DNA from: Polytrichum commune
Lineage: Eukaryota; Streptophyta; Polytrichopsida; Polytrichales; Polytrichaceae
Assembly: GCA_950295325.1 (NCBI GenBank)
Contig: OX485804.1
Span: 45,694,001-45,758,000 of the forward strand
Direction: 5' to 3'
Length of the DNA: 64,000 nt
In this document: in pieces, positions 1-64,000 of the stretch
How the letters are laid out: each line of letters starts with the position of its first letter
Position numbering within the stretch: the stretch's first letter is position 1
Position numbers and translations under genes: made by a program
Notes under the pieces: generated by a model
The model's database searches: none
The model's input: the letters and a program-made list of their open reading frames with translations, nothing else
What the model was told of the DNA's origin: nothing

Positions 1-1000
1 CCCCGGTTACTGTAGAAGAGCCCAATTCCGGAACCTGGTTTTTGTACCAAAGTGGCCACCTAAGAAACTTGAAAAGAAATGCTAAGATATCATCAAAAGG
101 ATTATGCAGTTCATTGGTTAAGAGGCACAAAAATATGGAATTTGAGGGGTCTATGTTAAGTTAAAATAAAATAAAAATAAAAATCGCCACATTAAGGGTC
201 TCAAGTGTTCAAAGTGTCCATCATCGGTGTTTCTAGCTTGAATATGTGGATCTGTACAAGCAGGTTGGGGCGAACCAACCCGTAAATTGGTTCCTTGGAG
301 GCAAGGGTTTAGGCATCCAATAAGGAACGAGTATATGGGTTTGGTTCGCCCAAATTTGTACAAGCATTGGCGTTTAACATGACTAAGTAGCGTGCTTTTA
401 CTATACTATGATTGGCTGAGCATACTTAGGTAAGTGGGCCTAGAACGACCTTAAACAAAATCGGCAAGGTGTCCATGTAACAAAGTTTAACTCCATTGTT
501 GCCCAACATTGCTTAAGTTATGGTAGACGTGTTTGCTAAAATGTGGATTTATATGACCTCATGTTGGCACTATCCTAGGGCCCCGTTTAACTCTTCTAAC
601 CAGCCAACACATGGAAAACATCACGAGTGCTCCCAATAGTTGTTCCCATTAGTTTTCCTATTGCACTCGATAGAGTCATTTAGGATTACCCCTTTTTGTA
701 ATTTGGATAATTATTTTGTCTTGCTATTACATAGTAGTCAGTTGACAATTCTAAAATTATATTTTAGGTATCAATATTGTTGTTTGTGTTTTAGTGAGAA
801 ATGTTGTAGTCAATTTTAAAATGAAAATATGATTTCTTCCAATTATACGTTCGGAGGGCTCTCATTATTTTATTGTCCACATATAGACCCTTTTTCTATA
901 TCATGTTATTGTCCACTTGGGTGCTCGCGGTGGAACTACATGACCTCGAGATGGGTGAAGATTCTAAGCATGAATAACTAAGCCAACATTTGGCACTTTA
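1..1000. other. Intergenic, no gene seen
   Basis: AT-rich sequence with no open frame that looks coding and no recognised repeat. The LINE remnant begins at about 1000; whether its 3' tail extends into this stretch cannot be told, since no clear poly-T run (the minus-strand A-tail) is visible. Confidence 0.5.
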
Positions 1001-1010
1001 ATATGCCACA

Positions 1011-1349
1011 TTATTTTATCATGCGATCTATGGTAGATGAGTTCAATTTTCTCCACATCATGTCAAATTTGACGAGCAAATCGTCAAAGGTAGTTGCCTT
1101 CTTAGACTCTTTAAATGCAATATCCCAAGCAATCCGAGCATAGTCCACAAGTCTTTGCCCTATGGTGCCTTGCATTTCCTTTTCCTCCCATCTAGTATTG
1201 TTGAAGGTGAGATTGTTTCTCTCAATCCAAAAGGTCCAAAACGTAATGCCTCTAAGTAACAACCAAATTCTAGACACCTTACTAAGGGAAGATGGAATTT
1301 TTTCTCCGAATATTCCATGTTGCCAATCTAATGTTTTCCAAGATCCCAT
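1011..1349 (-). pseudogene. LINE C-terminal zinc-binding (zf-RVT-like) fragment
   Basis: An open stretch of about 112 codons contains the sequence LLLRGITFWTFWIERNN, which matches the W..W.ERN core of the zinc-binding domain that follows reverse transcriptase in plant LINEs. It lies downstream (minus strand) of the RT fragments, as expected for an L1-type element. It is a leftover of the retrotransposon rather than a host gene; the start codon has no significance. Confidence 0.75.
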
Positions 1350-2599
1350 TTGGTTGGTATTTTTTTTTTAGTCTACTAACAGTCCTAGAGGAAAATCCCC
1401 ATGCTCTCCTAGGCATCATGTAGTCCCATAACTACTGGACAATGGTCTCGAGAATGTCCCTAGCGCAAATAAGGTATTTGCCATCCATTTTGGTGATAAA
1501 TATAGCTATCTAAGAGTTAATTGCCATTGCTTTGTGCCAAAGAACCCAAATAAATGCTCCCTCTTTTCTTATTTCTCATCCTATCCCACAAATTACCCCA
1601 CCGAAGTTTGAGATAAAGTGGGAGGATCCCATGCCATGTACCTAGGATTCACCTAGGAAGAGGGTTTTTTCGGTTGAAGGAGGTCCCTTCTCATGGCCAA
1701 GGTGTAAAGTATTCCCCAACTTTCCGTCTAAGCCTACGTGGGTTGATGTGAATAGAATCGCGTCTTCCTATATACATATCCAAGGAGTAATTATGAGGTC
1801 CTTTGTTGATGACCATAACCTGGACCATTTGGAACCATCTTTCCTTCATTGTGAAATCCATAGTGTTCGGTTCCCTTTGTTAATGATTCTTGAATGGGCA
1901 AGGACTTTGAAACATTGCATGGTAGGTGGGGGGGGATGCCAATGAGAGTTCATCAAGGACGAGATTGAAGACTTCACAACTATGGAATAACACCTCTTGC
2001 ATGATGTCCTCCTCAAGGGAGTCAAAGTGCTTAGATGACAATAATAAGATTATCAACATGGATTTTCTGTCTCTCGTCTAGCTTATACCTAGTCTTAATG
2101 ACGTACCAAGGTAGGGGAAGATTATTCTTAGTATCCCAAAGGTCCTTGATGATGCACAACCCATTCCTACTTAGTTGAGCAACCTTTGTCTTAGAGAACT
2201 TGAACCCAATGCCTTGTATTTCATCATTACAACTTAGGTTGGACTGAAGCACTTAGTAACAAACCACGGGTGGTAAAATGTGAACATGCTTGTTGATGTT
2301 CTTCCAAGCTTCTACTGTTGTTTTCTAGATGGGTGATCCCTTGGTAGGGAGGTGCTTCCGAAGGAACACCCACCAGGGGATCACACTGCATCCATTCATG
2401 TGGTCAAGCATGGTGCACCATATCGTGAATCTAAGAAGAATGTGTAAGTTAATGTCCCCTTTGACTAGTGCCTCCACCACCCAATTGACAATGACATTTT
2501 TGGTGGTCGAATTTGGGTTGACCCTCCGTTCTTAAGCTTTGCGCAATAGTCCCCCCACATGAACCTAGCCCTTATGTGTGTGAGTTGCAATGTGTCTAA

Positions 2600-3270
2600 T
2601 TGTTTTCCATGTCCCAACCCGGGTAGACACAAATTACCAAAGCATAGAGGCTAAGATGTGGTTCATAATTAACCGTATTCCAACAAATGATAGGTGTTTG
2701 GTCCCCCAATAGGTAATCTTCTTGCAATTTTACTTATGAAGAACTCATCCACATCTAGTACCTCCATGGAGAGTCCGAATGTTGTACCAAAGAGTTTTGA
2801 AACCCCCTTTCCACGGTGGCGTATGCTTTAGCAAAGTCTAGCTTTAGAATTATCACCTTTTGTCCACTATGCTCAGCCTATGTTAATGCTTCATGTGTTA
2901 ACAACACATTATTCATGATACATCTTCAATGATGTTAATTAATCCATGTTAATAATCTCCATTAGGTTTGGTTGTAACCTACTTTGCATTGCTTTTGCAA
3001 AAAACAATAATGTCACATTTAATAATGTTATTGGTCGCCAATTCCCTAGCTTGTAAAGTTCCAATTGTTTGTGAAGGAGCGTGATAAGCCTCTTTGTCCT
3101 CCTAGCTATAAACCTACCCTTCTTAGTTGCTTCTTTAATCATCTAAAAGAAGTTTCCTCTCATAACATGCCATTAATGCATGAATAACTCGATGACCATC
3201 ATGTTTGGTCTAAATGCTTTACCTTTTGCCATTGCTCTTATTGTGGATTCCAACTCCCGTTCAGTGATGT
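2600..3270 (-). pseudogene. LINE reverse transcriptase remnant
   Basis: Minus-strand frames carry successive RT landmarks. ITERELESTIRAMAKGKA (near 3260-3200) precedes the palm, NWRPITLLNV lies near 3050-3020, LKLDFAKAYATVERG (near 2850-2800) is palm motif A with its catalytic Asp, and HLSFVGIRLIMNHILASM (near 2690-2640) matches the 'LS.AGR..LI..VL' region after the palm. They are in different frames with stops between, so no active enzyme is encoded. The recognisable YADD-type motif C was not located. Confidence 0.82.
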
Positions 3271-3279
3271 TTTGAGCTA

Positions 3280-3664
3280 AGGTAGGGGTGGCAATTTCCG
3301 TCCAAATTCCAGATGTGCCTAGTTGGGATGCTGAAACTATTTTTTTATAAATTTTGAGCGCTATGCAAAGCCGGTGCAAGAGTACCTATGAAAAAATCAA
3401 AAATTTCCAGCATGTTTATGATTTCCTACAAATTTTTAAAGAAAACCTTGTAGAGTGACCAACACTTGCACATAGGGTACGTGGTATATCCACAGGGTGG
3501 ATTTCTAAAACCGACCGCTGGCAGCCAATGAAATGTTGGCAGCGCTGTGAACGGTAAAATCACCTTGATAGGTGCTTTTGTAAACCTAGGTAAAAGCACC
3601 TAAAAAGGTGCTTCCGACATAGGGGTCGACTTTAGGACCCGCACGGAAATTGCCACCCCTACCT
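3280..3664. mobile_element. 385-bp inverted-repeat element (MITE-like) inside the LINE
   Basis: The left end AGGTAGGGGTGGCAATTTCC and the right end are exact inverted copies over at least 22 bp, flanked by TA on both sides (3278-3279 and 3665-3666). LINE protein similarity stops at the left border, consistent with an insertion. The TA duplication fits a Tc1/mariner-type non-autonomous element, but the inverted match continues through the TA into CTAAGG/CCTTAG, so the exact border is not certain. The interior has no coding capacity. A truncated relative lies at about 9066-9125. Confidence 0.75.
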
Positions 3665-4391
3665 TAGTGCTTCGTTGCGTGACCCTTAGTTGGATACCTT
3701 CAAAGGACCTTGCCATTGCTCCTCGAGTTTGAGTTGTGGAATTTGGTTGGTCCTAGAGTGTGTTGTAGAATTCCATACAAACCTTACCTATCCCTCCCTA
3801 TATGTGACCATAATACCATTGCTATCCTCGAGTTCTTTAAGCAAGGCTAATTGAGAACTTTCTTTATCTACTTAAGAAAACTTTTTTGTCATGGTGTCTC
3901 CTTTCACTTTCCACTATGTTCGTGACCTTACTTCTTATCCTTATGACATGAGCTGCTCAAATCATAGAAGGCTTTCTCTGCACTCTTCTACCTTGTTTTG
4001 ATTTGTGGAAGCAAAAGGATTCCTTTGAAGTGCATCATTAGCCTTCCCTAACTCGTACCTAAGGTATTCCTCATTTTCTACCCACTTTTGAGCTTGAAGT
4101 TTGCAACGACATTGGTAAAATATAATTATTTTATGGCACTTGATGAAGGTTTTCCTACACACTCCATGTTCCAAATTTGTTCAATAACTTCACTCACTTT
4201 AAGACTTTGGAAGAACCTAGTGTTCATTTTATACCCATTATGTTTATTTTTCTCCTTTTTTATTTGTATGGTGAACAATATTGGGAAATGATTAGACCCT
4301 CTTAATTCATTTATTTTTAGAGTAATATAGGATTGGTGATGACCCCGTTGGGTTGCCTAACACAGAGAACCTATCTAATCTCCCTAGGACC

Positions 4392-5023
4392 CTAGACCCA
4401 TCCAAACGGAAGGTAAAATCCATGAGTAGATTGTATCTTCGTCATAAGTGACTGGGTCCTCAAGTCCAAAGATATTTTTAACTTGTTGCCATGATGTTTA
4501 TTCCCTTTCACTGATGCTTTTATTACATCCTTTTGACCTATCTTTGATGGACTCAACCATCTTCTACTCCCCTCTTGCATGTTTTAGGTAATGTATTAAT
4601 CATGGCCTCCCATAGTTGAATCCCTTCATGCACATTATTAGAAGCGTTGACGAATTTGATATTTGAACCTTCGGCCTTATCAACTAAATTATTGAACCAT
4701 ATTTCACTTTATAGTGCCTTCATCAGCGACGTGCTTAACCAATGAGGGTCTAATGAGTGTGCACACCCCTCCCTTCCTACACTAGGTCTAGTTGCTATAC
4801 ATGCCAAAGCATCGGCAATATAAAAATGAAACCTGCTATTGATACTAACACCTAGTCTAAGTGTTTTTCCAAGTCTAAGTTAGTGTTCTTGTAGGAAGAT
4901 CACATCAATGCTAGGTTTAAAATTCCTAAGGTATTTCCTTGGTGACAACACGGCTAGGTGGTCATATAGATCCCGTACATTGTATGATAGGAACTTGATT
5001 CTCATATATTCCCCATTGACCAT
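4392..5023 (-). pseudogene. LINE endonuclease (AP/EEP-type) remnant
   Basis: From an ATG at 5023 on the minus strand the frame reads MRIKFLSYNVRDLYDHL and then SIDVIFLQEH, the start of the endonuclease/exonuclease/phosphatase fold (normally 'ILSWNVRGL' and 'D..CLQET'). Stops follow. Further down, GLEDP and a DRFSV stretch (near 4460-4340) match the end of this domain. The enzyme would nick target DNA for retrotransposition; this copy is inactivated. Confidence 0.8.
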
Positions 5024-5169
5024 TATATTGTCTTTCTAGCCTCCCCAATGGGTGCCATGCTTCCCTTTGCCACTTTTGTATTTGCCCCTTTTATATTTTC
5101 CCCTCCTAATGTAACAAAGAGGACCATTTTCCTAAGTTTAGGGACATTCGGGACTATCCCTAACTTAGT

Positions 5170-5560
5170 GAGCTATTGATAGACATAATCTACATGAAAT
5201 TGGGAGGGTGTCATAGTTGATCATTATGTGGCCAGTTGTCCCATCTTCCTTCCATTTTATTCATACTAAGGTTTCTTGTCCATTGCTAAGATCCAATGCA
5301 ATACAAAAAATAGGGGTTTCATTTTCCTCATTCACATTGTCAACGCCAATGATTTGGCCCAAGTTTGTTGCAATGTCAGAGGCCCATTGATGAATCTCTA
5401 GCAGGAATTTCTTTAGTGTTATCCAAGTAGGAACCTAGAGACCTTCATGCTCATGTGGGTTGAATCATGTTGTCAAGGTTTGCATCACCAGAGTACCCCA
5501 CTCCAATTACGGTGGCAAAGTCGTCAAGAGGCCATGAACCACCTCCTCTCTATAAGATCT
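5170..5560 (-). pseudogene. LINE ORF1-like (DUF4283-type) fragment
   Basis: Minus-strand frames upstream of the endonuclease read approximately VPTWITLKKFLLEIHQWA, then a Gly-Gln-Ile-Ile-Gly-Val-Asp stretch, then TPIFCIALDLSNG. This resembles the DUF4283 RNA-binding region of plant LINE ORF1 (pattern 'W....L..IAS.LG.P...D'). Its position directly 5' of the endonuclease supports the reading. The match is short and contains stops, so it is a probable call only. Confidence 0.55.
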
Positions 5561-8500
5561 TAAATGACAATATTATATTCTTACTAACAAAATAACAATT
5601 GCATCTTTCTTATGAAGGTTCTCATGTAACTAATCTATCCACTTCTGAAGTTGGTTTAGTACTAGCCTTCTACTTGCAAATTTCGTGATCAGTGTATGAT
5701 CCTACAAAGATTGTATCCTTTTTTTGTTGCACATCAACTTTGATGCTCTACATCGTTCTTTTTTCATTCATCATCGTTTCCCCCACATGAACATTGGTTT
5801 TTCCTTGCAAGAAAACAATCAATCTAATTATAGATTGCAAGTTTTGTAGGTGGATCTTACTCATGTCAGGGGAGCAATGTCCGCACATTGTGGTATGCTA
5901 GCTTGGACCTACGACGCACAACACTTCGCCATGACAACCCCCCTTTCACTTGATTTCACGCCAATTTTGAAACATCTTCATTTCTAGTTGATCATGGGGC
6001 CAATTCAAAAAGCACAACCAAGTTTAAGATAATGCAAGGTGTTATAAATTACATGCATTTAGGTTTATATTGTTTATAAGATATACCATGGTATAGTTTT
6101 TTTTGCAAAAGGGTCATATGTCCCGTGTCCCGTCCATTGTGAATGAAAAAATGAGGCTAAACCGCATTGCAATGAGTTATTGGCTTTGCCTTTTAACATG
6201 GTTTTGAAATGAGACAAAGTTTGGCCTTGGTCAGACAACTGACTAGAATTGGACATGTGTGTAAGATAATCATAGGGCACAACCCTCTTCTAACCATCCA
6301 ATTGTTTATTTATAATAAACATATGGTACATGAAAACGACTAACACTATCCTTTCAAAGTAATTGAAAGGTACTACAAAATATGCATGATCGGGAAATTA
6401 CCTAACTGAATGGGTCATTTAATTGCATGTGAGCAAGATAATACCCCCCAAACCATTATACCCTTGGTGCACGTGGTCTTTGTAAGTCACACCAAGTGTC
6501 AGCCATGTGGTCTCTCCATCTATTATTCAATCATTCAAAATATTCCGTACTAAGATGGGGAGATCTCTTGGTCCACAAGATATCGGGAAATCTCCACATG
6601 TTGTATGGACTTTGTCTCCATTTTACATAATATAATTATTTATAATTCTCTTTGCTAATTACATGTAATGATGAAGTAAGGGTACTTATTTACTATATTA
6701 AACTCTACATTCTAGTCACATTGCTAGTTTAGTCCAATTAAATTCAAACTTCTACTTTTAGTTAAAAATTTGTTCACACTTCTTTGAGGATTAAATATGC
6801 AATTGGATTTATGAGGCAATTAAGGTAGACATAGCTTAAACTCATGTTTAAAGTGATCTAAACAAATTCTCAAAATCTGGCCTTTTTGGGTACTCCAATT
6901 GTATGGGCGGATCCACCAATACACTTTCAATATACTCGACTCTATGGAAGATGTGTGAATCCTCAATGGTTACTTGAATGTTATGATGATAAATTATGAT
7001 GGAAAAATCAAAGTTTGTATTGTTATGTTATTACCATATAACTAAATATTAGATAATGAATATATACTCAAAAGCATCCTTGTAATTACAGAAGCATCTT
7101 TGCATCTATTATATCAAAGGATCCCACCATATAATTTTTTTGAAGGATTTTATGATACAATTCAACATGAAACAGTTCTAGACTGCAACTCACTCCATTT
7201 TACTCAAATATCATTCGTTATTCAAACATTGATCGTAAGTGGTATTTGACTCAAGTGTATATATTCACTTTAGATTTTCTTATTGACATCATGTTTTAAG
7301 GTTTTTAAAGTAAAAAACATTGAATTTTTCCCCTTCATTTATAGCGAAAGTTGTTTAGTGTCTACTTAGTGTTCACGTATTATAGTATAGAATCCAAGGC
7401 GTTGTATAATATAAACAAGGCGATTCTTGATATTGTACAAGGATGGGAAATAAGGACCTTTTCTTATTGGACAAGCTTTTTGCCTAACCCCATAAAATAA
7501 GGATAGTTGATATAACAACAATAAGAATGTTCGGTTATCGAACATGCTCTTAGCTCGGGAATATACCATGGATGGTAATTCAAAGGATTTTGCAACGCTA
7601 TAGTAAACATCGTGTGTGGTTTTATAGTCACTCACTACTTGGACTCATGTTCAATGATATGTTGGTTCACTATACATTTCATTTTTCTTACCAAAAAAGG
7701 TCAAACATGTTGTTGCAACATTATAGAGATATGGAGCTATGATGTCAACCGGAACGTGGCGTGAATGTGAAATGCTTCACCCTTGAGCATAGATTGATCT
7801 CATATGGTGATTCACAAAGCTAGACTATAAGAATTGTATATAATACTTTAAATTTCGTTGTGCGTGTCAATTCTTAACCGTGAAGTTCATATAGATCGTC
7901 TAGATATCATAGAACATAAACATCCTAGTTGGTAAGAACTTACCCTCCTAGTAAACCAAAAAAAGAATTGTGTAACTCCAAATAGTATGTGACACTAAAT
8001 ACACATTCTAAAGGTTGAAGCCCCCCGGTCTTCTTTTCCCAAGAAAACTAACATCATGGCCTCAACACGTGGCCAAGGTGGCACTCCGTGAGTTTGTTGA
8101 GACATGTCATATGAATAAGAACCAATTGGCACCCATTTGTCAAAACTTTGAAGCTTAATAAGCATATACCACATACCACATGCCACATGTGGGTGTTATT
8201 TGGTTCGTTTTTCCACGTGCCTCTTTCCGATTACATTTACACAACATAACTTGCATTACAATAGCAAATTCTATGATAAAAAGTCAACAAAAACAAACCT
8301 CCCGCCTTGTTTACTCATACACATCGAAAGTGGATGTTTGTCGATTCTCAACATAATACATATGTCCTTCCAATCGTATTCCAACAATGAGTGCGGAGTA
8401 GGTATTAAAATCCGAAGATGTAGTCCAACCACCATCTCTTCTAACTAAATATCACATGTCTTTACAACGTTGGTTCTTTGATCTTCAACAAACCACACAC

Positions 8501-8600
8501 CAATCAAAACCAGGTAAACCGATGAAGAAAAGTAATCAAATAACACCCGCATGCTACCTTGGTGCAGTAGTTTATGGAGTTGGTCGTACTGTAAAGGCAT
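5561..8600. other. Intergenic, no gene seen
   Basis: About 3 kb of AT-rich sequence without a recognisable gene. Around 7740-7800 there is a short relative of a dispersed repeat seen better at 24305, 27130 and 47325. Nothing else could be assigned. Confidence 0.5.
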
Positions 8601-8604
8601 GTCT

Positions 8605-8690
8605 GTTTCATCTTTACATGTGTTGGAATGTAATTTCCACGTGGGATGCAAGTAGTCTTGGCGAATGTGAACATGACACGTGGCATGTGG
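8605..8690 (+). repeat. Short dispersed repeat, copy 1
   Basis: The segment around GTGTTGGAATGTAATTTCCA up to the GACACGTGGC core recurs at about 23866-23945 in the same orientation with a few differences. It is part of a longer repeat whose limits are not clear. Confidence 0.6.
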
Positions 8691-8849
8691 TTGTCGGTCA
8701 ACGGAGTCTCCAAGGCAGATTTGGTGTGTGTCTATCCAGTTATCTTCTTAAGCGTATCGAATGGGGATTTGATTGGGCATGTTCGAAGCCCCTCTGACAG
8801 GGGAATTCCATGCAAACCAATTGCCTTGGGTCCACCGACATTCTCGATA

Positions 8850-8880
8850 TTTGTGTGTGTGTGTGTGGGGGGGGGGGGGT
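8850..8880 (+). repeat. GT microsatellite and G run
   Basis: A GT dinucleotide tract passes into a run of about a dozen G residues. Frames opened by this simple sequence are not coding. Confidence 0.9.
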
Positions 8881-9065
8881 TAAAACCGCATGTATTTTTA
8901 TTAGACCGCCCTAATTCCGTCCTTAGTAGTATAGAGAGAATCATCACAATCTTCCTTAAGTTACAGTAAGTATTAATTTGAAGCATGTGAAGTCTTGTTG
9001 AAGCAATTTGCGGCACAGTCATGTAGGGGGGCTTGCTTGGGACCAGGACCCCCCCTGGCCCAACT

Positions 9066-9125
9066 AAGTTTCAGCATCCCAACTAGGCACATCTGAAATT
9101 TGGACGGAAATAGCCACCCCTATCT
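9066..9125 (-). mobile_element. Terminal fragment of the 385-bp element family
   Basis: This stretch is the reverse complement of the first ~57 bp of the element at 3280-3664, including the GGGGTGGC..TTTCCGTCC terminus, and ends next to TA (9126-9127). The rest of the element is missing or unrecognisable, so it is a truncated copy. Confidence 0.65.
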
Positions 9126-9129
9126 TATG

Positions 9130-11510
9130 AACTTGTATGCTTATACATATTGTTCTCCCTTTTTAGGATGAAATGTTTGGGAAACACACAAAGAGTCGTG
9201 TTATTGAGGTGTTGTATTCTCATTAACATGACAAATGGCATAAAGTTGTCGTATTATTGAGGGAACACGAAAAAACGTAAGTAATATGAGCTTCAAAACA
9301 TGTACAACGAGGTTAATCAATATAGACGATCTGAAATAGTAACTTATAGCTCCAAATAAATACAAATATCCTCAAGAACTCTTGAAATGGGAGTCCAAAG
9401 ATCTTTGGTGTTGCCTATCTGGGTTAGCGATTGTCATCTTATCTAAATTCCCTACTAACTTTTGAAAACTAATCATTTCATTAACACCGAAATATGAAGA
9501 GTTCTTTAATAAGGAATTGGACAACAATGATGCATGACGTTTAGCATCAAGATATTGGTGATATTGTATCACGCGTGTACAAGGCGACATACTAGGCATG
9601 AGGCCACTCTAACCCTAACCATGTCCAATCTACACTAGTAGCCCTAGTTATCATTAAGTTCCCAATGATAAGTGAAGTTCCCAAGTGAAAATGAATGTGT
9701 TTAGATATACATAACATAGATGAAAGGAATTTTAACATCGACTACCTCTTTAATATGACAAAACGGAGATTCTAAATGTCATGTTATCAAGTGTTGAAGT
9801 CGTGTAAAAGAGGGAGTTTTGAACTAAGAAGTTTGGTCTGGCAAAAATGTGTTGTAATATTGAGAGCGTCGTATTAACGAGGTCAGACTATAAGTTATTT
9901 AATCACAAGTCCAAAAGTCCTTCAAAAGGTTGCATTTACCTAGGGTAGATGAAGCTAATGTGGACACCTCCAGCTATGTGGAATCATCCAACCTATGGAT
10001 TTGAACTCTAGTAGGTGAGCCATTGCAAATTAAGACCAAAGGATTAGAAATTGTTGAATTGGAGTTGAGGAATGTGTTGATCTAAGTTATGGAATCAAAG
10101 ATTCTTTGCTTTCTAATTTGGCGTTATAGGGGGGGGGACTTTTTCATTGTTCAATGTTGTGTAAGTGGACAACTTCAACACCAAATTCTATATGCATCAT
10201 TTGCTAAAGAAAACCAAGTTTAATGCCAATATTGATTGTGTCATGTCTCTAAAGCGGTCGCCGGTAAGATAAAACGTTGTAGACCTTGGACAACTAACCA
10301 ACTAGTTCAACTATTAGTTAACTACTTGTCTTTTGTAATTATAATTGTTCGCGGTTTGACCTACCAAAAAATATAGTTAACTATAGATATCTACTTAATT
10401 GAATATCTAGTTACCTAAAGTTGAGCGCAACCTATTCATGGAGTTTTCTTGTAGTGTTGACTAACCCAAATATCATCATGGTGGCGGCTAAATCAAATAT
10501 TTATCACTCATCCACCGAATTAGGACAACTGTACTATCGATTAAGAGCCATAACCATGTGTCTAATTAAGGAAGCTAGCTGCATTAGCCTCATCTACCTT
10601 AAGTACAAAATTGGGTAGATACGGAAAGTAAAGCACGTTCATGGCGGGGGAGGGTTTTAGATGAGATTGACACTAAATCATGCACACACTAAGGGTAGTC
10701 ATTGCTCCTTGGCAAGGCTCCTTTTTAAAGCTGCCATAAGCAAAAAGAAAGGCATATAAAGTTTGAGATTAATCTTGCATGTCGAAAAAAAGAAAAAAGA
10801 AAAAGAAAAATGCCAATCACATGGAAAGGCATGAAAATTTTCACCTTGTCAACCATATCCCATAAGTATGGACAAACATTGTTCTATCCTGAACTATATA
10901 AGCCACGCTTCAATTTCAAATTGACTCAAGAGATATGATTGAGCTTTTGCACTTGCAAGTGCCACCTAACTAAACCCAATTTGAGTTTGTGTTGAGATTT
11001 TGATGTACATGCTCTTATACTAGATTGAACTATATCTACACTGGCAAATTCCAAACTCCAATCTCAAACCAATCTAGGAGATTGCCAATGAATGTGTTCA
11101 CAATCATGAGTAAAACATAACCTTTGGTTTGGACAAAAATTTGTGAAAAAGGATTTTCAATATTGAATACTATCGAGAGCCACTTGGGAGCTTCGTTGAA
11201 GTTGGACACTTTGGATGCTTTGATGCGAGTATCGCTATGTGGGATAGAGTTGGAGAATATGAGTTGGAGGAAAATATTTGAATTTTGGCGCAACATGAGG
11301 AAAAGGAGAGTTCTTAGTTTGGACTCGATATTGTAAGAAGTTAAAACTTCTCTACATTTACAATTGAACGAATGTGATTTGATATTCAATTTTGTGTGAA
11401 AGATTAAAATTTCTCAACTCATCATTTGGAAGGTAATTTTGATGTTGTCTGTCACATTGAAAGGCAACAAAAAAAAGTAACCCATCACTTGAAATGAAGA
11501 TGGACCTATC
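9130..11510. other. Intergenic with repeat fragments, no gene seen
   Basis: No coding region is supported. 10270-10425 is related to the element in intron 1 of the CTR1-like gene. Near 9990-10040 the minus strand has a tRNA B-box-like GTTCAAATCC, but no tRNA fold was found. Confidence 0.5.
10270..10425 (+). mobile_element. Solo end of an element related to 59512-60193
   Basis: GACCTTGGACAACTAACCAA followed by AGTTAACTA-rich sequence is the inverted counterpart of the right end of the element in the CTR1-like gene's first coding-region intron (60040-60192). Only this end is present here. Confidence 0.6.
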
Positions 11511-11511
11511 A

Positions 11512-11890
11512 AAAAGGAGCATTGCTCCTTGGCAAGAGGAAAAGTTCCTCCTCATAGGGAAAAATCATCTCTAAAATGATTTTTTATGTTATCAATACGG
11601 ATTTTTGTCCTACTCACAATAACCTTGTCGGATGTAATGTAGATCATATAATCCAGTGCATACATGGCAAAAACTCTTACCAAGATGCAAACTCTCCTGA
11701 TGGTGTGGGCTGGTTGCTAATCCTTGGTAGGGAAAGTTCATCTATTTCCAAAATTGATTGTTATTAGTAAGGATTTGTTGTCTTACTCATTGGATGTAAT
11801 GTATTGTAGTGTCACACATTTGCCTCACTGGATACAAGACAAAAACTCCTATCAAGATGGAAACTCTCCCATTGCTTTGGGACAATCCTT
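11512..11890 (+). repeat. Dispersed repeat, two units in tandem
   Basis: Two related units (about 11512-11715 and 11716-11890) share CCTTGG...AGGGAAA, TTGTC(C/T)TACTCA, GGATGTAATGTA and AAAACTC...GATG..AACTCTCC blocks. A third copy lies at 28055-28268. No coding capacity; class unknown. Confidence 0.6.
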
Positions 11891-14070
11891 GGTCCTAGTT
11901 TAAGCATGCTATAAAGAATGTGGGTGTTATTCAATTTATTTTCTTAGTCGGACACTTATATTTGATTGGTGTGTGGTTAGGTAAGGATCATATAATAAAC
12001 ATCATCTATACACAACAGACAACATGGTGGTGGTGAGGATGTCGCCCTTCCATTACCCACAATATTTATTCTTTCTTAAAAATATGAAATATGGCAACAT
12101 GCCAAAGACCCCTCCCCCCAAATCCCAGGGAGATGGCGGGCATGGCAGAGGGGGGGGGGCATGGTGACAATTCATGGGGGGCATGATGACGGGTCTTGGG
12201 GGGCTTTTGAACATGCACATGGCCAGTACACATGAGCATATGGGGTGTATGGGCATATGGGATTAGGTTCATGGTTTCTTTTTGCACCCTTCACAACCCA
12301 TTTGACAATTGGTCACTGCCACTAACCCCACCTAACTTGTCAAAAGTCAAATGGCCAAGACCTTCAACCTGTCACTTGACATACCACTTCCAAAATGACT
12401 ATCACTTGACAAATGTATTTTTGAATACTTGTCAACATTAACAAATGAATGCACAATACTCCTCTCTTTCTTCGTCAACAATTGTGTGTGGTACTATAAC
12501 ATTGTCCCGGGAGATTTTTGGACATAATCGGTCAAAATCCTAGTGTTTCCAAGTCCAACCGGTTACATGTTGTGATCTTTCAATTTCTCTTTACTCAATT
12601 GAGATATGTTCTATAAAAACTATCTAAAATGATAAGTAACTTTCCCAAAGTGTTGGACTTCAACCGGTTATTTCTCAAACTCAACTTTGTCATCTTTAAC
12701 TAATGGTCAATTCTCTTTGTTCATTGTTTTGGATGGTGAATTTTGGGAGGGGGGGGGGTGACAATGGATCAAGTGAAGTAGCAGCAACTTGCCTACAAAT
12801 ATGCAAAAGAGTTTTTAGGGGTAAGATTTATGTGTCCAATTCTCTCATTAGTGTAAAACATTTCTCTCCCTCACTTCCATGATAAAAGAGCCCCTTAAAC
12901 CAACTTCTAAAACTCCACCTTCTGCAACACACTATTCCTAGAAAAGAAAATCGGTCATAGAGAAGCCAAACAAATCACATATAAACTGAAAAGCAATACC
13001 CTAAACCCCCCAATCCCTAATACATGAGAATTCAAAACCAAATATGCAACAAATGCAATGCACATTAAGTTGTACTACTTCTATATGTTGTTAGCATTAA
13101 AATAATCTGGAACTAGTAAGAGTTTATGAAGTTGTCAACTTGAAAAATCAGATGTCAAAAAATCATGTTGAAATTCGACCAACATGTGAAAAAACTGATG
13201 ATGTAAAAATTGGTTGTCATATGAAAGGCAAAATCATTTGTCCAAAATCAACAGTGGTCATGTTGACCTAAGATATTACTTTATATGCACACGTGCAATG
13301 AGCCAAGTATGGGTTATATACATGTCTCAAAGAGACTGGAATACGTCTTCAAATGTTTTCAAGTACTCCACAATTAATAGTGCACATTATTGGGAGGATC
13401 TATGTAATCAATTAAGGAATCAACAAATGTGCATCTGGGATGACCGTAACTAAACCAAGGTGGATCCAATTTTCAATTTTTTTTTTATTGTTGTTTCATC
13501 ATAGATTGCTAATGTAACGCAAATTTGAGAATGTAAATTTGATTGATGGAAGATGAATAATAAGAAAAATGAACTAAGGAGAAGCCTAACCCCTAACTTT
13601 CAACTCCCGATTTCCTTCAAATCTGCCAAGAAAATGTGACCTCAATTTCATTGATTGTAGTTGAAGATCTAAAGTTTTTTTTTAATTTAATTTTTTTAAG
13701 CAAATCTAACATGTAGATGTTTTTAGGTTAGAGGTGACTACTCAAAGTCAAAATTTGAAATGTTGAAGTTATGTTATGTAGGAGATTATAATAGGAATGC
13801 CAATAGTGGTCTTGAGGGGTAGCAATTTAGAAATTAAATCGGGGTTGGTTTTTGATCGAACCTCCACTTGAATCATCTCCAAATGATAAAAATGAAATCC
13901 TCATTTTTTGTTTAAAGGTAATATACCTACTTAAATCAGCTTACATATCTTGAAACCATCATATTGTGATTTTGGGGGAAGCTTTTCAATTTGAGGCAAC
14001 AGTGCCACGATTGCACACCTTCCACATGGATTTACACCCATCAACACATGTCCAATAAAAAATCATAACG
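11891..14070. other. Intergenic, no gene seen
   Basis: AT-rich with G-runs (12143-12180, 12746-12760). A repeat shared with 53340-53520 is at 12510-12705. No coding region is supported. Confidence 0.5.
12510..12705 (+). repeat. Dispersed repeat related to the 53.05-53.52 kb foldback
   Basis: The segment containing AATCCTAGTGTTTCCAAGTC, then GGTTACATGTTG, and later TTGGACTTCAACCGGTTATT closely matches 53350-53515. At 53 kb the same sequence forms one arm of an inverted repeat; here only one arm was seen. Confidence 0.65.
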
Positions 14071-14074
14071 GTAA

Positions 14075-14335
14075 ATGTTTAGGAGACCATGGCATTCCTA
14101 GCACTCAAAACCGTTAATTTATTCTATTTTATTATGTGTGAGGATCCGCATGAACAAAAATTCATTGAAATAGCATTTGGTTAAGGGCATGATCACATGT
14201 GACTTCACACTACACTTGAGGGTAGGTGACCACACTGCATGATTTTGGAGGTGTCTTGGGATGGCCTTTGGACACTTTCGTTTGGGCTCTCAGAATTTCA
14301 TGGTCACGGCTCTTGGCTCGTGTGTGAAGTGGCCC
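14075..14335 (-). mobile_element. Truncated copy of the TAA-duplicating TIR family
   Basis: This is the reverse complement of the left half of the element at 16872-17369. It ends in the terminal inverted repeat CTCGTGTGTGAAGTGGCCC followed by TTA (14336-14338). The other end is missing; similarity fades near 14075. Confidence 0.75.
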
Positions 14336-14339
14336 TTAT

Positions 14340-15490
14340 ACATGGGAGAAGCTATGTAACCAAATTAGAACACATAGAAACCTTGACTTTCATCAACCAT
14401 AGTTGATTACACGATCTTGAATACTTTTTTTAACTCAATTGTAATAGCCTCCTTACACATTTGTTACATTTTGAGAAAGTACATGAAAAAGTTTTAAGCA
14501 TAGTACAAACCTCAAGTTCCCAAAGTGTTTGTTATGGGCACTTCAAACTTAGTGCTTTCATTTAACACTTACATGCTAAAAAAAGGTGGTCGTTTGCAAC
14601 CACCCATTTATTTATTTTCTAGATTTATCTAGAGTTTTGCCAAAGACAAATCTCATGCCATGCACACATGCACATCTATGACACATTGCGATTCCATACA
14701 TAATTAATTTGCTTCCATTTTCTATGAAAAGTAATTGATAAAGGAGGGCATTTTTGCATGGGATTTGTGGATTGGAAAACAATCATACCAAAAAAAAAGG
14801 AAAGAGAGAAGAAGACGTGAAGAGTTGACATTTACAATGAAAAAAATTAAAGAACATAAAATTGAATAAAAGAGAGGAAGATGTGGCTATCAAACATTAA
14901 ATCTGCATAGTTATCATAGTAACTATAATAACTATTTTAGGCTCATCAATCGATATGATTGGGGCGACCTCCATAATGAGCACAATAATCTTCACTGTTG
15001 TTAATATTCACATGATAATAAGATAATTATAATAAGACAATCACATGAGCCATGAATATTATTATAAGGCAAATGGCTACGGGCATGATTAGGATTTGCT
15101 AATCATTATGCAGCAATTGCTTGTTTCATGTCCTATGAGAAATGAATCATCATATAGTAAAATGCCCACTTAGAACAATCAAAAAACCAATGGCGTTCTA
15201 AAATTGACATGTAGATTTTGCATGATATTTGTTGATTTACATTGACTTTTAATGTCTCCATAGTGAACATTTCGGAGGGGGTCGGTTTTAGAACCATGTG
15301 CGATACTAACTTCACAAAATCACAACTAATTGTAAAAGAATCCCAAAATGATGATTTACAAATTCATGCTTATTGTTTCTTCTTGCGTAGACAGGACATA
15401 TATATATTATTGGACCCAAAAAATGACCATGAGCCCTTAAATGGTCATTTAAGGGCCATTCACCCAAGGGACGTCAACATTAAACAACAA
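14340..15490. other. Intergenic, no gene seen
   Basis: AT-rich sequence with no supported coding region and no clear repeat. Confidence 0.45.
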
Positions 15491-15496
15491 ACAGTA

Positions 15497-15930
15497 CACG
15501 AAATATTGTATGTAGTGTCATATGGTATTATCCACATATCATGGTGGTAACTTTTTCTAATGACACTTCTTATGAATGAGTTTACAAGTATTGTCATGGA
15601 TGTTTGAAGTTCAAACAAAATCCATGCCAATTAGTGAGACAAAGCCTAATATATTCTACACTCTAACAATTATGTAATAAAAAAGTGGCATGGATGATTG
15701 AAAGTTGGATGAAAAATCACTTAGTAAGTGACAATAAAACAAAACAAAACAAAAAGTAAAGTAATGTCGGGGTTTCTTTTACACCAACGTGAATAGAAGC
15801 CCGTTCCTCTCTACAAAGTGACAATACATAATTGCAACATCGTAAACCAATAGTGTCCAAATTTGTTTGACAAAGTATGACAAATAATGACAAGTTTACA
15901 TTTAATGTTGGTGACACTACACGGGTGGTT
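15497..15930 (-). mobile_element. MITE-like repeat family (AGTGTCA), inverted copy
   Basis: This stretch is the reverse complement of sequences at 36145-36470 and 49435-49775. Shared blocks include TCACTTA.TAAGTGA, AATGACA and TTAGTGTC-type ends. The segment is short, non-coding and present at least three times in the window. Confidence 0.6.
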
Positions 15931-16870
15931 TACAATTAGGGCTTAGACTATGGTGAAGAAGTGCACCGGTCAAGAATTCTAGAGGAATGGAGCATTATGA
16001 TTGGCTACAAAATTGGTTCTTCACTGGCCATGGTATTATAGTACGACCAAAACTTCTTTGGTAAAGAGCTTCAAGCATGGATTAAAAAAATATGACATGG
16101 CTGCTAACATGGCAACACTTTTTGCTAGTTCTCTAGAGGTCAAGTTTCTCTAGCAACCTCAAACCCTCTGCCAATAAACTCGACCTCCAAAGATCTCGAA
16201 CTCGAGGCATTTTAGAATTTTAATTTCTCCAACTTGTCCGCCACACCAACTGTTGCCTAAATGAACCTTGTCTCGTGGTTGAAATTCTCAACCGACTGGT
16301 GCACTTCTTCACTGTAACTTAGTCCAAACCAACCCTTAGTGTTGAGCAAAATAAATAGAATTGGTGACACTAAATCCAATATTGTTTAGAGCCAATGTAC
16401 ACGACATGCATTAAGGCAACAATATGTGGCTAGGAATTGGCAATGAAATTGTGAAGACCCTTATCTTTTCAGACACCCAAGACCACACGACCTCAAGACT
16501 TTTCACGTGTGTGCCTGCACTTTTTCCATTGCGACCTCCTCTTCCAGTCACTTCCCCCTGGAAGTTGCCGCAAGAGCTACGGGTGCCACTTCGGATGACA
16601 ATTCATTCAAAAACGACTTCAACTTCCAATTGTGTGGTGGTCGTCATAAACCCTAAACTAATCACAACACAAAGGCGTGAGGGATTGATCACACTGGCCG
16701 GTTCTAACACCACCCGTCAGCATCTCCGACTGTAATAATGTGAAAATTGATGGGCCAATATCTATTTCTCAGCATAATGCCCAACAATTTCACGATTGAA
16801 ATCGGACAAATTTTTTGGTGTGATCAGGGCATGGGTCACTAACTACACATGTGGTTAGGCTTTTGGTGTA
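15931..16870. other. Intergenic, no gene seen
   Basis: No coding region is supported. A fragment near 16340-16385 carries the AATAGAATTGGTGACACTAA motif, which occurs in reverse complement near 35620 and 49400. An open stretch at 16424-16735 shows no recognisable domain. Confidence 0.45.
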
Positions 16871-16871
16871 A

Positions 16872-17369
16872 GGACCACTCCACACATGAGCCAAGAGCCG
16901 TGACCATGAAATTGTGAGAGCCCAAAAGAAAGTGTCCAGAGGCCATCCCAAGACACCTCCAAAATCATGTAGTGTGGTCACATATCCCCAAGTGTAGTGT
17001 GAAGTCATATGTGATCGGGCCCTCAACCAAATGCTATTTGAATGAATTTCTATTCATGTGGGTCCTTACATATAATTAAATAGAACAAACCAATAATTAT
17101 AAGCGTTTGGAGTGCCATGGCCTCCCAATTTTGTGTTAAGCCTACCTCAAGAGGTGGTTTTTAAAAATAATTCAAGTGACCATGTAACATGATCCATTTG
17201 ATGCCATGTAGGAGTCCATCTAGACTTCACATCCATCTTGCATTCACATACTCCGTTGGTCCCTCAAGCGTAGTGTGAAGCGAACTTGGACCGGCTCCGC
17301 CTTTGCCACCAATGAGAGTGCTTGAAGTGTAATGGTCACGGGCTCTCAGTCTCGTGTGCGCAGTGGCCC
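16872..17369 (+). mobile_element. 498-bp TIR element with TAA target duplication
   Basis: Ends are imperfect inverted repeats (left GGACCACTCCACACATGAG, right CTCGTGTGCGCAGTGGCCC) and both sides are flanked by TAA (16869-16871, 17370-17372). A second full copy lies at 24943-25675 and a truncated inverted copy at 14075-14335. Three-base TAA/TTA duplications are typical of PIF/Harbinger-type non-autonomous elements (Tourist-like MITEs). No coding capacity. Confidence 0.82.
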
Positions 17370-17404
17370 TAAGACAGGAGTTGCCACCTAAGCTCATCCA
17401 GCCG

Positions 17405-17453
17405 CAGGTAGGTAGGTGGGTAGTTGGGTAGGTAGGTAGTTAGGTAGGTACCT
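17405..17453 (+). repeat. GGTA-type microsatellite
   Basis: An imperfect array of GGTA/GTAG tetranucleotides lies just upstream of the HY5 5' region. Confidence 0.85.
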
Positions 17454-17475
17454 CCCTCCCTCTCAAGGGCCCAAT

Positions 17476-18301
17476 TTGGCCACTCGGGGGTCTATCATCT
17501 ATCCTTTTTGCGACCTACCCCATTTCCGCTTCCCGCCGTGCTTCACCGCGACGCACGAACCAAAACTTTCCTTGATTGCTCGCACCACCTGTTCTTACCC
17601 CTCTCGATCAATTCGGCCAGCCTCTTGCACTCCGAACGACCTCATCACCGCACGCGCTACAATCAGTTTCATCAAAATTTCGTACAATTTGGTGCACTGT
17701 AGCTCCCGATTCGGTCACAGACAGACAGGAAGCAGGTCTTTCTATCTCGGTTTCCTCTATCTAATGTTTCCCTCCGAACCACCGGCGCGCAAACCTCCCA
17801 ATTCGCACATAAAGTTAATAACCAAACCGCCGCTGTGTTACTCCTCCAAGTTGGAGTCGTAACAGAGAGGCTCGGCGGAGAGTTTTGTTTTGCAGCAGAT
17901 GAGTTTGTTGTGTGCTGTCACCGTGCATTCGTGTATGTGAATTTCGCCACTGGACGTTCGAGGAGGCATCCTCAAGTTGCACAACCTGAAAGGGAGATGT
18001 TCTCCGGGAGAAACGTCTTTTCGTAGTGTAGAGGTTGCAGCAAAGTTCTTGGCAGGGTATGGTATAGCGCATGTGTAGAGATTTCCAATGGTGTGGACAT
18101 CGTAGGCGTTCAGGAAAAGAGCTTTGGACAAGACAGAGAATCACAATTTGGCAGTGTGAGCTTGAGGAGGAGGAGGAGGAAGTATACCATCATATAAAGC
18201 GGAGCGGGAGCAGGAGTTTGGAAGCTGAGAAAGGAAGAGGCTAGGGTTTTGAAGACACGAGGAGGAGTGCTTTAGGAGACGTAAGTAAGGAAGGAGGTTT
18301 A
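17476..18301 (+). promoter_or_regulatory. HY5: HY5 upstream region and probable 5' leader
   Basis: This stretch is richer in CG dinucleotides than its surroundings and leads directly into the HY5 start codon. A TATAAA at 18193-18198 lies 104 bp before the ATG. A telo-box (TAGGGTTT, 18242-18249) lies in the expected leader, which is purine-rich (AGGAGG/AAGGAGG). Transcription would start near 18225 if this TATA is used. Open frames inside are low in complexity and resemble no protein, so I treat the block as regulatory. Confidence 0.6.
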
Positions 18302-21300
18302 ATGAATGAGCTAGAGGCCCAAGGGGACAAGGTACAGTGGGGGGACTCCGAGGCCGATCTGCCCTCCGATTGTTACTCCTCCGATAGTGATGAAAGCGAT
18401 GCAGAAGTTCCAGACGTGACGGATCCATTCGCTACTACTTCCAACGGTGGTGCTCCATCAAGTGCGTCTTTCTTCTTCTCCTTCATCTTCTACTTCTACT
18501 GTTCCCACTGAGTCCCTTTCCCGTGGTCGCTATGGCGTCTGTTTGAGTGCTTCCACTTAGGTGACAATTTAACTCTCGAAACTTGTTGTTCGACCTGCAG
18601 ACCACAGTTTTTCCTGGCATGAGGTACATGAGTCGGGTTATGGTTGTTTTCTTTATGTTGAGGAGAATGGTTTGCGTACTTGTAAGTTATTGCAGAAAAT
18701 ATGAAGTTGACCAGCCTTTGGCTCATGTTAGTGATGCTGAGAGTTGGACACTCTCTGTAGAACCTTTGATGAGGAGAGAACTTTCAGCTGGAGTTTGTAG
18801 TGTTTTGGTATTGAATGACGCAACTGTCAATAATGTGCATAAATATATGATTTTTTGGTTGTGGTTGTCTGCAAATGCCTTGATGAACATGAGGAACATG
18901 AGGAACATGCTTGCATTGAGCTTTGAGCTCTGCCGTGGTCACTTAGTGCCACTTCAGTCTGGAATTTGGTGTTTGACCCTGCTGCAGACTACAATTTTCT
19001 CTGGCATTAGGCATGAGGCATATTATGGAACTATGTTGTTTATGTTGAGGAGAATGGTTTGCGAACTGTTAATAGTGCAAATTATATGAGGTTGACTAGT
19101 CTTAATGAGCTTATGTTGGTGATGTTGAGAGTCTAGCACTTTTCTGTAGCACTTTGAGGAGGAGAGACAACATTCACCTGACAATTCGTAGTGTTTTGGT
19201 ATCGAATGATGCATCTATTATTGAATTTGCATAGAATTATGAATATCTGGTGTGTGGTTTTCTGGAAATACCTTGATGAGGAACATGAGGAACATGCTTG
19301 CATTGCTGATGTTGGCGTCTGTTTTGTGCTTCCTTCCGCTTAGTGCTACTTTAGTCTTGAAATTTGGTGTTCGATCTGCAAACCGCAGTTTTTCCTGGCA
19401 TGAGGCATGAGGGGCGTTGGAGAACTATGTTTATGTTGAGGAGGATGGTTTGCGTAGTGATTGTAGTGCAAATACGAAGTTCACTAGTCTTTAGCTCATG
19501 TTGGTGATGTTGAGAATCTGACGCTTTCTGTAAGTTAGCACTTTGATGAGGAGAGACAACGTTCGCATGGCGATTCGTAAGTAGTGTTTGGTATAGAATT
19601 ATGTAAGTGTTAATGAATTTGCAGAAATATATGATTTTCTGGCTGTGGTTTTCTGCAAATACCTTGATGAACATGACGAACATGCTTGCATTGAGCTTCG
19701 CCACATTTTGTTTGTCATCTACTAGTTGTCAGAGTCTCAATAAACTCTTGCATGTGCAAAGGTTTGGGGTCTGCTAAACTTCATCTCAGGTGTGGTCAAG
19801 CAAGGCTGTTATTGCCTAGGTTGAGGGTTTTGGTTAGTGAAGGCTGTGAGTTCTAGTTGTTGAATGTGGTCGGTGGATCCAGTTGTTATTCTTGAGAGGA
19901 GCACCTGTTAGAGACACTGAATTGCAGGATGTTCTAAAAGAAGAGTAGGTGTGATGTCCTAAAAGGAATGAACGGGGATGGCTAACAGGGGTTGCGACCA
20001 CCGAGAATAAAGCGCTGAACTTGGCCTCAGTTAGTGGGAGCACAAACAGTGTTGCAATTAATTGCGGAAAAGGTAACGGAAAGGAGATTGATACTGGTCG
20101 AGGTTGGAAGCCTGTTATAGGTGGTAAGCTTCAAGGCCTGGAAGAGAGTGCGCCAATGCAGGCAGCCAATGGAGGCCCTGTGTCATCATCTCCGTCATCA
20201 AAGCAGCAGACCAGCAGTGAGAAATCCAAGTCGCCTCCTGCTGCAAACCCAGCTAATGATAAGCTCAAGAAGGATGGTAAACATTCTCTTTGTTCCTCAC
20301 CCTCCATCCTATACCAATTATCTGATTTATTGTGGCATCAAAAGTGATGGACCATGTTGACTAGTGTCATGTAGCAGCAAGTGTCCCATGCCACCATCTT
20401 TGGTTGCCACATATTGATTGCAAGATTATTTACCTGGGTTGGTGATGAATATATTGAGATGTACCAAGTCAAATGTATAGAGTAGCTGCAGAGGAGCAGG
20501 TTGATTTTTATACGAGGCTCTAGGAAATGTGGATGTGTACTTGGCCAGAGATTTATGTGGGGCCCTCAAGTTCTTGTCTGGATTTTGGCTGCAGGGAATG
20601 AAAGCGACTCTGATGTCAGGAGGGTTCCAGAAATGTCCGTCAAGGGTGGAGGATCTGGTGCAGGCTCATCACACACTCAAGACAAAAGCTCAGCTGGGCC
20701 TCCTCAGAGGAAGAGAGGAGGAGCATCAGCTGATAAAGAACACAAGAGGCTGAAAAGGTTTTTTCTACAGATCATTCTTGAAGTTGTGAATCGTCTTATC
20801 TTAAATCTAGTATGGTGTGGAGCTGACAATATAAATCATTGACATGATATGAGCAGACTGTTGCAGTCTGTGATACACTGCCTAACCTATGGTAACAACT
20901 TATAGTAGTGTTAGCGAAGAGAGAGATAGATTAGCCCATATTTGACAAATGTGTTTCAGTGGCATCAGCAAGTGCTGTGGAACTGTGTGGTCAGATTAAT
21001 TATTCCTTATGCTGTTTATCACTTTTGGAGCAGCTGAGCTGGTAGAGGATCACCTTACTAACTTGATTACTGTTGTGGCGGTCAGATTGCTTAGAAATCG
21101 TGTGTCAGCCCAACAAGCCAGGGAAAGAAAAAAAGCTTATCTCAGTGATTTGGAAGTTCGGTCTAAGGAGCTTGAACACCGCAATGCTGAGCTGGAAGAG
21201 CGGGTGTCTACTCTTCAAAGAGAGAATCAGATGTTGCGTCAGGTACACATTGTGGTCACAACAAAGCAGCATTTGTTTGTGAGCAATTGAAAGGGCCTAG

Positions 21301-21554
21301 TGATGAGCTTCATAACATCCAGAAATAGTAGCTACTGGAGCTTAATAGTGTCTGTTGCTTTATGGAAAATATTTGGGCTGCATTTTATGGATTGTACTTG
21401 GAGTATTTGATTTGATGTAGAAGAGTTGCATCATTCTACCCAGTGCAGACAGTAGGACTTAATTAATCTGGAAATTTTCTTACTGCAGATTGTGAAGAAT
21501 ACTGCCCTTAAGAAGACTGGACCTGGTGGAAGCCCTGCTGGGGGTGCTCAGTGA
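18302..21554 (+). CDS. HY5: HY5-type bZIP transcription factor, five exons
   Basis: Light-response transcription factor of the ELONGATED HYPOCOTYL5 family, a nuclear protein that binds ACGT-core sites and is degraded through COP1. Coding exons read as 18302-18461, 19989-20276, 20595-20757, 21086-21242 and 21489-21554, giving 277 residues. Each junction keeps frame with GT/AG. Exon 2 could instead start at 20031 (acceptor CCTCAG), giving 263. Residues 152-162 hold [11 protein letters not shown], matching the COP1-binding VPE motif. The basic region is around N208-R216 ([13 protein letters not shown]) and zipper leucines fall at 226, 233, 240, 247 and 254. The C-terminus is short (KNTALKK..). 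The protein is much longer than the 168-residue Arabidopsis HY5 because of an N-terminal Ser/Gly/Asp-rich extension. Serine 230 stands at a zipper core position where Arabidopsis has valine. Confidence 0.95.
18531..19700 (+). repeat. Three tandem copies of a ~390-bp unit in HY5 intron 1
   Basis: Units at about 18531-18920, 18921-19309 and 19310-19700 share blocks such as GGCGTCTGTTT, GACCTGCAGAC.ACA, TTTCCTGGCATGAGG, TTTATGTTGAGGAGAATGGT and GAACATGCTTGCATTG. The CTGGCAT(T) block recurs at 18614, 19001 and 19395, so the period is 387-394 bp. The copies have diverged and none stays open in one frame. They fill most of intron 1. Confidence 0.85.
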
Positions 21555-22560
21555 CTAGAGGCTCTTAGGTAGGTCAACATCATTGGACAGTCTGGCTTGT
21601 TGTGATGTGCAGTGCGGAAAAGAGGGACTTCATTTGTGGGAACTGCTGTCACGGAGCTCACCTTTCGTCTTCTCCATTCACAGGAAGCAAGGTGCAGAGA
21701 GTATATAGAGAAAGTTAGTCCTAGAGTTTTTTGGCAGAATTTGGAGCTCAAAGATAACTGCCATGATAGTCTTGTAAAGACAAGATGCAGGTGCCTCAAG
21801 ACACTGAGTTGTTGAAGCTTGTAAACTCATTTTTTTGTAGTCAGGTGGATGGTCAGATGTAAGAACGGTGGGACGGGTTTCAGCTTTGTGGCATTCCCTG
21901 GTGACAGTCCCTGATGACTATTTATCTCATTGGAAGCTTTGGCACCCTTTTTGCTCCTTCAACAATTTAAGCAGAGCTGGTTTTGCAGGTCTTGAGTGTG
22001 GAGCATAAGAAATCTCAGTCGTCATGAATTTGTAGTCAGTTTGGTATCAACAAAGGTAAATGCCTTTTTATTCTATTTATTAGTTCCAGTTTGTTCCATG
22101 GATCGTTTTGGGTTGGACATGGAGAGCTTGGTTGATGGGATTTGTGTCAGTTCTTTCAACTGTAGCGGCTTATAGAACATTCCCTGTATCAATTGCTCCC
22201 TAAATATAGAGTTAGGTTTATATGCTGTGCAGGGTTTGGGACCAGAGTAGAATCACCTCAATTCTACCAAGTACGAGCATGAGCTTGCACAATCTATTCT
22301 ATATTTCTAACAGGTGTCGATTTTTCTAAACTTTCGAGTCACTTTCCATGTTGAATTGCACTCGGCACAAAAGATATTTACTTCTACAGACAGAGGTCGC
22401 TGTGGTGTCAATGAGTATGTAACTGCAAAATGACTCCCCAAAAAACTAAATTTCAAGTCAGCACTGTGCTTAGTGCTAAAATATGCAGGGATAGGGATTT
22501 GAATTTGGCTATGTCTGAACCTCAGGTCTTCAATGAATAAGTTGGATCTTGACACATGTT
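21555..22560 (+). other. HY5 downstream flank, probable 3' UTR
   Basis: Sequence directly after the HY5 stop has no coding region of its own. It probably includes the 3' untranslated region; no single poly(A) signal could be chosen. Similarity to the dispersed repeat families is absent, in line with a genic flank. Confidence 0.45.
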
Positions 22561-23120
22561 TTTATGGTGGATCGGTATGCTTCTTATCCCTTGGAACATG
22601 GTTGGTGATTACAGCTTTAGTAGCTTGAAAATGCTGCTGGATTTGTCCATTTCATCACTTCCAGTTTCAGAATGTAAGATCTTGATTGTTACATGGGATG
22701 TTTCACAGTCAAATGGAGATGGACTGCCTCAGCTTTGGGACATTATTATTTTGCGACGAAATAAAGACCTGTCCATGGTAGTTGGCCTGTAGATATCATA
22801 ATGATGGAAAATGGATTGAGAAGGTATGTCCTACGAGGAGGATAAGTTATTGCAGCTCAACTTGCACCTGTCAACGTAGGGTCCTCTAAGCAATAGTGCT
22901 GTTCTTTACAAGATTCAGTCTGAATTGTTTTTTCTTTTTTTCTTTTTTTCTTTCTTGGTACAAATTGAAGGCATTCAATTGCAAGAGGTAATTAAAGTAC
23001 AGCCACCAAGGGACACTTCCATTATGGGAGTTAATGGGAAGTAAAAAAAGAATGGCGATCTGGATCCTAGCCTTCCAAGAAACCATTGAATTACTCTTGG
23101 TGGCAATAAGTTGGATTGAG
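22561..23120. other. Intergenic, no gene seen
   Basis: No supported coding region. A T/C-rich run lies at 22928-22952. Confidence 0.4.
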
Positions 23121-23123
23121 CAT

Positions 23124-23336
23124 TATTGTATACAAGCGTACCTCTCATTCTTCCAACATAAAAGTCTTGAAAGAGTGTGTATCATGTAGGTTCCATTTTA
23201 GTTGATTTGACATAGGAATTAGTTTTAAAGACCCCAAATTAGTGTAGTCCAAGTCATTCAAAATGAATTGGTCACAAACCTATATGGGTTTAAGTTTTAA
23301 TGTTAAGATGAATGAGAGCAACGCTTGTATGCGATA
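23124..23336 (+). mobile_element. MITE-like foldback (CGTACCTCTCAT family), copy 1
   Basis: Starts with ATTGTATACAAGCGTACCTC and ends with its approximate inverted repeat (AATGAGAGCAACGCTTGTAT). Related copies lie at 32847-33060, 35200-35365 (partial) and 54063-54282. About 210-240 bp long, non-coding. Confidence 0.7.
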
Positions 23337-23394
23337 GTTCCCTCTCTCAGCAAGAACACATCAAATCGAATCAATGTAGCCCCCATTTACATTA

Positions 23395-23765
23395 GTTGAG
23401 CTTTTTACAGTTGGTTTGGACAAGCTTTTATCCAAATCTCAAACTAGTTTAGGTGGATTTACATTAAGGTATGGGTCTAAGAAACTTGGGTTCCAAAACG
23501 CCTATTTGAATGGATCTTTTTGTGTTGTCAAGATCAGACCCAAACTTGAAGATTGGTTTCTTAAACTACTTGCTTTAGTAGGCAGCATTGAGATGTAGTG
23601 GAAAAGTGATGCTACATTAGCATCACTTTTTATTTACATACCTTGAACTCCGGCCCTAGTGTAAACTCATTAGGTTCAAAATTTTTCTCTTAACCAATAG
23701 GATCTCTCAATTTTGGAAGTTCTTGGGTCTTGGACCTTAGTGAAAACTCGCCTTGAGAGCTTGAC
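23395..23765 (+). mobile_element. MITE-like element (GGTCCAAG family), copy 1
   Basis: Shares AACTTGAAGATTGGTTTCTT, then GCATCAC, TAGTGTAAACTC, ACCAATAGGATC..TC and GTCTTGGAC blocks with 44700-44955 and, inverted, with 56967-57269. Non-coding. The ends here are less clear than in the 57-kb copy. Confidence 0.65.
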
Positions 23766-23865
23766 TAGTCCGCGAGTTTGAGCAAATGAACAACAACACG
23801 AGATATACAAATTGATGTATTTCAATTTGGAACAGAATGATTGTATACCAAAGAGGGCTCTCTAT

Positions 23866-23945
23866 TTCATCTTTATATGTGTTGGAATGTAGTTCTCACG
23901 TGGGATACAAGTGGGTCTTAGTGAATGTGAGCACGACACGTGGCA
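23866..23945 (+). repeat. Short dispersed repeat, copy 2
   Basis: Matches 8605-8690 (GTGTTGGAATGTAGTTCTCA through GACACGTGGC) in the same orientation. Confidence 0.6.
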
Positions 23946-24940
23946 AAATTTGAGGGGAAAGCAATGAATTTGTGTTGGAATGGAGAACCCTCTACAGTAT
24001 GTGCAATTTCAAGTCCTACTACTTGGACTAATATAAGAAGACCAAATACCAATTTGCGGATAATTGATGATTTGTGCCTTGATGCAAATTCTTAAGAACA
24101 ACATTGTAATTACAGATCATAAGTCTCGAGATAAGTAACTACCTTGTGCATCACTCTGGGACATATTTGATGATAGGTTGTAAGGTTATAAGAAAAAATT
24201 CACGGTTTCAATGTTCTATGTTGAACTATTTGTTAATTAACTACGACCTTGCAAAACATTCCATTGATTTGAGATGGAGTTTCAAGGATAATGTATATGT
24301 ATATAGAGAGAGATGACGTTGAATCCTATGTTGGTGTGAATGAGAGACACTTCACCTTGGATCATAACCTCAAACTTGCATGTGAACCTGAAATAGGTTT
24401 ACTAGACCATGTATTTGCTTACAATAAGAGCATGATACAATCAACAAACACATGAAGATTCTCCTTTTAGAGATTTATGCTCTTAAGGTTGATGCTATGG
24501 ATTGTTTTCCTCTTTCATTCAAATGTCATTTAAGAATCATAAATTGTTATTGAATTTACTTTTCCAAGAAGGTTGTGGAATTTGTGCAATTTAATGGATA
24601 TGTGTGGCACCAATCCATTGTACAAATAACATTATAGACACATCTTCAACAATCTTCGGACAAGATTTAATGTCTGAACACGTTATTGGGGCATGAAAGG
24701 TTGAAAACGTTGCAATGCACTGGCCCTTTACATAAGATACTTAATGAGCCTTCTTGTAAGGTAATATAGAAATGCACTTGACCCACCCATTTTAGGCCAA
24801 ATTAAATATGAAAGAAATGTCGACTTATAATGAGATCCCAACATTTTCACCAATAATGGCCAATTATATATGTTGTGGCTGGTTATCAATTTAGTTATCT
24901 TGCAATTATGGACGATGATAACCATGGGTCTCATAAAACT
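23946..24940. other. Intergenic with repeat fragment, no gene seen
   Basis: 24305-24420 belongs to a dispersed family (AATGAG.GACACTTCAC ... CATGTGAACC.GAA..GG) also seen at 27130-27232, 47325-47432 and, weakly, 7740-7800. No coding region is supported. Confidence 0.5.
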
Positions 24941-24942
24941 AA

Positions 24943-25675
24943 GGGCCACTTCACACACGAGCCAAGAGCCGTGACCACGAATTTGTGAGAGCATAAGGAA
25001 AGTGTCCAAAGGCCGTCTCAAGACACGTGCAAAATCATGTAGTGTGGTCATGGACTCTCAAGTGTAGTGTGAAGTCATATGTGACCGGGCCCTCAACCAA
25101 ATGCTATTTCAATGAATTTCTATTCATGTGGGTCCTCACACATGATGAAATAGAATAAATCAACGGTTGTGAGCGTTCGGAGTGCCACGATCTCCCGGTT
25201 TTGTGTTAGACCTACCTCCAAGAGGTGGTTTTTGAAAATAGTCCAAGTGACCATGAAACATGATCCATTCAATGCCATGTAGGAGTCCATGTAGACTTTA
25301 CATCCATCTTGCATTCACTTACTCTGTTGGTCCCTCAAGCGTAGTGTGAGGCGAACTTGGACTGGCTCCACCTTTTCCACTAATGAGAGTGCTTGAAGTG
25401 CAATGGTCACATGCTCTCATACCAGGGCCACACCGGTAGGCCCAGCCAGAAACACCAGCCCTACGTATTCTCCGGGAATACAGGGCTGGGATTTCAGATG
25501 GCTGGAGCTGCTGGTTGCAGGCTACCCGCCTTCTTCCAGCCACTCCAGTAGCTCCAGCCATCTGAAATCCCAACCCTGTATTCCCGAAGAATACGTAGGG
25601 CTGGTGTTTCTGTCTACTGGAGCTGTTGGGGTTTTTGGTGTGGCCTTGGTATCAGTCTTGTGTGTGAAGTGGCCC
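24943..25675 (+). mobile_element. 733-bp TIR element with TAA duplication, carrying a nested insert
   Basis: Terminal inverted repeats GGGCCACTTCACACACGAG and CTTGTGTGTGAAGTGGCCC are flanked by TAA on both sides (24940-24942, 25676-25678). After removing the 232-bp nested element and its 3-bp duplication, 498 bp remain, exactly the length of the copy at 16872-17369. A PIF/Harbinger-like non-autonomous family is the best fit from the TSD; no transposase is present in the window. Confidence 0.87.
25420..25651. mobile_element. 232-bp near-palindromic foldback element, nested
   Basis: The two halves are long inverted copies (about 90-100 bp arms). The outer ends are TACCAGGGCCACACC and GGTGTGGCCTTGGTA; inner arms share CAGCCCTACGTATTC and ATTTCAGATGGCTGGAGCT. 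TCA flanks both sides (25417-25419, 25652-25654). The empty site is preserved in the related element at 17341-17360 (CTCTCAGTC), so insertion boundaries are well supported. The insert has far more GC than its host element. Open frames crossing it are not genes. Confidence 0.88.
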
Positions 25676-25679
25676 TAAA

Positions 25680-27090
25680 CTACCGACCATTCAGTGGTGT
25701 CCATCACATTGAAAATTTCTCAAAACAGTGTTTTTTATTGATAACTTTTAAAATCATGATCCATTTGCAAATGTCAGTAACCCAACCAAGATGGAAAATC
25801 ACCAACTCTTTGTCTCATAATATCTCATAAATAAGTCTTGGTCTGACAATCGTCATAACCTAAAATGGTTGACTTTCTCCATAATTCTCAGAAATCTGCA
25901 ACGGTGATGAGTATCGAATCGTGATTCGTGATAACCAATCGTTTGAAGTTTGTTAGGGATTGGCGGTGATACCGTTGAAACAGTTGAAGTGATGAGCCGC
26001 TTGAGCTGCTATGCGTCCAAAAGGCTTGCCAACTAATAACCGCCGCTCCTCTTCTCCCTTCTCTGCTCTTTCAGCTACTCAGCCTCATTCGTTTCCTTTC
26101 CTTTGCTTTCCTTGTCCCCTTTGCAATCTCCCCTTAACACCATCTTGATGTACACTTCTTGGGTTTCAGTCAATCTCAATTCATTTCTTCAGATGCATCT
26201 CATGTTTATACCGCATCGTCAACCTTCTCGTAGTCGATCAGACGTGGTGTAAGCTGGGGGTGGCAACTCTCCCTCCCAGATCAGTTGTTTCTGAATCATT
26301 TTTGGTGCTTCTAATGATCAGTGATTTGCCACAACACAATGGGGATCGTGAGCATCATAAGGCTTGGAAAGAGGGGAATCGAATGATACCATTTGTGTCC
26401 GAGTTAGAAAGGTGCACTTCGGAAGATCGTTTCCACAAGTAATTAAAAGTAATTTCTCCAAAACATGGGTCATCATTCTGACATCCTAGGTATTTGTATT
26501 CACTTCTGAGAAGTATCATAAGAAATCCTCAGAATGCTTCTAATGCGACAGCATGATACCTGTCATGCACATCTTAGCAGCTCCAAATCACGTCGTAGAG
26601 ACTTTGATTGACCCCTACGATCGAGTGCTGCAGATTGTTGTCGCACCGGGGGTGCAAGCGAACTCTGGAGGGGGCACAATCAGAGACTCAAAAACACGGC
26701 CAAATAGGAAGTGATGGGAAAAAAACGGAACTCAACTGAAGGAGTGGTGACAATTACGTTGCCCAGCTTCTGAAGAGATTTCATAACAAAACACAGGTTG
26801 ACGAGGAGCTTGAAGTCATGAGATCTACCCGAGAGACAAAGGAGGAGGCAAAAAAGAGGCGTGGAACTATGAAATCCTAGAAGCCCAGCTCCAATTGTAT
26901 TTCTCCCTTCTTGTGCCTCACTTCAAGCCAATCCGGTGTGTGTATACATGTGCTCACCTTCCACCACTGGAATGATTCGCAAATCGAAGAATGTGTCAGA
27001 TCCACCCGTCCCATCATGTTTATGTTATGTTGCAGTGCGTTACGTTAGTTTATTTACAATTTCCTCTTTGACCTCAACCTCTTCATATTG
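25680..27090. other. Unassigned region with a promoter-like C/T-rich block
   Basis: At 26035-26140 a C/T-rich stretch (CCGCCGCTCCTCTTCTCCC, then TTTCCTTTCCTTTGC) resembles plant core promoter/leader sequence, and 26240-26442 has a short open stretch without recognised similarity. No splice-connected reading frame was found, so I make no gene call. Confidence 0.35.
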
Positions 27091-27129
27091 AAGAAATTGA
27101 AGAAATAGAAGGCAACAAGAGAGAGACGA

Positions 27130-27232
27130 TGCCAACATTTGGTGTCGGCGTGAATGAGGGACACTTCACTTTACCATAACCGCGAGCTCATATGTGAACC
27201 CGAAGCGGGTATGCTGAGCAAGGCTATGAGAC
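27130..27232 (+). repeat. Dispersed repeat (GACACTTCAC family)
   Basis: The segment GAATGAGGGACACTTCAC..., AGCTCATATGTGAACCCGAA, GCGGGTATGCTGAGCAAGGC matches 47325-47432 and 24305-24420. Confidence 0.6.
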
Positions 27233-27239
27233 AAGTGCT

Positions 27240-28050
27240 ATTGCCTCCTGTTGGAGGTCGTCCCTGTTAGTAACTAGAGACTGACGGGGGAAGGAGGAGA
27301 GAGAATTGGAAGAAAGAGCAAACAATGGCACCTCCCACTTGATGGAGGCTCTTTTATCTCGGAATTACAACATTTGTGTATCATGCAGGAGTTGTTCCTA
27401 TTATTGTTCCTAAAGCAAAACCCCCCTAGCTTCTCCCCTTTACATTTAGACATAGGATCGTGGTAGTAGCGAGACTATAGGTGGAACTCCAACATTGGTT
27501 TGAAGGAAATGATTCAATGCTAGGTGGTCCATGTTTTCCCTCAAGATTTCAATATAACATTCTCCGTTCACTTTTAGTGTGGAGTATAATTGGCTCATGT
27601 GATCTTCCATTGAGAGAAAATTGATCACTGCATAGTAATTTAGGTCCCCTGGAACCGTCGATCTATCACATTGGGACAATTCAAAATACTCCGTGTAGAA
27701 CAATTGAGATGAGTGGTGAAGGGGCACATACTTTCAAGTGCCTGGTATTGCCAGTTTGAAGAGTCTTCTAGCATCCTCAATAACAAGAGTACCAGTCTTT
27801 GAAAACTGGCACGTGACATCATACTCGGATTCTCAAAGACATTGCGCATCTCTAGAACTTCAATCTGACCTCTAGCTTTAACAACACAAATTATTGACTC
27901 GGTCATCACTATCCATCTTTTTGTACCCCCTTTTGAGAGCTAACATTAGAACGAGTCCACGGTGACTCGCATAACATGATTTGTTGTATAGAGAGTGGAC
28001 TGTTTCTTTGTCACGACATGTTATGTATAGCATGCCCACACCAGGGTCAC
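27240..28050. other. Unassigned, no gene seen
   Basis: Minus-strand open stretches at 27446-27727 and 27640-27909 overlap in different frames. A very faint resemblance to a copia-type protease region is not enough for a call. Confidence 0.35.
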
Positions 28051-28054
28051 TTGT

Positions 28055-28268
28055 TACTCCTTGGCAGTAGGAGGAGCCCCTCTTGATAGGGAAAGTTCAT
28101 CCCTTCTCAAATTTGTTGCTATATTAGTCATGGTTTTTTGTCCTACTCACAATAAAGTCATTAGATGTAATATACCGCAATTTGGCATGTTCACTTCTCT
28201 GCATACCAAACTTAAACCCCTATCAAAATAAAAAACTCTCCCACTGATGTGAACCAGTTACTAGTCCT
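28055..28268 (+). repeat. Dispersed repeat, third copy of the 11.5-kb unit
   Basis: Shares GATAGGGAAAGTTCATC, TTTTGTCCTACTCACAATAA, TTAGATGTAATATA and AAACTCTCCCACTGATG blocks with 11512-11890. Confidence 0.65.
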
Positions 28269-28269
28269 A

Positions 28270-30200
28270 ATGTGGACATGCTTCTTATGTAATGTCAAAA
28301 GAATGTGATCGATCACAATAATTGTTGCTTATGTTACGCATGAGGTTTTGTTATCAATGGTCACATTTTGTTTGCAAAGACTCGTCATAGACCTCTCTTT
28401 AACATATACGTGAGGTGTTCTAGAACGGGTCAATTGTCAAGAGTGATATTATCGTGCTCATGTGAACATAATGACTTTTTTTTTTGTCTTTTCAGAAGCC
28501 ATTATAGGTTGAAAGTCCAACTCGAAGTGTGTTGGTGAGCGATCATGAGAAGGTTCAAAGCTCGTGTGAGGGAAGACTAAGGTGGTGTAGGGATTTTTTC
28601 TTTTTCTTTTTTTTTGCAAGGTATGCTTAAAGATTGCTTTCTCTTATGTACATATTGTTCTTTTATTTTGTTTCTGTTGATTTTTGGTTTCAAAGAATCA
28701 AGTCAAAATCAAATAAGGAGCTAGAAATTACTCCATTGCTGGTTGTATATACAAGTACCAAACATATAAGCTCAATCTCTTCCCCTCTATTTTCTCGATG
28801 TGTCTCGAGAAGGTGGTCATATCCATATTGTAAAGATTGATAATCAAAGGATTCTGTTAAGACGTTGAACAGCAAAGGTTTATTTAGATGTCTTGATTGA
28901 CATATACTCTAAACACGAAGGTACATTAACAAACAAACATGCCACTACGTTATTACAATGCTGACTAAAATCGCCTTGTTGTCTGTAACGTCATGTTAAA
29001 CCCAACTTGCTTCTTATTGATTTGATGTCGTCTATGTAGTTAATCCTCCTCACAAGTTACAGATTCACGAGCTTCATAGGTTGGACACAAGAGGAGAAGA
29101 TGGCAGCAGCTGATATTGCTGGGTCGTTGATGGTTCTTGAGTATTGTGAGAGCAAGATAAAAGGAAAACCAACTTTGGCAAAAGTCCCCCAGTCATTGTC
29201 TTGTTTTGAACAAACAATACCCATCTCTGTAACCATCCTTAACTTTAGCCATTCTATGTTCCAAGATCTACAAAGATGTGTTTGTCGCATAGGGTGGGCA
29301 TGCTTTGTACTTTAGGATACTTTCATATGTACAAATACTCAAAGTGTCAAGGAGTTGTGAAAGTTATGTAGGTAGTTTAGAAGGAACTTGCAAAATCTTT
29401 GAGGATATATGCATTGTATCATCTTTGAAAAGTATAGAAGTTAGCACATCAAAGGAAATATAAATATATATATGTCATGGGTTCCAAATCATAATTGTTC
29501 ATAGCTTGTATATGCCTCCAAGGGCCAAAAGGTTTAAGACTAGAAATACATGGATGTTTTTGCAGGATAAAAGAAGAGCAGGTGCTCATGAGCGGTGCAA
29601 AATCCCAGACAAGGATCTTCCTTTTTGGTCACCACCTATAGAGTACAGGTGTGTTTCTATTAAATTTTCCCGTCTTGGGCACACAATGCCACATATGGGG
29701 AGGATCCAACAACATAGTGAACATAATTTTTTTTATCGTACCTTGATTTGCAAATATGCACCACAAATCAATGCTTGATCTCCAAGTAAAGCCATATCTC
29801 CTTTTTCTAGTCTCGCAAGTCAAAGGATTGAATATGCATGGAAGTTATGATATGCCATATTCCATCACGTATTTCTTTTTTTGCTTTATAGCTTCGTTTT
29901 ATGTGTGAATGGTTCAAAGCTTTGCAATAGAAGTTGGATTTACTTTAAAACTAAAATTTTGATCATGAAGATGGCAATGGCATAGATACACCATCCATAT
30001 CCTAATGAACCAAGGATTTCATGTTGAACTTGTATCAAATTTGTTTTACTTGGTTTCAACATCAACATGAGATGTAATAGACAATTCACTCACACATTCA
30101 TGGATACTCCCCCTCTCCCCTGATTGTCGATATCACAACAATCTTGACATCTTTCACACAATTTTCTTTCAACATTGCAACATTCACATCTAAAGAGGCA
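28270..30200. other. Upstream flank of PACRG, no assigned gene
   Basis: Contains a short open stretch from ATG 29101 (AADIAGSLMVLEYCESK) and another from ATG 29512 to a GT donor near 29648 (PPRAKRFKTRNTW...). Neither matches a family I know. The second ends in a phase that could splice to PACRG exon 30371, so it may be an alternative 5' exon. Confidence 0.35.
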
Positions 30201-32057
30201 ATGAGCTCAAACTTTTGCACATGGTAAACATTTGTTCATGAAAATGTGCATCATTTTGCAATGAGGTTTCCATCAACATTTACTAAAGTAGGAAGAAACA
30301 TCATGGGACATGAAATGGGATTCCTCTACTTGAGAGAAATGATGAGAAACAACTCGCATCCTTTTTGTAGGTATAGAGCCCCAAGGAAAACTCCCAAACA
30401 ATATACAAAGAAGGGAGATGGTGAAAAGATATTGCAAGGACTTTGTCCACCTTGTAGTAAATTGCCTAAACCTAAACCACCTATGAGTGGAGCTTTTAAA
30501 AAGAGAGATAACCCGCCCAACTCTTTGGTAAGACCAACTATGCTTAAAAATGCCTTCAAATTGAATACAAACCTCAATATTTGAATGATGAACTTCATAC
30601 TAAAGGATGATGTTCTCAATGGAAATTGTGTTTGTTCAAAGTCTACAATATACTTCAATTCACCATGTGCAGAAGTCCCCGTCATTTATTATTGCAATGA
30701 AGTGCATCTACTAATTCTGATAGCATGACCTTTGTAGCAATGGATTTGTAATATGTTTACAGTTTAGAAAAGTTTATCAAAGGGGAGATTTGCCATTAGC
30801 GGTTGAGCATAGTGGGTCCAAGAATGCTCTTAATTGGAAAGTTGAGTTGGCCAAAGTGGACTATCATTGGTACTTGCCTTTATTTTTTGATGGTATTCGG
30901 GAGAAAGAAGAACCATTCCGATTCATAGCTGTTAAAGGGGTGGAAGACATGTTGAAGGTATGTCATTCTATCATATGTTTTGTCGTGGTTACTAGTTGTT
31001 CATCATTCTCTCGTCAACAACCTTAGAATGTAAAAGAATCCATGACCTAGCTCCTCCTAGCTTGATACATTCAAGACATTTTTTTAAATTATTTTTTGTT
31101 AAAGCATTATTTTCAGAAAATTTCCTCTCTATCCTTAGCAAGCTCATCTCACCATCGATGTCCCAAATCCTTATTGGCAGAGTGCTTGTGAGTGCATGTC
31201 TCTTGACCATAATTGGTGGACAAGAAGAAATTGTAGTTTATATTCATGGGTAGTAGGATCATGCAGGCTTCCCCGTAAAGTCTTGTAGTGATGTTGTTAG
31301 CTCATCAAATACTCTCAAAGGGTGCACAATAGTATACAAAATAATTTTCACTAATCTCTCAAATGAAAGAGAATCGTGATAAATCTATGCTAATACAAAC
31401 ATTGAAATGCATTACTACTACAGGCCGGGGGAGGAAGAATATTGCCTGTCATTCCTCAATTGATTGTCCCCATTAAAGCCGCTCTCAATACTAGAGATCC
31501 TTCTGTGATCAACATCACCTTGATGGTAGTAACTCATTCAACCAAACTATAAACCGAATTACGAAAGTGAACTCCATATCATATGTCTTAGAGTTGAAGT
31601 GACGAAAGTTTACAATGTGGTCCAAGGAATTTATCAAATCACAATTCTTGCAAGTATAAAATACTTTAATCATACTTGTATGCAAGGATTGTCTAACTTT
31701 CAACATCTAGCCAACTATTTCATCGTGTGTGAAGGCTATGAAACATGCTGTACTAATTTGAGGATTGTTGTGTTGGCTACTACGATTTCATAGCTTTTGA
31801 TAAAGTTGGTGCTATCGGAGGAGAAAATAGGCGAGTCCATAGTGCCTTATTACCGCCAAATTTTACCCATCTTAAACATCTTCAAGAACGATGTGGTGAA
31901 CATTGGTGATGACATCGATTATGCACAACAAAAGAAGATGTGCATAAGTGACCTTGTTCAAGCAACGTTGGAGACTTTTGAGCAACATGGAGGTGAAGAT
32001 GCTTTTATAAACATCAAATACATGATCCCCACTTACGAGTCTTGCGTTATAACATAG
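30201..32057 (+). CDS. PACRG: PACRG-type flagellar doublet-microtubule protein, five exons
   Basis: Homologue of Parkin co-regulated gene protein, which in cilia and flagella sits with FAP20 at the inner junction of the A and B tubules of axonemal doublets. Exons read as 30201-30223, 30371-30527, 30763-30957, 31424-31525 and 31794-32057, giving 246 residues (human about 257), frame-continuous with GT/AG at every junction. Landmarks are [76 protein letters not shown] and [19 protein letters not shown], in family order and without gaps. No stop or frameshift is seen. The first exon (MSSNFCTW) is the uncertain part; an exon ending near 29648 would also fit the phase. In plants the gene is expected only where sperm swim. 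Confidence 0.93.
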
Positions 32058-32500
32058 TTCTTGGGTTCTCGCAATCACCCTATGCATTGTATCAACCAAG
32101 CAATGTTAGACGTTGGCACGTTGATAGGTGTTGCAATTAAATCCGTAGTCGTTTTAGTTGCATTTCACCTAGTGATCTTGCTCAACTTTGTCCTAAATTG
32201 CATTGGACGTCATGCATCATTCTTCAACTAGATTGGGTCTAGGAAGTTGAGTATGGGAGGATACAAAGTTCGATATATGCACACATCAAACCTAATGGAG
32301 TTGTTTTGGCGCATTGAGGAAAGAAAGGCCGATAATGTGTGGTTTTGCATGTACACGTTTATTGCCTATAACAAACAATGCATCATCCAAGTGGTTTTCA
32401 AACCTTACAAAAACATTGGACTTGTGCACTCGAGATACATGCTTCCATATTTATGTACAATGATTGTTTCAATAAGTGTGTGTGTGTTACTATTCAGAGT
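32058..32500 (+). other. PACRG downstream flank, probable 3' UTR
   Basis: No recognised coding sequence follows the PACRG stop. An open stretch at 32247-32507 lacks similarity to anything known. A MITE-like element begins at about 32505, giving an outer limit for the native 3' flank. Confidence 0.4.
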
Positions 32501-32504
32501 TAGG

Positions 32505-32683
32505 TAGTGCAATAACGTTTTATTCAAGAGTTCAATTTTTACTAACGGAAGTTCATTAGGTTGTTCGGACATTATAAAATAGAAATGACTTTGCTTGGTA
32601 AAATATTACATTCTTATTAAATAATTATTGCATTGCGTAACTTTGAATAGTAACACGCACTAATTGGGATAATCAGTGTAATG
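32505..32683 (+). mobile_element. MITE-like element (AATTAGTGT family), partial copy
   Basis: Matches the right three quarters of the element at 39935-40167: GAGTTCAATTTTTACTAA, TTAGGTTGTTCGGA, GGTAAAATATTACATTCT, CGTAACTTTGAATAG and CACTAATT.GGATAAT. The left terminus is degraded here. Confidence 0.65.
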
Positions 32684-32846
32684 TGAACCTTGCTTTTACT
32701 ACTTCTCTCTTGATTGGTTATCCAACTATTTTTTGATAAAAAATGACATGCTCCATAACAATTAAAACTTGTAGCCTTGAGCTTAGGTGAAGTGCAATAA
32801 GCAATCAAGGGTGAAGTGTCTTTCTCTCTCTCTAGAATGAGAGAAC

Positions 32847-33060
32847 TATTGTATACGAGCATACCTCTCATCCACCCAACATAGAAAGTTGTCCCCCTAT
32901 AGGTTTGTCGCTGCTTCATTTCAAATGACCTCGAGTAAACTAATTCAGTGTCTTTTAAGTTACTTATGGTGTCAAACCAACTACAAAAAGGTATCTCCAA
33001 GATGCATATCATTTCATGGCTTTCATGTTGGATGAACGAGAGATGCGCTCATATATGAAA
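32847..33060 (+). mobile_element. MITE-like foldback (CGTACCTCTCAT family), copy 2
   Basis: Starts ATTGTATACGAGCATACCTC and ends in the inverted counterpart (GGATGAACGAGAGATGCGCTC). Same family as 23124-23336 and 54063-54282. Confidence 0.7.
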
Positions 33061-35199
33061 ATTCCCCGCCTCCCTCTCTCTTCGGTCTTTGAGTCCAAAT
33101 TCAGATTCCACACTACCCATTGTGTAGAGCCCAAACTTATTTAATCATACAGCTACAAATTCTTTGGAAATATTACGTTAACATTCAGCACTGGCACATG
33201 ACTCCATAACAACATAAGACCTCATTTTGCCATTGACAAAACAATCTTTAAATCTACACATATATGTGCAATTAGGTTGCCCCATGCTGAATCACCTACA
33301 TTCCACACTACCTTAAATGTTTATTACCACAATAACAAAATACAATAAACACGTTTTCACTATGGTTGCTATACGGATCCGTAAACAAATTTATAATTTT
33401 TTTGTAATTTGGTTCCGATCCAAGATAATTTATGTGGTAAAGGGGCAACCTAATTGCACATATTAGCTACATAGCTTGCAAGTTTGTCAAGCATGCAAAC
33501 AAGAAATAACCATGAGTCATCACTCCAATGTTGGGGTCCATTTACATTGACATCATGATAATTTAAGCTTTAAAAAAATGTATGTGTGTTCGTTGTATAT
33601 CAATATACATGTAGAGTGTGGGGGAGATCCCCGACATATACAAAACTTCATTAACTTGTCATATAAGATTGCCAATTTTGTATAAGGAAACGTGTAATTA
33701 AGAAACCGGTTTTTATAAATCATTTGAATCCGTGCTCAGCTCGGCTAAGAGTGCTCTACAAGTTGTTGTGAGTTGAAAGATTTCACAAAGACTAATACTC
33801 ATCATGACAAATAGTGTGGGCCACACTATCAAGTTAAGTTTCACAATAAACTTAACATTGGAGAAAATAGTGTGGTTGATGTCATTTTGTCAAAATAGTG
33901 TACATTTGAAAGGCTTCCAACCTAGTGGAAGGACTTGAATGTATCACACAGGCATGACAAGTGTATCTAGGGTTTCACATAGTTTTTTTGCGTGATGATG
34001 TATATTATGAGTCACACTTCAGGATTGCCAAAGACTGCCTAGTGTAATCTACTTTGTACGTCTACAATTAAAGATGTTTTGTTATTCAGTGTAGTGTTCA
34101 TGTACATAACATTACACCGTTCTTTGGCCACGTTCCGTGGGACCACGTATCACATGAGCATAATTTTATTTTAATCCAGGGCTTCCCACTTATGGGGAGC
34201 ACTCAGGCTGCGTAATGTGAGCTTTTTGACAAATAGTAGTAAATTATTAGAGGTTTTTAATCGCACCCTCTTTCTTTGACAAAAGAAAACCATCGTGCAA
34301 CTGCTTAATAATGTTATGTATGATAGAGTGATGTTTGTAGTAAAACTTTCACTATGAATGTCTTCATTCATCAAGGAGGCTCTCTTCGACAACATAGACT
34401 ATTAGAAGATGAAATTTTTTGCTAAGAAATGGCATTTACAATAAGAGGCTATAGCACCCCATAACTCCTAACACTAGGCAGCCCATGCTAATTCCAATAA
34501 GTAAGTGGCTAGAAGGAATTATCTCATACAAGCGTACATCCACGGGTAGGTCACTTAGTGCATTTTAAAAATGACGTGCGGCATAATATAGAGAGGATTA
34601 AAATCATTTGAAATAAAAATTATAAAGGAATTCCAAATAATGAAGGGGCCATTAAATGTAGACAATCCCATTATAAGTAAGTTAGATGGACATAAAATGT
34701 GGGCCATTATTTTTTTGTAAAATTAATATAGGGGCTGAAGATAAGGATCCTAGAAGGTATGTTTAGTATGTTTGCTATGGTCTCCTATGTGTTTTCTTCA
34801 TAACTTTGTTTGCAATGATATTACTGTTTGCACCCTTCTTTGTTTCCATGGTTTCCCTTAACAATCGTCAATGCGTTAGGAAGTAGATTAGCTTTTATTA
34901 CTTAAAAGGAATATAGAGTACAAAAAATTGCAGTGACTTGGACAATTTAAGTAATGGAAGGGTGCAAACAAATGGGCCATGTTTGAAATTTAAGTAATTA
35001 TAGGGAGGCTTTAATTCAACCCTTGAAGGTAAATAGCCCCAAAACAAAAAAAAAACCCCAGCCGCACGTGGTGCACAAAAATGCCTTAGAGTGACCTACC
35101 CGTGCGTACATCTTGTTCTTCAAACCTAAAGCCATGTAACATAACGTAAGAATATTCATCAAATGTGTGGTATAACCCATAAATATGCGCATTCTTTCA
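33061..35199. other. Intergenic, no gene seen
   Basis: AT-rich; imperfect inverted sequence occurs around 33810-33900 (AGTGTGG..CCACACT) and 34760-34990. No coding region is supported. Confidence 0.4.
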
Positions 35200-35365
35200 T
35201 AGCCCCCTTGGGATTATCCCTCCCAATGACCTTGACACCATAATTAGCTTTAAAGAACCTAAATTAGTCTACTTCAAGTCATTTGAGATGAATTACCAAC
35301 AAACCTAATAGGGATGAAGTCTTTATGTTGGGTGGATGAGAGGGACGCTCATAATATGCGACCAT
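35200..35365 (+). mobile_element. MITE-like foldback (CGTACCTCTCAT family), partial copy
   Basis: Contains the right part of the family: ACCTTGACACCATAATTAGC, CAAGTCATTTGAGATGAATT and the terminal GGATGAGAGGGACGCTCAT. The left terminus was not found. Confidence 0.6.
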
Positions 35366-36100
35366 TCCCCCACAATTACCTCTTGGCTAGAAGTAAAGGG
35401 AACTTAATTTAACTTGGTTTTCTCTTAAACATGTGATAATCACAATCATAAGTACATGGCTTAGTATGTTTTAGGTACTTGACTATTAATTGATAGAGTT
35501 AGAGCTAGGATTTTGTAGTGTCTACAACACCATGGACCTTGTGGGGCTCATTTGAAGTGAATTGGCGTCAACCTATACACGACTTCTTTTACCAAACCTA
35601 TACTTGTATTTAGCGTCACCAATTCTATTTGTCATGCTCAATACTACCGTAGTTCTCTAGCAGCTTGGGCACTTTTCTGCCTAATAATCAATTAAAGTGC
35701 GAAAGTAGGTTAGGCAATCCAAAAAATATTATTCTAAAATTGGGTAGACTCAAAAAGTCATTTAAAATAAGTTAGACATTCATCCAAGTCATTTCTATAA
35801 TTCATGGATGGTTTTCCTAATTTCATCTATGGTGGCTATAATTAACCTAAACACTTCCCTTAACCAAACCATGCAAATTCATGCTTGTATTGTTTTTAGA
35901 CCACGAGTGAGATGAATGCCGTGCGAAGACTCTGTTGAAGTTATTTGATGCTACTTTGTCGGATCCTAGTGAATGTCACTTGCATCATTATGATTTTAGG
36001 CACTCTGTGAGTTTCTTTATTTATCTATTCTTATTTTTGGACAATCAACATAATTAATTCCCCATATATTTAGACACCTTTTAAATTAATTATTTTCTAC
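35366..36100. other. Intergenic, no gene seen
   Basis: No coding region. 35605-35655 carries a fragment (GTCACCAATTCTATTTGTCA, GCTCAATACTA) shared with 49390-49430 and, inverted, 16340-16385. Confidence 0.4.
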
Positions 36101-36144
36101 CCAAGGTGCCAGAGAGCTACGGTAATTGTAAACTGCCCATGCAG

Positions 36145-36470
36145 TGTCACCAACACTAAATGTAAACTTAACATCATTTGTCATTCCATGTGACAAGCAT
36201 TGTAGAATAAAGAATGTTGCAATTATTGTCGCTTAGTAAGTGAGTTTTTCTACCAATTTCAAACACCATCTCAATATATCCTTACAAGAATGTCAGGATG
36301 CAAAAAATATACCCAACTTTGTCTCAATAATTGACATGAATCTCATCCGAATTTCAACCATCCATGACAAATTTGTACCCGCATTCTTAAAAGTGTCTGT
36401 AGAAAAGTTACCATAGTGGCATAAAATACCATAAAACACTATATGCAAATATATCATTGTAGTGCCCCTT
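36145..36470 (+). mobile_element. MITE-like repeat family (AGTGTCA), forward copy
   Basis: Shares TGCAGTGTCACCAAC, CATTTGTCATT, AATGTTGCAATTA.TGTC, TTAGTAAGTGA.TTTT and CATCCATGACAA with 49435-49775 and, inverted, 15497-15930. Non-coding. Confidence 0.62.
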
Positions 36471-36599
36471 TGTACACAATGAATGAGTTACGTATATCAC
36501 CATGAATCTTTAAGGTGTTACGGTAGACTTAAAGTACCATTCACGCCATGCATAGTGTCATGCAAGTAAGACATGTGTGAGTTTAAATCAGCAACTAAA

Positions 36600-36900
36600 G
36601 TACCATTCACCCGATAACATAGTTGTCGAGAAGAAGTCTATGGGCGATGAAAGCAGCTTCTGGCTTCTGGTGAGGCCACGTCGCCTGTGCTTTCTCGACC
36701 GTCGGATCTGACCGATATAACCCTCTCCCCTAATCTCCTCCGTCCACTGCCTGTGCAGACAGACAGACACTCACTCTCTTCACCTTCCCGATTCCGATTT
36801 CTTTGCCGATTCTCTTCATAAGAGGTCATCCGATTACGCATTGTCTGTTCGGAGTGAGGAGTGCTTGGGGATGATGTATATTTTTATGTAAGTAAGGTAT
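36600..36900 (+). promoter_or_regulatory. Orphan promoter/leader-like segment
   Basis: A GC-richer island in AT-rich surroundings contains GATATAACCC (near 36714), a C/T-rich leader-like run (CTCTCCCCTAATCTCCTCC; CACTCACTCTCTTCACC) and then ATGTAAGTAAGG (near 36886), which looks like a 5' splice site. This resembles a plant promoter plus first exon, but no downstream coding exon was recognised. It may belong to an unrecognised or decayed gene, or to captured sequence. Confidence 0.35.
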
Positions 36901-37500
36901 GCGAGCCTAAAATGGGCATCGATGATTGTAATGTGGTCATCATAATCTCTTCAAATGTAGCATTTTCCTCTTGGTTTGAGTGTGTGAATCTAGGATCATC
37001 ATAGATTTGGAACCATTTAATGAAATGTGCCAAGTACTTGTAGTGGGCTCATGGACTCCCCTCCAATGAAAAGCTTCAGAAGATCCACCTATTGCAAGCC
37101 AGGGATATGTGGACGGATCTTGCCAGGGTGGAGGGATGGCGTCACCACGTGTCAAAAGTGGCGCATGCCACATGCACTGGGCTCAAAGATATTTGTCTCC
37201 GCTATCCAAGCAAGACAGAAATATCTAAGTCTAGTCAGCCCCATGGCCCTTGCCAAGAACTTTAATAAGTTAGGCGTTTGCCATGTCACCACTTGGCCAC
37301 AATGCAAGCAATAAAGTTCACATTTGTCCCAAAAGCAATGCCAGGTGGCATTATGCACAATCCTTTACTCACCTTCCATGGTAAAATTCAAATTGGTACG
37401 GTTAGGCATATCCAAAACCAACGTATAACCACGAGTGTAGTGGCACTCATCCACATTACATTTATAAGGGATTCGTTCTCATTGACAAATTTTTGGGTCT
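36901..37500. other. Intergenic, no gene seen
   Basis: Overlapping open stretches on both strands at 37027-37358 lack family features. No gene call. Confidence 0.4.
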
Positions 37501-37506
37501 ATATAA

Positions 37507-38021
37507 TGCCCCCTCCCCACTTGACATTAGCTAAGCCTAAAAGTGGGTTCTTAAAAATGAGCCTCCACACCGTCGACATTATCTAGTGCCGAGCCTAGTT
37601 GGCAAATGATGTGGCATGGCTTAAAAGTGGAGGTCTTAAGCTAAAATTACCGACCCTCCCATCGGTACCTAGATATGAGGCAAGAATGTAGGACCTCGAA
37701 AAGTGGTGCCTCCCGCTCTTGTGATTGGTTGCTTTTAGTCTTAGCTATGAGGGCAGGCACGAGGAGCTCCATTAACAAAAACCGATGGTAAGTATTAAGG
37801 CATTTGGGGATGGGACAAAAACTATCCAACATTCATTGGTTGGTAGATAGAACAATGAACATGTGTGACAGCTACTTAACCAAAACCTACTTGGAAATCT
37901 CCGGAGCAAGTTCTTGTAGGTGCAGTAGGATAGCCGGACGTGTCCGCTATAACCGAGGGAGCTTTACCCGGGTTTTAGGGAAGTCTTTGGTTATTTGCTA
38001 ATGTCAAGTGGGGAGGGGGCA
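37507..38021. mobile_element. 515-bp TIR element with TAA duplication
   Basis: The left end TGCCCCCTCCCCACTTGACA(TTAGC) is the exact inverted copy of the right end (GCTAATGTCAAGTGGGG...), about 25 bp. TAA flanks both sides (37504-37506, 38022-38024). The interior has no recognised coding sequence. The TSD fits a PIF/Harbinger-like non-autonomous element, a different family from the 498-bp element. Confidence 0.85.
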
Positions 38022-38024
38022 TAA

Positions 38025-39930
38025 GCTAACTTTTCTTTAGGATGTGAATTACTACTCCTGTCATTGGAATATTGCATTTGAAGTCAATCAATTAGGCTTA
38101 CAACAACAACTTGCCAAGGCAAGCGTCCTAAATGACGGGCCATTGTCTTTGTCAATGGACAATTGGTTCTTTGTAGTTTTAGGGTGTCCTTTTCACTCAC
38201 CGATTTATAGTGTACATTTAGGTATGTCCCACTTTTCATAGTGCTATTCCTCTCGCCTCCAACTTTGGGGTGATTGGGTGCCAAGGGAGAGCATCTTTTC
38301 CCTTTCAATTGTCATTTGAGATTAAAATAATAATAGTGAAAACCAAAGTCAATGTTTTGGTGCACACATCCTACAAAGTTCAAAACCAGGTACTCTCTTG
38401 AACACATAAAAAGAAGAGGAAGATAAACTGTTGAAAAAAACAATATGAAAAAAACACTCAAACATCAACATCATTAACCTTCATTTGACATGTAGGGTGT
38501 ATTCACAAATATTGCCAACCATATTCCATGAGCTTAAGTATTCTCTGTTCATATCAATGGCTATGATTTTGGTGCTTAGAATAACATTATGAGTGCTCAT
38601 GTTTATGTGTATAACTATAACATATAGGACTCCGTCAAAGGTTTCGTGTTTTTCGAGGATCATCGATTTCACTTATAAAATTGCAGGAAGAGTTTTTTGC
38701 GATTTTCAACAACAACGTAGTAGTAGCAGTAGTAAATCCGTTGGATTCAATTTCGATACACAATTTGAATTTTAATGCAACAATGCAAACAAACCACACA
38801 AAAGAAGAAGACGATTCGGATGAATATGCTCATACATCAATCACAACATTGAAATATGGGTCGAGCTCATAAGTTCATGTTGTGTAAAATGTTTTACATA
38901 CATTTTTACACAACATGGGTCAATTTGACACATATACTACATGTTCAGATTACACATGTAATAAGTTCCACCTCTTTCCTTGTTGTAATTGAACATATCT
39001 TTGGACTTGATTTTACTAGAATGAATGAACGAAGTACAATAACCCTCAACCTTACTCCAACTTAAAGCACGGACAAAGTCCCCGAGAGAATTGTTGTTGA
39101 AGTCTTGTTAGAGAGAGAGAGAGCTCAACCACTATTCAATCATCATGCCACCCAACAACTATGATACTAGGACCTACATGTTAATGCCATTCTATACACT
39201 CAATTCAAGTTATAAGCAACATAGAATAATGTTGAAAAGGAACATTTCCGCAAGTGGTTGGTTGGTGACAATAATGGATTCATATTATAGTTACAAAATG
39301 ATGCACGTAGAGTAGGTGGGACTTATTCCATTCTCAAAAAATTGGTGAACCATTCCCATATTCACTCTAAAAGGACGTGGGGTCTCAATGTACAACCAAA
39401 TCATACACATTTTATACGGGCCTCATCATGTCCATATATAATATTATGTGCATTTATGGATTTGAAACCGTGTTTATACCTTGTCTTTTGTCAAGGAGAA
39501 GATAAAAATTTATTCATACTTGACACTGATGATCAGAGTACAATGTATGTATTTGAGTGTATACAAGGTCATCGAGGCTATGATTTAAATTTAAATCTTC
39601 ACTAACATCAAGGTGTTCGACCCATTCAAAATGTGCATTTGAAGAAAAAGCTAATTTTAGATGGAGTCAACTTTGACATGATTTGCAATATATATATATA
39701 TATATATCGATAGATAGATATATAGGGAACCTTAAAACATGTTTCTATGCATGGATAGACCCAGTATGACTTCTTAGACGCTTAAAGGTTGAAGGTGGCA
39801 TGATTACCCCCTGCATGCCTAAGAAGCCAAAAAGCGGATGTATATATATGAATTCCAAAGATCATTCTCTAAAGCCTATTGAGGTCAATGTGTGTTTTTG
39901 TACGTTTCTTTTTCTTTTCCATTTGCACTT
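38025..39930. other. Unassigned, no gene seen
   Basis: A possible exon-like stretch follows an acceptor-like AAAATTGCAG (ending about 38687) and runs to a stop at 38872, but it matches nothing I know. A TA microsatellite is at 39689-39707. No gene call. Confidence 0.4.
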
Positions 39931-39934
39931 GGAA

Positions 39935-40167
39935 CTACACTAATTATCCCAATTAGTGTACGTCGCTATTTGGAGTTACTCAATGCAACAACCTCTTACT
40001 CAGGAGTTCAATTTTCACTAAAGAGAGTTCAATAGGTTGTTCGGATATTATAGAACATGATTACCTTTGCTAGGTAAAATATTACATTCTCATTGAATAG
40101 TTATAGCACTACGTAACTTTGAATAGCAACACACACTAATTTGGATAATTAATGTAGTAGTAATTCT
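39935..40167. mobile_element. MITE-like element (AATTAGTGT family), full copy
   Basis: The left end ACTACACTAATTATCCCAAT and the right end CACACTAATTTGGATAATTAATGTAGTA are inverted counterparts extending about 45 bp, through GTCGCTATTTGGAGTTAC and GTAACTTTGAATAGCAAC. Length about 233 bp. A partial copy lies just 3' of PACRG. Confidence 0.75.
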
Positions 40168-40610
40168 CAAACAAATATCTAAATCTAAGAAAGTAAAGCT
40201 ATTAACAAGCCTATGTATTAACAAGTCTTTTATCATGGACTGTGAAGGGGTTTAAGCCTTTACTTCATTATGTGTTACAATTTAATTAGTTGAGGAAAGG
40301 GACAAGGCTAATAACATGAACATTTTGCATTTCTACTCAACAACTTATAAAACTCAAAATTTTAATCAATAAAATGAAGGATCAATTGATTTTGAATTTA
40401 AATTGAAATTCTAAATGGTTGGTAGAGAGTAACAACAATGATCCTCGTTCTCAACCATATGAACTTTAAATTGCTAAGCTCCACCCACCACTTACCCTAC
40501 CCAAGGCTAATAACTCAACCAAGAGCCAGAAATGAAGATGTGATTCTCAAAGAAAACAACAACTTCAATCTAAGCACTACATCAAAATCTCCATGGAACA
40601 TGTGGTATAT
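40168..40610. other. Intergenic, no gene seen
   Basis: AT-rich sequence without a supported feature. Confidence 0.4.
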
Positions 40611-41074
40611 AGTTTATGGTATTTAATGTCACATGCATAATAGTATCACTTACCCCATATTGAAGCATGTGCCAAGTTACATTGATGATTAACAACTTCA
40701 TCATGAATGTCAACTCATGATACTTGGCTTTCAAGTTTACTTCTAATACCTTGGCATGAGTATGTTTAATAGTGTTATGTGGTGCATGCCTATGTTACAC
40801 AATGATCTACCAGTTGACCAAAGTGTACACAAATGACATTACCATTAGTACGCTCAAGAATATCTTCCTCTTGCATGCTAAAATGCAAGACTATCATCCA
40901 ACGTATCCCAATGTGCTACTCTAAATGTATATTTTCTTTCACTTAAAGAAGTCACTTATGTGGAAGAATGAAATCATATTGGCAATTACTGGGCGTGACA
41001 CTTTGAAACCTCTAGGCATCTAGTTTAGGCCCTTTGCCAATAGTGTGTGACACTAAATACCATAAACGGTGTAG
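40611..41074 (+). mobile_element. TIR element (GTTTATGGTATTTAGTGTCAC family), copy 1
   Basis: Begins AGTTTATGGTATTTAATGTC and ends GACACTAAATACCATAAACGGTGTAG, an inverted terminus. The whole interior aligns with 50503-51067 in the same orientation. The ends resemble CACTA-type termini only loosely. No coding capacity. Confidence 0.75.
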
Positions 41075-41299
41075 TTCGTGACAAGAAAAAAATTTAAATG
41101 GAAGATGTGAGCTCGACAATTTCATGTGTAACTGGAATTCGATGACAAGCATATACCTTTGGAGCTCAATCACAACACCTTTTATTCCAATAATGTGGGC
41201 CACCCTGGGCACCAATTCCCAAACCCAATTAGGTGGGGCTGGATAGAAATCTCACATCGAGGTAAATGAAAATGTAGGTTGTCTCCAAAGTGGGGAAAT

Positions 41300-41723
41300 G
41301 TTACTATCTCAAACAGCACCAAATTTCTGCTTGCACAGCTTGCTCATATTCTCTCTGCTCTCAATGTTGATCACTAAACTGAAATGAAGGAAGATTGACC
41401 AGACAGCTTCCCAAGAAGCAAGCAGCACACCATGTGGATGTGATGGAAGTTCAATAGATGTGCATTTACAATGCATTAGAAAATCTGGAAAGCTGTTGGC
41501 TTCAGTTTTCCACATTGGACATTTACTGTAGTGACCATGAATAGGATGAGGAGTGCGCGAACAACGTGCTCGCTATTTGCAACCTCAGCTGCAAGCTTAG
41601 TTCACCATCATTGGACATCAGGACTTCCCACATCCCTTTCCAAGCCCACCCTTCCTGCTACCAATTTAAGCCCTGCCAATATTTTGGCGAAATGGTAGCT
41701 AAGCTTCAACTCCCAGGTTGTCA
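41300..41723 (-). other. UBC13 downstream flank, probable 3' UTR
   Basis: Minus-strand sequence after the UBC13 stop. It has no similarity to the repeat families nearby and no coding content, so it is likely the 3' untranslated region; the poly(A) site is unknown. Confidence 0.45.
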
Positions 41724-44197
41724 TCAGGCCCCACTTGCATACAAACGGGTCCAATCCCTGGCTGCTTACATCACACCAGAGCCACAAACCCAACAATAAG
41801 AGGATTTGACAAACTGTGAAACTCACATGTGTATGACAAGCCACTATGATCATATTAACATCCTCTACAAAATCTTTGAAAACTGTTCACAAAGAACCAC
41901 TCACCTGTCTCAACGGCCTCAGCTTCATTTGTCTTCCAGTGCTTGGCAATATTCTCAGCCAGAGGATCATCTGGATTTGGTGCACTTAAGAGAGCCTGGA
42001 TGCTGATAAACAACAGTACACATATTTGTGTTAGTTATTCCTGGTTTTGCACAGGCAAGAGGAACTTGGAACTCCAATAGATTTACCTGACATGCTTGTC
42101 AACACATGTCTGTGAATTAATAGTGACTACAGAATGTGAGAGCTCCAAGCATACAGCTGCATAAAAAAAAATACATCACCTTGCATGGACTACAGCTATG
42201 AAAGAGACATGTTATTGAATTGCAAGCATGGTAAAGAAGACATGGCAATTTAACCAGAGCTAGCTACTATATGAAATAACAAAGCAAAAACTTTGTTATT
42301 AATTTTCACAGCTGATCTGCAGCCAGATTGTGACCACTCTAACCTGAGTAGCACAGTGCGAATCTGAAGAGCTGGGCTCCACTTATCTTTGAGAATATCC
42401 AGGCAGATGCGCCCCAGCTAAACCTCCACATAGAATCCAAAACACACCATAAGGAGAAAACCTTGCAATCTCTCCAACTATATATATGAGTATGGTCAGT
42501 AAATGACTATCTGTTGGTATAAAGATCAACAAACTGGAAGAATATGTCTCATAGAGAACTATATACGCTTGAAAGTAGAACTTCATTCCCTCAAAACCAT
42601 GCAAAGAGAAAAATCAACTCACCTTATCAATATTGGGATGGTAAATCTTCGTCAGAAAGCGAACCTGACAGTTGTTCACAAATGTATGATTATCAGGGCA
42701 CTCTTGTATAGTAAATGGATTGAAGAAGCCACAGACCCATTTCTGACTGATCCACATGCTTCAGGCCTGGGGTTTACCTCTCTGTCATCTATAGTGATAT
42801 TACTAGGCACTTGCACGTTCATGTATATGTTCACTAACATGTATATTTTGAGCACCAAACTAAGTCAATAAAGGGCTGATGTATTGTCAGCCCTCTAGAG
42901 AAAAAGTACATTACTTAAAGCAGAACCGTTAAACAGAATCCACGAGCAACACATCTGATAATAGATGAATAGAAAACAACATTGATTGAAAAATATCAAT
43001 CTATTTCTTTCTGCAAAGTATGGCAAACCTTGGGAGCGGCCATTGGGTACTCCTCCGGTAAGAACAACTCCAGCTTGAACACCCCACCTATAATTCAAAG
43101 AATATAATCTAAAATCAATTATCATTCAAATCAATGGTCCAACGAAGCCTGTTCATGCCGAGACAAACCAAGAGTGCCCAAGCCAATATCAGCTTCCCAG
43201 TTACCAAGGTTTGGTTCGCTTAGATTCTGAGCTCCACACATATATCCCTCATTAATCTATTGGATATGCAGATTGACGTGGAGAGAGAGTAAGGTATCAA
43301 AAATGCACCAAGGCACATACAATTGACAACGTCTGAATTGTACCCTCAACTCCTGTGGGAAATGGCTTCAAAGGAGTCCCTGTCAATCGCAATCTTGGCA
43401 TAATATGCCACCTTTGAATCTACCAGTTCAGCTGAGCAGCCTTTTACTGAAAGAGTAACCGTACCTTCATATGGTGACTGCGATGGTCCTAATATCATCA
43501 CATTGAAATAACGTAGGTTCTCCTCAGATGGCGATGCACTGATGCCTGGAGCTGGAGAGACAAAACATATCAAAACACTGCTCACATTTCCAAACCCAGG
43601 GTAAAGGGAGGAAGGCACTCCTGCATGTCAACTCTGATGCTGCTACCTAAGTGCAGAGGGAGATGACATTAAATACCATAATCGCTTAAATTTGAATTTC
43701 ACCAGCATTTGGAATCTTCCATGAGGCTAATCTAGAATCTCATGGAAGTCGAAACCTCATCCTAACTCAAGTAAAGGAACATAGAAAGACATACCAGGCT
43801 CACTGAGCAAACGCTGCGTTTCCTGTAAATAAACAAATCCATCCAACCAGCCATACCCCGTCCATCCTTGTCAACAATACATTTTTAAGAACTCCAAAAA
43901 CCTTCAAAAAAGGACCTAAAAACAGCTCCAAGATATCTAATTCCTCGCAGAAATTTGTAGAAAAAACAAAAAACAGAGCACAAATACGGCCTCTCACGAA
44001 TCGTAGACATGACACCACGGTACTCGCAACACAGGACTCGGCAATCGGAACCTTCAAGCGAAAGAAAAAAACAGAAAGAAATTCGGAGGTTGTGAAATTC
44101 GAGGTGACGAGAAACAGAAAGGCAATCAAATCTCGTGAGAGTGCCGCACCTTGATGATCCGTCGCGGAAGGTTGCTGTTGGCCGTGGCGCCAGACAT
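41724..44197 (-). CDS. UBC13: UBC13-type ubiquitin-conjugating enzyme E2, eight exons
   Basis: E2 enzyme of the UBC13/UBE2N family (UBC35/36 in Arabidopsis). With a UEV/MMS2 partner it builds lysine-63-linked ubiquitin chains in DNA-damage tolerance and signalling. Coding exons on the minus strand are 44197-44150, 43822-43795, 43551-43465, 43087-43029, 42664-42623, 42417-42344, 42002-41905 and 41761-41724, all with GT/AG and continuous phase, giving 157 residues (Arabidopsis 153). Landmarks in order: [80 protein letters not shown] with the catalytic Cys, [15 protein letters not shown] and the end WTRLYASGA. The N-terminus is four residues longer than Arabidopsis. No defects are seen. Confidence 0.97.
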
Positions 44198-44292
44198 CCT
44201 TAAGCCCCGTGCTCCGATGCTGTGTTGCGAGCTGAGTGGAAAGGAGAAGGAAATGCGATACAATTGAGCCTGAGCAGAGTCACACGCAGAGC

Positions 44293-44374
44293 TTAGGGTT
44301 TGGAGAAGAGAAGAGCTCCTGGTTCGCCATATCCTTGCCTTCTCTACAACTGCAGGCCCTGCCACCACCAAACA

Positions 44375-44426
<52 letters not shown>

Positions 44427-44449
44427 ACCCCCTTACTACACTATTTATG
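44293..44449 (-). promoter_or_regulatory. UBC13 core promoter region
   Basis: Upstream of the UBC13 ATG on the minus strand lie a telo-box (AAACCCTAA, 44301-44293), a long AG tract (44424-44377) and, beyond it, a TATA-like CATAAATAG (44449-44441). If that TATA is used, transcription starts inside or beside the AG tract. Assignment is by position and motif only. Confidence 0.5.
44377..44424 (+). repeat. CT/AG microsatellite, 24 units
   Basis: An uninterrupted 48-bp CT run. On the UBC13 sense strand it is an AG tract about 180-227 bp before the start codon. Open frames it creates (Leu-Ser repeats) are artefacts. Confidence 0.97.
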
Positions 44450-44699
44450 GTATTGGAGGTTTGGCCACATCATCAAGTGTTAGTTGCTCATCCAAGTGGA
44501 GGGCACTTCCAACCACCCTCTTGTGCTTTTCTTATCCAACATTACATCCATAACCTATAATCTACATCCATGAGCCAACTAGTTATGTCCCATGTTGGGC
44601 AGGAGATAAGTGGATGATGAGTTGCAATGGCAGCTCACCATCCACTCCCCTCTCGCCCCCTTATGTAGTCCATAATAAAAGGGCCACGTAAATGAACCT

Positions 44700-44955
44700 T
44701 ATTTTCATACTCAATATTGGATCCAAAGCTTGAAGATTGGTTTCTCAAACTAGGAGGGTTTTTTTTTTTTTTTTTTTTTTTTAGTGGGGACTGATGAGAT
44801 TTGGCAAGAAAACAATGCCACATTAGTGCGACTTCATGCCTTGCACCTAGACCCTGATGTAAACTCCTCGGGTCCATTTTTTTGCACTCAACCAATAGGA
44901 TCGCTCGATTTTGAAGGTTCTTTGGTCTTGGACCCACCCTAAGAGCATCCCCAAA
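44700..44955 (+). mobile_element. MITE-like element (GGTCCAAG family), copy 2
   Basis: Matches 23395-23765 (AGCTTGAAGATTGGTTTCTC, GATGTAAACTCCTCGGGTCC, ACCAATAGGATCGCTCGATT, GTCTTGGACCCACCCTAAG) and, inverted, 56967-57269. A 24-base T run (44759-44782) interrupts it. Confidence 0.7.
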
Positions 44956-44959
44956 AGCT

Positions 44960-47600
44960 CCAACAAAGCTAACTAAAATCATAGTATCATGGAGATGGAG
45001 TGGTTGGGTTGGCCACCAAACCTAGTTCAATTCAATTGGTCCACTCCAGTAGCTTGCGCCAAAGAAAGTGGATGCCACAACCATGTTGATGCCACGTGTC
45101 ATATCATCTAATTTGAAATGTGAAAAGGTACTCAAGTTTGTTGTCACATGCATTGATAGCCCACAATAACATACATTGACACACCTAAAGCAAGGAAATA
45201 TGAAAGGTTATGGAGGCAGGGGTGGCCCAACACATCCCCACTTTTTGGTGGAGTTGAAGGCTCCATCTTGTCGGCATGCTCTTGTCGTTTGGGGTTGTCA
45301 GCCCTTGCTAGGGTTTAGCAAGATGGAGGTCTCAACTCCCAAAAACAAGGAACATCATCGCCCAACAACTTGGCAAGGTTGTTGGGCACGTTGTAATGAT
45401 CAGTGACAATGGCACCTTAACATTGTCATTATTAGACGTTGTTGTTATTATTAAAACATTCCTATATCCGCACCTAGTGGTAAAGTTAACAATGACTAAA
45501 CTGGTCATTTATTGGACACACCTTTCTTTTAGCTAGAACTTTAGGTTTAACATAAGACATAATGATAACTCAACACTAAATGGTATCTTATTGCTTTGCT
45601 TAACATCAAGTGACACGTAACATGCCACATAAGATTGGATGGTAACTCCGACGTTATTTTTGGACACGTTGCATGTTCATGTTTTCTAACATTGAGTTAG
45701 CATTTGGTGTGGTTGTGACACTATTTCTATATCCATGACGCTAGTAGTATTTTATGACATTCTTTATTCCTACAAAATAAAGTATAATAGGAAGTAACAT
45801 AGAATATTACAACATGTCATGCGAAGCATGTTCTCTTCCTAATCTTACTAGAATCTACTCCCACCTTCCCATCCACTTCAAAATCAAGTTGAGATTGTAA
45901 CACGGTTGAAGCAATATCTCGTATCATGCACTTATATGCAAGAATCCAAGTACAACCAACTACATAACTCTCAAGGGAAAATAATGGCCTTCCCCACTTG
46001 ATAGTGTTATGTATATCACTATTCTTCTAGTGACTGAAAATTGTCACAAACGACTATCACGTTGTCCGATAACAAACCGTGATCATGTTTTCTTCCAATG
46101 TTGCAAATTTCATTCATGGATTATCGTGTCACTAGAGGATGGATTTTGGTTCTCTAAAGAGGTGGAGAAAGTGGTTGTTACATTCATAGAGAGAGAAGAA
46201 ACGCTGACCCCTGGTAGGATCAACATGATTGAAATGCCCGTTCGACCCACCCTTGATATTATGCCCACTGGACATAATATCAGTGGTGCAGGACTACTAA
46301 CCCCTCTCTGTTACATTCATACACCAAAGCGGAGCTCTTCATGCACCGCTTCATGCTTGCAATATTTTGAATACATGCAACTTGGGAAGCACTAGTAGCT
46401 TCTCTATTAGGACACATGATGTCATCATCTCCGGAAGAGGATTTGGACTCCCAAAAAATCTTGATAGCTTAGTTGTAGGCAAGATTACATCAATTCAATA
46501 TTCAAGCATTTAATTTAATTTTTTGGAAGATGCTCGAATATATTATATGATCCATATTTGTTCAATTTAACATCATATTTTAAGTTATATATAAGTTCAA
46601 TTCAATCATGTTTATTCAAAGTGTATATATAACAGATAATGTAGTGGTAGTGACCATTGCTTCACCGATCCCACCATTCCGGAAAGGTAGGGGGACTACA
46701 CGGATTCAGGGTACCACATCAAAGTGATGTGTTAATATGCATGGGTGCAAAAGGCAATAACATTATTCAATTAATATCGACCGATCCATCCTAATAGCAT
46801 GAGTATGTTGCTTCACTCAAGTTTTCCATCCTACATCAGCAAGTGCAATGCTCTACTGTGAGAATAAACAAAGTATAATTATGAATGAAATTTGGCTTAT
46901 TCATGGACCCACCTAACATACAAACTCAGTTGAATAATGTTATGGGCGAGATGACATGGACCCATACTAGTATAGTGCTCGTGGACAAGAGATGTATGTT
47001 GAACATCAAATATATCTTTATTAAAACCCGTTTAATGTGATTGTGTACACGTATTTTGACATAAAACTTGTGAATCACCCTAATGGAGCTTCTGAATCAT
47101 TCATGTCTTCTTTGGTACGAATCATTGTGCTATTGTTGTCACATTTGAAGCTCGTTGTTGTCAACTTTCAAGCTTTATGTTGCCACTTTTCTTTTAAGGT
47201 TATGTTAGTATGTTAGTACCCATGATACATACGATGTGTAATTACGTCACATACCAATGTCAACATATTAAGGTGATTATTATCTTGCAAAGAGAGACAG
47301 TGCCATTCTCTATGGGAAAAGGGGGGGGAGTGTGAATGAGGGACATTTCACATCAAGCATAGCCGCAAGCTCATATATGAATTATGAAATAGGTATGTTG
47401 ATCAAGGCTATGAAATTAGTGCTTGTGCATCTGTATATTTCATAATTATCACTAGGGTGCATATGACAACAATTGTTGATTGTGCACCCTAATTCGGCCA
47501 CCCTCACATTTAATGCCATCAATGATCATTTTTGTACAGTTAAGGATACATGAACAAGTTCAATTTACCTATCTAAAGTCCACGTTTTTGAAAAATCACA
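44960..47600. other. Intergenic with repeats, no gene seen
   Basis: 45245-45340 holds an imperfect inverted repeat (GGAGTTGAAGGCTCCATCTTG against CAAGATGGAGGTCTCAACTCC). A 128-codon open stretch at 46009-46395 has no recognised domain; part of it (ACGCTGACC, TTCGACCCACCCTTG.TATTATGCCC) recurs at 49228-49310, so it is repeat-derived. 47325-47432 is a copy of the GACACTTCAC family. Confidence 0.5.
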
Positions 47601-47605
47601 TATGA

Positions 47606-47775
47606 GATTCAACATTGCCTTGTTTATTGTTGTGCTACGAACTTGTCATAACCTTAAGGGACGAGTTTTAAAATATGATGAAACCCATATGATTCAACAT
47701 CGCCTTGTTTATTGTTGTGCTACGAACTTGTCATAACCTTAAGGGACGAGTTTTAAAATATGATGAAACCCATAT
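47606..47775 (+). repeat. 85-bp tandem duplication, nearly exact
   Basis: The unit starting GATTCAACATTGCC and ending GAAACCCATAT occurs twice in a row (47606-47690 and 47691-47775) with one base difference near the start (ATTGCC/ATCGCC); a third start follows but diverges at once. The near identity implies a recent event or an assembly artefact. Confidence 0.92.
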
Positions 47776-47779
47776 GATT

Positions 47780-49430
47780 CAAACAATGTGGCAATCTTGT
47801 CTCACCAAGAGGGCAGGTCGTTTTAAGCATCACAAAAACAAGATTTGCAAAAAATAAAAATTCATTAAACTTTGTGAAATGGGTACATGGAACTTACTTG
47901 CCCAAGCTTTTAGTTGAAAATTTGTCATAACCGATCGCTCATCCAATAGCATAAGGGTTATCACAACTCGCCATAGTTTTTCATCAACAGAGTTGCGATA
48001 TCATTCACAATTCCCATGTTATGTTCACGAGTTGATCAATTATTGTCAAATAAACAACTCGAGCAAGTGGACGACTCGTCGCTCACGTGGCTCGTTATCC
48101 ATTATCTTCTTGTTGGTGATCTAGTCCATAACGAAGGTGTATATCATAAAACACCCATTGACAGAGGACACATCCAATTTGTAATTGGCTTCATGCTCTA
48201 ACTTGGTTCACGACTCTGGTAACCACGAGTCTTGTAATATGGCATAGTTATTATCAATGCAGTGCAATATGAATATGAATATCATAGACGATTTTATCGT
48301 TGTGTACGTACTAGAAGACGATAACAAATATTTGAACAACCTCCTACCATATCCCATTGATTGACACTTATAAGAGTGTGGACAATGCAAAGGTAACGGC
48401 AAGGACCATGATTTTCTCCCACAAACAAAAAACTTCAATCCCAAGAGGAGTCGATGCAATACCTATTACCTTCAACATGATTGGTTGCATGCTCGTTCCG
48501 ATTTTGTGGTCAACTAACGTTGGCTTCATCAAGACCACTTTTGCCTTGATCACGATTCACATTTGCAACCTACAAGTGTTTGTTATTGTTCATGATCTAT
48601 CTTATAGCGGGTATTGGTACGGCTACATACCTAGTCCCACTACAATAGATAAGGCAATTGGATTTGCCCCAACCACTAACTAAGATTCGGTGTACCTTAG
48701 AGAGGAATGCCGATGACGATCCCCAAGAAATCGCCAATATGAATCCGAGTAGCACGATCCTCATTTCTATGGATGAATTATATTCGTCGGCACCGTTGCA
48801 ATAAAGCGTGTGGTATAGTTTCATCCGTATAGTATCTTGAGTGAGGCCACCATGAGTGGATGAAACGGTGGCATATATAATGGATGAAACGTGTTGAAAT
48901 GGATGGTTTTTGGTGACTTGAGATTTTGAGATTTGGTATGAATTTCGGCCAATTGTGAAAGTGAAAAACAATCTTCAGCTTTCGGCTATACTTTGCCCCG
49001 AAAAATTAAAACCATCGAGGTATTATCTACAGTGAGCAAATATTGTATGTGCCAAATAACCAAACTTCAAAATTATGTATGTCACAATATGAAGTTCATG
49101 CAAAAGCACAAACACTTTTTTTTTAATCTCACTAACTTACGTATAATTTACCTAGTATAAAGTTGAAGTCCGCATCACCCTATCAAAGCAGATGTAGGTT
49201 AGATTACTCATGCCTACAGAGAGAAGAAACGTTGACCATGCGATCAATGTGATTGGAATGTCTGTTCGACCCACCCTTGGTATTATGCCCTCAATATTAT
49301 GCCCTCGGTAGGTTAGATTACTCATGCCTACACTTTGTACCATGATCAACACCATACTTTGCGAAGCATACTAACTACACTAAATATTGTAGTTAGTGTC
49401 ACCAATTCTATTTGTCTTGCTCAATACTAA
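47780..49430. other. Unassigned, no gene seen
   Basis: Overlapping open stretches on both strands at 48357-48971 show no recognisable domain. No gene call. Confidence 0.4.
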
Positions 49431-49434
49431 TTGC

Positions 49435-49775
49435 AAATTGCATGTGCAGTGTCACCAACTCTAGTTGTAAAGCTAACATTTGTCATTTCCTTGTAGATTC
49501 ACAATGTTGCAATTACCGTCACTTACTAAGTGATTTTCACCCCCAAGTTTCAATTATCCATGACAATATTTTCATTACATAATCCTTGGGATGCATAAAA
49601 TACCCAACATTTGAATTCAATAACTGGCATGGATTTCATTCAAATTTCAATCATCCATGACAATACATGTGAACTTAACCATAAGAAGTGTCATTAAAAA
49701 ACCTTACCACGATGACATTAAAACATCATACGACACTAAATACAACATTTAGTGTCGCTTGGGCACACTTTCTCA
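49435..49775 (+). mobile_element. MITE-like repeat family (AGTGTCA), forward copy 2
   Basis: Same family as 36145-36470 and 15497-15930 (TGCAGTGTCACCAACTCTAG; AATGTTGCAATTACCGTCAC; CATCCATGACAATA). Ends with GACACTAAATACAACATTTA near 49755. Confidence 0.62.
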
Positions 49776-49799
49776 TCACCGTGAATGGTCTACACATTC

Positions 49800-50500
49800 A
49801 CGGCGTGACTAATAAGTAGGTGTAGGCACCATTCAAATGGACGAGAGATAATGGAGTATTTCTTTTTATAGTTTAATCGGCTTCATCTTCCTCTACTATG
49901 TCTTTGGGGTTAAAAACCGACACAAACAAGTGGGTCCCATTTCATTCCACTTCGATATTTATTGATGGAACTACAAGAAGAAGAAGAAGAAGAACTCCGG
50001 TCTCTCTAGGGAGGGGCCGGAGTGAGAGGGGCCGGAGTGAATAGAGTGTCTGTTCATAGGACGTACTTGGCCATACCCCAGGGTAGTGGCTTTGATGGAA
50101 CTAGAATTATCATCATGCAACAATGACATTGGCATGCATGCCCTAATATCTTCCATGAAATTATAAAGAAGTCTCATGGGAAGATCATCATTGAGGTTTG
50201 GGTCAAGAAAAAAAACAACGATTGTGGGTTTGGGCCCACGTTTCATAAGAGACATCACCCTCTTCCATGTGGCCCGAGGCGACATTCTCCTCCTCCACCC
50301 TCTTATTATTCTTTGGAGCCCATTAATGTTGAGGTTGCACAAGTTGCAATTTTGTCAGTCTCACATAATATTGTTATGGATCTGAATAATGTTACTTTAG
50401 ACATTAAAGCTTGATTTGTTCTTGTTTAAGGACTTTTGTTACATTGTGTCATGTATAAGTTGTTCAATTGAAAACCTATGGAGATTCATGCTCGTACAAA
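49800..50500. other. Intergenic, no gene seen
   Basis: A 123-codon minus-strand open stretch (49971-50342) is partly driven by an AGA/GAA microsatellite and shows no family features. No gene call. Confidence 0.4.
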
Positions 50501-50502
50501 TG

Positions 50503-51067
50503 CACTACACCGTTTATGGTATTTAGTGTCACATGCATAGTAGTGTCACTTACTTTGTTTTGAGGCATATACTAGGTTACACTAATGATCAACAACGTCA
50601 TCAGTTGGTGTCACCCTGTGACACTTGGCATTCACGTGGCCATATTGATAGTTTGGCATAAGTTTGTTCAATATTGTTATGAGGTGTATGCATATGTTAC
50701 ACAATGGTCTATAAGTTGACTAAAGTTACACAAAAAGACACTTGACATTAGTAAGCTCAAGAACATCTTCCTCCTGCATACTAGAATTGAAAACACATGA
50801 TACTTACCAGTAGTATGCTCAAAAAAAAAAAAAAAAAAACATATATATTTTCCCCTTGCATACTAAAACCCTGTCATCTCAAGTATTCCAATGTGCTACA
50901 CTAAATGTCACAATGTGGATAAATTTTCACTTGAGAAAGTTATTTATGTTGATGAATAGTATCATATTGACAATCAGTGGACGTGACACTTTGAGACCTC
51001 TTAGCATCTAGTTTAAGCTCCTCGTAAATAGTGTATGTGACACTAACTACCATAAATGACGTAGTAG
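50503..51067 (+). mobile_element. TIR element (GTTTATGGTATTTAGTGTCAC family), copy 2
   Basis: Begins CACTACACCGTTTATGGTAT and ends TGACACTAACTACCATAAATG...GTAGTAG, an imperfect inverted terminus. Aligns throughout with 40611-41074. Includes a 19-base A run (50821-50839). Confidence 0.75.
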
Positions 51068-53040
51068 ACTTAAGTTAACATCGTTCCCCATTCTCCAAAC
51101 AATGTAGCCCTTTTGTTTCATTTTGCGAGCATTTTGTGTGGAGTATAATGAATCGAAGACAATGAGGATTGGGCTTTATGACTTGTTGGGAGCTCCTTGT
51201 ACAAACAATCGTGTAGACCACGCAATGGTCACTCGGAACCTTCAAGAGCTAATGGTTGGAAGTGACCACGAACCGAACCCCACCATTCATTTGGAACACC
51301 AAGGAAGATTGTCCATCTACCCCAATCACCACGACTAGGCTCGTGCTTTGGTGTTGGGTGTAGTCCCATGCTAGGTGCCATGCATGCATCCTTCCTTCCT
51401 TCCAATTCAACCAATGCATGTGCGGTGAAAGGAAAAAAACATAGGAACATGGGCTCCTACAAATGACATAGAACTTAATAAAACACACATCACCACTTTT
51501 GCATTGAGTCCTCTTTGCAACATGTTATGTTGAATGTAGTTATTCATAAACCAAGAGGAAAATGGCTCTACCATTTGTTAGGAGTTCATATAAAATGTCA
51601 CATTTTACACGACCATGCAATCGTAGCTTGAAACTTATGAAGTAAACACGTGTCATTAAGATACTTTTCTTAATTGGACATCTATGTTTGTTTGGTGTGT
51701 GTGGGGAAGTGGGGATCAATGACCAAACATTAAGAAGACACGTTTTTTACGGAGACTGCAATTGTGTCGTCAAATTTGATTAACTACTCCACACTCAATA
51801 GCAAAACGCAAATGGGATAAAATTCTATGTACTCAATTAGGGAATCAACAAACATGCACTTCCAGTAACTCGTAGCTAAATAATGGGAAGTTCAAGTTCC
51901 AATCTAGTGATTTTGTTGATGATACATGTAGTCCAAGACCCCACCATGGCAATATAATGTTTATAGGAACCAATGGCAATGTATTTGCTTGCCATGGCCC
52001 CTAGGTGTGTGTTAGACCTGCCTCTTTGGGACAGGCCTCATGCATTATCCGGTAGACCATGGAACATTATCCATTTGTTGTCATGTAGAACGCAATGAGT
52101 CTATTCCTCCATTTGATTCCCTTTCATCCCTCACACCCTCAAGGTCTAATGTAAAGGAACTCGGACCGCCTCCAACTTCTCGGCCAAGCATATAATTTGT
52201 ATATCAAAGTCAAGGGTCCTCAAGCTCTAGTTTTACATCAAAACACACCAAATAGTCCTATATATTAGCGTGTGTGGAAAGCTATCGTGGAAATATTTAG
52301 CGTGGGCCACACCAAGTTCCTAGTCAAGGATGGAAATTGTGTGGGTCCCAGACCCCAAGTCTTCCACTAAATCTTCACAAAGACTTCCGACCAACACAAT
52401 CAATATTATTCACAGGACAAAAAAACAAAAAACAAAACAATCACCCACATTAGATTTATGAGAAAAAAAATAACAGCATGACCCAGTAATTTTCTGCTGG
52501 GAATTTAGTGTGGGTTGAATGTTTAATGTGACCTATACTACTAATTCTTGTTACAAGAATTAGTGTGGGCTCTAGAAAATTACCGTGACCTCACAGCAAT
52601 GGGTTGTTTAGTAGTGGATTTTTTTACATCGTTCCAAGTCCTCCCTTGCGGAGACGTGGTCACATGCGGGTCTAAAAACCAACAAATATCTTCCAAAAAG
52701 TGCAGCCAAGGCTTAAAAGAAACCCATGAAACCCACCTGCCTGCATATAAGTTATAGCTGCTGCAGTAAAGCCTGGGCCTGACGAGCCCAAACATAGTAA
52801 AAGTGCAGCTCCGAAGATTTTCACCCCCGCCCGGCCCCTTTCCCCCTCTCGGGCAGCCCGACACGGTAACTCCGTTTTACCTCCGGAGCAGGATAACTTA
52901 CCTTACCCGAACTAACTAACTAACTTACCTACATTCCCCCAGCCCGACCTTCCTGGGGTAAATTTTTCTTACGTATTTCCGGGCCGCCCTTTTTGGCTTT
53001 TTCATTGGGGGGCTCATCCATCTCTGAACACACAAGCACC
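51068..53040. other. Intergenic, no gene seen
   Basis: No coding region is supported. A GC-rich block lies at about 52760-52990 without a recognised function, followed by the foldback at 53.05 kb. Confidence 0.4.
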
Positions 53041-53049
53041 AGTGAAACA

Positions 53050-53520
53050 GGGGGAGAGAACCGACCACTTATTAACTCGGTTTCCAGATGAACCGGTTGA
53101 TTTCTGAGACATAACCGGTCGTAAAGTCCAAGACTTCGGGAAGAATCACTGGTTATTTTAGAGGATTCCGTGGAATATACCCACATCAGTTACGAATAAC
53201 TGGAAGATCGCAACAGTCACTGGGAACACTGGGATTTTGACCGATTATGCCCAAAAACTCCCTAAACAATGCACAGTGCATACAGACTAGAGAGAGAGAG
53301 AGAGAGGAGGGGGGGGGGGGAAGAGAGAGAGAGAGAGGGTTTTGGGGCAAAATCGGTCGAAATCCTAGTGTTTCCAAGTCCAACTGGTTACATGTTGACG
53401 TCTTTCGGTTTTTTTATTTATTGATTTGAGGTATATTATGTAGATTCGTGTAGAATGATTAGTAAAATTTTCTGAAATGTTGTTGGACTTCAACTAGTTA
53501 TTTCTCAAACTCAACAAGTT
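53050..53520. repeat. Foldback repeat with central AG microsatellite
   Basis: The left arm (about 53050-53250, with ATTTCTGAGACATAACCGGT and GGGATTTTGACCGATTATGC) is an imperfect inverted copy of the right arm (about 53340-53520, with AAAATCGGTCGAAATCC and AGTTATTTCTCAAACTCAAC). Between them is an AG/G-rich simple tract (53290-53338). A one-arm relative is at 12510-12705. Confidence 0.7.
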
Positions 53521-54062
53521 CATTTGTGAATAGGTTAGAGTAAAGGTGCCCATCACTGATCACTTGAGAGGTTTTGCACAAGATCTGGAGAAGTGTAAGG
53601 CGGTGCAAACTTCCCCCATGTTGGAGGATAGAAATCATGTGGATTGTAATTTTTTTTGGTAATTTTATTCCTTAAATTGAAATTACTGTGAATTTTTGAA
53701 GCCAAAAGTTGGTCTGAACATATCACTAATGTCTAGAGTTTGCCATACCCGCTCATATTAACTATTCATTCCTTCTCACTTTAGCATCAAAACCAGGGAC
53801 ATGTGTAATAGGCACTATTGGTTATAACTTGATTGAAATTCAGTTCCAACTTGATCGAAACTCTGGTACCCTATATTTTGTCGATGGGGTCTTGATCGAG
53901 AATAGGTGCCCTTACTATATATTGTTCCTTTTGTTTGCTTCTTTCCCTCTTCAATGATTCGGATTTTACTACAACAAGTTTCTAGAGTCTCGGTATGGGA
54001 TCATTGTTTTTTTTACTTTGCTTATGAACTCCCCACTCTCTAAACATAGGGGAGAGAGGGGG

Positions 54063-54282
54063 GATTGTTGCATATGAATGTACCTCTTATCCATCCAACA
54101 TAGAAAAAGTTGACCCTTATAGGGTTTGAGGCTGTTTTATCTCAAATGACGTGGACTGTACTAATTCATGGCCTTTAAGACTAATTTTGGTGCCAAATCA
54201 ATTGGAAAGGGTAATCTATGATTGCATACTATTCCAAGGAATTAATGTTGGATGAATGAGAGGTACGTTTGTACGGGGATAA
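54063..54282 (+). mobile_element. MITE-like foldback (CGTACCTCTCAT family), copy 3
   Basis: Starts ATTGTTGCATATGAATGTAC (CTCTTATCC) and ends GGATGAATGAGAGGTACGTTTGTAC in inverted form. Aligns with 23124-23336 and 32847-33060 along its length. Confidence 0.72.
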
Positions 54283-55100
54283 TTCCTTCTCTCCCCGAGG
54301 AAATTTTATTGCAAGTTATTTAGTGGAGTATTGGAGAGGATCAATGTTTGTTTTGTTTTGTTTTGTTTTGTTTTTTTCATGCCCCCTTTGCAACACTCAC
54401 CATCTTAGATCTCGTTGATGTGTCATGTCCTCATTGGACATGAGCACGGTGAATATAAACCGTAACATGACTCCTCATGTACAATATAACATATTTCGGA
54501 GAAAATTTTGTTTCGGGGGGGGGGCATTCGTTGCTTTTTTTCTTTAAAAACTCAATTCAATAGCTTAATTATATTAAGAAACATACAATATAGGCAAAGA
54601 AACACAAAAACCCAGTTAAAAAAAATTTAACCTAGTTATTTCCTTGTTATTAATTCAATAGTACTGCAATTTACTCATCACAAGAGTCTTGGTGTGGATC
54701 ATTGTTCTTTTGTCGGTTTGATTTCTTAACACTTATTGAAGGACAATACATAATAGAAACTTTGCCCCTCACAAGTTGGTTGCTTATTCACCTCAATTTA
54801 AATTCATTCCCAATATTGTAATTTGGAAATTTTGATCCCAAATACAACATAACATTACTCAGTTGACGAGATGTGTTCAACTGCTCTAGCTTTCAGATTC
54901 AATATGAAGCAACGGGATTTTAACATCCAGAGTCTTTTTTCTTGAATCTACTGCTGGACCCCCAAACACAAACTCATCAGTTGAGTAATGTTATGAGTGG
55001 TTCATAATCTAGTGAAAATATAGTGAAAACCCTCTACAATAGAATAAATAAGTAGTCAATAATCATCATCAGCGGCATTTTCACTCTCCCCCCCTCTTAC
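54283..55100. other. Intergenic, no gene seen
   Basis: AT-rich, with a TTTTG pentanucleotide tract near 54350-54375. No coding region. Confidence 0.45.
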
Positions 55101-58100
55101 CGTAGGTGTTTGTGAACATTCATCCTTCTCCTTGGGTCTTTGTTGCGTCCGGGGCTTGTAATTTTTTACTTGAGTTGGCGAGCTCCGAAAGTTGTGTCTC
55201 CGAAATTGCGTGAAGTTTCCGAGTTCTCACCACTTCAACGACTGGATTTTACTGGGAAGCCACTGGAGTCTTGGTGTGGGTCGCTGTTCTTTTGTCTTTA
55301 TTTCGGAGGCAGTGTTGAGTCTGGGGCTTTCTTTTTTCACTCTACGTCCGGAGCTCAAACTACTGTCTCCGAAAACAAATGCACAGCGCACAGACAGAGA
55401 GAAAGAGAGAGACACTCATATCACGAGGCCCCTGTGTCATAGTTCCCTGGTCCTTTCCTTGTCAGCGATTCAATTTTACTGTGAATTACTTACTGGAGTC
55501 GTCTTTGTGTGTCGGATCATCATTGCTGTGTTTCCGAGGTTTTAAGTTACTTATTACTTACTTTGGGGGCTGCTCTCACTCCACTGCCTCCGAACTCACA
55601 GCCAGCACAGCACAGCACAGCATAGACCGTAGACAAGGTGGTGCAGTTTTCTCTTCTCACGGATTTGGTCCTGCTCTCGTGATCCGTGAGCGGAACTGCA
55701 AGTTGCGTCCAGGTGCTCCACTTTCACCTACCTAAACCTGGTTGAGTGGCTGACGAGTAGTCGCTGTTCGTGATAGCTTTTTTTCTTTTCTTTTTCTTCT
55801 GTTTGGCTATGGTGTTGTGTGATGATCCGGCCACGGGCAATTACTTACTTACGTTGCCGAGCATTCTTTCCACTACAGTGACGTGAGGTGATGCGAGCGG
55901 CGGGATTCGTGGTGGACGCGTTAGGGCTGGAGCAGATTGAGAGTTTGGATTGATTTGGAGCAGTGTGTGAGGTTTTGAAACCTTTGAAGTGGTTTGCTAT
56001 TGGATGGCGTGAAGGTGTAGTTTGATGATTGGTGCTTTCATTATTTTTCTCGGTTTGCGTTCTCGAATTTTGGTGGAGAAGGTTTCAATGTAGGATGAAA
56101 GAGTGCGCGTGGAAGAGTCTGGAGAAGCAGTCTCGGACGGTCTTTCATCTCAGGTACGGATTATACTTCTTTTTCGTCTTAAGCGCAAGAAATTCTACGG
56201 TTTCGCTTTAGAAATTGTACTTTATTTGAGATCCTTCTCAAGGAAGAGAGTGCGTGGAGGAGGAGGAGGAGGAGGAGGAAGGAGTAACTTAGTGCAGCCG
56301 CAAGGTCGTTGTTTCTTGGTCTTTTCCGTCACGGGCACTAAATGGCGGAATCGCCTACCTTCGGCTCTTTTATCTTTTGCTTTCAGGTTGGCAAAAGCAG
56401 TCCATCGGATCCAAGGAGCGCCGAATTTCCTTCTATGTCGCTGCAGTTCTTTCCAGCTGAATGGAGCGTTGGAAACGCGTTGAGCAAGTACGTATCTCGA
56501 TCTGGGAAACTTAATTGCTTACTGAGCTCCTGCAATTGAAACATACTTACTCCTTGAGCAACATATGTTGAAGTTAGCTTTGATTTCATAGAAGCGGCGT
56601 TGTGGAGGTTTTTTTTTGAGTGGGCTCCTCGGACCATATCCTCTGGTTTATCCGATTCGAGTTCTCGGTCCTGTATGGTTTGAACGAGATTACCTTCTCT
56701 GTCACCGAGTTTGTCGATCGCACATTTAGGATAGGCTAGATCTGTTTTCTTGCTGTACCCGTTTAATTCAATTATAACCATAGCAGTTTCTTTTCAGTTT
56801 GGTTTAGTAAGGAAGGAAGGACGGACGGCTCTATCTGCTGTGCACCTTTGTTAAGGCGTTGCCAAAGGTCTGTGTGTGCGCGCACTAATTTCTGTGTTAT
56901 GTACGGATACACCTTTGGAAATGCAATGTGCGAGTACATAGTATGTAGCCTCGAGGCACTCACTTAGGGTGGGTTAGGGTCCAAGACGAAAGAAACTCCA
57001 AAATCGAGCGATCCTAGTGGTCGAGAGCAAAAATTTGGACCCCAAGGAGTTTTACACTAGGGTCCAGTTCCAAGGTATGAGAGGATGAAGTGGTGGTAAT
57101 GTGGCATCACTTTCCTGCCAAATCTCGGTGGTTCCGGTCCAAGAAAATACTTCTCCTACAGTTTGTGAGAAGCCAATCTTATAGTTTGAGAAGCCAATCT
57201 TTAAGCTTGGGTCCAATCTTGAGTGGATCCCAAGTTTCTTGGACCCGGACCCTAATGTAAACCCTCCCCTTAGTTTCTGTTCCTGTCGGATGGGCCTTCC
57301 GTGGACCCTAAGGGTGAGGCAACTTATCCATAGGGCGTCATTCTAGATCGTTAGGTTGAGATAGTGAGTACTGCACAGTAAAACCGCCGATATCTGGACT
57401 TCGCTCTGTTTGACGAGTTTTTGCCTTATCTTTCACAAGTTGTAGACGGACTATACAAATTAGCATAAGGTTGGCTTTAAGACGGCTTAGTTTGGAACCA
57501 CTTAAATCAAGTAGTAAACATTGTCGCAATTGGGAATCCTCTGCGATGCAGTCATAACTCTTTGTTCCCTTAGAGAGGCTGGTGGGTTTCTACAGCATCT
57601 TGTGCATGACAATGCAAATCCTCTTTTAATCTGAAGGAGCAAATGCTGCTCTTATTCCTTGCGTGGAAGGGTTGAGATTTTGGAGTACGTTCCATCGTCT
57701 TACTGAATCTCAGTGAATATTACCACGCCTTTGTTTTTCTCTTTTATGAATTTTTATGCTATTCGGAATGTTACTAACATTCCATGTCTTTTGTTCACGA
57801 ATTCCATGGGATTTCATACCCCTTAGAATGTGTTTCTGAAACCTTATTGTCAGTTGCTGCCACTGTCAATGCTCAGTCTATTGAATTGATAGCTGTCTTT
57901 CTAATTAAGTGATGGGAGTTGTTGAAGGACTGAGCTCCCCACAACCATTACAGTTCTGTTTGCAAGAGACTTGAAATGAGCACGAGACCCTATTTTCATT
58001 GACCTATTCTTCCTCTTGCGAAAGTTATTCTTTATTTTGTCAGTAAGCTGAGCTCAAAGTTCTCAATGTGTTTAAGCCTCTCATCTGGATTCTGCAATTG

Positions 58101-58308
58101 GAGTTATGGATAAAATTTAAACAGTTGGCAGTGTTCTCATATGCAGAAATTAATCATCTGCCCTTTTGATCGTCTCTGAATTGCAGCAATATTGCAGGCC
58201 CTCTGAATTTCCTTAATCTTCAGCAGTTCCCGAAGAACTAGGTCAGTTTACAAGAATGCAAAAGTGCTCCTTTGATACCGGGTTTGGGTGACAACAGCCA
58301 TTCTGGAT
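55100..58308 (+). promoter_or_regulatory. Upstream region and probable 5' leader exons/introns of the CTR1-like gene
   Basis: From about 55.1 kb the sequence is richer in GC and CT/GA tracts, like plant promoter and leader sequence. A donor-like CAG/GTACGG is near 56153, an acceptor-like CTTTCAG near 56385 and a further acceptor (TTGCAG) near 58187. Open frames here stop before the main start, so I read the block as promoter plus spliced untranslated leader. A GGA microsatellite (56257-56281) and a MITE-like element (56967-57269) lie inside. Confidence 0.5.
56967..57269 (-). mobile_element. MITE-like element (GGTCCAAG family), inverted copy, in leader intron
   Basis: The left end GGGTGGGTTAGGGTCCAAG and the right end CTTGGACCCGGACCCTAATG...CCCTCCCC are inverted counterparts, with TTA on both sides (56964-56966, 57270-57272). 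The interior is the reverse complement of 23395-23765 and 44700-44955. Confidence 0.72.
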
Positions 58309-61300
58309 ATGCCCACTCCAAGATATAATTACCTCCCACTTGAGCAGTCTGCTAAGAATGCTACATCTACAGTGGAGAATGCCGGTGATGAATGCGGATA
58401 TGGCCATTATGGAAACGTTGTTCCTTTGGTGAAGAAAGAGACGTCTTACAAGGCAAGCATTTATGGGGCATCAGCAGATTCTTTATATGGTAATGTGGAG
58501 AACACAAGTAACATGCACGAAAATGGGAGGCTCGGAATGCTGGACAAGACCCCGTCCTTCTGGGTGCCAGCAGATAGGGTTCCCTTTGGGAAGGTTGAGG
58601 TAGCAAACACAGAGAAGTCAGCTTTCACCTACAGTCAGCTGGAGAGGAATGCGTATGATGAAACAATTCCCTCTAGTCCTCACATGCTCCTAGAGACAAA
58701 ACCAAGTGTCATGGCAGAATTTGAGTATCAGCCAACTCGAGTGAAGAGCTTGTACAACAGTTTGCATTCTGACAGGGCCCCATTGCCTGTGGAGAAGGGC
58801 TACTACATTTCGAAGGAGTGGGGATTGCCCTCTTTGGAACGGAAGGGGTCTATATCTTCTGAAACTCCGTCTATGAGTGCGACTGAGCGGTTGGAGAGAA
58901 CTGGGAGTGGGGGCCCTAATGGACTTTTCCAGTACTCCTCTCTGTTGAGACAGTCAAGTGGTGGAAGCTGCACAGACAGCCTCATAGCCAGTGATCACCC
59001 TGGAGCTTCACCAAATCCGTCCTCTAATAACCTGAGTGACTCTACATTTCTCAATTCTTTGTATGCATTGGATTCACTGAAGCATGATGAACTTGAAGGA
59101 GGCCCATCAGGCACCGGGGGCACTGGGCAAGATTCATATGGTGAAAGTTCAAGTGAGGAGGGCATCAGATCTTGGATGCGGCAAACAGAGCAAAGCTACA
59201 GCTTGCAGATGGCGCTTGCTTTGAGGCTGATGGCAGAAGCTGAATTGACAGAAGAGTCTCGACTCCTAGGTTCACATTTCAAGGAAATTGGACATGCTTC
59301 GGTCTGTTCATCTGCTCGCAGATCTGTAGAGGCAACAGCACATCGCTATTGGGTATGACTTTAGCTCTATTTGCATCTGTGAGACCAGAACCATCTCCAT
59401 TCTAGGGAAAGCTGCTGGGTCTCAAAAGGGTGAACACTTGGCCTGAGTTGGTAATTGTTGCAGCTAGGTATTGCTGCGTTTGAAATACCTTTCAAAGGAC
59501 ATGTAACGTTTTCAGACCTTGGACAACTGCCAAAATAACTATGCTTAACTAGATTTTTTTCAATACATTTTAGGGAACAACTATAGTTAACTAGAAATAT
59601 TTCAAACCGATTTGAAGAACAACTATAATTAACTAGAAATATTTCAGACCAGATTCAAAAACAACTATAGTTAACTAGAAAAATTTTAGACAACTATAAT
59701 TTGAGAGTCCCAAATCTGTAAGGAGCCAACTGGCGAGTTCTTTCATTTATCTCAAAAAATGAAATGAAATATATTACAATAACATTTTAAAGAGACCTTA
59801 TGAATCAATGCTTGTCACCCATGCTGGCTCATCGCAAGAGGGAATAGAACCCACCGTTCCTTGCAGCAGTTGAACCCATAATACTTTAAGTTACTTATAG
59901 ATAATGAGGTCGTGCTCATTGGGTGTCGATTGAGTCCGAGTCACAAATGGAATTAGGTCCCAATTTTAAAATTATGAATAAAAAAAGAAAAAGATATAGA
60001 TGCTTTGTTATGTCTTGGTACTACACTGCATGCTGCACTCAACTTTAGTTAACTAGATTTTTTTGGTAGACCGAAATTAAAATAACTACATTTAACTACA
60101 TTTTTTGATAGGTCAAATCATGAACAACTATAGTTACGAAAGGCAACTAGTTAACTAATAGTTGAATTAGTTGGTTAGTTTTCCAAGGTCTGAATGTCTC
60201 ATCATCACTAAGATTCTGTTTAATTTTAGAATTCGAACAAGAAACTGTATGAAAAATTTCAAGAAAAAAAGTTTCTTTTTCGTATTTGCCAATATCTTGG
60301 CTGAGATACCTTTTTACCTTGGAAAAAAACTGCTTCATGTGGCACATTCAAAAGACTGACTTTCTAGCTGCTTCTTGGCACTGTTGAAGTTAGTAGTGAC
60401 AATCTCATTGCCATTTGCGAGTCTAGTAGAGGACCTTGAGACTTCTGTGATTGGCATACATGGAATGGACACTTTTGTTCTTATTGCAGTGTAAGATTTT
60501 GGATTAGAAATCTGTCTCTTATCTTCTTAACTTGAAGAACATTGTTTTTGTTTCTATGAATGTGTTCTTGTTTCCTCAGTGTTTTGTCATGATTAGATTA
60601 TTTAGTTGCAAACTAAATGTGAAGATTCATTTTTCTACTATTACTTCAATGGATGTGTTCTTGTCACATTTGAAGTTCTTTCAGGCACGTCCGAATAAAT
60701 TTGCACGCCCAGTCAAATACAATGAAAGCTGAAATTGTCAGATGTTTTGAGAGTGTTTTATGCATGTTTGCATTAATTCACAACTGACAGGTTCTCTTTG
60801 AGGATTATTGCAGGTGAATGGCAGCTTAGGTTACAATGACAAGGTGCAAGATGGGTTTTATCAACTCTGGGGTGTGAATCCATATGTCTGGGATTTGTGC
60901 AACCACAAGGAAGATAGTGGCCGGATGCCGGCCTTAGAGTCACTTCGAGCTGTAGATCCAAGAGATGCTACTTTTGATGTTGTGATAGTAGACACAATTG
61001 GAGACACTCGTTTACTTGAGCTAAAGGAGAAGGCCCTGGATCTCAAACTTAAGGCAGTTGATACTAAGAAGCTTGCAGAACAGCTTGGGAAGCTTGTATG
61101 TTCTGCGATGGGGTAAGTTATCCTTAGTAACACTCTCTTTATAAATGTGCTCATCAAGAATGTGCTGTTGATTCTCATCCCTCATGTGTTGATTCTCATC
61201 CCCCATGTGTTGATTCTCATCCCCCATGTGTTGATTCTCATCTCTCATGTGTTGATTCATTCAAACAAGAGCCTATTTGATATTCACATTTTTTAGTTAT

Positions 61301-63738
61301 TTTTCTGACATTCATATATCAATACCTTTTTGCTGATGGGATTGCTGTGGGGCTCATTTCTAGTGACATGTCAGTCAAATCAGATGACTGGTTGTGTATT
61401 GTCTGTATTGATATTGAGGAGCACTTTGTTCTGAATAATAAATTGAAGTGGCTGTCTGATGATTGAAGAGGTGTAGCTCCTGCTGAAAGTGGGGATCTCA
61501 TGCATCGGTGGGAGTCAAGGAGTCGGCTCCTGAAAAATAGGCTTTGCAGTGTTGTACTTCCAATTGGGAGTCTTCATGTAGGCTTGTGTCGACATCGAGT
61601 TCTTCTTTACAAGGTAGTGACCACTCATTCTTATTGTTGAAAGATTTGCTGAGGTTAAGTAAATGCTTTTTTTAGATGCGCTGGATACAGATAACTGTTT
61701 TTTCTTGAAGTCACAAGCTAATCTTATTATCATTGTGAATCCTCTATAGTGTTGGATATCTGTAGTCTTCAAGAGTTTCAAAAAAATTGCTGGAGAGTGT
61801 CTACACTATTCTGAAAGTTATAAGTACTCACAGAAGTTTATATCCTTGACCAACTTGTCTTGTCTTGCAGCAGTTTCATATTTTAGTGTTTGTAATTTTT
61901 TTTGTAAATTTCTCCTTTGTTGTAGGTGTTGGCAGACAGTGTTAGCTTGGCCTGTCGAATTGCGCGAGGATGCAAGTTTTGTGACGATGATGGTGCTTCT
62001 TGCCTTGTTTTGTGTGGCTCAGACCGGTATGTACAAAGCTGCTGCTTCTATATTCTTTAGTTTCAATCATGTCAATTATTTTATGTAGCAGAACTGTTCT
62101 GGCCCAATGACTTATAAATCTTTTGGAATCTGAGATAAGCTCAGAGACATCACTGACAGCAATTTGTGGTTGTACCAAGTGTCTTTCTATTAAATGTACA
62201 TTGAACTAAGGAACCATACGCATCTTGTACAGCCAAATTATCACAGGAAATTACAATTGGGGTCATGTCCTAAGGTGAGTCATTGTTTGTGGTTGTTGAA
62301 AGATTTAGTTCTCCAGTATTTGTTTTAAATAATGAACCAGAAATCATGATATCCGATTATTCTGCAGGGAGTATCTTGTCAATCTCATATCCACAGCTGG
62401 AGAATTGAGTGATCCTGAAATCCCCATGAGTTCTTCGTCTGCTTTCTCTGTGGCTTCACCTCTTCGATTGCACAAGTATTCCACAATCCAAATCACAGAC
62501 GAACATCGAGAATTTTGCAGAGAGCTTGTGAGAAGTTCTTCTTTAGAGACATCTAGTTCACCATCAATGTGGACGGGTATTGCTAATGAGGCTGCAACAG
62601 CAGAGGAAGGTCAGTAGCCAGAACCTATGTCTTCAAGACTTGGTTCTTCTTTCCTGTACAAATTAGTTTTTTGGGAGCAATCTGTAGCTGCTTGCACAAT
62701 TTTTCTCTGTACTTCTCATTCATGTTCTTTCCAGATCTCAACATCTGTGTTCTATGCTTTGAATTTGTAACTTCTACTATGAGCATCGCAACAATAAGCT
62801 GGGACTTGGGAACTTCCTTAGATTCCTGGATGGCAACTGCCTTGAAGTCACTTCCTTCACGCTTGCTTGTTTATATGGGATTAATTTGTCTTGATGCTTG
62901 TTGTAAGTATGAAGGTTTCTTGGTTTTTATTAAGGCAGTCTGGGTGATGATGTATCTACATTACAATAGATTTTTGATTTACCTGGACAAAGGCACATTT
63001 TGCTTGTTTCATGACCATTCTCTTTTCACTCACATTTTATCTGCAATGCTACAATCTGTATTTGGTGCACAGTTGCTCGAAAGAAGGCTGCAGAAAGAAC
63101 TGAACAATGGCTTTCACCTACACTGACCCTCCCGAGCACAAGTAAAATACCAGTGATCCCTGGAACACCAACAGCTAGAAGCATTGATGATGTATGGATG
63201 TCTACAATGAATGACCCCTCGGGTGAATCTCTGCCAGTTCCCTACCTTGGTGAGAATCTTAAGTCGGTTGCTGAAAATCAAGTACTTGCATCTACTGACT
63301 CTTCATCAAGTGAGAAGTTAAGAAAGATAGAAGTATTTGAAGAAGCCCTTAATTGGACATTGCCAGATGATTCTTCAGGTGATTCTGATTATCAAGCTTT
63401 TGATGGGGAAGGAGGTGCAAATTGGTTAGTTGCAGACCCAGTAAAAGTCATATCTAGCAGTATGATCCAAGAAAAGAATATGGAGAACTCAGCTGCAGTT
63501 GATTGGGAGCTTAAGTGGGAAGGAGACAGAGTGGAGCCATCGAAGGGTGAACCATCCTGTTCCTGTTTTCGATATATGAATACTGGTGGCTCTGGACACC
63601 TTTCAGAGTGTTCAGATGGACTTGGCTATCATAGTGGCAATAGTGATGTGGAACTGGCAGAAGCATTAGTTGAAGCAGTTGGCGAGGAATGGGAGATCAG
63701 GTGGGAAGACATTGTCTTAAAGGAAAAGATTGGGGCAG
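58309..63738 (+). CDS. CTR1-type Raf-like MAPKKK (group B3), partial at right edge
   Basis: N-terminal 832 residues of a CTR1/EDR1-family kinase, a negative regulator in ethylene and stress signalling in plants. Start chosen at ATG 58309 (MPTPRYNYLPLEQ, like the CTR1 N-terminus). Exons are 58309-59352, 60814-61112, 61469-61613, 61926-62026, 62368-62609 and 63073-63738, in frame with GT/AG. After a Ser-rich N-terminus comes the EDR1 domain (about 285-590) with WMRQTEQSYSLQMALALRL, HRYWVNGSLGYNDKVQDGFY, GVNPYVWDLC, LPIGSLHVGLCRHR and VLADSVSLACRIARGCKFC. A Ser/Glu-rich linker follows, then WEDIVLKEKIGAG, the beginning of the ATP glycine loop, where the window's last exon ends. No PAS domain is visible, unlike the moss ANR/ARK kinase. 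Catalytic residues lie off the window. Confidence 0.94.
59512..60193. mobile_element. 682-bp TIR element in the first coding-region intron of the CTR1-like gene
   Basis: The left end CAGACCTTGGACAACT and the right end AGTTTTCCAAGGTCTG are inverted repeats. The left part has three ~52-bp tandem units built on AACTATAGTTAACTAGAAAT (59575-59690). The right end matches 10270-10425 in inverted orientation. No transposase; the flanking duplication was not clear. Confidence 0.7.
61166..61257 (+). repeat. 21-bp tandem repeat in CTR1-like intron 2
   Basis: About four and a half units of TGTTGATTCTCATCCCCCAT(G) with few changes. The reverse strand reads as a 7-residue repeat, but it lies within an intron and is not coding. 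Confidence 0.92.
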
Positions 63739-64000
63739 GTATTCAACAAAACTCCAGCTGCAGTTCCAATATTTAAATGTGTGTGACTATCAAGTGAGCT
63801 TTGTCATGTTGACAATTTATCTCTCCTGGTATTCACCAGTGACCCTTAATGGTTCTGCTTAAGGTTTGCATATATACCTAGGGGAAGCTCACGAGATAAA
63901 TATTTGAAATAGGTACGCTAAAAGAAATGGAAACACCATTGTTTTAGAGAATTTTTTTTTGTGCAGTGGTCCCTAAGTGTCAAGTGTGTTGATTCCCTTT
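63739..64000 (+). other. Intron of the CTR1-like gene running off the window
   Basis: Begins with the donor GTATTC after exon 63073-63738. The kinase-domain exons must lie to the right of the window edge. Confidence 0.85.

Follow-up and report, generated by a model that had tools for sequence, protein, structure and literature searches.

What does an intact PACRG gene in a 64,000-nt stretch of DNA tell us about the organism that carries it, and is the gene indeed intact? The whole of this stretch is referred to here as the window, and all gene coordinates are window positions. We find a six-exon, apparently intact PACRG gene of 309 codons at 29100-32057 on the + strand. Its joined coding sequence measures 930 nt including the TAG stop; every exon joins in frame and there are no internal stops. 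Exon 1 (29100..29228, 129 nt) begins with the ATG at 29100, comprises 43 codons and aligns with Chlamydomonas PACRG from residue 3. Exon 2 (29566..29648, 83 nt) has AG/GT borders, encodes the motif RAGAH and aligns with the same protein from residue 44. The end of the N-terminal arm and the start of the core are encoded by exon 3 (30371..30527, 157 nt). Exon 4 (30763..30957, 195 nt) contributes the conserved tubulin-contact histidine, H136 in Chlamydomonas and H139 in the window protein. Exon 5 (31424..31525, 102 nt) was placed by its GT..AG borders and its alignment to Chlamydomonas PACRG, and exon 6 (31794..32057, 264 nt) holds the FAP20-binding loop, with D261 and Q267 (D258 and Q264 of Chlamydomonas), and the stop codon at 32055-32057. 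The five introns measure 337, 722, 235, 466 and 268 bp (mean 406 bp) and have GT..AG ends in all five cases. The GC content is 41% in the coding sequence vs 35% in the introns.

The two upstream exons deserve comment. A first-pass annotation had described an intact PACRG gene at 30201-32057. Intactness is borne out by conserved blocks in order, a stop-free frame and GT..AG introns, and the family match (E 1.1e-74) excludes chance. The interval itself was right for exons 3-6, which lie inside it (718 of the 930 nt), and missed exons 1 and 2 (212 nt); position 30201 falls within intron 2 (29649-30370) and is not the start of the gene, which begins at 29100. On sequence grounds, exon 2 is well supported as a real exon by its collinearity with Chlamydomonas PACRG from residue 44. 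Inclusion of exon 1 raises the match to Chlamydomonas PACRG from 351 to 369.6 bits and extends the alignment to residue 3, and its donor, GTAACC, is weak relative to the consensus. With this gain of 18.6 bits and a weak donor, exon 1 appears more weakly supported than exon 2. A tblastn search of the window with the PACRG protein (E up to 10) revealed the six exons and two further matches at chance level (E 2.5 and 7.5), with no second PACRG copy in the window. A 201-base direct repeat (32480-32680 and 39956-40156, 80% alike) begins about 420 bases past the PACRG stop.

The family assignment was examined with profile and sequence searches. The Pfam family ParcG (PF10274) matched over profile positions 2-183 of 183, with E 1.1e-74 and 251 bits vs a cut-off of 22. 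A phmmer search against PDB sequences at E up to 1 gave 17 matches, 16 of them PACRG and one an allophycocyanin at E 0.94; a best match to a non-PACRG family, which the annotation had named as one refuting case, did not occur. All 16 distinct sequences at E 1e-50 or better carry the name PACRG or Parkin co-regulated. Among the solved relatives Chlamydomonas PACRG ranks first (E 1.1e-109), with window residues 4-307 aligned on chain residues 3-304. For the remaining 15 PACRG sequences, some of which are truncated 193-residue constructs, the match starts at window residues ranging from 86 (Tetrahymena-type PACRGA) to 122. Among the 16 PDB PACRG sequences, truncated constructs included, Chlamydomonas alone therefore matches the beginning of the N-terminal arm. 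The gene is an ordinary orthologue of an already known gene.

PACRG and FAP20 constitute the inner junction of doublet microtubules (PMC6994238). In the description given there, Chlamydomonas H136 is conserved and a likely tubulin contact, D258 and Q264 are contacts to FAP20, and the long N-terminus of Chlamydomonas PACRG (residues 1-117) enters the wedge between protofilaments A13 and A1. We compared the window protein with PACRG relatives at the level of residues in a MAFFT alignment. All three named contacts are kept, namely H139 (H136) for tubulin, and D261 (D258) and Q267 (Q264) for FAP20. The FAP20-binding loop is present as residues N258-I263. For its first residue PMC6994238 prints N225; we infer that N255 is meant, since the Chlamydomonas sequence has V225 and N255. 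The kept contact residues support the same mechanism as that of Chlamydomonas PACRG. The 309-residue product would most likely pair with FAP20 (CFAP20) to make the inner junction, a row of proteins by which the B-tubule of every axonemal doublet is closed onto protofilament A1. As in Chlamydomonas, the contacts of the PACRG core would be with B10 and A1 tubulin, and its N-terminal arm would extend into the A13/A1 wedge. The axonemes concerned in this plant would be those of swimming sperm, with the gene presumably expressed in spermatids, its product assembled with FAP20, and the resulting junction required for motility.

Among 109 columns invariant in four relatives, which include the close kin bovine and mouse, the window protein keeps 96 and changes 13; the changes include those at window residues 159 (H to W), 225 (Q to I), 256 (N to V) and 274 (G to S). 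PACRG of Chlamydomonas, bovine and Tetrahymena have 110 invariant columns in common, of which the window protein keeps 97 (88.2%). When each of these three was left out in turn and scored against the other three sequences, Chlamydomonas kept 97/105, bovine 97/108 and Tetrahymena 97/107 (89.8 to 92.4%), so that the window protein has the lowest of the four values, by a small margin. We see no clear sign of decay in these comparisons. A recent pseudogene or relic, still open by chance in a lineage without flagella (a conifer, Gnetales, an angiosperm or a conjugating alga), could produce the 13 changed columns, some of them non-conservative, as well as the lowest leave-one-out value, and the short introns are compatible with an angiosperm. 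We consider it highly unlikely in the face of 309 open codons, five GT..AG introns with all exon joins in frame, the three contact residues kept, and a conservation of 88.2% set against 89.8-92.4% in three relatives from flagellate organisms.

The same loop and contact residues bear on the identity and use of the product. The paralogue PACRG-like (PACRGL) is homologous to PACRG, and the PACRG-like protein is located at the basal body (PMC6994238); were the gene PACRGL, its product would act at basal bodies rather than at the inner junction. However, the loop that binds FAP20 is by the description in that paper absent from the PACRG-like protein, whereas it is present here with the equivalents of D258 and Q264, and the strong PDB matches (16/16) go by the name of PACRG. 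There is hardly any probability left for the paralogue. It could also be argued that the plant kept PACRG for a role outside flagella, as a homologue of its partner FAP20 exists in Arabidopsis, a plant without cilia (PMC6994238). Against a non-flagellar use, conservation of PACRG is reported across organisms that have cilia (PMC6994238), and the window protein keeps its tubulin and FAP20 contacts (3/3); we regard this use as very improbable. With high confidence we read the gene as a plant PACRG orthologue that is intact, and its product would act at the axonemal inner junction of swimming sperm.

The step from the gene to flagellated sperm was also made in the first-pass annotation. It fits the literature on flagellar genes and cilia. 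Most flagellar assembly genes are reported in Cycas and fewer in Ginkgo, and many were lost in Gnetum, conifers and angiosperms (PMC9023351); the main text of that Cycas genome paper holds no occurrence of PACRG. Basal bodies and cilia are present in cycads and Ginkgo and were lost in angiosperms and conifers (PMC4888484). PACRG itself is given as conserved among organisms with cilia (PMC6994238). The inference was nonetheless stated too firmly. FAP20 has an Arabidopsis homologue (PMC6994238), so a plant that loses its flagella does not necessarily lose every component of the inner junction. We regard flagellated sperm as a reasonable and plausible reading of the window PACRG in the light of these reports.

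Expression restricted to the male line had been proposed as well. In Marchantia, MpPACRG belongs to the antheridium flagellar gene set, 'most' of which depends on MpDUO1 (PMC6290024). Male-line expression of the window gene is carried over from Marchantia and would hold by analogy; the restriction need not hold in algae with zoospores. We searched the 1 kb upstream of the PACRG ATG for AACCG and RRCSGTT, which we take to be DUO1-type site motifs, and found 0 sites, where shuffles expect 1.2 and 0.6. No other flagellar genes were seen in the 64-kb window. Both results count against the sperm reading. Literature matches for PACRG and moss, among those listed, concern mostly animals, apart from PMC8128824, which reports upregulation of Physcomitrium PACRG in a mutant, judged from the context to be swi3a/b. 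A possible link of PACRG to the liverwort Y chromosome was sought in the literature, and only a citation of Yamato 2007 for MpPACRG came up.

The neighbouring genes were sought by a six-frame Pfam scan of the whole window in 36 frame tiles, at E up to 0.01 (12 tiles) or 0.1. The matches were bZIP_1, bZIP_2, UQ_con, ParcG, EDR1/CTR1 and a weak ATP-synt_8 (E 0.0035), the last taken as chance; no transposon proteins appeared at these thresholds. Four other long open frames tested with Pfam matched no family, and a tRNA scan and an Rfam scan at gathering thresholds returned nothing in the window. The 3' part of a bZIP gene lies at 20708..21551 on the + strand (bZIP_1 E 1.9e-9) in three coding pieces, its 5' part not located; we call it HY5-like by a motif that we presume to be diagnostic. 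A UBC13-like ubiquitin-conjugating enzyme gene (Pfam UQ_con) occupies 41727..43555 on the - strand in six coding pieces with short introns. Five of these pieces were found by tblastn with an approximate human UBE2N query (best E 2.5e-14) and the last by eye; a piece for the first 18 query residues was not located. An EDR1/CTR1-family gene extends over 58276..64000 on the + strand and runs on past the window end (Pfam EDR1_CTR1_ARMC3_pept E 1.6e-23; tblastn E 1.6e-25 with an approximate CTR1 N-terminal query). Only the first residues of its kinase domain are in the window, with a motif at 63705, and tblastn of the window with an approximate kinase query gave no match. Genes of the HY5 and CTR1 types belong to plants, and a protist or animal source is therefore unlikely. 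Taken together, the HY5-like bZIP, the UBC13-like enzyme and the EDR1/CTR1 kinase point to a streptophyte plant.

Several repeats accompany these genes. Upstream of the HY5-like gene there is a tandem array at 18574-19695, in which a 391-base unit is repeated about 2.9 times (75% matches), and a 174-residue open frame at 18565-19089 lies almost wholly within it. A dispersed repeat is found in three copies that are 86-89% alike, at 14079-14341 (inverted), 16866-17348 and 24940-25419; it may be a small non-autonomous transposon, though we offer this as a guess. At 47606-47782, an 85-base unit occurs in about two copies of 98-99% identity, probably a recent duplication.

The lineages that the first-pass annotation had listed were bryophytes, lycophytes, ferns and cycads or Ginkgo. 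The list left out the flagellate streptophyte algae, which belong on it, as a PACRG of Chara braunii has been studied (PMC6290024). Its inclusion of cycads and Ginkgo is opposed by the short PACRG introns. Mean introns are 301-373 bp in five liverwort assemblies (three of them Marchantia polymorpha subspecies), 264 bp in Physcomitrella, 133-172 bp in two hornworts, 111 bp in Selaginella, 499 bp in Klebsormidium, 1,017 bp in Picea abies and 159 bp in Arabidopsis (PMC9985172). Introns of about 30.8 kb are given for Cycas (PMC9023351) and of 7,884 bp for Ginkgo (PMC5118899). The mean of 406 bp in the window, a comparison made with one gene and with the plants just named, disfavours cycads and Ginkgo. 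Arabidopsis, which has no flagella, is also short-introned (159 bp), and intron size alone is thus no proof of a flagellate plant. A bryophyte or another streptophyte with short introns is a more likely source than Ginkgo or a cycad, most likely one of the former two, and it is our judgement that a bryophyte is the probable one. Beyond annotation the result is small: a six-exon model, and a streptophyte window with, most likely, flagellated cells.

How does the window protein compare with PACRG elsewhere? Two streptophyte counterparts have been described, MpPACRG of Marchantia polymorpha (LC102460), picked as a flagellar gene from the antheridium transcriptome, and CbrPACRG of Chara braunii (LC382019), whose expression was analysed (PMC6290024). 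Mammalian PACRG (7rro_YB, 8i7o_XJ) is of the same family, with a core about 63% identical, but has a shorter N-terminus and no match to the window protein before residue 106. Chlamydomonas reinhardtii PACRG (6u42_3V) is alike over nearly its full length, N-terminal arm included, with 171/300 aligned residues identical. Window residues 124-309 are identical to it at 123/184 (66.8%), whereas residues 1-123 are so at only 48/116, and the window protein differs by H159W, Q225I, N256V and G274S at residues common to the four compared relatives. In core identity to Chlamydomonas, the window protein is not closer than the bovine one (66.8% vs 134/201, 66.7%). The Chlamydomonas-type long N-terminus (1-117) is present in the window protein, collinear from residue 3, the part from exon 1 being weaker. 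We are not aware of any plant sperm doublet whose structure has been solved. We lean, with some reserve, towards the view that a long N-terminus in the A13/A1 wedge, as described from Chlamydomonas, goes far back in the green lineage and was retained in plant sperm, whose doublets would then have an inner junction of the Chlamydomonas type and not of the animal or Tetrahymena type. The green-type N-terminus common to both proteins thereby offers a small, testable prediction on the plant sperm axoneme.
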